Shown piece by piece: positions 1-64,000 of a stretch of 64,000 nt of DNA (within the stretch, counting starts at the first letter, position 1; every line of letters starts with the position of its first letter). Under the pieces are notes generated by a model. The model did no database searches. It had not been told where the DNA came from and saw nothing but the letters and a program-made list of their open reading frames with translations. The position numbers and the translations under genes were made by a program. The DNA is from Arenibacter sp. F26102. Lineage in GTDB: Bacteria > Bacteroidota > Bacteroidia > Flavobacteriales > Flavobacteriaceae. Location of the stretch: NCBI RefSeq assembly GCF_023015865.1, contig NZ_JALKBC010000001.1:496001-560000 (forward strand), read 5' to 3'.

Positions 1-47
1 AAAGTAAATATGGTGTTACTCCAGGGGCCTATAAAAAATCACTTTAG
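1..47 (+). CDS. C-terminal end of AraC-type (possibly HTCS) regulator, partial
   Basis: Reading from base 3, the first 14 codons give SKYGVTPGAYKKSL followed by TAG at 45-47. This matches the usual last residues of an AraC-family helix-turn-helix domain, where a [FY]G-x-TP-x-x-[FY]R/K-K-S pattern closes the second helix-turn-helix. The body of the gene lies before the window. Fructan loci of Bacteroidota are commonly controlled by a hybrid two-component regulator that ends in exactly this domain and sits next to the locus, so this is probably the regulator of the fructan genes that follow. Only 14 residues are visible, so the identification is an inference. Confidence 0.55.
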   Translation, partial: SKYGVTPGAYKKSL

Positions 48-278
48 GGTATTCTTAATCTTTTACCTTAATACCATGTATCAATTTTAAAGTTTTGTGT
101 TACATCAGTATAAATGGGTCAAACTTTCTTTGTTAAAATAATTTTATTAACATGCTGGTTGTCAGTGCTTTGTGTTTATTTTAAATAATGTTAACGAAAT
201 CATAACAGATTGTAACATTGACAAAATAATTGCCAAATAAATTGTAATAATATAGTCTTCATATTTAATAATTGGGAT

Positions 279-1640
279 ATGAAGAAAATATTGGTTTGGT
301 CTATTACTGCAGCTTTGGCGGGATTTCTATTTGGTTTTGACACGGTGGTGATTTCCGGAGCGGACAAAAAATTACAGTTGCTATGGGGTTCTTCCGATGT
401 ATTCCATGGTACTATAGTAATGGCCATGGCTTTGTGGGGAACAGTTGTTGGAGCATTATTGGGCGGAATACCTACCAATAGGTTGGGGAGAAAGAAAACG
501 CTGTTCTGGATTGGGATTTTTTATACCGTATCCGCCTTGGGTTCTGCATTCTCAAACGACCCTGTTACTTTTGCCTTCTTTAGATTTTTAGGTGGATTGG
601 GAGTAGGTGCATCCACCATTGCCGCGCCTGCATATATTTCTGAAATTGCCCCGGCCAAGGATAGGGGTAAATTAGTAGGCTTGTACCAATTTAATATTGT
701 CTTCGGAATATTGGTAGCCTTTTTTTCCAATTACTTATTAAGTGGTATAGGTGAAAATGCCTGGCGCTGGATGGTTGGGGTAGAGGCCATTCCTGCCGTA
801 ATCTATACCCTATTTGTTATGACCGTTCCACAGAGTCCAAGGTGGCTTCTGACCAAGCTTCGTACCGAAGAAGCTCTAAATGTACTAAAAGTGATAAATC
901 CTGGTCAGGATGTTGAAAAATTGATGTTGGAAATAAATCAGGAAAATGAAAACCAGGTACCGGGTGAAAACATTTTTATAAAGAAATACCGCTTCCCATT
1001 AATTCTTGCCTTTTGTATGGCCTTTTTTAATCAGGCTTCCGGGATTAATGCCTTTCTATACTATGCCCCTAGAATTTTGGAAGAGGCCGGTCTGGGAGAA
1101 AGTACTGCCTTATTGAGCAGTATTGGAATAGGGGTCACTAACCTGCTTTTTACCCTCTTGGGTATTTTTCTGATCGATAGGCTTGGTCGAAAACAATTAA
1201 TGTACCTAGGTTCCATCGGGTATATCGTATCACTGACCTTGGTGTCCTGTGCTTTTTTTCTTGAATGGGAAGGAATGTCTGTAGCTATATTCCTGTTCCT
1301 GTTCATTGCCGCGCATGCCGTAGGACAAGGTACTGTAATCTGGGTGTTTATATCTGAAATTTTCCCAAATCATTTAAGAGGTTCGGGGCAATCCTTTGGA
1401 AGTTCGGTCCACTGGGTCTTGGCGGCGGTAATTCCTTCCTTGATTCCGGTCTTGTTTTCCTCTATTGGAGCAGGAACAGTATTTGCCTTCTTTGCTTTTA
1501 TGATGTTTTTACAATTGCTCTTTGTGGCTTTCATTATGCCAGAAACGAAGGGGGTTTCCTTGGAAGCTTTGAGCAAATCCTTGAGTAAGTCCAATGGCGG
1601 AAATACTAAGAAGGTAGAGGTAGTTAAAAAGAATAAATAG
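279..1640 (+). CDS. MFS sugar porter (probable fructose/sugar importer)
   Basis: Inner-membrane sugar:proton symporter of 453 aa, the usual length for the family. All signature motifs of the sugar porter subfamily of the major facilitator superfamily are present: GFDTVVISGA in helix 1, RLGRKK in the first cytoplasmic loop, PAYISEIAPAKDRGKL before helix 5, PQSPRWL at the end of the first half, NQASGINAFLYYAP in helix 7, DRLGRKQ in the second-half loop and MPETKG at the C-terminus. It opens the fructan locus and lies 29 bp before a GH32 gene, so fructose or a short fructo-oligosaccharide is the likely substrate. The specificity is inferred from neighbours only. Confidence 0.9.
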   Translation: MKKILVWSITAALAGFLFGFDTVVISGADKKLQLLWGSSDVFHGTIVMAMALWGTVVGALLGGIPTNRLGRKKTLFWIGIFYTVSALGSAFSNDPVTFAFFRFLGGLGVGASTIAAPAYISEIAPAKDRGKLVGLYQFNIVFGILVAFFSNYLLSGIGENAWRWMVGVEAIPAVIYTLFVMTVPQSPRWLLTKLRTEEALNVLKVINPGQDVEKLMLEINQENENQVPGENIFIKKYRFPLILAFCMAFFNQASGINAFLYYAPRILEEAGLGESTALLSSIGIGVTNLLFTLLGIFLIDRLGRKQLMYLGSIGYIVSLTLVSCAFFLEWEGMSVAIFLFLFIAAHAVGQGTVIWVFISEIFPNHLRGSGQSFGSSVHWVLAAVIPSLIPVLFSSIGAGTVFAFFAFMMFLQLLFVAFIMPETKGVSLEALSKSLSKSNGGNTKKVEVVKKNK

Positions 1641-1669
1641 ATAAAATTTAAACCCAATTTTTTGAAAGT

Positions 1670-3295
1670 ATGAAAAAACATAGATTAAAATTAGTTGTTG
1701 TCATTGCAGGTCTGTGCATAGTTTTCGCATGCAAGGAACAAGGTCAGAAAGAGAACAAGGACATTGTTGTCCAGCAGGAAAGTACTGTGGATGCCGAAGA
1801 GGAATTGTATCGTCCAAATTACCATTTTACACCTAAGGTTGGATGGATGAACGATCCCAATGGGATGTTCCATTACAATGGGTATTATCATTTGTATTTT
1901 CAACATTATCCAGACGGTAATAAATGGGGACCCATGCATTGGGGGCATGCTATAAGCACCGATATGGTGGAATGGAAGGAGCAGCCCATTGCATTATATC
2001 CGGATGATCTGGGATATATTTTTTCTGGAAGTGCAGTGGTGGATCTGCAAAATACCTCTGGCTTTGGGACAGGGGGACAAGTGCCGATAATTGCCATGTT
2101 TACATATCATAATATGGAAATTGAAAAGGCCAATGGAATCGATGTTGAGTCACAGGCCATTGCATATTCTTTGGATGAAGGGCTAACTTGGACTAAATAT
2201 TCAGGAAACCCGGTCATAAGGAATCCGGGAATAAGGGACTTTAGGGATCCTAAAGTGTCCTGGAACGAGGAGCATAAGAAATGGGTTATGGTCCTGGCTG
2301 CCCAGGACAAAGTGATGTTCTATGGTTCAAAGGATCTTAAAAGCTGGGAGCTGTTGTCGGATTTTGGGGTGGATTTGAATAGGGAGATTGGAACACATGG
2401 TGGTGTTTGGGAATGTCCAGATCTTTTTCCTATTCCTGTAGAGGGTACTGATGAAACCAAATGGGTCCTCTATGTAAGTGTAAATCCTGGGGGTCCAAAT
2501 GGGGGTAGTGCTACACAATATTTTATTGGGGACTTTGATGGGACAAAATTTACCATGGATAGGGATTTTGAAACAGTCCTAAACAAGGGTCAGAACTTTT
2601 GGATCGATTTTGGGAAGGACAATTATGCCGGGGTTACCTTTTCCAATGTCACCTCCAAGAACGGCGGGAAATTTTATATGGGTTGGATGTCGAATTGGGA
2701 ATATGCCAACGAAGTACCTACCGAAACCTGGCGTAGTGCCATGACCGTAGCAAGGGAAATAAAATTGATTAAGGATGCAGATTCCTATAGGTTGGCTTTT
2801 AAGCCAGTTGATGAAATTGACGCCTATAAAGGTGTAAAGTATAAGAAAGAAAATATTGCAGTGAATGGGGAATTGGCACTCATCAATTCAGAAAAGATAA
2901 ATTTTTCTCGGGCAGCCATTAACTTCAATATTTCAGATATAAAAAAAGATAGTTTCACTTTTAAGCTTTCCAACAAGCAAGGGGACGAATTGTCCTTTGG
3001 ATACAACGGCATCGATGATACTTTTTTCATCGATCGCGATAAATCAGGTAATACAGGATTTTCCGATACGTTCTCGAATAAGAATAGTATTGCGAAACGA
3101 ATCTCCGGCAGTACGATGCTGTCCGGGACTATCCTTTTGGATAAGACATCCATAGAATTATTTTTTGATGAAGGGTCTACGGTAATGACGGAAATCTTCT
3201 TTCCCAATGCACCGTTCGAGACGCTTTCAATAGAGACGGTCAATCAAGACTTTAATCTTGATTTATTAGAGGTAAATGAACTTAATATTAACTAA
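1670..3295 (+). CDS. GH32 fructan hydrolase, lipoprotein
   Basis: Glycoside hydrolase family 32 enzyme of 541 aa, probably an exo- or endo-acting levanase/inulinase on a membrane surface. A lipoprotein signal ends in VFAC with Cys21 as the lipidated residue. The five-bladed propeller carries the three catalytic motifs: WMNDPNG with nucleophile Asp62, FRDP with transition-state stabiliser Asp193, and WECP with acid/base Glu248. The region from about residue 370 on is the C-terminal beta-sandwich. The stop is 13 bp before the preferred susC start, so the genes are co-transcribed. Levan versus inulin preference cannot be read from the sequence. Confidence 0.93.
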   Translation: MKKHRLKLVVVIAGLCIVFACKEQGQKENKDIVVQQESTVDAEEELYRPNYHFTPKVGWMNDPNGMFHYNGYYHLYFQHYPDGNKWGPMHWGHAISTDMVEWKEQPIALYPDDLGYIFSGSAVVDLQNTSGFGTGGQVPIIAMFTYHNMEIEKANGIDVESQAIAYSLDEGLTWTKYSGNPVIRNPGIRDFRDPKVSWNEEHKKWVMVLAAQDKVMFYGSKDLKSWELLSDFGVDLNREIGTHGGVWECPDLFPIPVEGTDETKWVLYVSVNPGGPNGGSATQYFIGDFDGTKFTMDRDFETVLNKGQNFWIDFGKDNYAGVTFSNVTSKNGGKFYMGWMSNWEYANEVPTETWRSAMTVAREIKLIKDADSYRLAFKPVDEIDAYKGVKYKKENIAVNGELALINSEKINFSRAAINFNISDIKKDSFTFKLSNKQGDELSFGYNGIDDTFFIDRDKSGNTGFSDTFSNKNSIAKRISGSTMLSGTILLDKTSIELFFDEGSTVMTEIFFPNAPFETLSIETVNQDFNLDLLEVNELNIN

Positions 3296-3308
3296 ATACA
3301 ACTCAATT

Positions 3309-6300
3309 ATGAAACTAAAACTTTTTTTATTACTAATGACGTTTGTTCCCTTGGGGCTAATGGCCCAAGAACAAATACAAGGTACGGTGACCTCCCAGGA
3401 TGATGGGATGCCATTGCCAGGTGCCTCAGTTGTAGTGGCGGGCACTACCAATGGTACAACGACAGATTTTGACGGTAACTTTACACTTGGTGATGTGCCT
3501 ACTGATGCGACACTTTCTGTAAGTTATGTTGGTTTTTTAACTATGGAAATTCCTGTAAATGGACAGACAACCTTCACAATTGTATTACAGCCAGATGCGC
3601 AAATGTTGGACGAGGTAGTTTTAACCGGGTATACTACGGAAAGAAAGGCCGATTTAACCGGAGCCATTACTGTTGTGGAACTTGGTCCTGTTGAAGGTCA
3701 AAGTTTAAGTTCCGGTAATGCCATGCAGGCTTTGCAAGGGAGGGTTCCAGGACTCTTTGTTGAAAAATCAGGAAACCCGAACGGTACCAGTAGCCGAATT
3801 TTAATTCGAGGGGTAACAACATTGGGAAATAATGATCCACTATATGTAATTGACGGGGTACCAACAGTGCGGCAAGAAGTCTTTTCAGGCCTTAACCCAA
3901 GTTCAATAGAATCTGTTCAAGTATTGAAAGATGCATCCGCCTCTTCCATTTACGGTTCTAGGGCAGGTAATGGTGTCATTATAGTTACCACGAAGAACAG
4001 CACCAAAGCAGGAGGGGATGAAAAATATAGGGTTAGTGTCAATTCCAACCTATCCGTACAGTCAGAGAAAAAACAACGGTATGATATGTTGAACTCCATA
4101 CAACGCGGAGAGGCTTTGTGGAGGGCTTCCGTTAATGATGGCGCAGATCCAACAGGAGGTTATGGTGAAATCTATAATTTTGATTGGAACGGTGATTTTA
4201 ATAATCCTGTGCTCAACGGTGTAACGCTTCAGCCTTATGTTGGCGGTGATACCAATGTGCCGGCTGGCGATACTGATTGGCAGGAAGAATCCTATGAAAC
4301 TGGTTATGTTTACAATAACGAAGTTTCTATTTCTGGAGGAACGGACAAGTCCTTTCATCTCATTAATTTGGGACATCTTAAGAATACGGGTATTTTAAAA
4401 CATACAGGTTACGAAAGATTTTCTGGGAAATTAAATTCCAATTTTAAATTATTCAATGACAAATTGAAGATTGGGGTTAATACCGCTTTTACTACCTCGG
4501 ATGAAACTTTGGCCTCTACCGATATTGGTAGTGCCCCAACTCCCGCATTAGCAATAAGCATGGCGCCGACCATACCTTTATTCGATAATAATGGTAATTA
4601 TGGTGGGCCATTGGGTGCTGGTTATTCCGATCGTAACAATCCTGTTTTGATGCAATATTTAAATAGGTGGGACAATACGGAAAGGACCAATATTTTTGGA
4701 AATGTATTTGCCGAACTTCAAATCATGGACAATTTAACCTTCAGGACTAGTATTGGTCTCGATTATGGTGACTACAAACGTAAGGATATTGAGCCCAAGG
4801 TAACCAATGGATTTGTAAACAGAAGCAACAATAGGTTGATTTTGGACACAAATAAATTTACCAGCGTTGTCTTTACCAATACATTGAATTATACTAAGGA
4901 ACTGGGAGATCATCGCTTTGGTCTCTTGTTGGGAGCAGAATCCATTAAAAATGATTTTGATTCAGTTACCGCTATTGCCGATGGTTTTGCGGTAGAAACA
5001 GAATCGTATTTCGTTTTGGATGCCTCAACCGGAGCTAGAACCAATACTGGCCGCTCCAGTGGAAGTAGCCTATTGTCCCAATTTGGAAAATTAAACTACG
5101 CATTTGCAGATAGGTATTTGGCTTCCGTTACAGTACGTAGGGATGGTTCGTCACGATTTGGTGATGAAAATAGGTATGGTGTTTTTCCTGCGGCAACTTT
5201 GGGTTGGAGAATTAGTAGGGAGGATTTTTTCAATGATGAAGGTGTAGTGTCAGATTTAAAATTTCGGGCAGGATATGGCGAAGTGGGTAACCAGTCTATC
5301 GGTGACCTCGCAAGATTTGGCCTATACGAATCCAGATATGGTCCAAACCAAGATCAATTTATTCCTGATTTTTTCAACCAATATTACAATGTTGGAACAG
5401 CTTATGATCTAGGTGGCAATAATGGGGGAACCTTACCATCAGGTTTTGTTTCCATTCAAGCGGCAAACCCGGCATTGAAGTGGGAAACAACCAAAGAATT
5501 TAATTATGGTGTGGATTTTGGTCTTTTTAATAATGCTGTAGTAGGTACGTTCGATTACTTTACCAGAAAAACCAGTGATATTTTGATTACACCGCCTATT
5601 GCCTCGGTTATTGGAGAAGGGCAACAGCGCGTATTGAATGGGGCTACTACACAGACCAAAGGATGGGAACTATCGGTAGCCTATTCCAAAACTTGGGATA
5701 GTGGATTTTCTTTAGGGTTGTCTACTAATTTTGGAGCATTTAAGGATGAGATTACCTTTCTTCCGGAAGAGGTTAGGGCAGGCTTTCCCGGAACCGCTGC
5801 CAATTCCATTTTAGGTCAGTCTCAATTTTCAATTTTTGGCTATAAAACTGATGGTTTGTTTCAAAGTCAGGCAGATATCGATGCTAGTCCAACTCAAGTT
5901 GGTTCAAGGCCAGGAGGGATAAAATTTCAGGATCTTAACGGGGATAATGTAATAGATTCCGATGACCGTGATTTTATAGGGAATACATTGCCAGACCTAG
6001 AGTATGGTATCCGAGTTGATCTTGGGTATAAGAACTTTGATTTTTCCGTTTTTGGATCTGGAGTAGCTGGAAGAATTGGTCAGGATCCTTACATATTATG
6101 GAACAATTTTACGCAAGGAAGAGAGAATGCCGGACTTGGTGTTCTTAATGCCTGGACTCCAACCAATACCAATACCGATATTCCATCCTTGTCTTTGGCT
6201 TTCAATGATCTTAGAACTTCCGATTATTTATTTAGGAAGAATTCCTATTTTAAAATAAGAAATCTACAAATAGGGTATTCTTTACCTGAGGAGATGATCA

Positions 6301-6461
6301 GTAAATTTTGGGGAATGACTGGATTAAGGGTCTATTTTCAAGGTGAGAATCTATTTTGGTTTACTCCAAAAGATTATATCGGATCGGATCCGGAGCGTAC
6401 AACTGTTGACAATATCCCCGTTCCTACTGTGCTATCATTGGGACTTAATTTGAACTTTTAA
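3309..6461 (+). CDS. SusC-like TonB-dependent outer-membrane transporter
   Basis: Outer-membrane importer for oligosaccharides, working with the SusD protein encoded next. The start at 3309 is preferred over an in-frame ATG at 3276 because it gives a clean signal peptide (MKLKLFLLLMTFVPLGLMA before Gln) and does not overlap the upstream gene; the protein is then about 1050 aa. Order of domains: carboxypeptidase-regulatory-like domain (IQGTVTSQDDGMPLPGASVV), TonB box DEVVLTGYTT, plug with GRVPGLFV, DPLYVIDGV and SIYGSRAGNGVIIVTTK, then the 22-strand barrel ending SLGLNLNF. Fructan as substrate is inferred from the flanking GH32 genes. Confidence 0.95.
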   Translation: MKLKLFLLLMTFVPLGLMAQEQIQGTVTSQDDGMPLPGASVVVAGTTNGTTTDFDGNFTLGDVPTDATLSVSYVGFLTMEIPVNGQTTFTIVLQPDAQMLDEVVLTGYTTERKADLTGAITVVELGPVEGQSLSSGNAMQALQGRVPGLFVEKSGNPNGTSSRILIRGVTTLGNNDPLYVIDGVPTVRQEVFSGLNPSSIESVQVLKDASASSIYGSRAGNGVIIVTTKNSTKAGGDEKYRVSVNSNLSVQSEKKQRYDMLNSIQRGEALWRASVNDGADPTGGYGEIYNFDWNGDFNNPVLNGVTLQPYVGGDTNVPAGDTDWQEESYETGYVYNNEVSISGGTDKSFHLINLGHLKNTGILKHTGYERFSGKLNSNFKLFNDKLKIGVNTAFTTSDETLASTDIGSAPTPALAISMAPTIPLFDNNGNYGGPLGAGYSDRNNPVLMQYLNRWDNTERTNIFGNVFAELQIMDNLTFRTSIGLDYGDYKRKDIEPKVTNGFVNRSNNRLILDTNKFTSVVFTNTLNYTKELGDHRFGLLLGAESIKNDFDSVTAIADGFAVETESYFVLDASTGARTNTGRSSGSSLLSQFGKLNYAFADRYLASVTVRRDGSSRFGDENRYGVFPAATLGWRISREDFFNDEGVVSDLKFRAGYGEVGNQSIGDLARFGLYESRYGPNQDQFIPDFFNQYYNVGTAYDLGGNNGGTLPSGFVSIQAANPALKWETTKEFNYGVDFGLFNNAVVGTFDYFTRKTSDILITPPIASVIGEGQQRVLNGATTQTKGWELSVAYSKTWDSGFSLGLSTNFGAFKDEITFLPEEVRAGFPGTAANSILGQSQFSIFGYKTDGLFQSQADIDASPTQVGSRPGGIKFQDLNGDNVIDSDDRDFIGNTLPDLEYGIRVDLGYKNFDFSVFGSGVAGRIGQDPYILWNNFTQGRENAGLGVLNAWTPTNTNTDIPSLSLAFNDLRTSDYLFRKNSYFKIRNLQIGYSLPEEMISKFWGMTGLRVYFQGENLFWFTPKDYIGSDPERTTVDNIPVPTVLSLGLNLNF

Positions 6462-6464
6462 AAA

Positions 6465-8216
6465 ATGAAAATCATGAAAAGAAATATAATATTTATAATG
6501 GGAGTGCTGGTTTCGTTTTTACTGGCTTCCTGTGACAAGGACTTTTTGGAATATGAACCAGAGGGAGTACTGTCCAATGAAAATGTGGCGACAGCTGATA
6601 ATGCCGAAGCCTTAGTAGTAGCTGCATACGCAGGGATTGCCAATGATGAAATGATCGGACCATTGACCCATCAATGGGTGTATGGTAGTGTGCGTTCGGA
6701 TGATGCCTATAAAGGTGGTGGAGGCCGTGGCGATGTGGATGTAATTGACCGCTATGAGCAATACAATCTAACAATTCCAGATTTTGGGGATTGGATGGCC
6801 CCGAGAACTTGGACCAATTATTACAAGGCCATTTCTAGAGCTAATTTTGCGTTGACCGTAATTAACGACATACCTGACGCGGAATATCCAAATAAGACTT
6901 TGAGACAGGCGGAACTTAGATTTTTGAGGGCACATTCCCACTTTATGATGAAACTTTTGTTTAAAAAAATACCTTACATCAAAGAAGGGCTGACCCAAGA
7001 GGAAACTGCTGCTGTCACAAATGATGTGCCCAACGATGAATTGTGGAATACCATTGCGGAGGATTTTATTTTTGCTTACAACAATCTTCCCCAATCACAA
7101 GATGAGGTTGGCAGGGCAGATAGAAATGCAGCTGCGGCCTATATGGCCAAACTTAGGCTCTTCCAGGCGTACGAACAGAATGACCAGCATCAGGTCACTG
7201 CTATCAATCCGGCCCGACTTCAAGAGGTTATTGATTACGCTGACGAGGTAACTGCTAGTTTGGAAGGGGATTACGGTAACAACTTTTTGGATGGTTTCGA
7301 TAATGGTCCCGAATCAATTTGGGCTGCCCAATTTTCTATTAATGACGGTACCAAAGTAAGTAGGGTAAGTTTTGTAACGGGACTTAATTCTCCTCATGGA
7401 TCTGCATTATACGGGTGTTGTGGATTTCATTTGGCCAGTCAGAATATGGTCAACGCATTTAAGACCGATGCTGCTGGATTGCCTTTATTGGATAATTTTA
7501 ATGATACGGATATATTCACTACAGTTAATGAGGATGGAACCGTAACACCAGCGGTGGGATTAACGGTGGATCCTAGGTTGGATCATACCGTAGGGGTTCC
7601 GGGAAGACCTTTTAAATACAGGAATACAGTTAATGCTACCGGTGATATGGTTTATAACTTTAGTTGGGCCAGAGATCCGGGGGTTTATGGCTATTTTGGT
7701 AATATGAAGGAACAACAGGCGCCAGATTGCTCTTGTTATGTTAAGGAAGGACCGTTTGTTGGTACTTCCAAGAATGTTGATTTTATAAGATATGCAGATA
7801 TTTTGCTGTTCAAGGCAGAGGCCTTGATACAATTGGACCGCTGGGATGAGGCTTTACCTTTGATCAATCAGGTTAGGGCTCGTGCAGCTGCAAGTACCCA
7901 GCGCCAGATCGATGCAGGTGCGACGGATATTTACAATATTCAAGAGTACACTACCTTTACTGATAAAGACTACGCATGGAAAGCCTTGAAATTTGAAAGG
8001 AGATTGGAATTTGGGATGGAAGGTCCGAGATTCTTTGACTTGGTAAGATGGGGTGAGGCAGCAGAAGTGCTAAACGCCTATTTGTCCGAGGAAAAAACAA
8101 AAAGGGATTTCTTGTCTAGTGCAGTTTTTACAGCAGGTAGGGATGAATACTATCCAATTCCACAACGTGAAATAGATTTTACAGGTGGACTTTATAAGCA
8201 AAATCCTGGTTATTAG
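6465..8216 (+). CDS. SusD-like glycan-binding lipoprotein
   Basis: Surface lipoprotein that forms the lid of the SusCD import complex and binds the incoming glycan. A signal peptide ends in LLASC (Cys23 from this start; a second ATG at 6474 would also give a good signal). The 583-aa chain shows SusD/RagB landmarks: a helical TPR-like part with LRFLRAHSHFMMKLLF, then DFIRYADILLFKAEAL and FERRLEFGMEGPRFFDLVRW, and a YYPIPQREIDF ending. It starts 3 bp after the susC stop, the usual tight pairing. Its fructan specificity is inferred from context. Confidence 0.95.
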   Translation: MKIMKRNIIFIMGVLVSFLLASCDKDFLEYEPEGVLSNENVATADNAEALVVAAYAGIANDEMIGPLTHQWVYGSVRSDDAYKGGGGRGDVDVIDRYEQYNLTIPDFGDWMAPRTWTNYYKAISRANFALTVINDIPDAEYPNKTLRQAELRFLRAHSHFMMKLLFKKIPYIKEGLTQEETAAVTNDVPNDELWNTIAEDFIFAYNNLPQSQDEVGRADRNAAAAYMAKLRLFQAYEQNDQHQVTAINPARLQEVIDYADEVTASLEGDYGNNFLDGFDNGPESIWAAQFSINDGTKVSRVSFVTGLNSPHGSALYGCCGFHLASQNMVNAFKTDAAGLPLLDNFNDTDIFTTVNEDGTVTPAVGLTVDPRLDHTVGVPGRPFKYRNTVNATGDMVYNFSWARDPGVYGYFGNMKEQQAPDCSCYVKEGPFVGTSKNVDFIRYADILLFKAEALIQLDRWDEALPLINQVRARAAASTQRQIDAGATDIYNIQEYTTFTDKDYAWKALKFERRLEFGMEGPRFFDLVRWGEAAEVLNAYLSEEKTKRDFLSSAVFTAGRDEYYPIPQREIDFTGGLYKQNPGY

Positions 8217-8266
8217 TATTAAATCAAAGAAAGAATTTAAATTGAGTTAATTTATTCACGAGATAG

Positions 8267-8362
8267 ATGAGAACAAAACATCGAAAAAAGCGGGACATTT
8301 TAAGCTTGCTAGGCTCTCTATTTTTAGCGGTAAAAAAGCTAAATAAAATATATATGATATGA
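8267..8362 (+). CDS. Possible 31-aa leader peptide, doubtful
   Basis: A short frame in the 142-bp gap between susD and the second GH32-like gene reads MRTKHRKKRDILSLLGS followed by a hydrophobic stretch and ends overlapping the next ATG. The basic start and short hydrophobic core look like a degenerate signal sequence. It may be a remnant of a deleted gene (fructan loci often have a further binding lipoprotein here) or chance. Nothing else supports translation. Confidence 0.15.
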   Translation: MRTKHRKKRDILSLLGSLFLAVKKLNKIYMI

Positions 8363-10092
8363 ATTTTTTTTATAGGCATTATAAACTCCTATTCTTTATC
8401 TCCGTTTTATGCCTCACTTACAACAAAGGTGAGGCTCAGGCGGGTGATTCAGATAACACTTCAAAAGTGCCAAAGTATAGCTTTGCAAATACGATCGAAA
8501 AGCAGGAGAATCAGCTTAAAACCAATCCCTTGATGAAGAGATTGGAAAAGTCTCGTAATGAACTGGCAAGTGATCCTTTTAGACCAATTTATCATTATGT
8601 AAATCCTGAAGGGATGTTAAATGATCCAAATGGGTTAAGCTACTGGAACGGTAAATGGCATTTATTTTATCAAGCTTATCCGCCTGAAGATCCAAGGCAG
8701 CATTGGGGGCACGCAATAAGTGAGGATTTGGTTCATTGGCGTGATCTTCCTTACGCAATTTATCCTGGGCCTGAGCGTCATGTTTTTTCAGGTGCCACAT
8801 TGGTTGAGGAAGATAGGGTAATAGCTATGTATCACGGTACAGGAGTAGGTAACATGGTTGCTGTTTCCAGTGATCCGCTATTGCTCAACTGGGAGAAATT
8901 AACTGGAAATGCTGTAATTCCATTAAAGAATTCTTCAGATGACACCTCACTGCCATATAGTGTTTTTGATCCTTCAATTTGGAAGAAAGGAGATTATTAC
9001 TATTCTTTATCAGCCGGTAGAAGTAATACAGGCCCTGGGGGCAAACCAGTGAGGGCAAACCATTTATTTAAATCTAAAAATCTTGAAAAGTGGGAGTATT
9101 TGCATGAGTTTGTTGAAAACGATCGCTTTACCTTGATAGGAGATGATGGAGCTTGCCCCTATTTTTGGCCGATTGGAGAAGATAAATACATCATGAATTT
9201 TTTTAGCCATATGAGTGGTGGGCAATATCTTTTAGGGGATTATGATAAAGAAAAGGATAAATTCGTAGTTACTTCAGCAGGAAAATTTAATCACGGAGCA
9301 GTTAGTCCTGCCGGGGTTCATGCTCCCTCAGCTACCGTAGACGGAAAGGGTGGGGTTATCGTAATTTTTAATATGAACCCAGGAAAACCAACAGTAGGTT
9401 GGAACCAGATAATGACTTTACCACACCGGTTGACCCTCCTCTCAGATGATGAACTTGGTCAAGCGCCTGCGGGAGACTTGTCCTCTCTGCATCACGATGG
9501 GCAACATATAAGAGGAACCACGATTCCCGCAAATGAAGAGCTGGTTTTAGAAAATATTCAGGGGAATGCAATGGAAATTTCCGCTGAAATTGATCTCAAA
9601 GACTCAAATTTAATTGAGCTTAACGTTCTTAGATCTCCCAATAAGGAAGAATATACCAGAATAATTATCTATAAAGAGAACGGATTTTCGGACGGCTTAA
9701 ACTATGCATCAAAGCCTGGAACGGCCAAGATGCCTGAAGGATTGCTCCCCTTGGTTACAGGAGAAGAATATAAACGAGAAGGTCATGGAATCAATAAAAG
9801 TTTAATTTCTATCGAATCTTCCTATTCCTCCATGCTTCCCGATGTAGAAGTAAGGGCCCCCGAAACTGCCCCTTTTCTTTTAGAACCAGGAGAGAATGTG
9901 AGATTAAGAGTTTTTGTCGACAAAAGTGTAGTTGAGGTTTTCGTTAATGGAAAACAGGCAGTTGCCATGCGGGTGTATCCAGGTAGAGATGATAGTTTAG
10001 GAGTTTCTCTCAGCTCTAGAGGGAAAGAGGCAGAGCTGATTTCCTTGGACGCATGGCAGATGAAGAGCATTTATAACAAGAATGGGAATTAG
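8359..10092 (+). CDS. Divergent GH32-family protein, secreted
   Basis: 577-aa protein with a signal peptide (hydrophobic residues 8-20, cleavage near EAQA at 25-28), so periplasmic or exported. The GH32 fold is clear from HYVNPEGMLNDPNGL (Asp89 at the nucleophile position), FYQAYP, HWGHAISEDLVHW and a C-terminal beta-sandwich with KSVVEVFVNGKQAVAMRVYP. The other catalytic motifs deviate: RDP is FDPS (Asp204 kept, Arg lost) and the acid/base motif ECP is GACP (Ala265), with Asp262 and Asp263 just before it. It may be an atypical fructan or fructoside hydrolase, or a binding protein. It follows susD and probably belongs to the same transcript. Confidence 0.85.
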   Translation: MNFFYRHYKLLFFISVLCLTYNKGEAQAGDSDNTSKVPKYSFANTIEKQENQLKTNPLMKRLEKSRNELASDPFRPIYHYVNPEGMLNDPNGLSYWNGKWHLFYQAYPPEDPRQHWGHAISEDLVHWRDLPYAIYPGPERHVFSGATLVEEDRVIAMYHGTGVGNMVAVSSDPLLLNWEKLTGNAVIPLKNSSDDTSLPYSVFDPSIWKKGDYYYSLSAGRSNTGPGGKPVRANHLFKSKNLEKWEYLHEFVENDRFTLIGDDGACPYFWPIGEDKYIMNFFSHMSGGQYLLGDYDKEKDKFVVTSAGKFNHGAVSPAGVHAPSATVDGKGGVIVIFNMNPGKPTVGWNQIMTLPHRLTLLSDDELGQAPAGDLSSLHHDGQHIRGTTIPANEELVLENIQGNAMEISAEIDLKDSNLIELNVLRSPNKEEYTRIIIYKENGFSDGLNYASKPGTAKMPEGLLPLVTGEEYKREGHGINKSLISIESSYSSMLPDVEVRAPETAPFLLEPGENVRLRVFVDKSVVEVFVNGKQAVAMRVYPGRDDSLGVSLSSRGKEAELISLDAWQMKSIYNKNGN

Positions 10093-10229
10093 AAAATTAC
10101 TTGCCAAAAATAAAGCAGTTAATTAATTCATTTTCAAACCTTGTTATAATAGTAGGGAATGACTTCAAGCCTAAAATGATGGGAATATTGAGCTTATTGC
10201 ATTTTGAGAATAATAATTAATCATTGTAT

Positions 10230-10343
10230 ATGTATAAAGGTTTAAAAACCTTACGCTTAGGTGAAATAGTATATGATGTTTTTCCAGAAGGGCGGAGAAT
10301 TCGTGGTGCTCCGCTTAAGGTGACATCAAGATTTTCTGGATAG
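10230..10343 (+). pseudogene. Remnant of a PfkB fructokinase N-terminus
   Basis: A 37-codon frame between the second GH32-like gene and the intact fructokinase gives LRLGEIVYDVFPEGRRIRGA and then PLKVTSRFSG before TAG. It lines up with the start of the intact enzyme 300 bp downstream (CFGEVLFDNFP, then IGGAPLNVSLRLQSYG), including the substrate-binding GAPL segment. Only the first strand-loop-helix part of a sugar kinase remains, so this is a decayed second copy, either an old tandem duplication or a kinase replaced by the current gene. Confidence 0.7.
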
Positions 10344-10481
10344 GGAGTTTCTTCTTAAATAATTGGTAAAGTGGTACACGATTAAAAGAAGAAAGACTAA
10401 TTTCTTATCTGAAATTGAAGAAAATAAGCACAATCCTAGTTGTAAATTTGAGTCTAAGTTAGTTTGAGTTAGTTTTTTATG

Positions 10482-10515
10482 GGCACGGAGAATGGTTTCT
10501 TCGTGCCTTTTGTTT
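10482..10515 (+). terminator. Hairpin plus T-rich tract just before fructokinase
   Basis: GGCACGGAG and CTTCGTGCC pair with one mismatch around an 8-nt loop and are followed directly by TTTTGTTT. The structure ends 12 bp before the fructokinase ATG. It may end the susCD/GH32 transcript, or act as an attenuator that limits read-through into the kinase gene. Confidence 0.55.
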
Positions 10516-10527
10516 AAGTAATAAATT

Positions 10528-11415
10528 ATGAAAAAATTAAAAGCGATTTGTTTCGGAGAGGTTTTATTCGATAATTTCCCAACACACTCAAAGATTGGGG
10601 GAGCTCCCTTGAATGTTTCTTTGCGCCTACAGTCTTATGGTGTAGACGTTAGTACGATTAGTAGTGTTGGCGATGATGTGGATGGAAAAAAAATAATTAA
10701 ATATCTAAATAGTTGCGGCGTCAATACCGATGGGGTACAAATAAGTTCCAGTTATGGGACAGGTAAAGTAAACGTCGTCTTAAATGATAAGGGTGTGGCA
10801 TCCTACGATATTGCCTATCCAGTTGCTTGGGATAAAATTTTGCCAAGAAATCTATATGAAAGTCAGCTAAAAGAAACCGATGTTTTTATTTATGGCAGTC
10901 TTGCCTGCAGGGATAATACTTCAAGGGCCACCCTAAAGGGGTTATTGGAAATAGCACAATACAAGGTTTTTGACGTGAATTTAAGAGCACCGCATTATAC
11001 CAAGAAACTGATCCTGGAATTAATGCAGCACGCTAATTTTGTGAAATTCAATGATGACGAATTGTACGAGGTAGCGGAATACCTAGGTTCCAAATACAAC
11101 TCTATGGAGCAGACTATAGTATTTGTAGCCCAACAGACCCAAACAGAAACCATTTGTGTCACCAAAGGGGCTTATGGTGCTGTATTGTATCACCAAAATA
11201 TCTTTTATTATAATAGTGGCTATAGGATTAAGGTTCTTGATACGGTGGGCTCGGGAGATTCATTTTTGGCTTCCGTAATTTATAAATTGTTTAATGGGGA
11301 AGGACCACAAGCGGCTATCGATTTTGGTTGCGCCGTAGGAGCTATGGTAGCGAAAAGTGAAGGTGCCAACCCAATTTTTACCAAGCAAAGCATAAACAAG
11401 TTTATGAATCCTTAA
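10528..11415 (+). CDS. PfkB-family fructokinase
   Basis: Cytoplasmic ATP-dependent sugar kinase of 295 aa that would convert imported fructose to fructose 6-phosphate. Ribokinase/PfkB features are visible: an N-terminal CFGEVLFDNFP strand, the IGGAPLNVSLRLQSYG sugar-binding segment, a VFDVNLRAPHY strand and the C-terminal DTVGSGDSFLA motif whose Asp is the catalytic base and whose Gly-rich turn forms the anion hole. It completes the fructan pathway encoded upstream. A hairpin lies directly ahead, so expression may be partly uncoupled from the upstream operon. Confidence 0.9.
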   Translation: MKKLKAICFGEVLFDNFPTHSKIGGAPLNVSLRLQSYGVDVSTISSVGDDVDGKKIIKYLNSCGVNTDGVQISSSYGTGKVNVVLNDKGVASYDIAYPVAWDKILPRNLYESQLKETDVFIYGSLACRDNTSRATLKGLLEIAQYKVFDVNLRAPHYTKKLILELMQHANFVKFNDDELYEVAEYLGSKYNSMEQTIVFVAQQTQTETICVTKGAYGAVLYHQNIFYYNSGYRIKVLDTVGSGDSFLASVIYKLFNGEGPQAAIDFGCAVGAMVAKSEGANPIFTKQSINKFMNP

Positions 11416-11898
11416 AGTTTTTGTGTCATGCTTAGAAGTTATCCATATTTTAATAAATGATGATTTTTTAGAAACTTTATTAAAATATCCAAGCAGTTAT
11501 ACTTAATATCCTAAATGGAATAATTCATAAAAAAATTATTCAAGGCAATTATTCTAGAGCAATCAAAACTCTAAAATCTCGCTTTTTTAAGTTCTTAATA
11601 TTGTTTTTATAGAATTTTTATTGTTAATAACTACCAAAATTCTAATAAATGTTCATTTTAACAGTGATTTTTTTTGACATCAATTGATATCATATGACAT
11701 CAAATAAAATCATTAAGTATGAAAGGCAATATTATTAGGTATAGTTTGTGGTAATTTGTTGTTATTCAATTAGTTGTGGATAACTATTTTTGTTTCTTCC
11801 CTTTTTCATTTTCCTATTTTTATACATTTAACCAACTACAATACTGTAGGAAAACAAAAGCGCTTTTGTTCATTCTGTAACCCTAAAAAAGAAACAAA
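11416..11898. other. AT-rich junction between fructan locus and mobilisable module
   Basis: No gene was recognised. The stretch is very AT-rich and marks the switch from the fructan locus to accessory DNA. It contains AAAGTTTTTGT (11414-11424) abutting the fructokinase stop, a pair of TGACATCAA words near 11677-11705 around an ATCAATTGAT palindrome, and the 18-bp palindrome at 11853-11870. Confidence 0.6.
11853..11870. promoter_or_regulatory. Perfect 18-bp palindrome, candidate operator
   Basis: AACAAAAGCGCTTTTGTT reads identically on both strands and lies 28 bp before the ATG of the helix-turn-helix gene at 11899. A perfect dyad of this length in front of a small DNA-binding protein gene suggests an autoregulatory operator. 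No binding data exist here. Confidence 0.5.
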
Positions 11899-12186
11899 AT
11901 GGACAATATTTTTATACTCGAACGACTGGATCGTTTGGAAAGACTGTTGACGGCCCATAAAGAGGTACTGACCTTTGAGGAAACCTGTGACTATACCGGT
12001 ATATCCAGAAGCTATCTTTACAAACTTACTTCCTCTGGAAATATTCCACATTCCAAGCCGAACGGGAAACTGATCTTTTTTGAAAAGAAGAAGCTGAACG
12101 ACTGGCTACTGCAAAATGGCATTTTGTCCCCAGGCTATATCGGGAACAATACCTTGGCGGACACTTCCAAAAATAAAAGCTCATGA
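11899..12186 (+). CDS. Helix-turn-helix protein, excisionase/MerR-like
   Basis: 95-aa DNA-binding protein typical of the first gene of Bacteroidota mobile elements. A short N-terminal helix (LERLDRLERLL) is followed by a winged HTH of the HTH_17/excisionase kind: TFEETCDYTGISRSYLYKLT, then IPHSKPNGKLIFFEKKKLNDWL. Such proteins assist excision or regulate the element. Its last codons overlap the next start (ATGA), so it is translationally coupled to the VapE-like gene. No integrase is found beside it. Confidence 0.8.
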   Translation: MDNIFILERLDRLERLLTAHKEVLTFEETCDYTGISRSYLYKLTSSGNIPHSKPNGKLIFFEKKKLNDWLLQNGILSPGYIGNNTLADTSKNKSS

Positions 12187-13400
12187 CAGCTGGTGGTTTG
12201 GCAGATGGACTTTACAAGGTAAAGGACGCAAAAAAAAAGACCATTTATGACTATACGATCGAATACCTGGAGGGGAAGTACGACATTATGTACAACGAGA
12301 TATCCCATGATTTTCAGATATCCTGTAAACAGTCAACCGAATGGTCCTATCTGAACCTCAATTCCCTGATCATTGAACTGGCCAAGGCAGGTGTGGATAT
12401 CAGCACTGGGAAACTGGAAATCCTGATCAGATCGGAACTCATCCCGAAATACAATCCTATCAGGGCGTATTTTGATTCACTTCGGAAATGGGACGGGGAG
12501 GACCATATCTTAAAATTAGCCTCCTACGTTCCCACCTATGATGATACGGCCTTTGTCTATCACCTCAAAAAATGGTTGGTCAGGGCCATAAAATGTGCCC
12601 TGGAACCGGCCTATTTCAATAAACAGGCCCTGATCATCAGCCACAAGGGACAAAGCTCGGGCAAATCCACCTGGTGCCGCTTTATCTGCCCCCCGGAACT
12701 CTCCGATTATATGGCAGAGGACATCAGCAACGACAAGGACGCACGCATCCAATTGTGCCGCAATTTTCTGTACAACCTGGACGAATTGGCCGTACTGACC
12801 AAAAAGGATGTGAACGCCCTGAAAGCATTCTTTTCCAAGACCTTTATCAATGAACGCCTTCCCTATGACAGGAAGAATACGACCCTTCCCAGGATCTGTT
12901 CCTTTTTGGGCTCCACCAATATGTCCTCTTTTCTGAACGACGAGACCGGGTCCGTGCGTTGGCTGTGCTTTGAACTCAAGGACAGGATAGATTTCTCCTA
13001 TTCCAAGGAAATAGAGATCAAGGACGTATGGATACAGGCATACCACCTCGCTTATAACGACCCCAACTTTAATCCCGAACTCACCCTGAACGATATTTTG
13101 GAGAACGAGGAGCGCAATAAGAAATACACCAAATTGACCACCGAAGAGGAACTGGTCTCCAAATACTTTGAAAAATCCAACGACATGTCCGATTTCGTCA
13201 CCGCCTCTGATGTATTGGTCAAGCTCAGTTGCCTTAACCTCAGATTGAACCAGATAAACCTGGGTCGAGCCCTCTCGGGATTCAACTTCCAAAGGGTGAA
13301 ACATCCCAAATGGCAGGTGTACGGGTATCTGGCCAAACAAGTATTTGTCCAGACCCCATGGGAGGTAGAACATAGAAAAAGTCCAAAAGCACCTACCTAA
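12183..13400 (+). CDS. VapE-family P-loop ATPase
   Basis: 405-aa protein of the virulence-associated E family, a helicase-like ATPase seen in mobile elements next to primases and thought to act in element replication. Visible parts: an N-terminal region with YFDSLRKWDGEDHILKLASY, Walker A in SHKGQSSGKSTWCRF, Walker B-like FLYNLDELAVL, and a sensor-like FLGSTNMSSFLND about 45 residues further on. It overlaps the HTH gene by 4 bp and precedes a Toprim protein, matching the common HTH-VapE-primase-Mob order. GC content is higher than in the flanking chromosome, which fits horizontal origin. Confidence 0.85.
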   Translation: MTAGGLADGLYKVKDAKKKTIYDYTIEYLEGKYDIMYNEISHDFQISCKQSTEWSYLNLNSLIIELAKAGVDISTGKLEILIRSELIPKYNPIRAYFDSLRKWDGEDHILKLASYVPTYDDTAFVYHLKKWLVRAIKCALEPAYFNKQALIISHKGQSSGKSTWCRFICPPELSDYMAEDISNDKDARIQLCRNFLYNLDELAVLTKKDVNALKAFFSKTFINERLPYDRKNTTLPRICSFLGSTNMSSFLNDETGSVRWLCFELKDRIDFSYSKEIEIKDVWIQAYHLAYNDPNFNPELTLNDILENEERNKKYTKLTTEEELVSKYFEKSNDMSDFVTASDVLVKLSCLNLRLNQINLGRALSGFNFQRVKHPKWQVYGYLAKQVFVQTPWEVEHRKSPKAPT

Positions 13401-13585
13401 TTACCTAACGGACCACGACCGTCGCAATGGCGGGAGCTGCCTTAAGGTAGGATACATTAACCACTAATTACCTAGGTATTACCAATCCTACCTATTAGGG
13501 TAAGATGGGTAACATTAAAATCACAACTACCTAGGCCCTTAACCCCTATAAACAGGGACTTAGGTAGGAAGGTAACAGAAAACAC
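13391..13585. repeat. Cluster of TACCTA/TAGGTA motifs, candidate replication origin
   Basis: The gap between the VapE-like gene and the primase gene is packed with short related words in both orientations: ACCTACCTAATTACCTA (13391-13407), AAGGTAGG (13444), the perfect palindrome TACCTAGGTA (13469-13478), TACCTATTAGGGTA (13489), CTACCTAGG (13528) and TTAGGTAGGAAGGTAA near 13560. Iteron-like clusters beside replication genes often mark origins; a regulator-binding array is the alternative. Confidence 0.45.
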
Positions 13586-13602
13586 GAAAAAAGAACTGGC
13601 TG

Positions 13603-14466
13603 ATGAAAAGAAAAAAAACATATAGGACAAGGTGTGAAACAGCCCGGGATTTTCCCATCGAGAAAGCGCTGGCAAAACTCGGGCACTTTCCCACCCGGAC
13701 ATCGGACAAAGAAGCTTGGTTCCTGAGTCCTTTCAGGTCAGAAACCCAAGCCTCTTTCAAGGTGTCCAGGCCACTGAACAGATGGTACGACCATGGTGCC
13801 GGGAAAGGGGGCAACGTGATCGACCTGATATGTCTTCTGAGCGGAACATCAGTAAGGGAAACCCTGGATTGGTTGGAAAATGGCCAGATCTCTTTTTCTT
13901 TTCACCAGCAACTTTTTAACGGATTTGAGGAAGAGAGGATCAAAATCAGGGATGTAATGGAACTGCGCCATCTTGCACTAAAGGAGTATGTGGAAAAAAG
14001 GGGAATTTCCCTGCCAACGGCCAAGAGACTCTGTCGGGAGGTCCATTATAGCTTCAAGGACAAAATGTATTTCGCCATCGGGTTACAGAACGATTCCTAT
14101 GGATGGGAGCTTCGGAACAAATATTATAAGAACTCCAGTTCCCCAAAAGATATGACATACATCAATTATGGGAGTCGTGGACTTGTCATCACCGAGGGCA
14201 TGTTCGACATGTTGAGCTTGTTGGAACGGGACAAAGAACTAAGGGAGGAGTACGACCTTTTGATATTGAACTCCCTGGCCTTTATTGAAAAAGCGTTTGG
14301 ACTATTTGAAAGCTATGAAGCCGTACAGCTATACCTGGACAATGACAAAACCGGTAAAAGAGCAGTTGGAATATTGATGGAACAAAGCCCAAAATGCAGG
14401 GACATGTCAAACTTGTACAAGGATTTTAAGGATGTGAACGCATGGTGGATGTCCACAAAACTATGA
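13603..14466 (+). CDS. Toprim primase-like protein of mobile element
   Basis: 287-aa protein with the two-part layout of DnaG-like primases. The N-terminal part (about 35-80: FLSPFRSETQASFKV, then WYDHGAGKGGNVIDL) matches the CHC2 zinc-finger fold, but the Cys and His ligands are replaced by Ser, Arg, Tyr and Asp, so it probably binds no zinc. A Toprim domain follows, with GLVITEGMFDMLSLL (catalytic Glu) and LYLDNDKTGKRAV (the DxD pair). It likely primes replication of the mobilisable element together with the VapE-like ATPase. It lies about 85 bp before mobC. Confidence 0.8.
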   Translation: MKRKKTYRTRCETARDFPIEKALAKLGHFPTRTSDKEAWFLSPFRSETQASFKVSRPLNRWYDHGAGKGGNVIDLICLLSGTSVRETLDWLENGQISFSFHQQLFNGFEEERIKIRDVMELRHLALKEYVEKRGISLPTAKRLCREVHYSFKDKMYFAIGLQNDSYGWELRNKYYKNSSSPKDMTYINYGSRGLVITEGMFDMLSLLERDKELREEYDLLILNSLAFIEKAFGLFESYEAVQLYLDNDKTGKRAVGILMEQSPKCRDMSNLYKDFKDVNAWWMSTKL

Positions 14467-14484
14467 CCCATCGGGGAAGGAATT

Positions 14485-14542
14485 CAAGATGTGTCTTTGT
14501 TGCCACAAAGACGATCTTGCTTTGCTCCCGAAGGTCGCAAAG
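14485..14542. other. Candidate oriT: two adjacent hairpins upstream of mobC
   Basis: CAAGAT-GT-GTCTTTGT-TGCC-ACAAAGAC-G-ATCTTG forms an almost continuous stem (14485-14519). A second hairpin with arms CTTTGC (14520-14525) and GCAAAG (14537-14542) follows at once. Origins of transfer of Bacteroidota mobilisable elements usually lie just upstream of the mob genes and contain inverted repeats near the nick site. A terminator for the primase gene is the alternative, but no T-run follows. Confidence 0.5.
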
Positions 14543-14551
14543 AAGTAAAAA

Positions 14552-14848
14552 ATGAAAAGGACCTATATCAAATTCCGCTGTTCCCTATTCGAGAAGAAAC
14601 TGCTCAGGATCAAGGCCAAAAAGAGCGGTCTTAGCGTAAGCGAATATTGCCGTCGCGCCGCCTTCGGTGACAAGATCATCGAGCGGTTGACGGAGGAACA
14701 GATAGATATCTATAAGATGCTGATCAAGTATGCGACCAACTTTAAACTGATCGGGAACATGTTCCGAAAACGAAATCCCAAACTGGCAGAAGAGGTCACA
14801 AAACTGGCCGAAGAAATACGGGACCACCTTTATAATTTCAAAAAATGA
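14552..14848 (+). CDS. mobC: MobC-type mobilisation accessory protein
   Basis: 98-aa basic protein that would bind oriT and help the relaxase. It opens with a ribbon-helix-helix-like segment (YIKFRCSLFEKKLLRIKAKK, then SGLSVSEYCRRAAFGDKI), which is the hallmark of MobC/relaxosome proteins, and ends with the helical segment LIKYATNFKLIGNMFRK typical of the bacterial mobilisation protein family. Its stop overlaps the relaxase start (ATGA), the standard mobC-mobA coupling. Confidence 0.8.
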   Translation: MKRTYIKFRCSLFEKKLLRIKAKKSGLSVSEYCRRAAFGDKIIERLTEEQIDIYKMLIKYATNFKLIGNMFRKRNPKLAEEVTKLAEEIRDHLYNFKK

Positions 14849-15714
14849 TAGGCAAGGGCAGATCCATATCGCACACCGGGGCTTCCATGTCCTATGGCTG
14901 GAACCAGGAGAAGGATGCCGAGGTGGTATTCTCCCAGCATCTGGCCGGGGAAAACCCCGAACAGATTACGGAGGAATTCAAGATCATCCAAGGGCAGAAT
15001 GCCAGGTGCACGAACAATACCCTGAGCTTTGTCCTCAGCCCTACCATCGAGGACGGAAAGGGACTAAGCGCCAAGGCCCTCAAAGAGATTACGGAAAAGT
15101 TCCTCAAGGAAATGAAATTGCTGGAGCATCAGGCCATCGGCTTTGTACATAGGGACCAACAGCATACCCATGTCCATGTATACGTGAACCGAATCGATTT
15201 TAACGGCAGGGCCTATAACGACAGTTTTATCGGAAAAAGGAGCCAGCAGGCAGCGGAACGGGTGGCGGAGAAATTGGGGCTCACCACGGTACGGGAAGTA
15301 CAACTGGAAAGATTGGAGCAGGTCAGGAATATAAGACAGGAGATCAAACAGGTCCATGACAAAGTAATGGCCGAACAACGTCCACAGGAGCTGGACCGGT
15401 ACATTAAATTGATGAAAGAAAATAATGTAAAGGTAGTCCCCAGTATCAACAAGTCCAACCAACTACAAGGGTTCCGGTTTGGATACAAGGGGCACAGTCT
15501 GAAGGGGAGCGAGGTGCACCGCTCTATGTCGGGCAGTAGATTGGTGATGGGAATCGGGGAACATGCAGGAATGGGCTTCGTCAAAAACAAGGACAATACC
15601 GTCAGCCTCATGGGAAAGGCCACAAAGCTCAGTGGTAATATAGCGCTAAGATTGGCGAAACAGGTCATCAAACAGGCTATCCAAAAAAGTGCAGGATTCG
15701 AGATAGGATATTAA
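14845..15714 (+). CDS. mobA: Relaxase/mobilisation nuclease (MobA-like)
   Basis: 289-aa relaxase that would nick at oriT and stay covalently bound to the DNA for transfer. The metal-binding three-histidine motif is clear in HRDQQHTHVHVYVNRIDFNG. Upstream residues (MIGKGRSISHTGASMSYGW) match the N-terminal nuclease domain. The protein is shorter than relaxases with helicase or primase fusions but normal for small mobilisable elements of Bacteroidota. No type IV secretion or coupling protein gene is in the window, so transfer would depend on a helper element. Confidence 0.85.
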   Translation: MIGKGRSISHTGASMSYGWNQEKDAEVVFSQHLAGENPEQITEEFKIIQGQNARCTNNTLSFVLSPTIEDGKGLSAKALKEITEKFLKEMKLLEHQAIGFVHRDQQHTHVHVYVNRIDFNGRAYNDSFIGKRSQQAAERVAEKLGLTTVREVQLERLEQVRNIRQEIKQVHDKVMAEQRPQELDRYIKLMKENNVKVVPSINKSNQLQGFRFGYKGHSLKGSEVHRSMSGSRLVMGIGEHAGMGFVKNKDNTVSLMGKATKLSGNIALRLAKQVIKQAIQKSAGFEIGY

Positions 15715-15731
15715 TCATAAAAGAAAAAATT

Positions 15732-16196
15732 ATGGCAAAGTTGGACGAGATCACGGAATTGTTGACGGACGAACTGGAAGGATTGAGAAAGATGTTGGTG
15801 GTATTGGATGCATTAAGTAAGGAACTCACCAGTTCCGAAACGGTACAGGATATTTCCTCGATTAGAAATGAGCTGAAGGAACTCAACAAAACGCAAGAGG
15901 GTCATTTTCAAGGGCAGGATACAAGAACCATCCAAATAGAGGAACAATTAAAGAAGTCGCAAATCATCCCCGAATGGTTGTTGTTCATGGTCAGTTTGGT
16001 TCTTATCATATCCCTATCCATTTCGGGTTATCTGGGCTATCGGGTGGCACAGTCCGGGGAAGAAAAAGAGAAGGCTTTCGAAAAGGGAAAAGCGGTTATT
16101 TCAACGGAGCTGAACGGGTATTTCGAAGGACACCCGGAGGTTTACAAAGGATTTTTAGCATGGTCCAAAAAAGAGGGAAATCCAGATCTGAAGTAG
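15732..16196 (+). CDS. Mobile-element membrane protein with coiled coil
   Basis: 154-aa protein of unknown function directly after the relaxase gene. Residues 1-75 are charged and predicted coiled coil (LDEITELLTDELEGLRKML and ELKELNKTQEG). A single membrane span (WLLFMVSLVLIISLSISGYL, about 80-100) is followed by a charged tail. Proteins of this layout often end Bacteroidota mob operons. A role in anchoring the relaxosome or in entry exclusion is only a guess. A long direct repeat begins 9 bp after its stop. Confidence 0.6.
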   Translation: MAKLDEITELLTDELEGLRKMLVVLDALSKELTSSETVQDISSIRNELKELNKTQEGHFQGQDTRTIQIEEQLKKSQIIPEWLLFMVSLVLIISLSISGYLGYRVAQSGEEKEKAFEKGKAVISTELNGYFEGHPEVYKGFLAWSKKEGNPDLK

Positions 16197-16205
16197 GTTG
16201 CGCCC

Positions 16206-16300
16206 TAATTCGATTTTATTAAACGCTTATCCACCCGAACGCTATAAAATCGAATCAGGATCCGTGCGCAAAGTTTTTGTAAGATTTGGGGTTGAAAAGG
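16206..16300. repeat. 95-bp direct repeat, copy A
   Basis: This segment matches 20863-20957 over about 95 bp with only around a dozen differences. The first part is an inverted repeat, ATTCGATTTTAT against ATAAAATCGAAT with about 22 nt between. The second part is the conserved word TGCGCAAAGTTTTTGTAAGATTT. Both copies start about 10 bp after a stop codon. It may be an element boundary, a recombination site or a shared terminator-like module. Confidence 0.7.
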
Positions 16301-17114
16301 TTAAAATAAAAAAGGACAAGACAAATGATACACTCTTTTAAATTTCAATAAATCTACCTAGAAAACCATTCAAAAATTATTCATTATATTTTCTTTCATT
16401 TGGTATCTTTTAATGGGGCATTGTTAATTATAGATTTTTCCGCTCGCGATACAGCATATAAAATTATCAACCCGAAAAAACCAATAGACCGTCAAATCCA
16501 TGCCGTAGATTTCGGTGGGACGGAATTACATCAAAGCCTGAAACCTTATTCTCAATAATTTACTTTTATATACCGATAACCTGGGCCAATAGCTTTAATG
16601 TCGGACAGACAATAAGGCTTCTCAAGTTCGTTGATTCACAATGCGATATCAAAGCTTTCAGGTTACAAAACCCCAAATCACAATCAAAGTTGCTCCTGAT
16701 CTGTAAAGTTTCTATAGATTACAAAAGCCATTGGCAAAAAAAAATTCCCGGATACCAAAAAGTCTAATATTACATAGCGCCTGAAATGTCCATAATATCC
16801 CTTATTTCAGAAACCAGTTTTATGATTATACAGGAGAAATAGCCTACATGTTTTAGATAGTATTCCTTGAGTAAATTCTTAATTACAAATATTTCTCCTA
16901 TTTAAAGTTAATCGTTTACTGACATTGGAGCGGTCATGGCAAAGCCTACTATTTTCCATTCAAAATCTGTTCCCCGCAACAGACGGACATCCAAATCTTG
17001 ACAAAATGAGAGGTAGATAGATATGAGTTATCAATCCAAGTAGTTAAATAATCTCAAATTTAGTGGGTCAAGCAAATTAACCTATGCCAATTAACAATTG
17101 AATTATGGCACGAC
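16301..17114. other. Gene-poor accessory DNA
   Basis: About 800 bp without a convincing reading frame on either strand. Short broken frames are present but none could be matched to a family. It may be decayed element DNA between the mob module and the outer-membrane protein gene. Confidence 0.6.
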
Positions 17115-18260
17115 TCAATTTATGAACGTATCAATTAATGTTGGATCTATTTTTACTTTTTTATTTGGTATTCTATACGAGACCGCAAAGTTGATAACAT
17201 AATCGGCAAAGGCGGCATCCCCGTTCCTTGGTTGACCTGTAACAATTTCAGTCTGCCTATCCGTAACACTTTGAGGTCTATTGCGTCTTAGGGCAAAAGG
17301 GACATTTAGATTTAATGTAAAATTCTGATGCATATATGCTATGCCGGGTTCTAAAGAGAGGACATTTCCTGGCCTACGAAAGCCTTCATTACCTCCAAGA
17401 ACATCTTTTACAGGTACGGCATCAAACCTGGCACCCAAGGAGGTAGAAATAACATTGGATAAGCTATAACTCAGACCTGTGCGAACTGAATATTGGTCAG
17501 GAACGGCCATAATGGCTTCATTTTCCAAAATAGGACTTAGTGTTTCCCTGAAGGTTCTGATGCCATTGGTTTCCCTGGGGTTAAACAGGTAGAAGCCACC
17601 ACCATAGGCAAATAGACCTGTGGCTATTTTCCGGTAAAATTGAAAATCGATAGTAAAGCCAAAACCACCATCCCCAGGTTGAATGGACTGATCAACAGGT
17701 CGCACTTCGGGGCTTCCTTCCGGGCCGACATTATAAAATACATCGGTTGCATTGTAGTTGCCTGTAGGTAGTTTTAAGCCTATTCCAAGGGCCATATTCC
17801 CACCTGAATGTTCAATGGGATCGAATAACCAATATCCTGCCCCGGCCCTAATATCGGCCAATCCCCGCGAAAAAGTACTATTTCTTTCTTCCCTGCCATG
17901 CTCATAAAGGGAAGATCGTGCATTTATTACGGTGGGTATGGTTATACTGGTGTAGAAGCGGTCAGAGATGCCATAGGTAAGGAAAAAGTCCCACGCATGG
18001 GAATGATTTATTACCTCGGTATTATTGGCAACCCTATCGGCCTCTTCCTCTGTGCCCCTAAAATGCCGAAAAGATTTGAAATATCTATAATTCATGCCGA
18101 TCTGAATGTCGCCCTTCCCAAGGAGATTGTTTTCCAGGCTATTGCCAACACAAGAGGAAAAATGTCTAATGGCCACACAGCCCTGGGCATCAATTCGATT
18201 GATATAAAATAGAAAAATTAACAAGGTGAACAAAATAAGTTTTGGTTGGGATGGTTTCAT
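17115..18260 (-). CDS. Outer-membrane beta-barrel protein, transporter-like
   Basis: 381-aa exported protein with a signal peptide (LILFTLLIFLFYINRIDAQ). The mature part is rich in alternating aromatic strands (QIGMNYRYFKSFRHF, GFGFTIDFQFYRKI, ENAVINFAVSYR-like ends) with a glycine-rich barrel pattern and a terminal aromatic strand. It resembles outer-membrane porin-like proteins annotated as phenol-degradation (MetA) pathway or transporter family. Cys28 and Cys37 could form a disulfide. The substrate is unknown; it stands alone between two copies of a direct repeat. Confidence 0.6.
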   Translation of the reverse strand: MKPSQPKLILFTLLIFLFYINRIDAQGCVAIRHFSSCVGNSLENNLLGKGDIQIGMNYRYFKSFRHFRGTEEEADRVANNTEVINHSHAWDFFLTYGISDRFYTSITIPTVINARSSLYEHGREERNSTFSRGLADIRAGAGYWLFDPIEHSGGNMALGIGLKLPTGNYNATDVFYNVGPEGSPEVRPVDQSIQPGDGGFGFTIDFQFYRKIATGLFAYGGGFYLFNPRETNGIRTFRETLSPILENEAIMAVPDQYSVRTGLSYSLSNVISTSLGARFDAVPVKDVLGGNEGFRRPGNVLSLEPGIAYMHQNFTLNLNVPFALRRNRPQSVTDRQTEIVTGQPRNGDAAFADYVINFAVSYRIPNKKVKIDPTLIDTFIN

Positions 18261-19051
18261 CTTTAGATTTTTAATTTCCGAAATCTATCGATTTACAACT
18301 TACGAATCATAATTATTATATGAATAAGACATTTTAACTCATGAAATCCCTCTTTTCATTGATGAAGCAAAAATCCATTTTGCAGTCCAAATCAAATTTA
18401 AAAAAGTGCCCAAATAATCTTATTGGTCCTATATTTATTATGATTTAGCCATTGTTCTTCCCCCATCATGGCGCGATTATTGTGACAATTCAAGGGAACC
18501 AAAACATGGAAATACTTGAGAAATCAACTATAACGACCAACTCACGCCACAATGCATTATAAATTGATCAAACATCTTAAACCGCGTTCTGTGAACTATT
18601 CTTTGCCTGAAATGGATAATCTTTACATGAATTGGAACAATTTTTAAAGGCAGCTCAAAATGAAATCCACAGATTAGGTAGCAGGTTGGACAGTTAATTT
18701 TGAGACCAAGAATATGGCTTTCGGCGTCCTTTTTTGTTTGGAAAGAGGATTAATACTGTACATTACTTAATAGTCTATTTAATTTTATTTCTGCCGGATA
18801 AAACTTGAACTTTCTAATCAATTCACAAATTTTCAACCATTTCCATGGTTTATATGGTATAGATTCCAAATCAAAATTTCACTATTAGGTCTAATAGCCC
18901 AAACCCATATTATCGACCACTAGTCTTTACCCGGGAAGGCCTGCAATTTTGAATTCACAAAAAATTACATCAATTGCAATCGTTTCTTTATGCTATTAGC
19001 GCGCACTCAACTTTTGGTCAGCTATAGTCATTTCCTTTAATTCTTCAACTG
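18261..19051. other. Intergenic stretch, nothing recognised
   Basis: About 790 bp with no supported gene. It contains the upstream regions of the minus-strand outer-membrane protein gene at one end and the 3' end of the GntR gene at the other. No clear hairpin or repeat was identified. Confidence 0.6.
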
Positions 19052-19759
19052 TCAATTATCCATATTATAGCAATATTCATACAACATATTGAAATGTATT
19101 TTCATTTTTTGCTCGGCCAATTGGGGGTCCTTAGCTTTAATGGCCTCATAGATATCAATATGCTCCCCAATTGCCGTGAATGCCCGATCCTTATCACAAA
19201 CATGGTATTTCTCGAAATTGGTAATGATTTCCGGCGTTATGATTAACATAAAGCGGTTCATGGTGCTATTACCGCTAGCCCTAGCAATTGCCAAATGGAA
19301 AAGTAGGTCCTCCTGTACGGCATTTCTATCGTCGCTGACCTTTTTTTTATAGGCTTCCATGGCATGCTCAATATGACTTAATTGCTCCAAGGTCCGTCGC
19401 TCCGCGGCTAATTTACAAGTCATAAGTTCCAATAATATCCGGGTCTCTACCAAGGATTTAAAATCAGGTTCCCGCAATCGCAATATATCTTCCAGCATAC
19501 CATCCATGGCTATTTGGCCAATGTCCGCAATGAATGTTCCACTTTGCGGTTTCGACTTTAATATTCCATAAAATTCTAGCAACTGAATAGCTTCCCGAAG
19601 ATTGTTTCTGGTTACATCGAATTTGTTGGACAACTCACGCTCGGAAGGAAGTTTGTCCCCCGGCTCTAAATTTTTAGAAATAATCAGTTCTCGGAGCTTA
19701 GAAATAATACCATTTTGAATCTCTCCGCCTTCATTTTTTGTAATGACTTCTAATTTCAT
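19052..19759 (-). CDS. GntR-family (FadR subgroup) transcriptional regulator
   Basis: 235-aa regulator. The N-terminal winged helix-turn-helix shows the GntR signature LEPGDKLPSERELSNKF with VTRNNLREAIQLLEFYGIL and SGTFI (about residues 30-80). The C-terminal all-helical FCD domain (from about 95) has the metal-ligand type histidines in LLFHLAIARASGN and GEHIDIYEAI. FadR-type regulators respond to small organic acids or sugar derivatives, but the ligand here is unknown. No target gene is adjacent; the nearest divergent gene is the BLUF-like one 657 bp away. Confidence 0.85.
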   Translation of the reverse strand: MKLEVITKNEGGEIQNGIISKLRELIISKNLEPGDKLPSERELSNKFDVTRNNLREAIQLLEFYGILKSKPQSGTFIADIGQIAMDGMLEDILRLREPDFKSLVETRILLELMTCKLAAERRTLEQLSHIEHAMEAYKKKVSDDRNAVQEDLLFHLAIARASGNSTMNRFMLIITPEIITNFEKYHVCDKDRAFTAIGEHIDIYEAIKAKDPQLAEQKMKIHFNMLYEYCYNMDN

Positions 19760-20416
19760 TTACTGATATATTTATAATTGGCTACCAGATTGGTCTACCA
19801 GATTGGCTCCTTAAAATTATAAAATAAACTTCTGCAAAAAAAAAATCATAACATCTTTAACATAAAGGTAACCGAGGGAGTTTTGATTCTTGAAGTGGTC
19901 AATAAGCCTTCATTATAACGATATTTTACAAAACCTTGATTTTTCGCCTTGCGGCTTATGGTCAGATAATATATTGAGTATGTGACGTAAGAGTGTTAAG
20001 TTTTTTTAGCTAGAAGAAGTTGAAGTCTTTAAGACTATATAGGACTGCGAAATGGTATTATTTGTTTGTCATGATTGGATAATTAATCATTATTTTCCGT
20101 CATTCACAACATACTTAGTCCAAAATTATCCCATTCTCAACATTTGAGGCTATTTGTGTGGTATTGGAATGCTTTTGTGGCAATAAAAATAACAAAGGCA
20201 TTACCATTTTTAAGGCAATTCAATTGATTCTTAAACAATCTGCAGGTAGTCAGAGTTGTTGACCTTTTAGTACTTCAGGTATTTCAATTTTCAGGGAAAC
20301 CAATAAACTATATTATAAGTGATAACCGAGCATTGCCCCATTAATGATAAATATCATATATTTATAATGCGTAGTTTTATAGATTAGCATTTAATAACCA
20401 ACCAAAATATTGAATA
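19760..20416. other. Intergenic stretch, nothing recognised
   Basis: About 650 bp between the divergent GntR and BLUF-like genes. A short tandem duplication (TGGCTACCAGATTGG followed by TCTACCAGATTGG, about 19780-19807) lies directly upstream of the GntR gene and could be an operator. No gene was supported. Confidence 0.55.
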
Positions 20417-20851
20417 TTGTTTCTAGAACTAGCATACTCTTCCAAGGCCGTTCCTAACCTTTGTGATAAGGACATTCAAGCAATCCAAAGTACTTCAAGC
20501 AAATGGAACGTAAAGAATGACATATCTGGATGCCTTATTTTCCACAAACAATATTTTGTAGGAATATTGGTAGGCAATGAAAGAATTGTAAGAGGACTCT
20601 TTTTAGATCTCGCATCGGACCTTAGACATACCGATATCACCTTGCTCGCCAAAGAAAATACCCCCTGGAGGCAATTCGATAATTGGAACATGATATTCCA
20701 GGTTGGGAGTAACAAAACTAAGTTCTTACCGACCGGAAAACTTTATAAGAACAATATTATAGGCCTAGCCCAAATTGTAGAAAAACGAACTTACACTTCG
20801 AGGATTTTCTGGAATTCCGTAATAGAATTAATGAATGACAAATCGGCCTGA
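20417..20851 (+). CDS. Degenerate BLUF-domain protein
   Basis: 144-aa single-domain protein related to BLUF flavin photoreceptors. Conserved positions include Tyr7 (LAYSS), Asn31, the ISGCLIFH strand, DLASDLRHTDITLL, and Trp90 with Met92 (NWNMIF). The glutamine essential for the BLUF photocycle (FxQxLEG) is replaced by Gly49 (FVGILVG), so normal light signalling is unlikely even if flavin binds. The frame has no ATG; TTG at 20417 is the only start that leaves the family's N-terminal strand intact, with a stop three codons upstream. It lies on accessory DNA and ends 11 bp before copy B of a direct repeat. Confidence 0.75.
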   Translation: MFLELAYSSKAVPNLCDKDIQAIQSTSSKWNVKNDISGCLIFHKQYFVGILVGNERIVRGLFLDLASDLRHTDITLLAKENTPWRQFDNWNMIFQVGSNKTKFLPTGKLYKNNIIGLAQIVEKRTYTSRIFWNSVIELMNDKSA

Positions 20852-20862
20852 TTACATGTTCG

Positions 20863-20957
20863 TAATTCGATTTTATTAACGTTTATCTGTCAGAACACTA
20901 TAAAATCGTATCAGGATCGATGCGCAAAGTTTTTGTAAGATTTAGGGTTAAAACGGT
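20863..20957. repeat. 95-bp direct repeat, copy B
   Basis: Second copy of the repeat at 16206-16300, same orientation, 4.66 kb apart. The conserved blocks are TAATTCGATTTTATTA, CTATAAAATCG and TGCGCAAAGTTTTTGTAAGATTT. The inverted-repeat part is slightly less perfect than in copy A. Confidence 0.7.
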
Positions 20958-21274
20958 CTAAATTTTCTTAAAAATGGGTTGTATGTAATTTGTGGTTAAC
21001 ATGAGGCTGCAATTGAGATATAGTTGTCACCTAGAAGTAATTGGCACAGAATAGCTTTAAGTAGGCTTTTGTAAGTAGTTAAAAGTAAAACCCTAAAGTC
21101 AGAGCCATGGGACCTCACAGGATAACAGGAAATACACTAAAGGGTTTTTGTAAATTTATTGAAAGTCAAGGTATTTATCAATATGAATTAAAATCAATAT
21201 CCAACAATACATTTATTTTTTAGAAACTATGTAGGTTGCCAACCTAAATCATGCCTATCCGACCAGTTCATGGA
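20958..21274. other. Intergenic stretch after repeat copy B
   Basis: About 315 bp with no supported gene or clear structure, lying at the 3' side of the convergent toxin gene. Confidence 0.5.
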
Positions 21275-21580
21275 TTATTCGTTCTCATCCATCAATCTTT
21301 CTGGGTTCCTTAGGGTATCAAAGATCCTTAAAATGATAATCTTTCCCTTCTCTTCTTTGTAGATTAGTTTGTAGTGCCTAACCACAATCCTCCTATAATT
21401 GGGGTTAATGTCGTCCTTTTGGTATTGTTCGGCGTAGGTAACTCCTTTACTTGCTTGGATCAGGTCAGCTTTGACATTCGCTGCGCCTTGTGGGGTCTTC
21501 TTTTCGTATTTCAGGTAATCGTGTATCTGTTTCAACTGGGTCTTTGCCTTGTCGGTCCACTCGGTCTTGAGTTTTGCCAT
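21275..21580 (-). CDS. RelE/ParE-family toxin
   Basis: 101-aa toxin of a type II toxin-antitoxin pair. The fold is indicated by an N-terminal helical part (EWTDKAKTQLKQIHDYL) and by strands RRIVVRHYKLIYKEEKGKIIILRIFDTLRNPERL, whose basic residues and C-terminal RIFDTLRNP stretch match the RelE/ParE superfamily. It would either cleave mRNA at the ribosome or inhibit gyrase; the sequence does not decide. Its ATG shares one base with the antitoxin stop (TAATG), so the two are translationally coupled. Confidence 0.85.
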   Translation of the reverse strand: MAKLKTEWTDKAKTQLKQIHDYLKYEKKTPQGAANVKADLIQASKGVTYAEQYQKDDINPNYRRIVVRHYKLIYKEEKGKIIILRIFDTLRNPERLMDENE

Positions 21581-21828
21581 TACCAGTTTTGCGATTCTTT
21601 TTCTAGGTCTTCGACCGATGTAAGTTCGCCTCTTTGAATTTCTGTTTCGGCATCCACAAGTTCCTGATTGTACTGCTTCCTAGTCAAAGGTTTTCCATCA
21701 ACGGTATAAGCTACAATTCCATCTTCTTCATGGTAGCTTTCCACCAGCGCCTTTATCATTTTGAGAAGCCTATTGTCTGCTGTATCAATATAGTTCTGTA
21801 CGCTCTGTTTTAAATCCAAACTTGCCAT
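21580..21828 (-). CDS. Antitoxin of RelE/ParE pair
   Basis: 82-aa acidic protein encoded just upstream of the toxin gene. An N-terminal amphipathic helix (DLKQSVQNYIDTADNRLLKMIKALVES) would serve dimerisation. The middle EEDGIVAYTVDGKPLTRKQYNQELVDAE and the acidic tail would wrap the toxin. This pattern is common for antitoxins of Bacteroidota RelE/ParE modules. Such pairs typically repress their own promoter. Location next to a mobile module fits a stabilisation role. Confidence 0.75.
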   Translation of the reverse strand: MASLDLKQSVQNYIDTADNRLLKMIKALVESYHEEDGIVAYTVDGKPLTRKQYNQELVDAETEIQRGELTSVEDLEKESQNW

Positions 21829-22534
21829 GTTACCAGTGTTTTTACATAATAAAGATACAAATTCCGTTCCATTGATTTTAATTTATCGGCTTTAAGTGGG
21901 GAGAAGATTAGTCATTCCGGGCAAATATCCCTTATTTGCCTACATAGACTATTACATATTGGGCCTGAAATTGGAAAGAATTGAAAATAATGAACCATAA
22001 AGAAATTGGGTATTTTTAGTGTGTGGAAACAGAAAAAAGTAGTTTAAGAACGGAAAGATAAATCCGACAGAAACCAAAGTTAATAACAAATTAGATTATG
22101 TAGCAATTCAGAATAGTATCATTTATATCCATTTGACTACATTTGTAAAGACGGAATAAAAATCCTCAAAAAAGTTCACAAATCGTCAACATTTGAAACT
22201 GAAAAAATGCAAATCCCCTTAAAATAAGGGGCTCACAGAAAGAAGTTCGATTCTTGGTGAGGTCACGAACCAAAGGTGCGCAGCACCGAAAGCGATAGCT
22301 TTTTGAATCGAAGCCTGTGCTGAGCGTAGCCGAAGTGATTCTTGGAGAGGTCACATGTGGGAGGATGCAACGTTGTTCAACATTTAGATTTCAACTATTG
22401 AAAAGAGGATTTTCCTGAGTAGAGTCCTAGGAATCCCACTTCTGATAGCATCTTAGTACTGCATATTGCGTATTATGGGTTAGACTCGCCCATTGTTCTT
22501 GCAACAAGTTTAGAATTACTTAAATTTACTGCTT
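21829..22534. other. Intergenic stretch with repeat-like sequence
   Basis: About 700 bp without a supported gene. It contains a CCCCTT/AAGGGG hairpin (22215-22231), two near-identical 18-bp words (22249 and 22337), and the sequence CTGTGCTGAGCGTAGCCGAA near 22315, which resembles dispersed intergenic repeats of many Bacteroidota genomes. Confidence 0.55.
22249..22354. repeat. Short direct repeats flanking a dispersed-repeat-like core
   Basis: GATTCTTGGTGAGGTCAC (22249-22266) and GATTCTTGGAGAGGTCAC (22337-22354) differ at one base and lie 88 bp apart. Between them are GGTGCGCAGCACC, a near-palindrome, and a TTCGAAGCC/GTAGCCGAAG stretch. This looks like an intergenic repeat unit that has inserted or duplicated. 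Confidence 0.5.
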
Positions 22535-22978
22535 ATGGAAAAGAGCAAAATCAAAAATGTATTTGTACCAGGGGCAATAAGCCCAGAGTTTATAGCCAAT
22601 TCCATTGCAAAACACCAATCCAAAACAACTATTGGAGCCCATGATATCTTTTTGGGCCAGGTAAGGGCAGATCTAATTGACGGGCAGCAAGTGGCCGCCA
22701 TAGAATATTCCGCCTATGAGGAAATGGCCAATCAGAAATTCCACGAGATCAGGGAGGCTACTTTTGCCAAGTTTAACTTAAGCTGTATGCATATATATCA
22801 CAGTTTGGGTAAGGTTAAAGTGGGGGAAATATGTTTGTTCGTTTTTGTTTCCTCTGCACATAGAAAAGAAGTTTTTGATGCCTTGCACCATGTTGTAGAG
22901 GAAATTAAGAATCAGGTCCCTATTTTTGGGAAGGAGCTTTTTGAGGACGACTCCTATCAATGGAAAGTAAATAAATAG
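22535..22978 (+). CDS. moaE: Molybdopterin synthase catalytic subunit MoaE
   Basis: 147-aa large subunit of molybdopterin synthase, which inserts dithiolene sulfurs into precursor Z using thiocarboxylated MoaD. Family landmarks: HDIFLGQVRAD, IEYSAYEEMA, HIYHSLGKVKVGEICLFVFVSSAHRKEVFDA and IKNQVPIFGKELFED. Lys125 matches one active-site lysine, but the second, usually in PxWK, aligns with Gly132 with Lys133 next to it. It is followed by moaC after 2 bp; the other moa genes are not in the window. Confidence 0.92.
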   Translation: MEKSKIKNVFVPGAISPEFIANSIAKHQSKTTIGAHDIFLGQVRADLIDGQQVAAIEYSAYEEMANQKFHEIREATFAKFNLSCMHIYHSLGKVKVGEICLFVFVSSAHRKEVFDALHHVVEEIKNQVPIFGKELFEDDSYQWKVNK

Positions 22979-22980
22979 AG

Positions 22981-23412
22981 ATGGTAGATATCACCCATAA
23001 AAAATCCACTTTACGTACGGCAATAGCCCAAGCTATAGTACAAGTTAGTTCTGAAGATACCATAGTTGCCATAAAAAATAAAACAGTGCCCAAAGGCGAT
23101 GTTTTTGCCATGAGCAAGGCTGCCGGTTTGTTGGGGGTGAAAAAGACAGCAGACCTATTGCCTGACTGCCACCCGTTGCCTATAGAATACACAGATATTT
23201 CTTATGCCATTGATGGCCTACTGATTACTGTTTTAGTTACTGTAAAGACCATCTACAAAACAGGGGTAGAGGTAGAGGCCATGCACGGGGCAAGCATAGT
23301 AGCACTAAATATGTACGATATGTTGAAGCCTATAGACAAAGGCATAGAAATACAGAATATTAAATTATTGGGAAAAACGGGAGGGAAGTCCGATATAGGC
23401 ACCGTACAGTAA
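22981..23412 (+). CDS. moaC: Cyclic pyranopterin monophosphate synthase MoaC
   Basis: 143-aa enzyme that converts the MoaA product to cyclic pyranopterin monophosphate in molybdenum cofactor synthesis. Family residues are visible: MVDITHKKSTLRTA, KGDVFAMSKAAGLLGVKKTADLLPDCHPL, GVEVEAMHGASIVALNMYDMLKPIDKG and KTGGKSDIG, which include the catalytic Lys and the DK pair. It is co-transcribed with moaE, 2 bp upstream. Its presence implies molybdoenzymes elsewhere in the genome. Confidence 0.95.
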   Translation: MVDITHKKSTLRTAIAQAIVQVSSEDTIVAIKNKTVPKGDVFAMSKAAGLLGVKKTADLLPDCHPLPIEYTDISYAIDGLLITVLVTVKTIYKTGVEVEAMHGASIVALNMYDMLKPIDKGIEIQNIKLLGKTGGKSDIGTVQ

Positions 23413-23457
23413 TCCATTCATTAAATAATTTAACAGCTTATTAAGAGAATCTCTTTA

Positions 23458-23465
23458 TATCTTTG
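23458..23465 (+). promoter_or_regulatory. Bacteroidota -7 promoter element TATCTTTG
   Basis: TATCTTTG fits the TAnnTTTG -7 consensus of Bacteroidota. It ends only 4 bp before the ATG at 23470, so transcription would begin at or within the start codon and give a leaderless or nearly leaderless mRNA. No good -33 TTTG was seen at the expected distance. Confidence 0.5.
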
Positions 23466-23469
23466 TGGT

Positions 23470-23844
23470 ATGAAAAAAACAAGTTACTTGCTTTTTTTTA
23501 AGTTTCTAGTTCTTATACTTTTCTTAGGTATAGGCCAAACTTCTTTGGCTAGCCCCAATACCGGTTTGGAGTCCAAGGTTGAGGTGACTGGGGAAATTCA
23601 AGCGGACCATCATTTAAATTATGAGGGACAGTCTACTTCCCATGACATGGTTATGGTGGAAGGGAATTATCAAATACCTTCTGTAAATGAGCTAAGGCCC
23701 AATTTTAACTCAATTTATGCCAACAGTTTAATTGACCTAGTTGAGGTGAATGGCAAAGGGTATTTATTCCTAAATGGGGGTGTCCATATTATTCCAAGTT
23801 TGGACGGACTTACCATGATTTACCCCTTTCATACCTTTTTGTAA
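23470..23844 (+). CDS. Secreted protein of unknown function
   Basis: 124-aa protein with a clear N-terminal signal (FFKFLVLILFLGIGQTSLAS, cleavage near residue 28). The mature part is short, acidic in the first half, and has no motif I recognise; two segments (SVNELRPNFNSIYAN and LVEVNGKGYLFLNGGVHIIP) look like exported beta structure. It stands alone between moaC and a membrane-anchored protein gene, with a promoter element almost touching the start. Confidence 0.6.
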   Translation: MKKTSYLLFFKFLVLILFLGIGQTSLASPNTGLESKVEVTGEIQADHHLNYEGQSTSHDMVMVEGNYQIPSVNELRPNFNSIYANSLIDLVEVNGKGYLFLNGGVHIIPSLDGLTMIYPFHTFL

Positions 23845-23965
23845 ATTATTCCATTTGTGAACATTCGATTCCAAAATAACCAATTTTGGAAGTTTTTCCG
23901 TACCCGACATTGGCTTTGGTAAGCGGGAAGTAATTTGTAAGTGAAATAATTTAAAAATAAATAAA

Positions 23966-24475
23966 ATGAATACATCAATGTGGATAGTATCCGCTTTATT
24001 GGTACTCTGTACCGTATTGCCTTTTGTAATACTTAATAAATCAGGAAAAGGGGATTTAAAAATAATGTCCAATGAAATCAAAAAATTAATGAATGAATCC
24101 AAGCTGAAATTCAATTTAAAGGAAAGTTGGGGGAATTCTTTTATTGGTCTCGATTCAGATAATAAGGCGCTTATCTTCTCTAAGGTATTTGATGGTGTTG
24201 TGGCACTGGAAAACATAAATCTTAATGATGTGCTTAATGCAAAGATTGTTAAGAAGACCCACGTGGCAAAAACCCAGAATAAGAAGGAGACCGTCTTGGA
24301 AAGAATGGATCTGGAAATTAAGTTTTTAGATGAATCGAGGGAGGTTAAAATTCTTAATTTTTATGATATAGAGAGCATCTATATCGAGGATTATGAGCTA
24401 AGACGCGCCGAAAAATGGATTGCTGCCATTAATGGGGCGGTAGCAACATCCTTAAATAGAGCTAAAGTGGCATAA
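23966..24475 (+). CDS. Membrane-anchored conserved protein
   Basis: 169-aa protein with one N-terminal membrane span (SMWIVSALLVLCTVLPFVIL) and a cytoplasmic domain from about residue 30. The domain is mixed alpha/beta (FNLKESWGNSFIGLDSDNKALIF and LEIKFLDESREVKILNFYD) and ends with an amphipathic helix. It resembles small conserved flavobacterial proteins of unknown role, perhaps PH-domain-like. A terminator follows. Confidence 0.6.
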   Translation: MNTSMWIVSALLVLCTVLPFVILNKSGKGDLKIMSNEIKKLMNESKLKFNLKESWGNSFIGLDSDNKALIFSKVFDGVVALENINLNDVLNAKIVKKTHVAKTQNKKETVLERMDLEIKFLDESREVKILNFYDIESIYIEDYELRRAEKWIAAINGAVATSLNRAKVA

Positions 24476-24495
24476 CTATTATAAAATGAGCAAGG

Positions 24496-24550
24496 AATAG
24501 CCTAGGTACTGGAGGAGTTAATTTTTTCTTCAGGCCTGGGCTATTTTTAT
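24496..24550. terminator. Terminator between convergent genes
   Basis: AATAGCCTAGG (24496-24506) pairs with CCTGGGCTATT (24535-24545) with one G-T type mismatch, and an inner CTGGAGGA/TTCTTCAG stem extends it. A T-rich tract follows on the plus strand. It ends the plus-strand gene and may also serve the convergent minus-strand gene. Confidence 0.65.
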
Positions 24551-24584
24551 TTATCGAAATAAATATGATAATAGATCAGGACTG

Positions 24585-25313
24585 TTATTTGGCAATCCTT
24601 TTGGACCATATTTCGTTTAAGGGATCACCCTTACTGCTTTTGCCAGTATGGTACCAGTCATTGCCGTTCAATTCATAATTAAAGGACAAAGTTGCTCCAA
24701 CACGGGAATTGTCCCTTGAAAAGTACGCTATATTTTCTGTGTATTTGCCATTGGTAGCGTCATAGGTTCCGCCCCCACAACCAAAAAACTCAAAGGTTTC
24801 GGTGTTGTAGGCAATCCATTGAAAATGCCCGTTCAATAAATATTTCATGGTCTTTCGTGGTCGCGAAGTATCCCTTCTTTCTTCTCCTTGGTCCGTTACC
24901 CTTCCTGTGATGAGCCACTTGCCATCAAGATCCTGAGGGCCATAGCTAGTGGCGGTAAAGATCATTTGCGTAGGTTTCTCCAGAATCAGAGTCCCATTTT
25001 TTATCTTAAAAGGTATTTGTAAGTTGGAAATGTTATCTTTTTTATAATTGGAATTAAATTCCAATTGTACCATTAGGGTATTGTCATTGATGGTATAGAA
25101 TCCTCCCAAGGTTTTTATAAACTCTGCAGGAGATTCTCGATAAATGGTATGGACAAAATAGTCGGAGTCCAATTTCAACTCGTGGTGAAGTGTTCCATCA
25201 CTACTTTTTTCCTCATAATGATAGACGTTTTCCGGTATTTGAGCCTCAATTTTGCCGGAAAAAAACAGCAGTACAACAAGACCTACAAAAACACTGAATT
25301 TTTTTAACTCCAT
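24585..25313 (-). CDS. Secreted lipocalin-like protein
   Basis: 242-aa protein with a signal peptide (FVGLVVLLFFSGKIEAQ). The mature part is a predicted beta-barrel of the lipocalin-like kind: YFVHTIYRESPAEFIKTLGGFYTI, LDGKWLITGRVTDQ and TMKYLLNGHFQWIAYNTETFEFFGCGGGTYDATNGKYTENI. This GHFQWIAY...GCGGGTY pattern is shared by conserved exported proteins of Bacteroidota with unknown ligand. The catalytic or transport role is unknown. Confidence 0.6.
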   Translation of the reverse strand: MELKKFSVFVGLVVLLFFSGKIEAQIPENVYHYEEKSSDGTLHHELKLDSDYFVHTIYRESPAEFIKTLGGFYTINDNTLMVQLEFNSNYKKDNISNLQIPFKIKNGTLILEKPTQMIFTATSYGPQDLDGKWLITGRVTDQGEERRDTSRPRKTMKYLLNGHFQWIAYNTETFEFFGCGGGTYDATNGKYTENIAYFSRDNSRVGATLSFNYELNGNDWYHTGKSSKGDPLNEIWSKRIAK

Positions 25314-25527
25314 GGGTACTTTGTTTTTGTTTAAAAATAGTCAAGAAAAGGTTAAAAATCAACACATTAAATTTATTTTTTAGTTAATTTTTTACAATTG
25401 ATCAAATTCATTTTGAACTTCGACTTAAAATTTTTTAAAACGCTTGTTTTTTCATTTTTTTTGTTTTCATTTGTCACGTCAAATTAGCTTTAAATTTTGT
25501 TTGCCTAATAGCAACTTGTGGAGTACA

Positions 25528-25695
25528 ATGAACCGTAGTTATAATTTTGGGATTCTGGAAACAGAAAGATTCAGACCACTGAAATTTAGTATAGGTAACC
25601 AAAATTTACTTGGTATTCCAAATTTCTCTTCTATCGTGAGCAGTCAGCACGACTATTTTTTTATACCAACGACCGAAAAGCAGATAATTGTTTAA
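25528..25695 (+). CDS. Possible 55-aa small protein
   Basis: A short frame beginning MNRSYNFGILETERFRPLKF and ending TTEKQIIV lies in the 459-bp gap before the arginine decarboxylase gene. Its composition is protein-like rather than low complexity, but no motif is recognised and the rest of the gap is AT-rich. It could be a leader peptide for the polyamine operon or a chance frame. Confidence 0.25.
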   Translation: MNRSYNFGILETERFRPLKFSIGNQNLLGIPNFSSIVSSQHDYFFIPTTEKQIIV

Positions 25696-25772
25696 AGATT
25701 TAGTTATAATTCCGCACATTATTTGCATTTGGCGCTGCTATTTACTTATTTACAATTCATATATTTATTTTA

Positions 25773-27230
25773 ATGAACACAAAGTATATTAATCTTATAG
25801 ATCAAACCTATTATTTTCCACAAGAGGAATTCTCATTGGATGGTGAATATTTAAAGTTTCATGGGATTCCCTTAATGGATTTGGTAGAGGAATATGGAAG
25901 TCCTTTGAAATTTACCTATTTGCCAAAAATTTCCGAAAATATAAACAGGGCAAAGGAGTGGTTTAAAATAGCCATGGAAAAGAATAACTACAAAGGGAAA
26001 TATCATTATTGCTATTGTACCAAAAGTTCCCATTTCAAACCTGTGTTGAACGAGGCCTTAAAAAATGACATACATATTGAAACTTCTTCTGCCTTTGATA
26101 TTAATATTGTTGAAAAGTTAAAGGAAAAGGGCAAGATAAAGGACAATACCTTTATTATTTGCAACGGATTTAAAAGGGATCAATATATTAGCAATATTGC
26201 CAATCTTATAAACGGAGGGCATCAAAATTGTATTCCGATTATTGATAATTATGAGGAAATAGATCTGTTGTCCGATGCCATCAACGATACTTTTAAAGTA
26301 GGGATCAGGATTGCTTCTGAAGAAGAGCCAAAGTTCGAATTTTACACCTCGCGCTTAGGAATTGGATACAAAAATATTGTACCTTTTTATGAGAATCAAA
26401 TTAAGGACAATGATAAGGTAGAGTTAAAAATGCTACACTTTTTCATTAATACCGGGATACGTGACAATGCCTATTATTGGAACGAATTGGTGAAGTGTTT
26501 AAAGGTGTACGTTAGGCTTAAAAAGATATGTCCATCATTGGATAGTCTTAATATTGGCGGTGGTTTTCCTATAAAGAATTCTTTGGCTTTTGATTACGAT
26601 TATCAATACATGATTGATGAGATCATTAACCAAATAAACATTGCCTGTCAGGAAGCGGATGTGGCAGTACCAAATATTTTTACCGAATTTGGAAGTTTTA
26701 CAGTTGGTGAGAGCGGTGGTGCCATATATGAAATACTGTATCAGAAGCAGCAGAACGACCGTGAAAAGTGGAATATGATCGACTCGTCGTTTATAACCAC
26801 ATTGCCGGACACTTGGGCCATTAACAAACGTTTTATAATGTTGGCCATTAACCGGTGGCAAGATGAATACGAACGGGTTTTGTTGGGCGGACTAACCTGT
26901 GATAGTGATGATTATTACAATAGTGAGCAAAACATGAATGCAATTTACTTGCCCAAGTACAGAAAGGATAAACCGTTATACATCGGATTCTTCAATACAG
27001 GCGCCTATCAGGAGACTATTGGGGGTTATGGAGGATTGCAACATTGCCTGATACCGCATCCTAAACATATTTTAATAGATAAGGACGAAAACGGAAATAT
27101 AACGACCAAATTATTTAGTGAACAACAAAAGGCAGAAGATTTGCTTAGAATTTTAGGATATGAAATGAAAACCAATGCTAATGCTAAAGTTAGTAAAAGC
27201 GTTGAAAAGGAAATTAAATCTGACCTTTAA
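25773..27230 (+). CDS. speA: Biosynthetic arginine decarboxylase
   Basis: 485-aa PLP enzyme of the alanine-racemase fold (fold type III) that decarboxylates arginine to agmatine. The PLP lysine is Lys84 in YCYCTKSSHFKP. Further landmarks are HIETSSAFDINIV, KVGIRIASEEEP with RLGIG, LHFFINTG, SLNIGGGFPIKN and the C-terminal GGLTCDSDDYY, whose Cys-Asp pair completes the active site across the dimer. It is shorter than the E. coli enzyme, as is usual for this Bacteroidota group. It opens an operon with agmatinase and a deoxyhypusine-synthase-like enzyme. Confidence 0.9.
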   Translation: MNTKYINLIDQTYYFPQEEFSLDGEYLKFHGIPLMDLVEEYGSPLKFTYLPKISENINRAKEWFKIAMEKNNYKGKYHYCYCTKSSHFKPVLNEALKNDIHIETSSAFDINIVEKLKEKGKIKDNTFIICNGFKRDQYISNIANLINGGHQNCIPIIDNYEEIDLLSDAINDTFKVGIRIASEEEPKFEFYTSRLGIGYKNIVPFYENQIKDNDKVELKMLHFFINTGIRDNAYYWNELVKCLKVYVRLKKICPSLDSLNIGGGFPIKNSLAFDYDYQYMIDEIINQINIACQEADVAVPNIFTEFGSFTVGESGGAIYEILYQKQQNDREKWNMIDSSFITTLPDTWAINKRFIMLAINRWQDEYERVLLGGLTCDSDDYYNSEQNMNAIYLPKYRKDKPLYIGFFNTGAYQETIGGYGGLQHCLIPHPKHILIDKDENGNITTKLFSEQQKAEDLLRILGYEMKTNANAKVSKSVEKEIKSDL

Positions 27231-27251
27231 AAATCAATAAACTTTAAACAA

Positions 27252-28196
27252 ATGAACACAACTAACAATTACGCTGGCATACCAGACGAGTTTGCGCAAT
27301 TGGAAAAGGCTAAGGTGGTTTTAATACCTGTGCCTTATGATGGAACCAGTACTTGGGGAAAAGGAGCGGACAAAGGTCCTGCGGCTTTTTTGGAGGCATC
27401 GGAAAATATGGAATGGTATGATATTGAAACCGATACCGAGGTCTATCAGCAAGGAATATATTTGGCCAATTCCGTGGATGAGGATAGCTCTCCCGAGGCC
27501 ATGGTGAATGCTGTGCATAAGGTTACCAAGGAATATATCAAAAGGAATAAGTTTGTTACCATTTTTGGAGGTGAACATTCCATTTCCATTGGTACCATCA
27601 GGGCCTTTAATGAGTGTTTTGACAATCTTACCGTTTTGCATATAGATGCGCATGCAGATTTAAGGAAGTCCTATGATGGCACTAAATTTAATCATGCTTG
27701 TGCAGTTCACGAGGCAAGTCAGACTACCAATCTTCTTCAAGTGGGTATTCGTAGTATGGATGCCATTGAAAAAACCTTTATGGATGAAGAAAAAACTTTC
27801 TTTGCACATGATATGGTGAATGACGAGTATTGGACCGATAAGGTCATAGATCTTATGACGGACAATGTCTTTATAACTTTAGACTTGGATGTCTTGGATC
27901 CGTCCATAATGCCATCTACCGGAACACCGGAACCTGGTGGCTTGTTTTACTATGAGACCCTGGAATTTCTAAAACAGGTATTTACAGATAAAAATGTTGT
28001 AGGCTTTGATATTGTTGAACTTTGTCCTAATAAGTCCGATAAATCTTCAGATTTCCTTGCGGCCAAATTGTATTACAAAATGTTAAGCTATAAATTTATG
28101 GGTGAGGCCGTAGATGACGAATACGACAACACTTATGACATTGATTCCAAGGTGGGAGGCAATAATAATTCAAAATTCGACGATGACGAAGACTAA
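27252..28196 (+). CDS. speB: Agmatinase
   Basis: 314-aa ureohydrolase converting agmatine to putrescine and urea in the cytoplasm. The two-manganese site is intact: GGEHSIS, HIDAHADLR and ITLDLDVLDPSIMPSTGTPEPGG. The usual domain ends near FMGEAVDDE; a roughly 30-aa acidic Asn/Asp-rich tail follows. It lies 21 bp after the decarboxylase gene and overlaps the next gene by 14 bp, so the three steps are made together. Confidence 0.93.
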   Translation: MNTTNNYAGIPDEFAQLEKAKVVLIPVPYDGTSTWGKGADKGPAAFLEASENMEWYDIETDTEVYQQGIYLANSVDEDSSPEAMVNAVHKVTKEYIKRNKFVTIFGGEHSISIGTIRAFNECFDNLTVLHIDAHADLRKSYDGTKFNHACAVHEASQTTNLLQVGIRSMDAIEKTFMDEEKTFFAHDMVNDEYWTDKVIDLMTDNVFITLDLDVLDPSIMPSTGTPEPGGLFYYETLEFLKQVFTDKNVVGFDIVELCPNKSDKSSDFLAAKLYYKMLSYKFMGEAVDDEYDNTYDIDSKVGGNNNSKFDDDED

Positions 28197-29160
28197 AGGA
28201 GAAATCTCCAATTTTATTGAGAAGTATTACTTACATTTTAATGCGGCCGCCTTGGTGGATGCCGCCAAAGGATATGAAGATCAACTAAATCAAGGCTCAA
28301 AAATGCTGGTCTCCTTGGCAGGTGCCATGAGTACCGCGGAAATTGGAAAAATTTTTGCCGAGGTTATCCGTCAGGATAAAGTGCATATCATATCCTGTAC
28401 TGGGGCCAATTTGGAAGAGGATATTATGAACTTGGTAGCCCATTCACATTATAAACGCGTACCCAATTATAGAGATCTTACACCGCAAGATGAGTGGGAT
28501 TTGTTGGAGAAAGGTTTAAATAGGGTAACGGACACCTGTATTCCTGAGCATGAGGCATTCCGAAGGCTGCAAAAGCATATTTTTGAAATTTGGAAAAAAG
28601 CTGAAGATGCCGGAGAAAGGTATTTACCTCATGAATTTATGTACAAGCTCTTGCTTTCGGGTGTCTTGGAGGAATATTATGAGATAGATCTTAAGGATTC
28701 CTGGATGTATGCGGCGGCAGAGAAAAATTTACCTATTGTTTGCCCGGGTTGGGAGGATAGTACCTTGGGAAATATATTTGCTTCCTATGTGGTAAAAGGA
28801 GAGTTAAAGGCCAGTACCATGAAGTCTGGCATTGAATATATGACCTTCTTGGCAGATTGGTATACCGACAATTCTGAAAAGGGGATTGGATTTTTTCAGA
28901 TTGGCGGAGGAATCGCGGGAGATTTCCCAATTTGTGTCGTGCCTATGTTATACCAGGATCTTGAAAGGACAGATACACCGTTTTGGAGTTATTTTTGCCA
29001 AATAAGTGATTCTACCACAAGTTATGGTTCTTATTCCGGTGCAGTGCCGAACGAGAAAATAACTTGGGGTAAACTGGATATAAATACCCCTAAATTTATC
29101 ATTGAAAGTGATGCAACCATTGTTGCGCCCTTAATTTTTGCGTACCTATTAGACATGTAG
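28183..29160 (+). CDS. Deoxyhypusine synthase-like protein (probable homospermidine synthase)
   Basis: NAD-dependent aminobutyl transferase of about 325 aa. The start at 28183 (MTKTKGEISNFIEKYY) is chosen because the longer frame from 28114 begins with nonsense-like residues inside the agmatinase gene. DHS-family landmarks: SLAGAMSTAEIGKIF, HIISCTGANLEEDIMN, GFFQIGGGIAGDFPICVVPM, SGAVPNEKITWGKL (the active-site Lys lies in WGK) and ESDATIVAPLIFAYLL. Bacteria lack eIF5A; bacterial DHS-like enzymes encoded with putrescine-forming genes are thought to make homospermidine, the main polyamine of many Flavobacteriaceae. Function is inferred from family and operon. Confidence 0.82.
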   Translation: MTKTKGEISNFIEKYYLHFNAAALVDAAKGYEDQLNQGSKMLVSLAGAMSTAEIGKIFAEVIRQDKVHIISCTGANLEEDIMNLVAHSHYKRVPNYRDLTPQDEWDLLEKGLNRVTDTCIPEHEAFRRLQKHIFEIWKKAEDAGERYLPHEFMYKLLLSGVLEEYYEIDLKDSWMYAAAEKNLPIVCPGWEDSTLGNIFASYVVKGELKASTMKSGIEYMTFLADWYTDNSEKGIGFFQIGGGIAGDFPICVVPMLYQDLERTDTPFWSYFCQISDSTTSYGSYSGAVPNEKITWGKLDINTPKFIIESDATIVAPLIFAYLLDM

Positions 29161-29163
29161 TAT

Positions 29164-29478
29164 ATGGACAATTTAAAAAGAGTTATTGTTGATTTTAAAA
29201 AACTTACGCCAGAGGTTTTAAAACTTTTGGTGGAGAAGTATCCTGATGGATACGACGACCTTAATATCATCTCCTTTAAGAATGCACAAGGGGAGCGTAT
29301 AGAGGCCGTTGAGGTTACTACTGAGGATACCAAATATCTGGTCAAAATAAGCGCCAAGTTGGAAAAAACCATGGCCAATTATGATGAGGATGATTACGAG
29401 GATTTTGACGATGATGATCCAGATGCCATTCCGGATGTGGACATGGAAGGAGTAGAGGGCGATGATGATGACGACTAA
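29164..29478 (+). CDS. Small protein with highly acidic tail
   Basis: 104-aa protein 3 bp after the polyamine operon and probably its last gene. Residues 1-72 form a small alpha/beta domain (VIVDFKKLTPEVLKLLVEKY, then IISFKNAQGERIEAVEV and TKYLVKISAKL). The rest is almost only Asp and Glu (DEDDYEDFDDDDPDA and a DDDDD end). Similar flavobacterial proteins are often mislabelled as primase. The acidic tail might bind polyamines or nucleic-acid-binding partners; this is speculation. Confidence 0.7.
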   Translation: MDNLKRVIVDFKKLTPEVLKLLVEKYPDGYDDLNIISFKNAQGERIEAVEVTTEDTKYLVKISAKLEKTMANYDEDDYEDFDDDDPDAIPDVDMEGVEGDDDDD

Positions 29479-29483
29479 CCGAG

Positions 29484-30263
29484 ATGTTTGAGGTTGTTGC
29501 AGTTCATATAGCATCTTCCATTAATATTAGGCAATGTAAATCACAATTGCCGCTGGAAATATTGTTTTCGGACAGTGATGAGCTCTATTTGAAAAATGGC
29601 GAAAAAAAATTCGTTTACATTTTTCAATACGGTCTAGTATCCTTTTTTAATCATTCTGAAGATGAGAAAGATAAGATTCTGGACTCTCTTTCCAAGATTA
29701 CCAAGGAATACAGTATTCCCCAACTTACAGAAACCATGCAAGTAGAAATAATCGAAGGCCACCAACAAGTGGCTTTCGATAAAGTAATCTTGCCCAGTTT
29801 TGATTCGGAGTTTATTAGATTGGTAATGTTGAACACCTCCCAATCTGTTGCCTTGGATAGGTATTCCGAAATTACACAGCAGTTGTTGGAAGAAACCAAT
29901 GGACATACCCAATATTTGGAAAGCAAGGGGAAGCTAAATATTTCTGGGGTTAGGCTAAAGCGGTTTATAGGTAAGGTCATGAACATTAAAAATCAGATAT
30001 CCGAAAACCTTTACATTTTTGATGAGCCCGATAGCACCTGGGAAAACGAACAACTAAACAAGCTGAACCTTGAACTTAAACGGACGTTCGATTTAAAGAT
30101 AAGGTATAGGAATATTTACGAGCGAATAGGGATCATCAAGGAAAATTTGGAGCTGTTCAAGGATATCTGGGACCATAGGGAAAGCAGTAAATTGGAATGG
30201 GTCATTATTATCCTGATTCTGGTCGAGGTTTTAGATCTGTTTGTGTTTAGGTTGTGGAGGTAA
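29484..30263 (+). CDS. RMD1/YagE-family (DUF155) membrane protein
   Basis: 259-aa protein of the RMD1/DUF155 family. The N-terminal alpha/beta part has KKFVYIFQYGLVSFFN and EYSIPQLTETMQVEII, followed by helical coiled segments (QISENLYIFDEPDSTWENEQ) and the family's C-terminal membrane anchor LEWVIIILILVEVLDLFVF. Eukaryotic relatives act in mitochondrial translation; the bacterial role is unknown. It lies 5 bp after the acidic-tail gene. Confidence 0.75.
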   Translation: MFEVVAVHIASSINIRQCKSQLPLEILFSDSDELYLKNGEKKFVYIFQYGLVSFFNHSEDEKDKILDSLSKITKEYSIPQLTETMQVEIIEGHQQVAFDKVILPSFDSEFIRLVMLNTSQSVALDRYSEITQQLLEETNGHTQYLESKGKLNISGVRLKRFIGKVMNIKNQISENLYIFDEPDSTWENEQLNKLNLELKRTFDLKIRYRNIYERIGIIKENLELFKDIWDHRESSKLEWVIIILILVEVLDLFVFRLWR

Positions 30264-30320
30264 TTTTTAATTATTCTTTTTACTACCTTAGATAAACAAT
30301 CAACACTAAATTAGAGCCTT

Positions 30321-30737
30321 ATGAAAAATGCGCCCTTCCATATGTCACTGCCCTGCTTAAGTATAAGCAAAACAGAAGACTTTTACGTAGACGTCATCGG
30401 AGCCGAATTGGGAAGGCACTCTTCCCGATGGTTGGATATTAATTTGTTTGGAAACCAGATTACCTTTACTAAAGCGGGTAATTTTAATTTTACTTTTAAG
30501 ACCTACAAGTTTGAAGATACAGTGTTGCCTTCTTTTCACTTTGGTCTTATCGTGGATGAATCTACTTGGGATAAATTGCATGCCAAGTTGAGCAAATCCG
30601 AATATGAACTAACAACCGAGGTCGTATTCCTAAAGGATAAGATTGGTGAGCATAAGTCCTTTTTTATCCAAGATCCCAATGGACATATGGTAGAATTTAA
30701 ATGTTTCAAAAAGCAAAAAGAGATGTTTTTATCTTAA
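30321..30737 (+). CDS. VOC-family (glyoxalase fold) protein
   Basis: 138-aa protein of the vicinal oxygen chelate superfamily. The paired beta-alpha-beta-beta-beta units are visible: FHMSLPCLSISKTEDFYVDVIGAELGRHSSRWLDINLFGNQITF in the first, and SFHFGLIVDESTWDKL through HKSFFIQDPNGHMVEFKCFK in the second, with candidate metal ligands His (FHMSL), His (FHFGL) and Glu (MVEFK). The reaction is unknown. A possible TACCTTAG promoter element lies about 30 bp upstream. Confidence 0.8.
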   Translation: MKNAPFHMSLPCLSISKTEDFYVDVIGAELGRHSSRWLDINLFGNQITFTKAGNFNFTFKTYKFEDTVLPSFHFGLIVDESTWDKLHAKLSKSEYELTTEVVFLKDKIGEHKSFFIQDPNGHMVEFKCFKKQKEMFLS

Positions 30738-30860
30738 TGGTCCTATCCGTTTCAAGATGATCTTTATAAATTTAATAAATTAATAATCCCTTAATCTTGA
30801 TTACAAGGGGTTAAGTGCTTTATTTTGCACTTATTTAAAAATAAAATCTATATAAAACAG

Positions 30861-32237
30861 ATGAAGTATAAGAACCTGGATATTATTGGTAGTGAAGAAT
30901 GGTGTGTATTTGAAGATTTGGAGATTCCAGCTATCAAGGCTAGGGTAGATTCCGGAGCAAAAACATCTTCCATACAGGCAAATAATATTAAGGTATATAC
31001 CAAAGGGGCACACGAATGGGTGAAGTTTGAGGTAAATCCGTTGCAGGACAACAGGGGGATTAATATTGAATGTCGTGCAAGACTGGTAGACCGTAGGACG
31101 GTAAAGAGTTCTTCAGGGATATCCGAGGAGCGCTATGTGATAAAGACCCCGGTACGTGTTGGGGAGATTACCTTTGATATAGAACTTACCTTGGCCAATA
31201 GGGATACTATGGAATATCGTATGCTTTTGGGCCGTGAGGCGCTAAACGAACGATTTGTGGTTAATCCTGCGGTAAGTTTTAGTGTAAAAGAGTTCACGGT
31301 AAAAGAAATCAATGAGAAATATGCCTCCCATTTTAAAGAAAAAACGGGACTAAAAATAGCCTTGTTGGCCAGCAACCCGTTGCTGTACAGCAATAAGAGA
31401 ATAATGGAGGCCGGCGAGGCCTTGGGGCACGATATGGTGTTTTTAAATGTAGAACACGCCTATATGAAATTGGATGCCAATTCGCCCGAGATCAGATATA
31501 GGGGAGGAAACATATTAAATGAGTTTGATGCCATTATTCCACGAATTAAACCTGCGGTTACTTTTTATGGTTGTGCCCTGATCAGGCAGTTCGACAACCT
31601 TGGGGTCTATTGTTTAAATTCGGCCGAATCAATAACCCAGTCCAGGGATAAATTATTTGCATCACAGCTTTTTTCCAAAAATGATATACATATTCCTATA
31701 ACGGGGTTTGCCAAGTCTCCAATGGATACCAAAGACCTGATTAGGATGGTCAACGGTGCACCATTGATCATTAAGTTACTGGAGAGCACTCAAGGAAAGG
31801 GTGTGGTTTTGGCCGAAACCAACAAGGCCGCTGAAAGCGTTATTAATGCCTTTAAGAGTGTCCAGACCAATATTTTGGTGCAGGAGTTCATTAAAGAGGC
31901 CAACGGGCAGGATATACGTTGTTTTGTCGTGAATGGAAAAGTAGTGGCATCTATGCAGCGACAAGCCGAAAAAGGGGAATTCCGTGCTAATCTGCATCAA
32001 GGCGGCAAGGCATCTATAATAAAGATTACCTCCGAAGAAAGGAAGTTGGCCGTAAAGGCTGCCAAAGTTCTAAATCTGGCCGTGGCGGGTGTGGATATCA
32101 TTCGTTCCAATAAAGGTCCTTTACTTTTAGAGGTAAATTCTTCCCCGGGATTGGAGGGGATTGAGAACGCCACCGGTAAGGATATTGCCAATATCATGAT
32201 CAGGGCCATAGAAAGTAAAATAAAATTTAGTGTATAA
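30861..32237 (+). CDS. Fusion of RimB-like protease domain and RimK ATP-grasp ligase
   Basis: About 458-aa two-domain protein. The start at 30861 ([14 protein letters not shown]) is preferred over an upstream TTG. Residues 1-140 match the ATP-dependent zinc protease/RimB family, a retropepsin-like fold with the active-site signature [17 protein letters not shown]. From about 165 follows a RimK-type ATP-grasp ligase: [60 protein letters not shown] and the metal-binding [14 protein letters not shown]. RimK adds glutamates to ribosomal protein S6 and RimB trims them; here both activities would be on one chain. Confidence 0.88.
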
Positions 32238-32501
32238 TCTCTAGTTTTATCTGTAACCAAGTCCTTCAGGGTGGCAAAGCACAGTAACAGTAATAGATAA
32301 TTTCTTTTGACGGGGAATTCATTAAGTATGGACCTACTTCAAATTTGACATTGGGAACAAGCTTATTATTTCCAAAGCTTACCATATGACAAAAGTGCAG
32401 CATGGTTCTATTTGCTGATAATCCAAAATGATTAAGATTGATTTTACATTAAAAACTCGTTAAATAAAAATCCAATTTAGGGTAGCTTTTATTAAAATTT
32501 G

Positions 32502-32509
32502 TACCTTCG
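32502..32509 (+). promoter_or_regulatory. Possible -7 promoter element TACCTTCG
   Basis: TACCTTCG is one base from the TAnnTTTG consensus and ends 4 bp before the ATG at 32514. A TTTAG about 20 bp upstream is a weak -33 match. If used, the transcript would have almost no leader. Confidence 0.35.
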
Positions 32510-32513
32510 ACCT

Positions 32514-33008
32514 ATGGGAAAAGTATTGTTTTACAGCATGGTATTAATGTTGATGGGAGCCTGTAAACAAGGGGTAACCCTAGAAGCCACGAAAGAAAAG
32601 GAGGAGGAATTTTTCAGTGTGGATTCACTTCCAAAACCAAATGAAATAAATGCACAGGCCTTGGCGGATTTAAAGGAATGGCAAGAGTTCAATTCTTTGG
32701 AAACTACATTTGAATCGCTCTATCGGGTTGCCAATAGGGAGGATTTGGTCTTGGTTATAGAGGATTTGATCGAAAAACAAAAAACGTTGGAAGCTTCTGC
32801 TTATCCGGAAACATTTGATAATGAACAGATTAAAAGCAGACAGAAGGTTTTTAAGACCTTTGTTCTTAAAACAAAGGGAAACCTGGAGTACAGGGTAGGT
32901 GTAAAGGAGTCTACCGTCCAAATGATCAACGCATATAATGCTTTTAGAAATCAGTTCAACGTAGTTGTGAACAGTAAGTTGGACACCATTCTCATTCTAA
33001 GTGAGTAG
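32514..33008 (+). CDS. Lipoprotein of unknown function
   Basis: Lipoprotein of about 164 aa; the ATG at 32514 gives MGKVLFYSMVLMLMGACKQG with lipobox LMGAC, whereas the longer TTG frame adds residues that spoil the signal. The mature part is charged and helical (LADLKEWQEFNSLETTFESL and EDLVLVIEDLIEKQKTLE) with no recognised domain. It overlaps the next gene by 8 bp, and the two probably act together in the envelope. Confidence 0.65.
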   Translation: MGKVLFYSMVLMLMGACKQGVTLEATKEKEEEFFSVDSLPKPNEINAQALADLKEWQEFNSLETTFESLYRVANREDLVLVIEDLIEKQKTLEASAYPETFDNEQIKSRQKVFKTFVLKTKGNLEYRVGVKESTVQMINAYNAFRNQFNVVVNSKLDTILILSE

Positions 33009-33501
33009 ATTCTTTATATTGATATCGATTTTTATTCTATCCTCACAGCTGAGGTGTCAGGAAGTAACAGATAAAATCCAAATACAGAGCACACTGGATA
33101 GCTGGCACAAGGCGGCCGGAGCTGCTGATTTTGAATCTTATTTTAGATTAATGACTTCCGATGCCGTTTTTATTGGTACGGATGCTTCGGAAAATTGGCA
33201 GATCAATGAATTTAAAGCCTACGCAAAGCCCCATTTTGATAAAGGAAGGGCGTGGGACTTTACTCCATTGGAACGAAAAGTGTATATTGACCATAAGGCC
33301 GATATAGCCTGGTTTGATGAGTTGCTTAATACCCAAATGAAACTATGTCGCGGTTCTGGGGTGTTAAAGAAGGTATCGGGAAAATGGAAAATAGCCCACT
33401 ATGTGTTGTCAATTGTCATCCCAAATGAAAATGTCTCCGAGGTAATTGAGCTAAAACAGGAAAAGGACGATAAGACTATTGAAAATTTGAGGAAGCAGTA
33501 A
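33001..33501 (+). CDS. Exported NTF2/SnoaL-like protein
   Basis: 166-aa protein with an N-terminal signal (FFILISIFILSSQLRCQ) and an NTF2-like fold: LDSWHKAAGAADFESYFRLMTSDAVFIGTDASENW, HFDKGRAWDFTPLERKVYI, ADIAWFDELL and GVLKKVSGKWKIAHYVLSIVIP. This is the layout of DUF4440/SnoaL-like calcium/calmodulin kinase-type association domains. The start is GTG at 33001, overlapping the stop of the upstream lipoprotein gene, which suggests translational coupling. The ligand is unknown. Confidence 0.75.
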   Translation: MSRFFILISIFILSSQLRCQEVTDKIQIQSTLDSWHKAAGAADFESYFRLMTSDAVFIGTDASENWQINEFKAYAKPHFDKGRAWDFTPLERKVYIDHKADIAWFDELLNTQMKLCRGSGVLKKVSGKWKIAHYVLSIVIPNENVSEVIELKQEKDDKTIENLRKQ

Positions 33502-33567
33502 GGCTTGTTTAATGGCAGGACCGTTAAGCTTTCTTTAAATTCAATAAGGTCTTTTATCATTTTTAAA

Positions 33568-33606
33568 CAACAAAAAACCACTGAATAGCAGTGGTTTTTT
33601 GTTGTT
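33568..33606. terminator. Bidirectional terminator
   Basis: AACAACAAAAAACCACTG pairs perfectly with CAGTGGTTTTTTGTTGTT around a 3-nt loop. The A-run on one side and T-run on the other make it work for both convergent genes. Confidence 0.85.
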
Positions 33607-33650
33607 TTCCATTATTGGGCAACATAAGGTTGAGCCCATTAATATCTGGA

Positions 33651-34364
33651 TTATTGCTTAGTTTCTGTAGGCTCCTTATTTTCTTGTTTGTCCTTTCTGG
33701 ACTGTAGGGCTTGTCTGCTCAGACTTGCCAAATTAAAACTGGGGTCTATTTTTAAGGCTTCATCTATAGTAGCCAAAGCACCGTCTATATTGGTTTGGTC
33801 CTTGTTGAATTCTACTAGGGCTTTTAAATGGATAAAGGCCGCCTTTAGGACAACCTCGTAAGGTTGCTGCCTTTCGTAGAATGCATATTTCATATCATCT
33901 TTAGCATTCGCAATACCAAATTCAATATTGGCAGCTGCACCATCATTGTCGCCGGTCTGAATTTTAAGATCTGCCAATTCATAGGCTAAATAGGGGTTTG
34001 GACCTCTTTTGTTTAAAATTTCAAATTGTTCCAGCGCCCTTTTTGGTTGGTTCAATGCCTTCAAGGAAATGGCTTTGACCTGTACCGCCAAATCGGAGTC
34101 CGAATCATTTTTTTCGATTCCAATAGTATTAAGGGCCTGTAAATGTTGATTGTCGGTGGTGTATATATACGCTAAGGTGTCGTTGCGCTCTTTGCTGGGG
34201 GAAAGTATGTTTAGGTGCGTTATAGCGTTGATTACGCCATCTATATCACCCTGTATTCTCATTTGGTCATAAAAGGCCTCATAATGTTTAAGCAACTCAC
34301 TTTTCGTTTGTGCATTGGCCGTAAATCCTGCTATAAGAAGTAGGATTAAAACTATTTTCTTCAT
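33651..34364 (-). CDS. Exported TPR-repeat protein
   Basis: 237-aa protein with signal peptide MKKIVLILLLIAGFTANA. The mature chain is made of helical TPR-like repeats (DLAVQVKAISLKALNQPKRALEQ; NPYLAYELADLKIQTGDNDGA; NIDGALATIDEALKIDPSF) and ends in a charged tail. It is probably a periplasmic scaffold. It ends in the bidirectional terminator and has no obvious partner gene. Confidence 0.75.
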   Translation of the reverse strand: MKKIVLILLLIAGFTANAQTKSELLKHYEAFYDQMRIQGDIDGVINAITHLNILSPSKERNDTLAYIYTTDNQHLQALNTIGIEKNDSDSDLAVQVKAISLKALNQPKRALEQFEILNKRGPNPYLAYELADLKIQTGDNDGAAANIEFGIANAKDDMKYAFYERQQPYEVVLKAAFIHLKALVEFNKDQTNIDGALATIDEALKIDPSFNLASLSRQALQSRKDKQENKEPTETKQ

Positions 34365-34443
34365 TGTTCTTTTTTTTGGTGTGCCAAAACTAGTAAATTA
34401 TTTCTATCCTTGTGTTAAGGAAAGCCTTAAACCTTTGATAAGC

Positions 34444-34479
34444 AACAAAAAAGGATGCCGATGGGCATCCTTTTTTGTT
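34444..34479. terminator. Terminator for the 124-aa protein gene
   Basis: AACAAAAAAGGATGCC and GGCATCCTTTTTTGTT form a perfect 16-bp stem with a GATG loop. It lies just after the minus-strand gene at 34500 and is flanked by A- and T-runs. Confidence 0.85.
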
Positions 34480-34499
34480 ATGGTTGATTGGGGTCTTTC

Positions 34500-34874
34500 T
34501 TAAACAACTGTTAGTTTTGAATTCCTATTTTCATAGGAGTTAATGAGTTTGGCATAAAACGCTATGCTCCCATTGTCTTTGTCCAGGCTAGAACTTAAAA
34601 ATTCCTTTAAATTCTTAAATAGTAAATTAGCCCGTAAAGTTGGCAGGGAAGAATTCATTTTTTTTGGGTCGTAACAGCTGTCATCCATTACAATATCCAT
34701 AATAACCCTCTTTCTATGATAGTCTATGGATACATCGGCGGCGTTGTAATATTTTTTCAATATTGCAATGTGCAGATTTTGAAATTTTTGGGACATTTTG
34801 TTTTTGGAACAGCTTTTGGAAATTAAATTTTCAATTTCGTAAAGTACTCTCCTTTTTAGACCTGAATTTTCCAT
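34500..34874 (-). CDS. Conserved protein of unknown function, 124 aa
   Basis: Small basic cytoplasmic protein without a signal or membrane segment. It begins with a helical, Lys-rich region (LKRRVLYEIENLISKSCSKN), then a beta-rich stretch (ADVSIDYHRKRVIMDIVMDDSCYD) and a C-terminal helical part. No family is recognised. It stands alone, with its own terminator. Confidence 0.55.
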   Translation of the reverse strand: MENSGLKRRVLYEIENLISKSCSKNKMSQKFQNLHIAILKKYYNAADVSIDYHRKRVIMDIVMDDSCYDPKKMNSSLPTLRANLLFKNLKEFLSSSLDKDNGSIAFYAKLINSYENRNSKLTVV

Positions 34875-34996
34875 GATAATTGAATTTATTCGTTTACTTA
34901 AAGGTACAGACTTATCGATAAACGGTTAGCAATCAGGGGTGTAATTTAACTTAAAGTGGCTGTGTTTGTTGTGAAAGTTCAAAAAAGTGTGGTGAA

Positions 34997-35806
34997 TTAA
35001 CGTACAATTGAGGTGTTAAATTGGTAGGTTTTAACATTTAAATACTTACTTGCAATGGTTTTATTTCCTATTTTATTCAAATTTTGGGTGTAAATAGGTG
35101 GTAAAAGCCCTCTTTTTATGGCTTCCGAGGTATAATAGTCTTCTTTCTTGGGATGGTGGGGATATACTCCATTAAGTACTTGATTCTTATAGTCCCCATT
35201 AATAACGGTTTTGATAATACCTATACAATCGTTTAAATGTATTAGGTTTATGGGGTTGTCTCCATTCCCCAGATTAGTTTTTCCACTAAGAAAATTCACC
35301 GGATGTCTTTTAGGGCCAATTAGTCCCCCAAACCGGATAACCGTTGTATTTAGTTGCCCGTCCTTTAGAAAAATATTTTCCGAAGCCAAAAGTTGCTTTC
35401 CGGACTCGGTGTTTGGTTGTGCAGGGGAGTCTTCGGTAACCAATCCGCTAATATTGCCATATACAGAGGTGCTGCTTATAAAAATAATTCTTTTTAAGGG
35501 GGAGATTTTTATTTCACTATGTAGGTGAAACATCTTTTCCACAAAACTTTCTTTTGGAGCAGATCGCAAATTTGGAGGAACATTTATAATCAAAAAATCC
35601 AATTCGCTCAAAAATTCCTTAATGTTGCCTTCAATTCCAATCTCAGTTAGAACAATGTGATATGGGATAATATTGTCCTTTTCCAAGATAGCTATTTTGG
35701 TAATGGAGGTGGTAGTTCCATAAACGGTATGTTTATCCTCCAATAGGGATTTGGCCAAGGGCAAGCCCAGCCATCCACACCCTAGAATGCCGATTTTCTT
35801 GCTCAA
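34997..35806 (-). CDS. NAD(P)-binding SDR-family protein (YeeZ-like)
   Basis: 269-aa Rossmann-fold protein of the extended SDR/epimerase group. The dinucleotide motif GILGCGWLGLPLAKSL is at the N-terminus; LIINVPPNLR and RIIFISSTSVYGNISGLVTEDSP follow, the latter with the Ser and Tyr of the active site. TVIRFGGLIGPKRHPVNFL and NLIHLNDCIGIIKTVI are typical of nucleotide-sugar epimerase relatives. The substrate is unknown. The start overlaps the stop of the M28 peptidase gene by 4 bp, so the two are coupled. Confidence 0.82.
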   Translation of the reverse strand: MSKKIGILGCGWLGLPLAKSLLEDKHTVYGTTTSITKIAILEKDNIIPYHIVLTEIGIEGNIKEFLSELDFLIINVPPNLRSAPKESFVEKMFHLHSEIKISPLKRIIFISSTSVYGNISGLVTEDSPAQPNTESGKQLLASENIFLKDGQLNTTVIRFGGLIGPKRHPVNFLSGKTNLGNGDNPINLIHLNDCIGIIKTVINGDYKNQVLNGVYPHHPKKEDYYTSEAIKRGLLPPIYTQNLNKIGNKTIASKYLNVKTYQFNTSIVR

Positions 35807-38085
35807 AATGTAATTTTTTTGGTAATCAATATGGCATCGTTTAGAACAAATGGCATAGATATGTTGTCCTCTGGCCTTGGTGGAACTGTAAACAGTGGAT
35901 TGCTTAAAAGATCGTTCGAGGCCTCATATAAGGTCAGTTCCAATTCACCATCCTTGGGAATTGTAATTTGTAATTCGGTAAAATCGTTATTGCTGATATA
36001 GTGGGTAACCAATTTAGGGCCTTTCTTATTTTTGAGATAGTATGCGGACAGTGGTATATTATTTATTTTGGCCTCAATGATTTCCACCTCATTGGTGAAT
36101 ATCTCCAAGCGATTGACGTTTCGTTGGGGCGTAATACATATTTCCAATTTGCGACTGTTTCCTACAATGGTATCCTTAGTGGTTTCAATTTTAGGGACAG
36201 CAATATTTTTTAAGGGTGCTGCCGATCTATAACTAAACCTTGTCGCATACTTGCTGCTTAGAGATTCATTCTCTGAACTTATGGGGTTTTCGTTATTCTT
36301 ATCTATGTACTGAGAAGTCCAGCCAGATAATACTTTATCATAGGTAGCCCATTCAGCAGTTTCCTTATCTGCATCGAATATATAAACCAAACTGGTGGGT
36401 TTGGCATTTTCATCGCTAAAGTCCGAATTAAGATGTGCGGACAGAAGAAAACCGAAGCAAAGTATAAGAAACAAAAAGGCCAAATTATTTTTGTTTTTCA
36501 TCGAACCAAAAACAGGGAGCAGTAAGAAAAACGTTAAAGATGTTAAAAGGGTAGAGGTGATCATCATTTTAAGGCCAAGACCTACAGGGAACATTTTAAT
36601 CAATGGGGCGTATATCCAAATTGCCGGTAAAGCCAAAAATAGCAAGAGAAAGGGACTGGGCCATTTTTGATGGGTCGTTATCAGTAGCGATGCCAACAAT
36701 GCAAAAACGGGAATGACAAAAAAACTGGCTCCTTTTAAATACACGGCAACAAGCGTACAAATTATTAGCCAGAGAAATAAGGGGGCTATTATTAAATTTT
36801 GGGTCTTTGTAGTTTCAAATTTATGGTAGGCCCAAAAACCAACGGCCACCGAAAATAGGACAAAAGCAATTATATAGGAATAGCCATTATAGGTGAACCC
36901 ATGAAGAATATCCTGGTATTGCGGGTAGATATTGGTTAGTGCCGACCACCCAAAATAACCTACAAGGCCATTTATGCCAAGAACTAAAAGCAAGGATATA
37001 AAACCTCTCCCTATTTCCTTAATTTCCAAGGAGCCGTTCCTGAGACCTAAAATCATTAAGACTAAGAAGGATATTATGGCAAGGCCAAGCATAGGAAAGA
37101 TCCAATCAAAAGGATAGGATACCAATCTAAAGAAAGGTATGTTGAAATAAATAGAATCGTTTAGGCTTTTTAAGTCGGTGAGATCGGAATTGCTAAAGTG
37201 CTTTAGCAATGGCATTAGGTAACTGCCCTGGTGTGCAAGGGTATTACGGTCCAATCGCTCGTAATTATCGCGCTCGGTATGGTAGTCATAATGGTCGTCT
37301 ATAAATGCAAAGTTTAGGCCTTCTATATCCATATCCTCCCGGAAAACGGTAAGATCGGTATCATTGGGCAGCATTTTGTAAATACTATAGACCAAAGAAT
37401 TGGCCACCGGGTATTTGGGATTGGCCTTTGTAAATTCTTCAATTACCCTGGCATTTCCCCTATTGGTTTCCAACAACATATAGGAGGGCCCTCCACTGCC
37501 CCTGGCTTCAAAATTCAAAACCAGTCCTACCTCTTTTGCCCAAGGGTGTTTGTTCACAAAGAGATCGGCCCCGTTTAATCCTAATTCCTCGGCATCGGAA
37601 ATAAGAATAATAATATCATTTTTTGGAGCCTGGTTTTGTTTTAGGAAAGCCCTTACACCTTCCAAGATGGTTGCTACTCCACTGGCAGCATCACTGGCTC
37701 CCAGGGACGAATGGGGACTACTGTCATAATGGGAGAGTAACAAAAGTGCTTTTCCCTTTTCGGTACCTTTTATACTGCACAAAATATTGGTGGTGCTACT
37801 AAAATTGCCCCAATCCCCAGCGGTAAATCCTTGTTGGGTAGTTGTCTCCAATCCCAGCCTGTTCAGTTCCGAAATCACGTAATCCCTGACTTCGGAATGC
37901 CCCGGAAATCCGACTCCATGAGGTTTTTCAGACATATTTTTTACATGTACCAGTGCTCTATTCGTTGAAAACGAAATATCATCAACGGTCGCATCTGGAG
38001 TGTAGCCAGGCATTGAGGCTTCAAAACTCAAATAAATGGCAAGTAAAAGTATAAGGAGGGTGGCGGCAGAAGAATATTGCTTCAT
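35803..38085 (-). CDS. Membrane-embedded M28 zinc aminopeptidase
   Basis: 760-aa protein. After an N-terminal anchor (ATLLILLLAIYLSFE) comes an M28 peptidase domain (about 35-310) with zinc ligands visible as His119 and Asp121 (LLSHYDSSPH), Asp132 (GASDAASG), Glu166-Glu167 (DAEELGLNG) and a later FIDDHYDYHTERDNYER. About eight membrane spans follow (315-560), then a periplasmic C-terminal domain of about 180 aa. The layout resembles ER metallopeptidase 1 (Fxna) of eukaryotes. It probably trims peptides on the periplasmic side. Confidence 0.88.
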   Translation of the reverse strand: MKQYSSAATLLILLLAIYLSFEASMPGYTPDATVDDISFSTNRALVHVKNMSEKPHGVGFPGHSEVRDYVISELNRLGLETTTQQGFTAGDWGNFSSTTNILCSIKGTEKGKALLLLSHYDSSPHSSLGASDAASGVATILEGVRAFLKQNQAPKNDIIILISDAEELGLNGADLFVNKHPWAKEVGLVLNFEARGSGGPSYMLLETNRGNARVIEEFTKANPKYPVANSLVYSIYKMLPNDTDLTVFREDMDIEGLNFAFIDDHYDYHTERDNYERLDRNTLAHQGSYLMPLLKHFSNSDLTDLKSLNDSIYFNIPFFRLVSYPFDWIFPMLGLAIISFLVLMILGLRNGSLEIKEIGRGFISLLLVLGINGLVGYFGWSALTNIYPQYQDILHGFTYNGYSYIIAFVLFSVAVGFWAYHKFETTKTQNLIIAPLFLWLIICTLVAVYLKGASFFVIPVFALLASLLITTHQKWPSPFLLLFLALPAIWIYAPLIKMFPVGLGLKMMITSTLLTSLTFFLLLPVFGSMKNKNNLAFLFLILCFGFLLSAHLNSDFSDENAKPTSLVYIFDADKETAEWATYDKVLSGWTSQYIDKNNENPISSENESLSSKYATRFSYRSAAPLKNIAVPKIETTKDTIVGNSRKLEICITPQRNVNRLEIFTNEVEIIEAKINNIPLSAYYLKNKKGPKLVTHYISNNDFTELQITIPKDGELELTLYEASNDLLSNPLFTVPPRPEDNISMPFVLNDAILITKKITF

Positions 38086-38298
38086 AGTAAGTTGTAAAAA
38101 CTTAAAATTAAGAAATTATATGTGGATTACCTTAAGCAGTTGATCGTAACCCTTAATCCAGACAATTTTAGACCACAACTTATTGAGTAATATGTAATAA
38201 ATTTAGTAAAAAGTTGTCATTACAACTGATTAAATCTTAATTAGTTGTGTAATCTTTTAAAAAATACTATCTTTCAAATTAACCTAAAAATAAACGAT

Positions 38299-38763
38299 AT
38301 GGGAATAAAAAGTTTTCAGGGAGTACGAAAGGTCGTAAAAAAGGAATTTGACGCTCCCATTTTAGTAGAGGACTACATGACTAAAAAATTGATAACCTTT
38401 AGTCCTGATCAATCCATTTTAACGGTTATGGAGCATTTGGCAAAATACCATATTTCTGGGGGTCCTGTTTTGGATAACAACGGATTTTTGGTTGGTATTA
38501 TATCCGAAGCGGACTGTATGAAACAAATTTCGGAAAGCCGTTATTTTAATCAGCCAATATTGGACAAGAGTGTTGAGCGATTTATGACAAAGGATGTAGA
38601 GACTATTCCTTATGATATGTCTATTTTTGATGCGGCTGGGATTTTTGACAAACACAAAAGAAGAAGATTGCCGGTAATGAAAAACGGGATTTTGGTGGGT
38701 CAAATTAGCCGTAAGGATATTGTGATAGCAGCCTTAAAATTAAGCGGACATAACTGGAAATAA
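38299..38763 (+). CDS. Tandem CBS-domain protein
   Basis: About 154-aa cytoplasmic protein with two CBS domains: DYMTKKLITFSPDQSILTVM to ISGGPVLDNNGFLVGIISEADCMK, and FMTKDVETIPYDMSIFDAAG to RRRLPVMKNGILVGQISRKDIVIA. A CBS pair binds adenine nucleotides and acts as an energy sensor. The start at 38299 (MGIKSFQGV) is chosen; the frame from 38245 adds residues ahead of it that lie over a TATCTTTC promoter-like word. No fused enzyme domain and no obvious partner gene. Confidence 0.88.
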   Translation: MGIKSFQGVRKVVKKEFDAPILVEDYMTKKLITFSPDQSILTVMEHLAKYHISGGPVLDNNGFLVGIISEADCMKQISESRYFNQPILDKSVERFMTKDVETIPYDMSIFDAAGIFDKHKRRRLPVMKNGILVGQISRKDIVIAALKLSGHNWK

Positions 38764-38844
38764 AAGCTGCTTTATTTTCCCACATGCACTGTTGGGTAGC
38801 AGAGAAATAATTGTAAAAAAATTTCTAATTCACAGAATCATATC

Positions 38845-38860
38845 CCTCCCCTTGGGGAGG
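38845..38860. terminator. Hairpin between convergent genes
   Basis: CCTCCCC and GGGGAGG flank TT in a GC-rich palindrome between the CBS-protein gene and the convergent minus-strand gene. It lacks a T-run, so terminator function is uncertain. Confidence 0.4.
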
Positions 38861-38899
38861 TATTGATGTGGATATGCCTATTATCCAAATGGCATGGTA

Positions 38900-39250
38900 C
38901 TATTCCCTCTTTACAATCATATAATAATCATTGTCCAACGGAAGATACCCTAAATCATATACAAAATAGTAGGTGGTTCCCTTTTTGGTGGTGTATAAAT
39001 TGGTGATGTATTCAAAATCGAATCCTTTGTCCATTAATCGGGTCTTGGTAGTCTTGGTTTTTCCTTCTGTTAAGGGATAACTGTCCAAGATTCTATAATT
39101 TTTGCGCAAGCGGTTGTTTATATTCCGTACCAGATTTTTACTGTCTTTATTCAGTTTGTTGTTATAGGCGTTTCTACAATAATCCGAGCAGAACTTCTTA
39201 TCTACTCTTCCTAAAATTTTATCTCCACATTCCAAGCATTTTTTTTCCAT
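38900..39250 (-). CDS. Zinc-ribbon protein of unknown function
   Basis: About 116-aa protein; ATG at 39250 (MEKKCLECGDKILG) is preferred since the longer frame would overlap the gene upstream. A treble-clef type zinc ribbon is at the N-terminus, CxxC in CLECG and CxxxC in FCSDYCRNAYN, as in DUF2116-like proteins. A basic helix (NKDSKNLVRNINNRLRKNYR) and a conserved C-terminal domain (FDFEYITNLYTTKKGTTYYF) follow. It may bind nucleic acid. It is the last gene of a three-gene minus-strand cluster. Confidence 0.7.
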   Translation of the reverse strand: MEKKCLECGDKILGRVDKKFCSDYCRNAYNNKLNKDSKNLVRNINNRLRKNYRILDSYPLTEGKTKTTKTRLMDKGFDFEYITNLYTTKKGTTYYFVYDLGYLPLDNDYYMIVKRE

Positions 39251-39257
39251 TGTTAAG

Positions 39258-39866
39258 TCATTTATTTTGTTCAATAAGTTCCAATCTCTTTACTATGGAA
39301 CCCATGCTTAATATGGTACCGGGGGAAAGTACGGCATTGGCGCCTATTTTGGAATTGTCCCCTACCAATGCCCCAAATTTGTTGGTTCCGATATTTGTTC
39401 TGTTACCATTTGCGCTGGCCCAAATGGTCTTTTCGGTTCTTTCGTTATAGTGGTTGGCAATAAGCGAACCCGCCTCAAAATTTACATGGTTGCCAATAAT
39501 ACTATCCCCTATAAAGTTAAAGTGGGCGAGGGCGGTCTTACTGCAAATTATGCTTGATTTTATTTCACAACCTGGGCCTATCCGTACCTCTTCACCCAGA
39601 AACACCCCTCCTCGGAGGTAGGCATGGCTTGCGACAAAACTATTTTCTGAAATGATGATTGGCCCTTTTAGAGTAACCCCTTTTTCAATAATGGCCGTTT
39701 TGTGGATGGCGATATCCCCTTCAATGGCGTAATCATCTGAATCGAGTTGCGGAAATATCCCTATTAAGATTGATGAAATGGTATGGGTTGCGCCCCAAGG
39801 TGAAACGCCCTTGAGGTGTGGGAAAGTAGTGTAAAAATTTTCTATATAATCATTTATGGAAATCAT
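39258..39866 (-). CDS. Left-handed beta-helix nucleotidyl/acyltransferase-like protein
   Basis: 202-aa protein built of hexapeptide repeats (IAIHKTAIIEKGVTLKGPI, SFVASHAYLRGGVFLGEEVR, IGPGCEIKSSIICSKTAL, NHVNFEAGSLIANHYNE, SKIGANAVLSPGTILSMGSI). This is the fold of the acyltransferase half of GlmU and of related sugar-phosphate enzymes, without the nucleotidyltransferase domain. The substrate is unknown. It overlaps the VOC gene by 4 bp. Confidence 0.8.
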   Translation of the reverse strand: MISINDYIENFYTTFPHLKGVSPWGATHTISSILIGIFPQLDSDDYAIEGDIAIHKTAIIEKGVTLKGPIIISENSFVASHAYLRGGVFLGEEVRIGPGCEIKSSIICSKTALAHFNFIGDSIIGNHVNFEAGSLIANHYNERTEKTIWASANGNRTNIGTNKFGALVGDNSKIGANAVLSPGTILSMGSIVKRLELIEQNK

Positions 39867-40249
39867 TTTTGATAAAGTTCTATAGGTAAATCGTCTGGGT
39901 CAAATATAAAAGTGAATTGTTTTTCGGTTAACACATCAACCCTTATAGGTTCTGCTTTAATTCCTTTTCCTGTCAAATGATCGAGGCTTTTTAGCAAATC
40001 GTCTACCTCAAAAGCCAAATGCCTTAGGCCGGTTGCCTCAGGCCTGGTTGATCGTGCAGGAGGGTTTGGAAAAGAAAAGAGTTCAATGATGTATTCCCCA
40101 TTCAATGCCAAATCCAATTTGTAGGAGTTGCGTTCCTTCCTAAATACTTCTTGGAGGGGTTGTAGACCCAAATCTTCCACATAAAATTTTTTGGATTTTT
40201 TGTAGTCCGAGGAAATGATGGCAATATGGTGTACTTTGTTTAAAGTCAT
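39863..40249 (-). CDS. GloA2-type VOC protein
   Basis: 128-aa protein of the vicinal oxygen chelate superfamily, close to the SMU1112c/YaeR group. Visible landmarks: VHHIAIISSDYKKSKKFYVEDLGL with a first metal His, YIIELFSFPNPPARSTRPEATGLRHLAFEVDDL with Glu and His ligands, and FTFIFDPDDLPIELYQ with the last Glu. All four metal ligands seem present. The substrate is unknown. It begins the minus-strand cluster with the beta-helix and zinc-ribbon genes. Confidence 0.85.
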   Translation of the reverse strand: MTLNKVHHIAIISSDYKKSKKFYVEDLGLQPLQEVFRKERNSYKLDLALNGEYIIELFSFPNPPARSTRPEATGLRHLAFEVDDLLKSLDHLTGKGIKAEPIRVDVLTEKQFTFIFDPDDLPIELYQK

Positions 40250-40331
40250 TTTAGGTAGTTGGAAAGTGTTTTAGGACCAATAAGGTACAAATTATCCGAT
40301 TACAAACGTATAATCCAAAAAGGCAAATAAT

Positions 40332-40904
40332 TTATTCTATATGGATTTTATACTTCGTTAATAAGCCCAAAACCCCTTCCTTGGAAAATCTGGCCTTGCG
40401 GATACTGTTTTTCTCAGGATCGAAAGCATAGTTGATTGCTGTACTGAAATTAGCTTTTTCTAGGTTGGAATTTTCGAAGATGGCATTTTCGAGGTCACAG
40501 GATTCAAATTGGGCTTCTGTTAGTTGGGCTTTTGTAAAATCGACTGAAATCATTTTGCACTTTTGGAAAATGGTGTTTTTGAGTTTTAATTTATAAAAGG
40601 AGGATAGGTTTAAGGTACAGTTATAAAAGTTAAACGATAGCAGAAAGTCGTTGCAATGGTCAAAGCGGATGCCCAATAATTTACACCCTTTAAAATCAGT
40701 TTCTTTAAAACTGGTGTTGGTGAGGTTTACATTGCTTAGATCACAATCCGTAAACACACATTCCATAAAAACGATGTTGGATATATCCGATTTTGAAAAG
40801 GAACAAGTGTCAAAAATGCAATTCTCATAATCTCCTTTGGACAAAGGTTTGGAGGTAAAGTTGATTCCCTTATAGGATTTATCGGTAATAAATGGATTAT
40901 TCAT
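40332..40904 (-). CDS. Pentapeptide-repeat protein
   Basis: 190-aa protein with A/C-(D/N)-L/F-x-x pentapeptide repeats forming a right-handed quadrilateral beta-helix (CVFTDCDLSNVNLTNTSF, FKGCKLLGIRFDHC, VDFTKAQLTEAQFESCDLEN, AIFENSNLEKANFSTA). It resembles Qnr/McbG-like proteins, which protect gyrase, but many such proteins have other or unknown roles. No signal peptide. Confidence 0.85.
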   Translation of the reverse strand: MNNPFITDKSYKGINFTSKPLSKGDYENCIFDTCSFSKSDISNIVFMECVFTDCDLSNVNLTNTSFKETDFKGCKLLGIRFDHCNDFLLSFNFYNCTLNLSSFYKLKLKNTIFQKCKMISVDFTKAQLTEAQFESCDLENAIFENSNLEKANFSTAINYAFDPEKNSIRKARFSKEGVLGLLTKYKIHIE

Positions 40905-41016
40905 TTCTTTGGCAGTTTATATTCCATACGGGGTTGAAATGGCTGAAGGAAGCAATATCCTTTGTAATGGAAGGGGTGCATTGTGTTCGTGAACCCTTGG
41001 ATTAGTATTATGAAAA

Positions 41017-41385
41017 TTAATAAGAGAGTAAGAGCAGTAATAAGGCTATGAGAGCTGGTAGGGCCTGAACCACGAATATTTTTTTGCTCGCAGACCAGGC
41101 ACCATAAATGCCGGCAATGGCCACACAGCTCAAAAAGAAAATGGAGATATTGGTGCTCCAGGCCGGGTCTGTGATAAAAAATGTCCAAATAAGCCCGGCG
41201 GCCAAAAATCCGTTGTAGAGTCCTTGGTTGGCAGCCAGTCCTTTTGTGGGTTTAAACATATGCTCTGGGAGTGCTTTTTTAAAAGTTTTTTTGCCCAAGG
41301 TTTCCCAGGCAAACATTTCCATATAAAGAATATAAAGGTGTTCAAGGGCTATAATACCTATAAGAATTTTTAAAAGGATATCCAT
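41017..41385 (-). CDS. DUF1304 membrane protein
   Basis: About 122-aa membrane protein; start at 41385 (MDILLKILIGIIALEHLYIL) preferred over an upstream in-frame ATG. Four membrane spans are visible. The family signature EHLYILYMEMFAWETLGKKTF is in the first span and loop, and NQGLYNGFLAAGLIW in the second. Function unknown in all organisms. Confidence 0.82.
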   Translation of the reverse strand: MDILLKILIGIIALEHLYILYMEMFAWETLGKKTFKKALPEHMFKPTKGLAANQGLYNGFLAAGLIWTFFITDPAWSTNISIFFLSCVAIAGIYGAWSASKKIFVVQALPALIALLLLLLSY

Positions 41386-41439
41386 ATTTTGATTTTTGCA
41401 AGGATTATTTTGTCCTAAATATAGGGGATTCAATTGATT

Positions 41440-41447
41440 TATCTTTG
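41440..41447 (+). promoter_or_regulatory. -7 promoter element TATCTTTG
   Basis: TATCTTTG matches the Bacteroidota TAnnTTTG consensus and lies 88 bp before the ATG of the membrane protein gene at 41536. No clear -33 TTTG was found at the right spacing. Confidence 0.45.
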
Positions 41448-41535
41448 TTGCAAGTAAGTGTATTGTGAGGGTGTTTGTTAACCTTTAGGGGATCCAAATA
41501 CATTATGAGGTAAGAAGAAAATCTTATTTTTTAGA

Positions 41536-42027
41536 ATGGTAGAAAATGAATACATTAGAGAAGTGAAGAAAAAAGATAAGATAAAATATACTAATTGGAG
41601 TGATCATCTGAACAATACAAGGGACAGAACTAACTACGCGATTAGGAGAATGGACTTATTGATAATATCTATTTGTGGAGCAGGCATATATATTGTTTTC
41701 GAAACTTTTAGAGCTATTGCAGGAGAAGATCTTGAAATTCTGGATTCTTCATTTCTTAAAATTTCAGGAATTGTTTTTTTAATTGCCATAACCTCAAATT
41801 TTATTTCACAATTAACGGGATATTATGCCAATAATGAAGAAGAGAAATATACACTTTTGGAGATTTGTAAAATAGAAGGTAAAAAAATTGACGAATGTCA
41901 ACAGAAAACACATGATGAAAGTTCAAAAAAATTCACCAAAGCTACAAACATCCTTAATGCCATATCAATGGGATTGATGTTTATTGGTTTATTTTTATTA
42001 GCTTATTTCAATTATTCTTTGTTTTAG
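41536..42027 (+). CDS. Two-span membrane protein of unknown function
   Basis: 163-aa protein with a basic N-terminal segment (VKKKDKIKYTNWSDHLNNTR), three hydrophobic segments (LLIISICGAGIYIVFETF, ISGIVFLIAITSNFISQL and GLMFIGLFLLAYFNYSLF) and a charged loop of about 40 residues between the second and third. No family recognised. Its 3' end overlaps the convergent 47-aa microprotein gene by 20 bp. Confidence 0.6.
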   Translation: MVENEYIREVKKKDKIKYTNWSDHLNNTRDRTNYAIRRMDLLIISICGAGIYIVFETFRAIAGEDLEILDSSFLKISGIVFLIAITSNFISQLTGYYANNEEEKYTLLEICKIEGKKIDECQQKTHDESSKKFTKATNILNAISMGLMFIGLFLLAYFNYSLF

Positions 42028-42151
42028 GAGGTCTATTTCCTCCCCCACTTCCTTTCTGTCTGTTCTGTGCCGATCCACCAGTTGAATTTTTTGAAGTACC
42101 ACCAGTTTTACTATTACTGCTTGAACTTGAGGAGCCAGTTTTCTTTGCCAT
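42008..42151 (-). CDS. 47-aa Ser/Gly/Thr/Asn-rich microprotein
   Basis: A minus-strand frame of 47 codons reads MAKKTGSSSSSSNSKTGGTS, then KNSTGGSAQNRQKGSGGG and NRPPKTKNN. It is low complexity, basic and without hydrophobic segments, so probably disordered. Codon use is consistent along the frame and it has a proper ATG and stop. It overlaps the 3' end of the membrane protein gene on the other strand by 20 bp. Similar short basic Ser/Gly-rich proteins occur in flavobacteria; the role is unknown. Confidence 0.5.
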   Translation of the reverse strand: MAKKTGSSSSSSNSKTGGTSKNSTGGSAQNRQKGSGGGNRPPKTKNN

Positions 42152-42483
42152 TGTAAAAAATATAATCGGTATGTAAATATATGAATTTTCTGTTAATGTT
42201 TAGTGCGCTCTAAATATCTAAACCTATTGTGAAATTCGTTCCACCATTATCTGTGGTACTAATAGATTCATTTGGCGTGATATTTTCGTGGGTATATAAT
42301 CTATCAAGTGATAAGCATATCAGGCATCTTTACACATTTACAAACGACTACAAACGATAACAAACGAAATTAAATACTTTTCAACCGAGTAACATTTGGG
42401 TCGGGTACTAAGTTTGTTCCATCAAAAATCATTAACTGTTTAACCATTCCCGAAGTGGATTCGGGATTTAAAAATTATGTATT
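42152..42483. other. Upstream region of ssb with repeats
   Basis: About 330 bp without a further gene. It holds three tandem ACAAACGA repeats (42340-42369) and a CCCGAA/TTCGGG hairpin (42449-42465) about 19 bp before the ssb ATG. Confidence 0.55.
42340..42369. repeat. Three tandem ACAAACGA-type 10-bp repeats
   Basis: ACAAACGACT, ACAAACGATA and ACAAACGAAA follow each other without gap about 115 bp upstream of ssb. A 10-bp period places each copy on the same helix face, as for regulator-binding sites. Confidence 0.6.
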
Positions 42484-42816
42484 ATGAACGCACTTAGAAA
42501 CAGAGTACAGTTGATTGGAAACTTGGGTAACGATCCAGAAATTATTAATCTAGACGGAGGGGGCAAATTGGCTAAATTCGCCATTGCCACCAATGAGACC
42601 TACAAAAATGCCAAGGGAGAAAAAGTAACGGATACCCAATGGCACAATGTGGTAGCATGGGGAAAAACAGCGGAAATCGTAGAAAATTATCTCAACAAGG
42701 GTAAGGAAGTTGCAGTTGAAGGAAAATTAACCACTCGGTCTTATGAAACCAAGGAAGGGGAAAAGCGGTATATTACCGAAATCCGCTGTAATGAACTCCT
42801 GATGTTAGGGAAATAG
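42484..42816 (+). CDS. ssb: Single-stranded DNA-binding protein, short form
   Basis: 110-aa OB-fold protein. The family pattern is complete: RNRVQLIGNLGNDPEI, KLAKFAIATNETYKN, TQWHNVVAWGKTAEIVENYLNKGKEVAVEGKL and RYITEIRCNELLML. The protein ends right after the OB fold and lacks the disordered linker and acidic C-terminal tip (DDDLPF-like) by which housekeeping SSB recruits repair and replication proteins. It is therefore probably an accessory SSB paralogue, and a full-length SSB should exist elsewhere. Confidence 0.9.
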   Translation: MNALRNRVQLIGNLGNDPEIINLDGGGKLAKFAIATNETYKNAKGEKVTDTQWHNVVAWGKTAEIVENYLNKGKEVAVEGKLTTRSYETKEGEKRYITEIRCNELLMLGK

Positions 42817-42865
42817 ATTTTTCTTACCTACTCGGGAAGAATTACCAGAGGTATAGCGCAGTACT

Positions 42866-42920
42866 AAGAAGTAATCTGTTGGGTCCGTTCAAGGAGCTAT
42901 AGGGTTACTTCTTTTGCTTT
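42866..42920 (+). terminator. Terminator-like hairpin after ssb
   Basis: AAGAAGTAA (42866-42874) pairs with TTACTTCTT (42905-42913), followed by TTGCTTTTT. The loop is long (30 nt), so this is a weaker terminator call. Confidence 0.45.
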
Positions 42921-43113
42921 TTGGGTTGTATTAATGAAAGGTCATTGCGAGGAGTGAAAGGACGAAGCAATCTGTCTTTTAGTGGTTTGTTGCTGTGAGT
43001 TTTTGTCACAAAGCAAAGAGATTACTTCTCTTTGTCTGCCTGTGGACATCCAAGTTCGCAATGACTTGCAAATTAGGTTGTTAAGGATTTCTGTTTACAC
43101 ATTACTAATGAGA

Positions 43114-43631
43114 CGTCATTGCGAGGAGCGTGAGTGACGAAGCAATCTGTCTTTATATTAGTTTATTGATGTTTGTTCCAAGTGAATAGTTTTGAGATTG
43201 TCAGTGAATACCTTTTTTTTGAAAGTTAAGTTAGCATGGAGAAATATAAATTATGAAAAAGTCATATGTTTATTTACTTGCCAATAAGACTAATACCGTC
43301 ATCTATGTCGGGGTTACCAGCAATCTAGTTAAGCGTATTTACGAACACAAGAATGGTGTAGGTCATAGTTTTACTTCTCGTTATAATTGTAATAAATTGA
43401 TTTATTGGGAAGAATTCAGTGATATACAAAAAGCTATTGAAAGGGAGAAACAGATAAAGGCAGGTAATAGGAGGCGTAAGGAACAATTAGTCAATAGTGA
43501 GAATCCTAATAGGAAGGATTTAGCTGAAGGATGGTTGTTTTATTTTGATTGAATAGTATAAGGAACTTAAATGCCCTCTTAAGAGATTGCTTCACTAAGT
43601 CTGCCTACGGACAGTCAATTTCGCAATGACG
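43114..43631. mobile_element. Palindromic unit carrying a GIY-YIG gene, candidate mobile element
   Basis: The second unit of the array has the normal left arm (43114-43153) and right arm (43583-43631), but its centre holds a 300-bp GIY-YIG gene with about 100 bp of upstream sequence instead of the usual 40-50 bp. The outer arms share CGTCATTGCGA in inverted orientation and the inner blocks share AAGCAATCT. This is the layout of a small element with inverted ends, with the compact neighbours as possible non-autonomous copies. Mobility is an inference. Confidence 0.45.
43253..43552 (+). CDS. GIY-YIG endonuclease
   Basis: 99-aa single-domain nuclease of the UvrC/homing type. The motif is complete: VYLLANKTNTVIYVGVTSNL (GIY and YIG equivalents VYL and YVG), the catalytic Arg in KRIYEHKNG, and the metal-binding Glu in AIEREKQIKAGNRRRKEQL. 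A conserved NPNRKDLAEGW segment ends the chain. Relatives of this size are common in Bacteroidota, often mislabelled as excinuclease ABC subunit C, and their role is unknown. It lies inside one unit of a palindromic repeat array, which suggests that it acts on those repeats. Confidence 0.9.
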   Translation: MKKSYVYLLANKTNTVIYVGVTSNLVKRIYEHKNGVGHSFTSRYNCNKLIYWEEFSDIQKAIEREKQIKAGNRRRKEQLVNSENPNRKDLAEGWLFYFD

Positions 43632-44674
43632 TGCAACTGTGGTCGTTAAGGCTTTCCGCTTTGTTGGTCCCAATTAGGCGTCATTGCGAGGAACGTTAGT
43701 GACGTGGCAATCTGTATGTTATTGGTTACTGCTGTTAGTTCTTGTCGAAAAACAAAGAGATTGCTTCACTATGCCTGCCTGCGCGCAGTCAAGTTCGCAA
43801 TGACGTGCAACTGTGGTCGTTAAGGCTTTCTGCTTTGTTGGTCCCAATTAAGCGTCATTGCGAGGAACGTTAGTGACGTGGCAATCTGTATGTTATTGGT
43901 TACTGCTGTTAGTTCTTGTCGAAAAACAAAGAGATTGCTTCACTATGCCTGCCTGCGCGCAGTCAAGTTCGCAATGACGTGCAACTGTGGTCGTTAAGGC
44001 TTTCCGCTTTGTTGGTCCCAATTAGGCGTCATTGCGAGGAACGTTAGTGACGTGGCAATCTGTATGTTATTGGTTTGTTGCTGTTAGTTCTTGTCGAAAA
44101 ACAAAGAGATTACTTCACTTTGTCTGCCTGCGGACATCCAAGTTCGCAATGACTTGCAAATTAGGTTGTTAAGGATTTCTGGTTCGATAGTCCCAATTAA
44201 GCGTCATTGCGAGGAACCTTAGTGACGTGGCAATCTGTCTTATTTTATATTTGGGTTTACTTCTGTGAGATTGCTTCACTAAGTCTGCCTACGGACAGTC
44301 AAGTTCGCAATGACGTGCAACTGTGGTCGTTAAGGCTTTCCGCTTTGATAGTCCCAATTAAGCGTCATTGCGAGGAACCTTAGTGCCGTGGCAATCTGTC
44401 TTATTTTATATTTGGGTTTACTTCTGTGAGATTGCTTCACTATGCCTGCCTACGCGCAGTCAAGTTCGCAATGACGTGCAACTGTGGTCGTTAAGGCTTT
44501 CTGCTTTGATAGTTCCAATTAAGCGTCATTGCGAGGAAACTTAGTGACGTGGCAATCTGTATGTTATTGGTTAATGCTGTTAGTTCTTGTCGCAAAACAA
44601 AGAGATAGCTTCACTATGTCTGCATGCGGACAGCCAAGTTCACAATATTTGGGAATGTATGCGGTGTTCAAAGT

Positions 44675-44869
44675 TTAAGCAACCTTCTGCATCAGATCAA
44701 AACAAGGACAACGATTGCACCTCTTGGATTCCGACTTTTTGAATTTGTCGCAACACTTGGTTTTGCACCCATGGGGAACCATTTCCTTAAGAGCCGTTTT
44801 CTGCTCCTTTTTTAAAGCTTTTTTAAGCTTCTTTTCGGTTTTCTTATCCTGTTTTTTCTTCTTGCCCAC
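44675..44869 (-). CDS. 64-aa Lys-rich protein with Cys cluster
   Basis: Small protein with an N-terminal Lys-rich helix (GKKKKQDKKTEKKLKKALKK) and a C-terminal cluster of five Cys residues (HGCKTKCCDKFKKS, then KRCNRCPCFDL) that could bind a metal or form a zinc knuckle. It lies between the repeat array and the ferritin gene. Composition and Cys spacing look selected rather than random, but no family is recognised. Confidence 0.55.
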   Translation of the reverse strand: MGKKKKQDKKTEKKLKKALKKEQKTALKEMVPHGCKTKCCDKFKKSESKRCNRCPCFDLMQKVA

Positions 44870-44937
44870 CTTTGATATAAATCAACCGGGCAAAAATATC
44901 TATTTTAATTCAATCTAAATAAGATTAAATGTTAAAA

Positions 44938-45456
44938 TTATGGCTTTGGGGTTATGGCTGCACTATTTGCTGTAATCTGCTGTATATCACGATCGAACAG
45001 ATATAGACCGCCCTTATCATTTCCGATCAGGTTGATTTTGTCCAGAATATTTCGGGCCAATGCCTCTTCCTCAATTTGTTCTGCTACATACCATTGTAGA
45101 AAGTTATGGGTGGCATAATCCTTTTCCTGAAGGGTTACATGTACCAATTCGTTAATGCTATCCGATACAAAAATTTCGTGCTCCAATAACTCGTGGAACA
45201 TTTTTTGAAAACTCACAAAGTCGGTTTTGGGTGCATTAAGTGCAGAGACATTGGCGTGTCCGCCCCTTTCATTGATATATTTTACCAATTTCAGCATATG
45301 TAAACGTTCTTCATCGGACTGGTTATACATAAATTGTGCAATCCCCTCCAGTCCTTTGCCTTCGGCCCAAGAAGCCATGGATAAATATACCTGTGAAGAT
45401 TCGGCTTCAATACGCACCTGATCGTTCAATGCTTTTTCTAATTTTTCAGACAACAT
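44938..45456 (-). CDS. ftnA: Ferritin
   Basis: 172-aa non-haem ferritin that stores iron in a 24-subunit shell. The four-helix bundle shows the ferroxidase residues: Glu in RIEAESSQVYLSMASWAE, ExxH in YNQSDEERLHMLKLVKYI, and Glu/Gln in NFLQWYVAEQIEEEALARNI. A possible TAACTTTA promoter element lies about 20 bp upstream. It ends with a short tail (QQITANSAAITPKP). Confidence 0.93.
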   Translation of the reverse strand: MLSEKLEKALNDQVRIEAESSQVYLSMASWAEGKGLEGIAQFMYNQSDEERLHMLKLVKYINERGGHANVSALNAPKTDFVSFQKMFHELLEHEIFVSDSINELVHVTLQEKDYATHNFLQWYVAEQIEEEALARNILDKINLIGNDKGGLYLFDRDIQQITANSAAITPKP

Positions 45457-45526
45457 AACTTTTAAATTTTACCTAAAGTTACAAATAAATGATTCTTTTA
45501 TCTATCTGGGATATTAAGTTTTGAAA

Positions 45527-47650
45527 TTATTTATGCAAAGCCAATTGGATCCGTTTTCTGGGAATATCCACTTCCAATACTTTAACAATAATTTGCTGAT
45601 GCAGACTAACGTGTTCGTTCACATCCTTTACAAAACTATCCGATAGGTTGGAGATATGGATCAGGCCACTTTCCTTGATGCCTACATCTACAAAACAGCC
45701 AAAATTGGTAATATTGTTCACAATTCCCGGTAACAATTGCCCCGCGCTAAGATCGGCAATGGTTCTGATGTTCTGATTAAAGGTAAATACCTTTGCCTTT
45801 TCCCTTACGTCCAACCCCGGTTTTTCCAATTCCTTTACAATATCCTGTAAGGTGGGCAAGCCCACATTATCGGTGCAATATTGTTTAAGGTCTATCTTTT
45901 TGAGGATTTCCTTGTTTCCTATAATCTCTAAAAGGGGAACGCCCTGATCCTTAACTATTTTTTGCACTAGGGTATAGCTTTCAGGATGTACCGCGGAATC
46001 ATCCAACGGATTTTTTGCTTGTTTTATACGTAAAAATGCTGCTCCCTGCTCAAAGGCTTTGGCTCCCAAACGAGGCACCTTTTTTATTTCACTCCGACTG
46101 GTAAAGGCACCATTTTCGTTTCTATAAGCCACAATGTTTTCTGCCAGTTTTGGACCTATACCGGAAACATAACTTAAGAGCGGTACACTGGCCGTATTAA
46201 TATTGACTCCCACAGTATTTACGCAGCTTTCTACTGCGGCATCCAAAGAATTTTTCAAAAGATTTTGGTCCACGTCATGCTGGTATTGACCTACTCCGAT
46301 CGACTTGGCATCTATTTTCACCAATTCAGCCAAGGGATCTGCTAGTCTTCTTCCAATGGATACGGCGCCCCTAACGGTAACATCGTAATTGGGAAATTCA
46401 TCACGGGCAATCTTGGAGGCGGAATAAATAGAGGCACCGGCCTCACTGACCACAAATACCTCAATATTATTTTTAAATTGAATACGCTTTATTAACTGTT
46501 CGGTTTCCCTTGAGGCAGTACCATTGCCAATAGCTATGGCCTCGATCTTATGGGCATCTGCCAAGGAACTAATTTTCTTTATAGCACCCTTACTGTCGTT
46601 TTGAGGCGCATGGGGGTAAATGGTCTCATTATGTTCCAAATCGCCCTGAGCGCTTAAGCAGACCACTTTACAACCCGTTCTGAATCCCGGGTCAATTGCC
46701 AAAATTCTTTTTTCGCCCAAAGGGGAGCCCAACAACAGCTGCTTAAGGTTTTTGGAAAACACTTGAATAGCCGATTCATCCGCTTTTTCCTTGGCGCTTT
46801 TTAGGATCTCATTGGAAAGTGAGGGGTACAGCAACCTTTTATAGGCATCCTGAATGGCCAGTTGTAGATGTGGAGTAGTGGCATTTTTGTTCTTGATGAT
46901 CCTATACTCCATATTGGAAATGGCCTTGTCGTCGTCTATCTCGACCTTAACCCGAATAAAACCTTCATTTTCCGCCCGTAAAATTGCTAGTAGTCTGTGC
47001 GAGGGACAGCGATTTAGGGGTTCGCTCCATTCAAAATAGTCCCTAAATTTTTGAGCCTTCTCCTCATCTTTCTTTGTGGAAATAACCTTGGTGGATATCA
47101 ATGCGAATTTTTCCAATTGGGTCCTGATCTGATTTCGGATATCGGCACGTTCGTTTATCCATTCAGAAATTATATGTCGAGCTCCCTCCAGCGCATCATC
47201 TTCATTGGGTACGGCATCACTAACATATTTTGAAGCCTCAAAATCAATTTCATCGGTACGCTGGGCCATGATAATTTTGGCCAAAGGTTCCAAACCATTT
47301 TTAATGGCGGTTTCTGCCTTGGTTTTCCGCTTTTTCTTAAAAGGGAGATACAGATCTTCCAATGTGGTAAGATCTTCGGCATTGGCAATCTTTTGTCCTA
47401 ATTCTGGAGTCAGGCAATCTTGTTCCTCTATAGATTTCAAGATGGTCGACCTGCGTTTTTCCAAGGCCTCAAACTGGGCTTTATATTGCACAATAGCACC
47501 AATTTGCACCTCATCCAAATTTCCGGTACGTTCTTTTCTGTATCGGGAAATAAAGGGGAGGGTACAATCCTCGTTCAATAAGGCAACGGTATTTTCTATG
47601 CCCTTAGCAGGAAGTTGGGTGTTTTTTGTGATGTAGGAAATGAGGTTCAT
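45527..47650 (-). CDS. tex: Tex-family RNA-binding transcription accessory protein
   Basis: 707-aa cytoplasmic nucleic-acid-binding protein, usual length for Tex. Order: N-terminal helical Tex domain (TVALLNEDCTLPFISRYRKERTG), YqgF-like RNase H fold (RILAIDPGFRTGCKVVCL and IEAIAIGNGTASRETEQLI), helix-hairpin-helix (LLSYVSGIGPKLAENIVAYR and VPRLGAKAFEQGAAFLRI), and a C-terminal S1 domain (GIVNNITNFGCFVDVGIKES, GLIHISNL). Tex and eukaryotic Spt6 are related and act in transcription and stress tolerance. Confidence 0.95.
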   Translation of the reverse strand: MNLISYITKNTQLPAKGIENTVALLNEDCTLPFISRYRKERTGNLDEVQIGAIVQYKAQFEALEKRRSTILKSIEEQDCLTPELGQKIANAEDLTTLEDLYLPFKKKRKTKAETAIKNGLEPLAKIIMAQRTDEIDFEASKYVSDAVPNEDDALEGARHIISEWINERADIRNQIRTQLEKFALISTKVISTKKDEEKAQKFRDYFEWSEPLNRCPSHRLLAILRAENEGFIRVKVEIDDDKAISNMEYRIIKNKNATTPHLQLAIQDAYKRLLYPSLSNEILKSAKEKADESAIQVFSKNLKQLLLGSPLGEKRILAIDPGFRTGCKVVCLSAQGDLEHNETIYPHAPQNDSKGAIKKISSLADAHKIEAIAIGNGTASRETEQLIKRIQFKNNIEVFVVSEAGASIYSASKIARDEFPNYDVTVRGAVSIGRRLADPLAELVKIDAKSIGVGQYQHDVDQNLLKNSLDAAVESCVNTVGVNINTASVPLLSYVSGIGPKLAENIVAYRNENGAFTSRSEIKKVPRLGAKAFEQGAAFLRIKQAKNPLDDSAVHPESYTLVQKIVKDQGVPLLEIIGNKEILKKIDLKQYCTDNVGLPTLQDIVKELEKPGLDVREKAKVFTFNQNIRTIADLSAGQLLPGIVNNITNFGCFVDVGIKESGLIHISNLSDSFVKDVNEHVSLHQQIIVKVLEVDIPRKRIQLALHK

Positions 47651-47694
47651 GGGGTATTTTGTTTTTTAAGAAGAGGGTTTCAGGGCATTCAGCC

Positions 47695-49773
47695 TTAATT
47701 TATTGTCTCACCACTTTCTACCCCATCTTCATCCGGATTAATAAATACCAATTTGCCATCGGCATTTTCGGTCATAAGTATCATGCCCTCGCTATCAACT
47801 CCACGTAAGGCCCTAGGCGCCAAGTTTACCAAAACGGTAACTTTTTTACCTATGATATCCTCTGGAGAAAAGCTTTCCGCAATGCCAGATACTATGGTTC
47901 TTACGTCCAATCCTGTATCCACTTTTAAGACCAACAGTTTTTTCGCCTTAGGCATTTTTTCTGCTTCGATAATGGTTCCTACCCTCATATCCAACTTGGA
48001 AAAATCATCAAAGGTAATGGTGTCTTTTTGTGGGCTCACTTCTTTGTTCATAGTTTCATTTGCTTTTTTGGTCGCTTCCAGTTTGTCCAATTGTGCTTGA
48101 ATGGTTTCGTCTTCAATTTTGCTGAACAATAGCTCTGCAGGCCTTATCTGGTGTCCTGCTGGAATCAGGTCATCTTTATGGGCCACCGTTTCCCAGCTTA
48201 GGGTGTTGTCCAAAGCTTCAAATCCCAGTATTGTCTTCAGTTTTGCTGATGTAAAGGGCAAAAATGGTTCGCTTAACACTGCAAGGGCCGATGCTATTTG
48301 AAGGGCAACGAACATAATGGACTTTACCCTTTCTTCATCCTGTTTTATTACTTTCCAAGGTTCTTCATCGGCCAGGTACTTGTTGCCCAGACGGCCTAAA
48401 TTCATAACTTCTTGGCCCGCTTCGCGGAAACGGTATCTTTCAATGGAATTGGCAATGATCTCGGGATATTTTTTAAGCTCTGCCATAGTTTCCCGATCTA
48501 CCTCGCTAAAGGTACCCGGAGTAGGCACAACCCCATTGTAATATTTGTTCGTGAGCACCACTACACGGTTAATGAAGTTCCCGTAAATGGCCACCAATTC
48601 GTTATTGTTCCTAGCTTGGAAATCTTTCCAGGTAAAATCGTTATCCTTGGTTTCCGGGGCAGTTGCCGTTAGCGTATATCTTAACACATCCTGCATGTTT
48701 GGAAAATCCTCCAAGTACTCATGTAGCCATACCGCCCAATTCTTGGAGGTGGACAATTTGTTGCCTTCCAAATTTAAAAATTCATTGGCAGGGACATTTT
48801 CCGGCAAAATAAAATCGCCATGTGCTTTTAGCATACTGGGGAAAATAATACAGTGGAATACAATATTATCCTTACCAATAAAATGTACCATTTTGGTATC
48901 CTTGGCTTTCCAATAAGGTTCCCAATCCTTGCCTTCCCTGGCCGCCCATTCCTTGGTAGAGGAAATGTACCCAATAGGGGCATCGAACCATACGTATAGC
49001 ACCTTGCCTTCACCGCCTTCAACGGGAACAGGGATTCCCCAATCCAAATCTCTGGTTACCGCCCGTGGTTTTAATCCGTCGTCTATCCAAGATTTACATT
49101 GGCCGTAAACATTCGGTTTCCAGTCGTTTTTATGACCTTCCAAAATCCATTTCTTTAAAAAATCCTCATATCTGTCCAATGGTAAAAACCAGTGTTTGGT
49201 TTCTTTTAGGGAGGGTACAGCTCCCGAGATGGTAGATTTGGGATTAATAAGGTCGGTGGCATTTAGGGTAGAACCACAGTTTTCACACTGATCGCCATAA
49301 GCTTCTTCGAACCCACATTTTGGGCAGGTGCCAATTACAAAACGATCGGCCAAAAACTGTTGTGCTTCCTGATCGTACAATTGTTCTGTGGTTTCCTCGA
49401 TAAAATCTCCCTGTTCATATAATTTCACAAAGAAATCCGAGGCAGTTTTATGGTGTACTTCCGCGGAAGTTCTGGAATAATTGTTGAAGGTAATACCAAA
49501 ATCCTCAAACGATTGTTTAATAATTCCGTGGTATTTATCTATAATGTTTTGAGGGGTAACACCTTCTTTTTTGGCTTTCATCGAAATTGCAACCCCGTGT
49601 TCGTCACTTCCACAAACGAAGGCCACATCATTGCCATTTAATCTCAAGTATCGTGCATAGATATCCGCAGGAACATAAACACCTGCCAAATGCCCAATAT
49701 GTATAGGTCCGTTGGTATATGGTAGTGCGGCAGTAATCGTGTATCTTGCTGGCTTCTGTAGGTTCTGCGACAT
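47695..49773 (-). CDS. metG: Methionyl-tRNA synthetase
   Basis: 692-aa class I aminoacyl-tRNA synthetase that charges tRNA-Met. The HIGH motif is in [16 protein letters not shown]; the zinc-binding insert is [18 protein letters not shown] with two CxxC knuckles; the KMSKS motif is [11 protein letters not shown]. The helical anticodon-binding domain follows. From about residue 585 comes a C-terminal tRNA-binding OB fold ([19 protein letters not shown] and [19 protein letters not shown]), giving the long homodimeric form. Confidence 0.97.
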
Positions 49774-49792
49774 TAATTTTTGGATTAGGGTG

Positions 49793-49800
49793 CAAAAATA
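49793..49800 (-). promoter_or_regulatory. -7 promoter element TATTTTTG for metG
   Basis: On the minus strand, TATTTTTG matches TAnnTTTG, about 20 bp before the metG start codon. No clear -33 TTTG at the usual spacing. Confidence 0.45.
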
Positions 49801-49832
49801 AAGATTTTTACGCGCAGCTGAGGTATTCCTTC

Positions 49833-49882
49833 AAAAAATAAGCCTTCGTTACCCTAAAAAGATTCAGAGTATACGAAGGCTT
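49833..49882 (-). terminator. Terminator after the DUF1501 gene
   Basis: On the minus strand, AAGCCTTCGT and ACGAAGGCTT form a perfect 10-bp stem with a 23-nt loop, followed by ATTTTTT. It lies 27 bp after the stop of the minus-strand DUF1501 gene and just before the metG promoter. Confidence 0.75.
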
Positions 49883-49908
49883 CCTTGCATAGTAAGTAGG
49901 GGGTGATT

Positions 49909-51624
49909 TTATGCCACCATTATGGATTTGCTGAGATTTTGATTTTGAACCTGTATTCTATAAATATATTTTCCTGACGCTAAATAGGTTGGTAATCCCT
50001 CCCTGATATTTATTTCTGTGGACCCTTCCAACATCATTTCATTAAATACCGATCCCAAATATTGACCCATAATGTTGAATAATTGGATGTTTACATGGGC
50101 ACTAAATGGCATTTCGAGGTAAATGTGCGGGGTTGAATCCGTGGGGTAAAATGGTTTGTGGACAATGGCATTTACCAATTCCGGGTTTGGATTTTCCCCT
50201 GTAGGATCTGTTGGTGTTGGAGGGGTGGGATTCCCATCGCTATAAGCAATCTCGGGAAAATCCACTCCGCTACAATTAAATCCTAAATTTACTGGAGTAT
50301 ATGTGTATCCGTCCATTATATGTTGTTCTACAAGAGGAATATCTACACACAACCATTCTGCCAACACGGTGGCATAGAGGTCTCTAAAGTCCATGGTGTA
50401 TTCCAGGTTACCTCTACTATTGGGCTCGTCCAAAGATGGATGCTCACCTACAAAGGCACTTCCATTAAGTCCAGATCCAAAAAATAGGGTAGGGGCGGCT
50501 TTACCATGATCGGTTCCATTAGATCCGTTTTCGTAAATCCTTCTGCCAAATTCGGAAAAGGTCATACTTAATACTTTTTCATCTTGCTGGGTAAAGGCCA
50601 AGTCGTCATAAAAATTATCGACCGCAATGGATAAATTGGACATTAGTCGCTCGTGCGCCAAAGGTTGATTTCCGTGGGTATCAAATCCACCCATACTGAT
50701 CATATATACTTTTGTACCCAGATTACCTTTTATCAATCGAGCCAATAGAGCCAATTGTCTGGCAAAACCGTTATTTTGATACTCAATTTGGTTTGATCCC
50801 CGCATATAGGCCTCATGAATTTTTCCAGCATACTCATTTGTTACGTTGGATACGCCTCGTAGAAATTTTATCTGATCGCTATACATACAGTCGTCAAAAA
50901 GGGCATCGTCTACTGAATATTGCAGTCCAGTTTCCGCAATCTGTTCCAATTGATCTATGTTATTGGTCACAAAGGCGTAATTGGTTTCTTCTCCTTCAAA
51001 TACCAAACTTCCATAGTTTCCAATTTGAATAGCTGCTGGGCCCTCAGGTCTACTACCTGGAAAATCGGATAAGTAATCAGGATACAGATATTCAAAATGT
51101 CTTCCCATCCATCCAGTATCCCGTCCGGTAAATCCTGTTGTGGTTAGATCGGTATTTGCAAAAATATCCGAACCGGTAAAATGGGACAGGCTTTGGCCTT
51201 CATAACCTACACCATGTACTGCCTTAAATTGACCTTCGCCCCACATGGACTCCAAGGATTTCATATAGGTAGGAACCCCGTATTCATCGGTCAATCTTAA
51301 AATTTTACTTTCTGGCAGATAAATATTTGGGCGTGCGTTGGCATAGATGTCGTACTGATTAATTGGGATGATGGTACTGAGACCGTCATTTCCACCAGAT
51401 AAACGAATTAGTATAAGAATATTATCGGTTTCAGCGGCCGCTATTGCCGCTGTTAAAGGGGATGGTGCGGATGCCGTTAAAAAATTACTGCCCAGCATCA
51501 TGGAGCCTGAACCGGCAATTCCTAAGGCCTGTAAAAAAGAACGCCTGCTCCAGGCCTTATGTTCTAAATCATGACCATCATGGTCTTTGCCTTTATGGGG
51601 TGAATTATGGTGGGTATCGCACAT
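49909..51624 (-). CDS. DUF1501 protein with Tat signal and type IX sorting domain
   Basis: 571-aa exported protein. The N-terminus carries a twin-arginine motif (SRRSFLQALGIAGSG). The DUF1501 domain, a sulfatase/alkaline-phosphatase-like fold, shows LILIRLSGGNDGLSTIIP, NIYLPESKILRL, MISMGGFDTHGNQ, LSMTFSEFGRRIYENGSNGTDHGKAAPTLFFG and YTMDFRDLYATVLAEWLC. The last 75 residues (VNIQLFNIMGQYLGSVFN and LASGKYIYRIQVQNQNLSK) are a type IX secretion C-terminal domain, implying export through the outer membrane and surface attachment. The partner DUF1800 gene ends 11 bp upstream. Function unknown. Confidence 0.88.
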   Translation of the reverse strand: MCDTHHNSPHKGKDHDGHDLEHKAWSRRSFLQALGIAGSGSMMLGSNFLTASAPSPLTAAIAAAETDNILILIRLSGGNDGLSTIIPINQYDIYANARPNIYLPESKILRLTDEYGVPTYMKSLESMWGEGQFKAVHGVGYEGQSLSHFTGSDIFANTDLTTTGFTGRDTGWMGRHFEYLYPDYLSDFPGSRPEGPAAIQIGNYGSLVFEGEETNYAFVTNNIDQLEQIAETGLQYSVDDALFDDCMYSDQIKFLRGVSNVTNEYAGKIHEAYMRGSNQIEYQNNGFARQLALLARLIKGNLGTKVYMISMGGFDTHGNQPLAHERLMSNLSIAVDNFYDDLAFTQQDEKVLSMTFSEFGRRIYENGSNGTDHGKAAPTLFFGSGLNGSAFVGEHPSLDEPNSRGNLEYTMDFRDLYATVLAEWLCVDIPLVEQHIMDGYTYTPVNLGFNCSGVDFPEIAYSDGNPTPPTPTDPTGENPNPELVNAIVHKPFYPTDSTPHIYLEMPFSAHVNIQLFNIMGQYLGSVFNEMMLEGSTEINIREGLPTYLASGKYIYRIQVQNQNLSKSIMVA

Positions 51625-51635
51625 AATCGTTTATT

Positions 51636-53156
51636 TTATTTGAGTTGGAATTCGGGTTGTCTTGAAAGGTGTCTTAATAATATTTGAACCTGAAGAGGTA
51701 CTGATGGCCACATACTCAAGACCCAAGTTGAATTCCCTCCCGGGTAATAATCTGGGCTGTAATATTCTTCTGGGACGTCTTCTATCAGAAAGGCGGACAT
51801 TGCATTGTCAAATTCCTGTTCGGTGAACATTCCTTTTGGAGTTATTTTATTAATTATGGCCCTAACTACGATTTCTGGGTTACTTGTATTGCTGTTGGCA
51901 GACCCTACGGCATTAATGGCAAATGTCCTGAATTGATCTGGATTGTCCGGGTCCTGAAAGAAACCATCGATTATAGTCTCCATGGTAAGCCAACGTCCAA
52001 TCATGAAATTGGTATTGATCCAATCTCTGTTTCGTTGCCATCCGGCAACATCAAAAGGATCAAATAAATCCTGGCCCAATAAACCGCTGTAATTTATTAT
52101 ACTACCAATTGTTGTGTTGTTGACATCTAAGGAAAAACTAGTTTCGTTTATAAAATTTAAATAGATATCGAACGGGCTTTTAATTATAACGCCAATGGCT
52201 TCATCGTCAAAAAAGTGTTGACTTTTAAAAAGTTGACCTAATACGGGTTCCAAGTTAAAACCACCGCTGACAAAGGTATTGGTTAAGCCATCAATAATAG
52301 TCTTGGCATTATTTGCTTCATCTGTTGAGTCTGGATGTACAAAAAATTCGTATAATTTTTTACATATGAAATAGCCTATCTGGTCACCTCTTTCTTCAAA
52401 AAGAATGTCGATCACATCATTGTATCCCCAGTTTCCGGTTCTTCCAAATATGGTTTTGTTTTCGGTATTGAATTTGGAAGCATCGAACAAGACTTGCTCA
52501 CAGCCTATTTCTCCCCTTACCACATAACCAGAAAGGGCCTTGGCCGTTTCTATAATATCCTCTTCGGTGTATCCGTTTCCTTCCCCTAATGTAAAAAGTT
52601 CGTAAAGTTCACGTGCATAATTCTCATTGGGATTGTTACCATTGTTGTATACACCATCCAAATAGTAAAGCATGGCACTGGTAAGGCCTATTTCACTAAC
52701 AAAGGTTTTAAAATTGCCCATAGCATTGCGCTGAAGACAGTTGATGTAATGATAAAGGAATGAATTACAATTGTAAACGTCCAATTCTGTTACAAAATGA
52801 TTGCTCCAGAAAAAACTTAACCGATCTCTTAGATTATTGCTCAGTAATGAATTGGTATAGGATAGCTTAAACTCTTCTTGTTGAGACCTTATTTCCGCTC
52901 CACGTTGGTCGTCATCCTCAGAATAATTGCTGTTGTTCCAATCTGCCCAAACGGGGGCAGCCAATGTAGGCTTGTTCCTCGCTTCGGTGATAAGGGAATC
53001 AACCAAGTTTGTAGAATTCTGGCCAGTGGCTTGATCAATAGTCTGCACAGAGGCACTAAAACCCAATCTTCTATATAGATGTGCGGCCCTTTGTGCATCC
53101 AGTGAGGTGTTATAGGGGGCCAAACTAGAAGTATTACAGTTTATGAAATATTCCAT
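51636..53156 (-). CDS. DUF1800 protein
   Basis: 506-aa protein of the DUF1800 family, almost always encoded next to DUF1501 proteins. Landmarks: AAHLYRRLGFSASVQTID, LRDRLSFFWSNHFVT, NENYARELYELFTLG with GYTEEDIIETAKALSGY, FGRTGNWGYNDVIDILFEE and KSPFDIYLNFI. The pair is believed to work as an exported complex of unknown role. Unlike its partner it has no visible sorting domain and no standard signal peptide from this start. It is first in the operon. Confidence 0.85.
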   Translation of the reverse strand: MEYFINCNTSSLAPYNTSLDAQRAAHLYRRLGFSASVQTIDQATGQNSTNLVDSLITEARNKPTLAAPVWADWNNSNYSEDDDQRGAEIRSQQEEFKLSYTNSLLSNNLRDRLSFFWSNHFVTELDVYNCNSFLYHYINCLQRNAMGNFKTFVSEIGLTSAMLYYLDGVYNNGNNPNENYARELYELFTLGEGNGYTEEDIIETAKALSGYVVRGEIGCEQVLFDASKFNTENKTIFGRTGNWGYNDVIDILFEERGDQIGYFICKKLYEFFVHPDSTDEANNAKTIIDGLTNTFVSGGFNLEPVLGQLFKSQHFFDDEAIGVIIKSPFDIYLNFINETSFSLDVNNTTIGSIINYSGLLGQDLFDPFDVAGWQRNRDWINTNFMIGRWLTMETIIDGFFQDPDNPDQFRTFAINAVGSANSNTSNPEIVVRAIINKITPKGMFTEQEFDNAMSAFLIEDVPEEYYSPDYYPGGNSTWVLSMWPSVPLQVQILLRHLSRQPEFQLK

Positions 53157-53347
53157 AATTTATTCCGCATTTGATAGGTTATAAGTAAGGGGTCATTGCA
53201 TAACGCACAATTATATTGGAAATTATGTCCAAGACAAATAATTCGTTATACTGCTAAACAAATTACGTGGATTGTTGAAATTTGGACGACATTAGGTTGA
53301 ATTTTTCGACCAAATGCACGTTTTTTGGTAAATAGAATCAAAATACC

Positions 53348-53707
53348 ATGGGGAAGCACAACGAATTTGGCAAAAAGGGAGAGGAATTGGCAGTGAACCA
53401 TTTGACTAAAAATGGCTATAGGGTAGTTCATAGAAATTATAGGTATTTGAAAGCAGAAATCGATATTATTGCAAAAAAAGGAGATATTTTGGCAATTGTT
53501 GAGGTGAAATCGAGGAGTTCGGACTATATGCAATCCATTGCTGAGACAGTTACAGAAAAGAAAATTAAGCTACTTGTCATGGCAGCAGACCATTACATTA
53601 TTAGTAAAGATCTTGATGTGGAAGCTAGGTTCGATATCATTACCGTACATAAAAATGGAGCTAATTTTAATATTGAACATCTAAAAAATGCATTTTATCA
53701 TTTTTAA
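53348..53707 (+). CDS. yraN: YraN/UPF0102 endonuclease-like protein
   Basis: 119-aa protein with the restriction-endonuclease-like core of the YraN family: GKHNEFGKKGEELAVNHLTKNGYRVVHRNYRYLKAEIDIIAKKGDILAIVEVKSR gives the E...D-x-(I/V)...EVK catalytic pattern. It is widespread in bacteria and the role is unclear, possibly in DNA processing. It is divergent from the DUF1800 gene and followed 52 bp later by an ACT-like protein gene. Confidence 0.9.
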   Translation: MGKHNEFGKKGEELAVNHLTKNGYRVVHRNYRYLKAEIDIIAKKGDILAIVEVKSRSSDYMQSIAETVTEKKIKLLVMAADHYIISKDLDVEARFDIITVHKNGANFNIEHLKNAFYHF

Positions 53708-53758
53708 TTATTTGTTTTATTTGTAACAATTTGTTAATTTTACCAAAAGTTTAAGAAA

Positions 53759-54418
53759 ATGAAGACTATTTCATCGGTCGTGGAAGACTACATTAAAAAG
53801 AAGCCATTTTTGCAAAGTGCTCTAGCTCAAGGTATTATTAATTTAACGTCGCTTTCTAGAATAGTAAAACCAGAAATTGAAAGTGAGTTGGGTAAGGATA
53901 TTCGCAACGGAGCAATTGTAATGGCTTTAAAGCGCCTTTCCGATGATTTGGAGTTCCGTGCGACCCATAAAATCATTAAAGTTTTAAAAAATATAGGGGA
54001 GATTACTGTAAGGTCGTCATTGACCGATTTTACTTTTTTGGTGTCCGAGTCCATTTTGGAGAATCAGACTGTACTGTTGAAGGAAGTAAATAGGAATAAG
54101 GACGTTTTCTATACCTCTTCTAGAGGGGTCAATGAACTTAATATCGTTGTTAGTAATATTTTGGATGAGGCAGTGGAAGAGTTGTTCAAAAATGAGAAGT
54201 GTACCCAGAAGGCTGAAAACCTTTCCTCCATTACCGTAAAATTACCGGCCGAGAATGTTTCGGTACCAGGAATTTATTACTTTATTTTTCAACGTCTGGC
54301 TTGGGAAGGAATCGTGTTATATGAAGTAATTTCCACAACCAACGAATTTACCATTATTGTAAATGATGAGCAGGTAGACGTTGCCTTTAAGACAATTAAG
54401 GATCTTAAAACTTTGTAA
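53759..54418 (+). CDS. ACT-domain-like regulatory protein
   Basis: 219-aa protein. Residues 1-70 form a helical part (SVVEDYIKKKPFLQSALAQG and LTSLSRIVKPEIE), and the remainder resembles tandem ACT domains (ITVKLPAENVSVPGIYYFIFQRLAWEGIVLYEVISTTNEFTIIVNDEQV). Similar flavobacterial proteins are labelled aspartate kinase-like because of the ACT fold, but no kinase domain is present. It probably senses a small molecule; the target is unknown. Confidence 0.7.
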   Translation: MKTISSVVEDYIKKKPFLQSALAQGIINLTSLSRIVKPEIESELGKDIRNGAIVMALKRLSDDLEFRATHKIIKVLKNIGEITVRSSLTDFTFLVSESILENQTVLLKEVNRNKDVFYTSSRGVNELNIVVSNILDEAVEELFKNEKCTQKAENLSSITVKLPAENVSVPGIYYFIFQRLAWEGIVLYEVISTTNEFTIIVNDEQVDVAFKTIKDLKTL

Positions 54419-54498
54419 GACCTAAATGTAGTAATTAATCAATGCTGCAATTGGTTAATGTGAAAATTTGTCTGAGCACTTACTCCAATTAAGGTGTC

Positions 54499-55833
54499 CT
54501 ATTTGTCTTCTTTTAAAAATTTCACAACCTCTTCGTAATTCTCCGGGTTGGCTACAATGCGCTTTTCGCTGTCCAAAATATAATAAGTAGGTGTTTGATG
54601 TATGTCGTATAGGGTGGTATACGGACTTTCCCATTTTCCTAATGCAATACCATGAATAAAGGCCGGTAGTTTTGCAGATTCCTTTTTCCAAGTTTCGTCA
54701 TCATCTTCCAGACCAATTGCAAGTGTCTTTACTCCGGAAATGTCTTTTATTCTTTTATGAAGTTCGGGAAGTTGTTGTAGACAATGCGAACATGTGCTAC
54801 TCCAAAAAACGACTACATAATTTTTAGCCCCCGAAAGATTAGTAAGTTTTTTAATGGAACTACCTTCATTCCAAGAGATTTCTGGGGCCTTAGACCCAAA
54901 ACGCAGTCGATTATGGGTTTCAATATTATTTAGGATGTCAGTCTTATTGTTTTCTATAGCCAAACTTTTAAGGTAATTCCCATAAATATCATCTGCCAAG
55001 TTGTTATAGTTGTTGTTGGATGCCTGTGTCCAGAGACTATTGAATAACTGTACCTTATTGGTTGAACTTGCATTTTCCAATACCCTCGCCAAATCCTTTA
55101 CATTATTCTTCATTATCACCTCCTTTTCCTCAATGGATAGCTGTTGGTGGGGAAGAGCGGTAAACACATAATTTACTACTTTATCTGTTAAAAAGCCCGA
55201 TCCCAGTATCATCGTATCCTGAAAGTCCAAAGCATCAAAATAATGTTGCTTTTTTTGTTGCATATAGGTTTCAACGTCTACAAATCCAGCGGGAATATAG
55301 GGGCTATTTGCAGAAATAAAGTGCCCACAGATCGTCCCTGCAGATTGGGTTTCGTACGATTCTTGGACGGTGGCAAGTTTTTTAAAAAGTGCTTTGATTA
55401 CAGTTCGGTCCTTATTCCGATCGGAATAAAACTGAACAATTTGTTTCTCCAGCTCATGAACTTCTTTAAAGTACTTGGTGTATATTGAATTTTCTTTGGA
55501 GCTAATAAAGAATAGACCTTTCTGTGAATCAAAGGACAGTACAATATTTTCCTTACCATTGTATATCAAATCAAAATAGAATTCCTCCTGTGGTACGGCG
55601 TACACCAATCTATACATGCCGGTTGTTGCGTTTGCAGGAATGCTTAGCGAAAAAGCACCATTCTCAACGGCCGTGTCGGCTATATAATTTTGATGGTCAG
55701 GATTCAATTTATAAGCGATCAGCCATTTGTAATCTTCTGCTGGAGATAAATTCCCTGAAATGGTATGTTGGGCTTCCAAAATAAAAGTGAAGCACAGGGT
55801 GAATAATAATAGGATATTTTTTAAAAGCATCAA
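54499..55833 (-). CDS. TlpA/ResA-like thioredoxin protein
   Basis: 444-aa exported protein with a signal peptide (NILLLFTLCFTFILEAQ). The first 110 residues look like the DUF4369-type beta domain that precedes many Bacteroidota thioredoxins. A helical middle follows. The C-terminal thioredoxin fold has the active site VVFWSSTCSHCLQQLPELH (CxxC) and TPTYYILDSEKRIVANPENYEE with the cis-Pro. It would reduce or exchange disulfides in the periplasm. It ends the minus-strand unit with mfd (14 bp apart). Confidence 0.85.
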   Translation of the reverse strand: MMLLKNILLLFTLCFTFILEAQHTISGNLSPAEDYKWLIAYKLNPDHQNYIADTAVENGAFSLSIPANATTGMYRLVYAVPQEEFYFDLIYNGKENIVLSFDSQKGLFFISSKENSIYTKYFKEVHELEKQIVQFYSDRNKDRTVIKALFKKLATVQESYETQSAGTICGHFISANSPYIPAGFVDVETYMQQKKQHYFDALDFQDTMILGSGFLTDKVVNYVFTALPHQQLSIEEKEVIMKNNVKDLARVLENASSTNKVQLFNSLWTQASNNNYNNLADDIYGNYLKSLAIENNKTDILNNIETHNRLRFGSKAPEISWNEGSSIKKLTNLSGAKNYVVVFWSSTCSHCLQQLPELHKRIKDISGVKTLAIGLEDDDETWKKESAKLPAFIHGIALGKWESPYTTLYDIHQTPTYYILDSEKRIVANPENYEEVVKFLKEDK

Positions 55834-55846
55834 CTGTAGTGTGTTT

Positions 55847-58800
55847 TTATGGAACCGTTATCTCTGGTTTTGGGATAAGGGCATCGAAAGGTTGAATGGA
55901 TTTATAGGCTTTGTCAATAGAATTTATATGTTCAAAGACCAGTAACAGCCTCAATCCGTTGCGGGTCTGCTTTTCTTTAAGTTTTGCGAGCTTGGCATGG
56001 GCCTGTACAAATTGTAATACAGACGTAAAGGAAGTGCTTTGGTAAAAATCCGATTGTTGGTCCGCTATAAAATAGCCGATCATTTTACCCTTCTTCATCA
56101 CTATCTTTTCAAGGCCAATGCTATTGGCAATCCATTTAATGCGGACCGAGTTTAATAAATCTTCTGCCTGGGTAGGGAGGTCCCCAAATCTGTCTACCAA
56201 TTCAGACTCGAACTTTTGTAATCCTTCCTCATCGGAAACCTGGTTAAGTTCTGTATAAAGATTTAAACGCTCGGTGATGTTATTGATATAATCATCTGGG
56301 AAAAGCAATTCAAAATCGGAATCGATCTGCGTTTCTTTGACAAATATTTTTGGTTTGCCTCCAACCTCTTCATACAAATCCTTGAATTCGTTTTCTTTAA
56401 GTTCGTCTATGGCTTCTGCCAATATTTTTTGATAGGCATCAAAGCCAATTTCATTTATAAATCCACTTTGTTCACCTCCCAATAAGTCGCCGGCACCTCT
56501 AATTTCCAAATCCTTCATGGCTATATTAAAACCACTACCAAGATCGGTAAATTGTTCCAAGGCCTGAATTCTCTTTCTGGCATCATTGGTCATTACATCA
56601 TAGGGAGGGGTGATAAAGTAACAGAAAGCTTTTTTATTGCTTCTTCCTACCCGTCCCCGCATTTGATGCAGATCACTGAGGCCAAAATTATTGGCATTAT
56701 TAATAAAAATGGTATTGGCATTGGTAACATCCAAGCCGCTTTCCACTATGGTGGTAGAGACTAATACATCGAACTCCCCATTCATAAACGCCAACATAAG
56801 GGTCTCCAATTTTTTACCCTCCATTTGCCCGTGCCCAATGCCTATTTTGGCATCCGGCACCAATCTTTGTATCATTCCGGCAACCTCCTTAATATTTTCA
56901 ATTCTATTATGGATAAAGAAGACCTGTCCGCCTCGTTGGATTTCGTAGGAAATGGCATCGCGAATGGTCTCTTCGTTGAAACGGATTACCTCGCTTTCTA
57001 TGGGGTATCTATTGGGCGGTGCCGTATTGATGACCGATAGATCCCTAGCTGCCATTAAACTAAATTGAAGGGTTCTCGGAATAGGGGTTGCCGTTAGGGT
57101 AAGCACATCTACATTCTCCTTGATGGACTTTAATTTGTCCTTGACCGATACGCCGAATTTTTGTTCCTCATCTACGACCAAAAGCCCTAGATCCTTAAAC
57201 TTTACGTTTTTGTTCACCAACTGATGGGTTCCAATAATAATATCTACCTTGCCGCTTGCAAGATTTTCCAGGGTCTCCTTTTTCTCCTTGGCGGTTCTAA
57301 ATCGGTTTACATAATCTACGGTTACTGGCATTTCCTTCAAACGCTCCGTAAAAGTCCTATGGTGTTGAAAGGCCAAAATAGTTGTTGGGACCAAAACGGC
57401 AACCTGTTTTCCGTTATCTACGGCCTTAAAGGCAGCCCTTATGGCCACTTCGGTTTTACCAAAACCAACATCCCCACATACAAGTCGGTCCATGGGCCTT
57501 TCACTTTCCATGTCTTTCTTGATGTCTTCGGTAGATTTACTTTGGTCAGGAGTATCTTCATAGATAAAGGAAGCCTCCAATTCGTGTTGTAAATAGCTAT
57601 CCGGTCCATATTGAAACCCCTTTTCCAATCTTCGCTTGGCATAGAGCTGTATAAGGTCGAATGCAATTTTTTTAACGCGGGATTTGGCCTTGTCCTTGAT
57701 CTTTTTCCAGGCGCCCGAACCTAGCTTATATATTTTTGGCGGTGCCCCGTCCTTCCCATTAAATTTGGAAATTTTGTGCAGGGAATGTATGCTTACATAC
57801 AGAATGTCCCTTTCCCCGTACATTAACTTTATGGCTTCCTGTTTCTTTCCTTCAACATCTATCTTTTGAAGTCCACCGAATTTTCCGATCCCATGGTCTA
57901 TATGGGTAACGTAGTCCCCAATTTCCAGTTTGTTCAGATCCTTTAAAGTAATGGCCTGCTTTTTGGCGTAGCCATTTTTTAAATGGAATTTTAGATAGCG
58001 CTCAAAGATCTGATGGTCCGTATAACAGGCAATCTTTAAATCCTGATCTATAAATCCTTGATATAGGGGAAGTACAACGGTTTTATAATGGACCTCCTTG
58101 CCTACTTCATCAAAAATATCATGGAAACGTTTGGCCTGCTGGTCCGTGGCACAAAACAGGTAATTGGTGTAGCCATTCTTATAATTATCGTTTAGGTTTT
58201 CAATTAACAAATCGAACTTTTTGTTAAAGGAAGGTTGTGGTTTTGTATTGAACACGATGGTTTCCGCATCACTCGAGGCTTTTGTGCTTCCATCGATCTC
58301 AATCAAACCAAAATCGGCCAACTGATGTTTTAATATGTCGGAATTGGTGAACAACTCCTGAGGTTTGGCATGACGTATTTCTTTGGATAGTTTAGTAAAG
58401 GCCTCTTCGGCCTTTTCAAAAAATGAATCCAACCTAGCATACAGTAAACTCAGGTTTTTGCTAAAAATAAGGGTGTTTGGAGATATGTATTTAAGGAAGC
58501 TTTCCCGGTTTTCATCCAAAAATTTGTTTTCTACATTGGGAATGATAGTGATCTTTTTCACCTTTAGTGTAGACAACTGGGTTTCCACGTCAAAGGTTCT
58601 AATACTCTCTACCTCGTCTCCAAAAAATTCAATTCTATAAGGTTCATCATGGGAAAAGGAAAATACGTCCATGATTCCGCCTCGAACTGAAAATTCCCCA
58701 GGTTCGGTGACAAAATCGACCCGTTTAAATTTATATTCGAACAAAACCTCATTTAGAAAGTCGATCGAAAGGGTGTCCTCCAGTTTAATTTTTAGCGTAT

Positions 58801-59245
58801 TTTTCTCCAATTCCTTTCTGGTCACCACTTTTTCAAATAGCGCATCGGCATAGGTAACGATGATCGCAGGTTTTTTTCTTGAATTGATGCGGTTAAGCAC
58901 CTCGGCACGCAAAAGCACATTGGCATTGTCCGTTTCCTCGATCTGGTAGGGCCTTCTGTAACTCCCCGGATAAAATAGTACGTCGCTATCCCCAATAAAC
59001 TGTTCCAGGTCGTTCAAGTAATACGCGGCTTCCTCCTTGTCGTTTAAAATAAATAAAAACGGCGATTCGGATTTGTGAAAGATTTCAGCTATTACAAAGG
59101 ATAAAGCGGAACCTGTAAGTCCTTTGATATTGGTTCGAGTCGGGGAAGTCGTAGAGGTGTTATCTTTAAAATTGGCAATATGTGACCTCAGTTTTCCCAG
59201 TTGGGGAGACTGTTCGAACAGTTGTAACATAGAAGATTTTGTCAA
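55847..59245 (-). CDS. mfd: Transcription-repair coupling factor Mfd
   Basis: 1132-aa ATP-dependent translocase that removes RNA polymerase stalled at lesions and recruits UvrA. Order: UvrB-like N-terminal domains (SALSFVIAEIFHKSESPFLFIL and DVLFYPGSYRRPYQIEETDN), the RNA polymerase-interaction domain near EIGDYVTHIDHGIGKFGGL, helicase motifs (Walker A CGDVGFGKTEVAIRAAFK, DEEQ box VVDEEQKFGV, TATPIPRTLQFSL, VSTTIVESGLDVTNANT, QMRGRVGRSNKKAFCYF) and the TRCF C-terminal domain. Length and motif set are complete. Confidence 0.97.
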   Translation of the reverse strand: MTKSSMLQLFEQSPQLGKLRSHIANFKDNTSTTSPTRTNIKGLTGSALSFVIAEIFHKSESPFLFILNDKEEAAYYLNDLEQFIGDSDVLFYPGSYRRPYQIEETDNANVLLRAEVLNRINSRKKPAIIVTYADALFEKVVTRKELEKNTLKIKLEDTLSIDFLNEVLFEYKFKRVDFVTEPGEFSVRGGIMDVFSFSHDEPYRIEFFGDEVESIRTFDVETQLSTLKVKKITIIPNVENKFLDENRESFLKYISPNTLIFSKNLSLLYARLDSFFEKAEEAFTKLSKEIRHAKPQELFTNSDILKHQLADFGLIEIDGSTKASSDAETIVFNTKPQPSFNKKFDLLIENLNDNYKNGYTNYLFCATDQQAKRFHDIFDEVGKEVHYKTVVLPLYQGFIDQDLKIACYTDHQIFERYLKFHLKNGYAKKQAITLKDLNKLEIGDYVTHIDHGIGKFGGLQKIDVEGKKQEAIKLMYGERDILYVSIHSLHKISKFNGKDGAPPKIYKLGSGAWKKIKDKAKSRVKKIAFDLIQLYAKRRLEKGFQYGPDSYLQHELEASFIYEDTPDQSKSTEDIKKDMESERPMDRLVCGDVGFGKTEVAIRAAFKAVDNGKQVAVLVPTTILAFQHHRTFTERLKEMPVTVDYVNRFRTAKEKKETLENLASGKVDIIIGTHQLVNKNVKFKDLGLLVVDEEQKFGVSVKDKLKSIKENVDVLTLTATPIPRTLQFSLMAARDLSVINTAPPNRYPIESEVIRFNEETIRDAISYEIQRGGQVFFIHNRIENIKEVAGMIQRLVPDAKIGIGHGQMEGKKLETLMLAFMNGEFDVLVSTTIVESGLDVTNANTIFINNANNFGLSDLHQMRGRVGRSNKKAFCYFITPPYDVMTNDARKRIQALEQFTDLGSGFNIAMKDLEIRGAGDLLGGEQSGFINEIGFDAYQKILAEAIDELKENEFKDLYEEVGGKPKIFVKETQIDSDFELLFPDDYINNITERLNLYTELNQVSDEEGLQKFESELVDRFGDLPTQAEDLLNSVRIKWIANSIGLEKIVMKKGKMIGYFIADQQSDFYQSTSFTSVLQFVQAHAKLAKLKEKQTRNGLRLLLVFEHINSIDKAYKSIQPFDALIPKPEITVP

Positions 59246-59260
59246 CCGTAAATTTTATTG

Positions 59261-59292
59261 CAAATATAACCCCTGTTTGGGCAATGCCCAAA
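59261..59292 (-). promoter_or_regulatory. Promoter of mfd with overlapping dyad
   Basis: On the minus strand TTTG (59292-59289), a 20-nt gap and TATATTTG (59268-59261) fit the Bacteroidota TTTG-n19-TAnnTTTG consensus well; the start codon is 16 bp downstream of the -7 box. A perfect dyad, TTTGGGC-AAT-GCCCAAA (59276-59292), overlaps the -33 box and could be a repressor site. Confidence 0.7.
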
Positions 59293-59833
59293 ATTTGGGA
59301 AAAATTTAATGTGCTGCCAATGTTTAGGTGTTGAAGGGAAGATATAGGATTGGGCGGTACCACTGTCATGGGAATCCAGGTCTTTTTCCTTTTTTGGGTC
59401 TGTCTAATTTTTGGACGGATTTTTTTGGGGGATATTTTCATCAGTTGAAGAAATGTTTTATGGGCTAGTTTCTTCAGGGCTAAGCCTTTAAGTCTATTGC
59501 TGGTTTAAGGGGATGTTGCTGGATTAAAAAACAAGCTCATTATAGTTGTAATACTATTATTCTTTCTTTTAATTTGTTGGGCGTAATACGGATTTGAGTG
59601 CTGTTTTTTTGGAATCTCACTTTATGACTTATGATAGGAGGATGTGCATAGCAGGATTTCCGTTTAAGGGTATTTTTTTGGAGGTTTAAATGGGAAAATC
59701 CAACTCAGGATAGTAAGTTGGTACTATAGATACTATATATGGTGTTTTTGTTCGGCCCATATTTGGATATTACGTCATATTCGTACAACATGAAATTAAA
59801 ACCTTATTGCCATAAATTATAAAAGTTTGCATT
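59293..59833. other. Intergenic region between mfd and AraC genes
   Basis: About 540 bp with no supported gene. Base composition is T-rich on the plus strand with many homopolymer runs. No clear promoter pair for the AraC gene was found. Confidence 0.55.
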
Positions 59834-60988
59834 TTGTTTAATATTTTATTGATTGTCTCCATTTTTGGTTTTGTATTGACCACCCTGTTATTACTAAAAA
59901 AGTCCGTCCAACCCAAAGCCACTATTTTTTTAGGAGGTTTTTACTTTTTACTTTCGGTGTATAGCTTACAGGCTTATATTATAGATGGAGGCCATTTGGC
60001 AAAATGTAGTTGGTTTTTCTTGTGGCCGCTAATTCCATATAACCTATTTGCCGTGCCCATTTACTTTTACTTTGAAACCATCATGGAAGATGAACTCAGG
60101 TGGGAAAAAGAATATTTTATTCTTTTTATTCCCTTTATTTTGAGTATCATCGATGTGGGCTATATTTATTTGCAGCCAGATGCGATATATACCGAAATGT
60201 TGCATAATGCCATGACCGACCCCAAAAATAGACTCCATGTAAGCTATTGGCTGTTAGACCTGGATCAGCACATGCTAATGCGCCATATATGGCAGTTGGC
60301 TGCCTTATTGGTAGTATTGCCCAAGTTGTTGAACTTTATTAAGAAAGGCAATGCAGATGATTTAAAAAATATATTGAACAAATGGTTGTTGGTTTTTTGG
60401 TCCGGCTTGGCACTATTCGCTGTTTTTGCTGTGTTTTATGCCGTAGAGAATATGCTGGCGGTAAATATTTTTGAAGGGGGGTCCATGGTGCCAATAATAC
60501 TGTATTTGATATTGTTCTCCATTGGGGTGATTCCAATTTACTTTCCTGCCATCCTACATGGGTATCCTCAAGTAATCGCAGGTACTGTAGATTTAAAACA
60601 ATCCATTTCCGAACAAGAATTGGATAATAAGTATGGTTTGGATGAAGCAGGGATAAAAAGAAAGTTACAGCTCCTTGTTGAGAAGAAATTGCATTTGCAA
60701 CAAGATTTTAATGTAACCAATTGTGCACGTGAGATGGAAATGCCTGCGCATCATTTGTCTTATTTCATTAAGCAACATTACGGACTTAATTTTACTTCCT
60801 ATAAGAACAATTTACGTATGGAGTACGCCAAAAAACTCATTGACGAAGGTTTTTTGGATAACAATACCATGGAAGCCTTGGCGTGGGAGTGTGGTTTTGC
60901 CAATAGAAGCTCTTTTAGTAAGGTATTTAAGAATGCAACTAAGTATAGTCCAAGTGATTACATATTAAAACTAGCTGCAGATAACTAG
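59834..60988 (+). CDS. Membrane-bound AraC-family regulator
   Basis: 384-aa regulator with about seven membrane spans in the first 240 residues (ILLIVSIFGFVLTTLLLLKK, FFLLSVYSLQAYII, FILFIPFILSIIDVGYIYL, LAALLVVLPKLLNFI, LLVFWSGLALFAVFAVFYAV, IILYLILFSIGVIPIYF). It ends with an AraC DNA-binding domain (NCAREMEMPAHHLSYFIKQH to ALAWECGFANRSSFSKVFKN, SPSDYIL). It would sense an envelope or lipid-phase signal. The only available start near the first span is TTG at 59834 (ATT at 59831 is less likely), since a stop lies seven codons upstream. Confidence 0.85.
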   Translation: MFNILLIVSIFGFVLTTLLLLKKSVQPKATIFLGGFYFLLSVYSLQAYIIDGGHLAKCSWFFLWPLIPYNLFAVPIYFYFETIMEDELRWEKEYFILFIPFILSIIDVGYIYLQPDAIYTEMLHNAMTDPKNRLHVSYWLLDLDQHMLMRHIWQLAALLVVLPKLLNFIKKGNADDLKNILNKWLLVFWSGLALFAVFAVFYAVENMLAVNIFEGGSMVPIILYLILFSIGVIPIYFPAILHGYPQVIAGTVDLKQSISEQELDNKYGLDEAGIKRKLQLLVEKKLHLQQDFNVTNCAREMEMPAHHLSYFIKQHYGLNFTSYKNNLRMEYAKKLIDEGFLDNNTMEALAWECGFANRSSFSKVFKNATKYSPSDYILKLAADN

Positions 60989-61040
60989 TGTGTAGTAGCT
61001 TATCATTTCCCTTTCCTTTCTTTTAAGAATCCCTAAACTT

Positions 61041-61065
61041 GGTGTCCAGATTTAATTTGGACACC
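61041..61065 (+). terminator. Perfect 8-bp hairpin after the AraC gene
   Basis: GGTGTCCA and TGGACACC enclose a 9-nt loop, 52 bp after the AraC stop. A weak T-rich tract follows after 10 bp, so it may be a terminator or an operator in front of the next gene. Confidence 0.45.
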
Positions 61066-61176
61066 TATGTGCCTGTTTTAAATATAATATATCCTTCATT
61101 TCCCTGTTTTTTTGCAGACTAAAGCCTGTAAAAATGTAAGAAAAACCTAACAATGTGTTAGTGATATTCTTGCCGT

Positions 61177-61184
61177 TACGTTTG
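61177..61184 (+). promoter_or_regulatory. Possible -7 promoter element TACGTTTG
   Basis: TACGTTTG matches TAnnTTTG 79 bp before the start codon of the repeat protein gene. No TTTG at the -33 distance. Confidence 0.35.
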
Positions 61185-61262
61185 TCTTGGAATCAGGGAT
61201 GAGGTACAGTACTCAGTGCTTTTTAAAAGTGAAAGAACCAAATATTTAATTAATCAAACCTT

Positions 61263-64000
61263 ATGAAAAGTACCCTTAAGTTTATGCTCTTATTCTTCTG
61301 CTGCCTCGGTTTTGGCAGTACCATGGCCCAGGGAGAATTTATCACCACTTGGGAAACCACAGCCAATGATGAGGAAATTACCATCCCTACAGGGTCTGGT
61401 GCTTTTAGCTATACGGTAGATTGGGGAGATGGGACTACGGATACTACCGTATATACGGGTCCAGCCAGCCATACCTATAGTACTCCTGGGACCTTTCAAG
61501 TGAGAATCAACGGCGACTTTCCACATTTTAGAATGGCAAGTGGACCAATGAAGGATAAGTTGCTTTCCGTAGACCAATGGGGCAGCCAAGTCTGGAGTTC
61601 TATGGAAAGTAGTTTTTATGGCTGTACTATGCTGGTGATCAATGCCACAGATGTTCCGAACCTTTCCCAGGTGAAGAGTATGCGGAGTATGTTTATCCAA
61701 GCAGCTTCCTTTAACCAAGATATTAATGGATGGGATGTTAGCAATGTGACCGATATGTTTGGGTTGTTTACTGCCGCTTCATCATTTAATAAGCCTTTGA
61801 ACAATTGGAACGTAAGTAGTGTTACTAATATGGGATTTATGTTTAGAGACGCCACAGCTTTCAATCAAGACATTAGTGGTTGGGATGTAGCCAATGTGAC
61901 CAACATGGAAGAAATGTTTTCCGGTGCTTCATCATTTAACCAAGACATTGGAAATTGGGATGTAGCTAATGTAATCAATATGCGAGCTATGTTCTTCTTT
62001 TCTAGCGTGTTTAACAAAGATATTAGTTCATGGAATGTGGCCAATGTGGCCAACATGGCCACTATGTTTTCTAGAGCTTGGGCATTTAATCAGAATATAG
62101 GAACTTGGAAAGTAGGCAATGTAACCGATATGAGTAGCATGTTCTCTTATGCATTCTCTTTCAATAAGAGCCTGAGTACTTGGAACGTGGGTAAGGTTAC
62201 AAACATGTCCAATACCTTCCAATATGCCACATCTTTTAATCAGGACCTGGCCAATTGGAATGTTGCTAATGTGACTAGTATGTCTGTGATGTTTTCAGGG
62301 GCATCTTCTTTCAATCAGGATATCAGCAATTGGGATGTAAGCAAGGTAACTGATATGACCGCTATGTTTCAAAATACCGGCAATTTTAATCAGGATATTG
62401 GTGATTGGGACGTAAACAACGTAACCAATATGCAATTTATGTTTTTAAGTGCTAAAGCCTTTAATCAGGATATCAGCAGATGGAATGTAGGTAAGGTAAC
62501 GGATATGAATAGCATGTTCCTAAATGCATCGGTCTTCGATCAGAATATTGGGACGTGGAATGTGAGCAATGTTACCGATATGACGGATATGTTTAAGGAT
62601 ATTAAACTATCCACAGAAAATTATGATGGCCTATTAAGCGGTTGGAGTGCTTTAGCCTTACAGAATGGGGTTGCTTTTGGTGGTGGAAACAGTACGCATT
62701 GTGCTAGCACCACCGAGCGTCAGAAGTTAATCGATGATTTTGGCTGGACCATTACTGACGGAGGCGAGGATTGTTCGGAAACCTATTTTATCACCACTTG
62801 GGAAACCACAGCCAGTAATGAGTCCATTACCATCCCCACCGGAGATGGTGCCTTTTCATATACCGTGGATTGGGGAGATGGTACAACGGACAATACCGTA
62901 TATACCGGGAATGCGAGCCATACCTATGTTGTTCCTGGGATACATACCGTAAAAATCAGTGGTCAATTCCCACATTTGAAATTTACATGGATACCATATG
63001 CAAAGTATCTACGGTCAGTAGAACAATGGGGAGACCAAGTTTGGGGCTCTATGGAAAGTAGTTTTGCTTATTGTGAGAATTTGGTTTTCAATGCAATGGA
63101 TACCCCAGATCTTTCTCAGGTAACCAGCATGCATAGGATGTTCAGTGGTGCTATTTCCTTCAACGAAGACCTTAGTGGCTGGGATGTCAGCAATGTGACC
63201 GATATGTCCTCTATGTTCACAAGGGCAGCCTCCTTTAACCAAGATATTGGTAATTGGAATGTGAGTAAGGTGACCGATATGAGTAGTATGTTTAGTGATG
63301 CTTCTTCCTTCAATCAGGATATTGGTGGATGGGATGTGTCCAATGTCACCAATATGATAGGGATGTTTTCTTCAGCAGAATCTTTTAATGGGGATATTGG
63401 AAATTGGGATATGTCCAATGTCACCAATATGAGAGTGATGTTTTATGGTGCAACAGCATTCAATCAGGATATTGGTGGATTGGATGTGTCCAATGTTACC
63501 AATATGCAAGCGATGTTTTTTTCAGCAGAATCTTTTAATGGGGATATTGGAAATTGGGATGTGTCCAATGTCATCAATATGAGAGAGATGTTTTATGGTG
63601 CAACAGCATTCAATCAGGATATTGGTGGATGGGATGTGTCCAATGTAACTGATATGAGATCGATGTTCTATGAGGCAACTTCCTTTGATCAAAACATAGG
63701 TTCTTGGGATGTTAGTAATGTTGGTATATACAATGATCCTATGATGGGATATACAATCAGCTATATGGATGATATGTTTAAAAACGCGGGATTGTCCATA
63801 GCTAATTATGATAAGCTATTGCAAGGTTGGAGTGGTTTGTCCCTACAGTCTGGGGTTACTTTTGATGCAGGCAGCAGCAAGTACTGCGACGGCAGCACTG
63901 CACGACAAAAAATTATTGATGATTTTGGCTGGACCATTACTGACGGAGGAGAGGATTGTTCGGAAGCCTATTTTATCACCACCTGGCAAACGGAAGCCAA
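61263..64000 (+). CDS. BspA/DUF285 repeat surface protein, partial (runs off window)
   Basis: A single open frame of more than 912 codons starts at 61263 ([20 protein letters not shown], signal peptide ending MAQ) and reaches the window edge without a stop. It is modular. Each module opens with a beta-sandwich ([19 protein letters not shown] with VDWGDGTTD), then runs of 25-aa BspA-like repeats ([19 protein letters not shown]), and closes with [20 protein letters not shown]. Module 1 begins near 61335, module 2 near 62785, module 3 near 63965. Such proteins are exposed adhesin-like surface proteins; a type IX sorting domain would be expected beyond the window. Several 25-codon repeats are nearly identical in DNA. 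Confidence 0.88.

Follow-up and report, generated by a model that had tools for sequence, protein, structure and literature searches.

The array between ssb and a ferritin-like gene

The window analysed here, i.e. the whole 64-kb stretch of DNA, corresponds to C11:496001-560000 of a 5.44-Mb Arenibacter genome. An open reading frame on its forward strand (42484-42816) encodes, judging from the sequence, what we take to be a single-strand-binding protein (ssb). Downstream, a reading frame on the reverse strand (44938-45456) encodes a presumably ferritin-like protein and served as the marker for locating the site in relatives. The gap between these two genes contains eight palindromic units, seven of them compact and one carrying a GIY-YIG nuclease gene, an arrangement that the first-pass annotation had described and that octamer positions, spacings, a hairpin scan, and the open reading frame bear out. 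Between 42943 and 44527, the octamer CATTGCGA occurs eight times and TCGCAATG seven times, and successive units start 174, 565, 174, 174, 175, 161, and 161 nt apart.

The gene-bearing unit is the second of the array (43114-43631) and has a hairpin at each end, with CGTC tags pointing outward. Its left hairpin (43114-43148, forward strand) has the stem ATTGC/GCAAT, and its right hairpin (43584-43631, reverse strand) has a further small hairpin nested within the loop. Spacing, folding, and the hairpin scan define compact units 3 (43679-43805) and 4 (43853-43979), as well as units 6 (44202-44315) and 7 (44363-44476), which have a shorter loop. Unit 1 (42941-43065) bears the tag GGTC and hence lies outside the strict scan; the left hairpin of unit 5 (44027-44153) passes that scan, whereas its right arm, with GATTAC, fails it; and unit 8 (44524-44646), recognized by octamer and hairpin scan, has a decayed right arm, TTCACAAT. 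Folding of compact units 1, 3, 4, 5, 6, and 7 (each 112-126 nt long) with RNA parameters gives long hairpins with energies between -31.3 and -40.5 kcal/mol.

A tag-plus-hairpin scan of the full window returned fourteen hairpins, twelve of which lie inside the array, and the tag of all twelve is CGTC. The exact pattern GTCATTGCGAG is present in nineteen copies in the 5.44-Mb genome (8/19 inside the array) and its reversed pattern in none, so the array exceeds what chance would give. An Rfam search of 42800-44800 yielded no family at E values up to 1. Small hairpins of the CCTGCC..GGCAGG type are nested in the loops of CGTC hairpins at 43584-43631, in other right arms of the array, and at loci L275, L277, and L280, which gives the impression of one palindrome having been inserted into another.

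The GIY-YIG gene and its protein

The nuclease gene (43253-43552, forward strand) is intact, as the first-pass annotation had stated: it encodes a protein of 99 aa that matches PF01541 in a profile search (E 5.5e-19). Across forty-one aligned sequences (L080, which has a stop codon, was left out), residues Y7, Y18, R28, H32, and E65 are invariant; we take these to be the GIY-YIG catalytic set. The AlphaFold2 model of the protein has a mean pLDDT of 92.5. Its nearest solved relatives are the UPF0213 proteins 1zg2 and 1ywl, both titled hypothetical, followed by Slx1 and the UvrC nuclease domain, and I-TevI is among the profile-search matches. The small UPF0213 proteins are presumably the same group as COG2827.

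Judged by dN/dS, the protein is under purifying selection: values range from 0.04 to 0.24 over twenty-one pairs (0.07-0.24 in six Arenibacter pairs and 0.04-0.14 in fifteen pairs from the yrdC site described below, L239 being left out), and they are rough in that several dS values exceed 1. Homologues form 912 clusters at 90% identity (E up to 1e-10), which databases name only ‘GIY-YIG nuclease family protein’ or ‘putative endonuclease’; a phage collection contributed two matching records, both weak.

Pairing of nuclease and palindrome across genomes

From a scan of ~85,000 genomes, seventy-nine homologous loci were kept, drawn from the best 80 of 188 relatives. CATTGCGA lies within 300 nt of the gene in 49/79 of these loci (50/79 within 600 nt) versus 10/141 displaced placements in the same loci, figures that partly reflect shared ancestry. 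Palindromes thus accompany the homologues, the reverse of the missing association that the first-pass annotation had named as counting against its proposal. With Arenibacter left out, the counts are 41/71 versus 9/125 displaced; in the non-Bacteroidota subset they are 11/22 versus 1/39, with misbinning possible because all twenty-two of those loci are titled MAG. The leading 8-mers near the genes, obtained with no prior choice of motif, are GCAATGAC, CGCAATGA, and CATTGCGA, all of them one motif. According to record titles, the hosts include Bacteroidota, Microgenomates, Roizmanbacteria, Staskawiczbacteria, Endomicrobia, Omnitrophota, Bacillota, and Proteobacteria. The pairing of nuclease and palindrome extends beyond the local array and spans phyla.

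The layout around the gene is compact: GTCATTGCGAGG-hairpin-CGAAGCAATC, gene, GATTGCTTCG-hairpin-CCTCGCAATGAC. Within Arenibacter, the octamer lies no more than 500 nt from each of the ten close homologues (at least 59% identity, nine genomes), and these loci are non-independent because six of the nine genomes share the ssb-ferritin site. At L075 (3319-3762), the element extends on its right side into the adjoining gene, and the longest reading frame there consequently starts within the element.

Protein branch and palindrome type

The window's genome has eighteen PF01541 matches. Those of its other short GIY-YIG genes that were examined sit in differing repeats, namely GGTCGAGCGCAGTCGAGACC palindromes (L011, L015), GTCATTTCGA units (L012), CTTCGACTCCGCTCAGCC repeats (L009), and the tandem partial tRNA copies described below, which suggests that each nuclease branch has a palindrome of its own. 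Loci from this genome, the genus, the order (fifty-nine genomes), and the contig scan were pooled into 187 distinct GIY-YIG domains with flanks; of 197 open reading frames, eight were dropped for short flanks and two as duplicate domains, and reading frames of more than 250 aa and loci L130-L143 were excluded.

By a motif-free inverted-arm score of at least 14, 88/187 domains have inverted arms nearby versus 3/294 far placements, displaced placements being the control. Among motif labels P1-P9, which were chosen after inspection of the loci, P1 (CATTGCGA) is found near 57/187 domains and in 19/289 far placements. The corresponding counts are 17/187 and 3/289 for P4, 11/187 and 1/289 for P9, 7/187 and 2/289 for P8, and 19/187 and 8/289 for both P2 and P5; P6 is little enriched (16/187 and 13/289) and P3 hardly so (24/187 and 24/289). 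Any of the motifs is present near 141/187 domains versus 69/289 far placements.

On a tree of the domains, built from ninety-three columns by a quick method and with many unresolved forks, one fork of sixty-two rows (SH-aLRT 91) comprises fifty-five P1 rows, five unlabelled rows, and two P2 rows, P1 occurring in only 2/125 rows outside it; rows with P1 plus another motif were labelled P1. CATTGCGA requires ten changes on this tree versus 49.2 when labels are shuffled, and P6 does not cluster on it. The match also appears between diverged proteins. With nearest neighbours below 65% identity, 5-nt stems agree in 45/99 rows (permuted mean 23.0; top of 2000 shuffles 41), and below 55% identity they agree in 40/99 (permuted mean 22.9; top 38). 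As far as these sequence comparisons go, protein branch predicts palindrome type.

Kinship with published CGTC REPs

In the excerpts on which we draw, Di Nocera et al. (2013; PMC3733652) describe CGTC REPs as palindromes with a CGTC, TGTC, or CCTC tag, stems of 8-9 bp that begin with AT, loops of 4-5 nt, and mostly CCA tails. These REPs often form dimers, predominantly head-to-head (HH), occur in five phyla, and include the RPE-4 and RPE-6 elements of Rickettsia; CGTC-1 is equated with dRS3 of Neisseria. Families number tens of copies at the lower end and, when all REPs are considered, thousands at the upper. CGTC REPs ‘apparently lack a dedicated transposase’: in the same excerpts, none of the tyrosine transposases in the species listed is CGTC-flanked, and associations with other transposase genes are few and fortuitous (PMC3733652).

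The units of the window share with these families the unpaired terminal CGTC tag, the stem beginning with AT, and the organization as inverted pairs, whose tags in the window point outward. They differ in the first stem, which measures 5 bp (ATTGC/GCAAT) instead of 8-9 bp, and in loops that are larger than 4-5 nt and often nested; because of the short stem and longer loops, we regard them as kin of the published families and not as strict members. Their tail is CTG, whereas CCA is the commonest tail in a scan with 8-bp stems (fifteen cases). The first-pass annotation had spoken of a candidate for an undescribed nuclease-plus-palindrome system. That wording does not hold for the class of palindrome, since the units resemble the CGTC REP superfamily already described in the excerpted text (PMC3733652). 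The term GIY-YIG has no occurrence in that paper among the matches listed, and no published GIY-YIG nuclease–REP link was found in the open-access literature among the matches listed.

With an 8-bp stem, the scan overlooks the family to which the window's units belong (2/57 CATTGCGA loci pass), and a pattern with a 5-bp stem was therefore adopted: tag [CT]GTC or CCTC, an ATNNN stem, a loop of 4-35 nt, and C[CT]. This definition was set after the arms had been seen, a circumstance that reversed, displaced, and 256-tetramer controls were meant to offset. Tagged hairpins lie within 300 nt of 87/187 genes (on both sides in fifty) versus 25/289 displaced placements and 0/187 reversed flanks; for the other 100/187 small GIY-YIG genes, the strict scan finds none at that distance. 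When the tag is replaced by each of the 256 tetramers, TGTC (fifty-two loci) and CGTC (forty-nine) lead, followed by AGTC (eleven) and GGTC (six), with a median of 0, so that the tag stands out in the flanks of GIY-YIG genes alone; CCTC and GTAG are absent from the twelve leading tetramers. The nearest tags are outward-pointing in 101 cases and inward-pointing in thirty-six, and at 30/187 loci, versus 2/289 displaced placements, both flanks have an outward tag no more than 160 nt away.

Records of a plasmid collection (named records, yet several of them chromosome-sized) added thirty-seven places in thirty-three records. Of fifteen hand-picked places examined among the thirty-seven, thirteen pass the strict scan for a tagged hairpin within 300 nt, seven of them on both sides, and 11/15 pass the 8-bp stem scan. 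Textbook CGTC REPs flank the GIY-YIG gene in Azospirillum, Rhizobium, Shinella, and Neisseria, examples being CGTCATCCCCGCGAAGGCGGGGATCCA (Azospirillum lipoferum) and CGTCATTCCCGCGCAGGCGGGAATCTA (Neisseria), and at L259 and L262 inverted CGTC palindromes have stems beginning with AC and GC. In Azospirillum, the genes on either side of the element are sufB and sufC; in Planktothrix, they are MmeI and drmA. Several carriers named in the excerpts of PMC3733652, i.e. A. lipoferum, S. meliloti, N. aromaticivorans, and Neisseria, recur among our matches.

Repeats are dense in some of these genomes, with ten further hairpins in a 3.3-kb Neisseria stretch and seven in a Photobacterium stretch, and adjacency is for that reason weaker evidence there. 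Such density is what could be said for chance or base composition as the explanation of the pairing, intergenic palindromes being common and their adjacency to the gene coincidental; the displaced placements and reversed-sequence controls argue so strongly the other way that we regard this explanation as having a negligible chance of being right.

Presence, absence, and copy number

Some sites hold the element and others lack it. Among the Arenibacter genomes, the gap between ssb and the ferritin-like gene measures 272 nt in G015 and 282 nt in G011, both of which are devoid of arms; it is 317 nt long in G004, with compact units and no gene, and 723 nt long in G012, with compact units (two ends read) and no close homologue found. 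In a tree of neighbouring DNA, G015 and G011 stand apart, and G004 and G012 fall among the gene carriers; this tree cannot order gain and loss because a branch of ~3 changes per column suggests that the stretch is partly non-homologous.

A second site lies between dinB and yrdC in the genus of G070, where the gene is present in 9/30 loci (G070 included, loci listed). Eight of the nine carriers have CATTGCGA ends, and one has decayed ends; the gene copies of L227 and of G070 itself (74 aa) are shortened. One gene-less locus is a mere 47-nt gap, and none of the twenty-one gene-less loci has CATTGCGA in the 1500 nt before yrdC, which indicates that the whole element, beyond the gene alone, is either present or absent there. 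At another site, a compact unit, whole or partial, lies downstream of another gene in 8/30 loci. Other palindromes (TTTGGCTAAAGCCAAA, GGCGGGCTAAAGCCCGCC, and variants) are found at the gene-less yrdC sites L226, L228, L230, L232, L236, L237, and L240. Inspection by eye revealed no target-site duplication at the junctions read, and no near-identical pair of empty and filled sites is among them. Alignments ending at base 426 were considered as an insertion edge and rejected, as they mark the stop codon of a conserved gene. The array and the presence and absence of the gene in the genus are compatible both with entry of the gene into a compact unit and with its loss from units.

The twenty-one gene-less loci without an arm bear directly on the main rival of the reading we prefer, namely homing into REPs. 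A GIY-YIG gene would cut empty CGTC-REP dimers and be copied into their loops by recombination, splitting the target and protecting the carrier, and another agent would spread the REPs. The gene does occupy the loop of a unit that also exists compactly, GIY-YIG proteins include homing enzymes (with I-TevI in the profile search), and G004 and G012 have compact units at the ssb-ferritin site with no close homologue. The absence of arms from the dinB-yrdC sites does not fit, however, and homing leaves the spread of the REPs themselves unexplained, with only the few fortuitous transposase associations of the excerpted text to draw on (PMC3733652). We consider this rival rather unlikely, if worth serious attention.

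Copy number was compared among the fifty-nine order genomes. Five others with a gene of the P1 branch hold 2, 4, 15, 12, and 10 copies of GTCATTGCGAG, of which 2, 3, 2, 2, and 2, respectively, are at the gene itself. The fifty-three genomes without the gene have a mean of 1.28 copies (thirty-four have none; the maximum is 12; p 2e-4 versus the five carriers). Within Arenibacter, the GTCATTGCGAG count is not significantly related to gene presence (p 0.13), and G004 and G012, both without the gene, have twenty-nine and eighteen copies. In the window's genome, some contigs break off at a GIY-YIG gene or a short way from one (the start of C6, the end of C83, and the end of C12), and copy numbers may therefore be underestimates. 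In Arenibacter, GTCATTGCGAG also forms clusters in stretches of 26-45 kb (G001:C25:25384-53283, G009:C23:105909-131768, and G012:C3:102862-147956).

Arms persist with no close homologue in G004, G005, G012, and other genomes, as might be expected if the small nuclease had a host function or were a hitch-hiker, processing or repairing hairpin DNA among REPs and leaving them in place; the presence of the structure-specific nuclease Slx1 among its nearest solved relatives points the same way. Under that explanation one would not expect the branch-specific match of protein and palindrome, the outward tags that both flanks have within 160 nt (30/187 versus 2/289), or the patchy presence at the dinB-yrdC site, and we judge it decidedly improbable.

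A candidate mobilizer of CGTC-type palindromes

We propose, with a probability of roughly 60%, that the GIY-YIG nuclease recognizes and mobilizes CGTC-type palindromes, the compact units being predicted non-autonomous copies. The broader reading, in which small GIY-YIG nucleases would throughout bacteria be the dedicated mobilizers of the CGTC REP superfamily, having evolved independently of the HUH-based REP/RAYT system and with each branch tuned to its own palindrome, has in our estimate a slightly better than even chance. GIY-YIG chemistry, as known, is a matter of cutting, not of strand joining, and insertion would for that reason need host repair. In the mechanism that we envisage, the palindrome would extrude as a hairpin or cruciform, and the GIY-YIG protein, whose nearest solved relatives include UPF0213 and the branched-DNA nuclease Slx1, would bind tag and stem and nick or cut at the tag. 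Host repair would then insert the freed or copied unit elsewhere. The gene-carrying unit would supply the enzyme, which compact units would use in trans.

The parallel with REP elements and their RAYTs drawn by the first-pass annotation is sound in its anatomy, with a gene-bearing copy and compact copies that have the same ends; movement of the units by the nuclease is what we infer. Both systems pair a small nuclease gene with tagged palindromes on its flanks, include compact copies, and show a match between protein branch and palindrome; they differ in fold (GIY-YIG versus Y1 HUH) and in tag (CGTC versus GTAG). GIY-YIG and Y1 HUH enzymes also differ in their chemistry.

A RAYT- or IS200-type tyrosine transposase could in principle move the palindromes, with the GIY-YIG gene incidental, and Y1_Tnp genes are indeed present in 15/18 Arenibacter genomes. 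At ten Y1_Tnp loci, out of forty-eight matches in Arenibacter, a tagged hairpin was found in 0/10, and 9/10 are without any listed motif within 1.5 kb, the tenth having a single octamer; RAYT was rejected as the mobilizer on this count. Moreover, G002, G008, and G017 have arms and no Y1_Tnp match. We accordingly deem a tyrosine transposase very improbable, a view with which the lack of any CGTC-flanked one in the excerpts of Di Nocera et al. agrees (PMC3733652).

The element proposed here resembles insertion sequences and MITEs in having one gene, inverted ends, and gene-less relatives; unlike them, its sole gene encodes a GIY-YIG nuclease and not a DDE or HUH transposase, and no target duplication was seen. 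With the GIY-YIG homing endonucleases (I-TevI and its free-standing kin) it shares the nuclease superfamily and the position of the gene inside its presumed target, but no intron was recognized, and the flanking tagged palindromes recur in many gene-less copies.

If mobilization by the GIY-YIG protein is true, the CGTC REP superfamily would gain the dedicated enzyme that the excerpted text reports as missing, and the naming of a specific candidate makes the CGTC-REP transposase question of 2013 directly testable (PMC3733652). Nuclease-driven spread of palindromes would then have arisen at least twice with unrelated folds, and very common proteins named only ‘GIY-YIG nuclease family protein’ or ‘putative endonuclease’ would have a function.

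Other GIY-YIG branches

Palindromes of the type TGTCAGGTCGAGCGCAGTCGAGACCT, with a TGTC tag and a stem beginning with AG, flank a separate GIY-YIG branch (P4) at L011, L015, L034, and other loci. Genes of a different GIY-YIG branch of the window's genome lie within tandem partial tRNA copies, at L010 (C11:577000-582500), L013 (C8:80500-85500), and L016/L017 (start of C6, end of C83). In this layout, the 5' part of a tRNA, or a whole tRNA with extra loop hairpins, is followed by the gene and then by the next copy, the final copy being an intact tRNA; the tRNAs concerned are tRNA-Leu, -Arg, and -Pro. Tagged hairpins are absent from all sixteen rows that have a tRNA close by (0/16), and the branch may be a tRNA-targeting relative. 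G051:C34 (L205) and G052:C224 (L203) probably belong to the same branch. The P3 motif of L205 was rejected as a palindrome, all eight P3 rows being tRNA T-arms. At L205, eight tandem GIY-YIG genes lie beside tRNA T-arm pieces, among which ARAGORN finds no intact tRNA.
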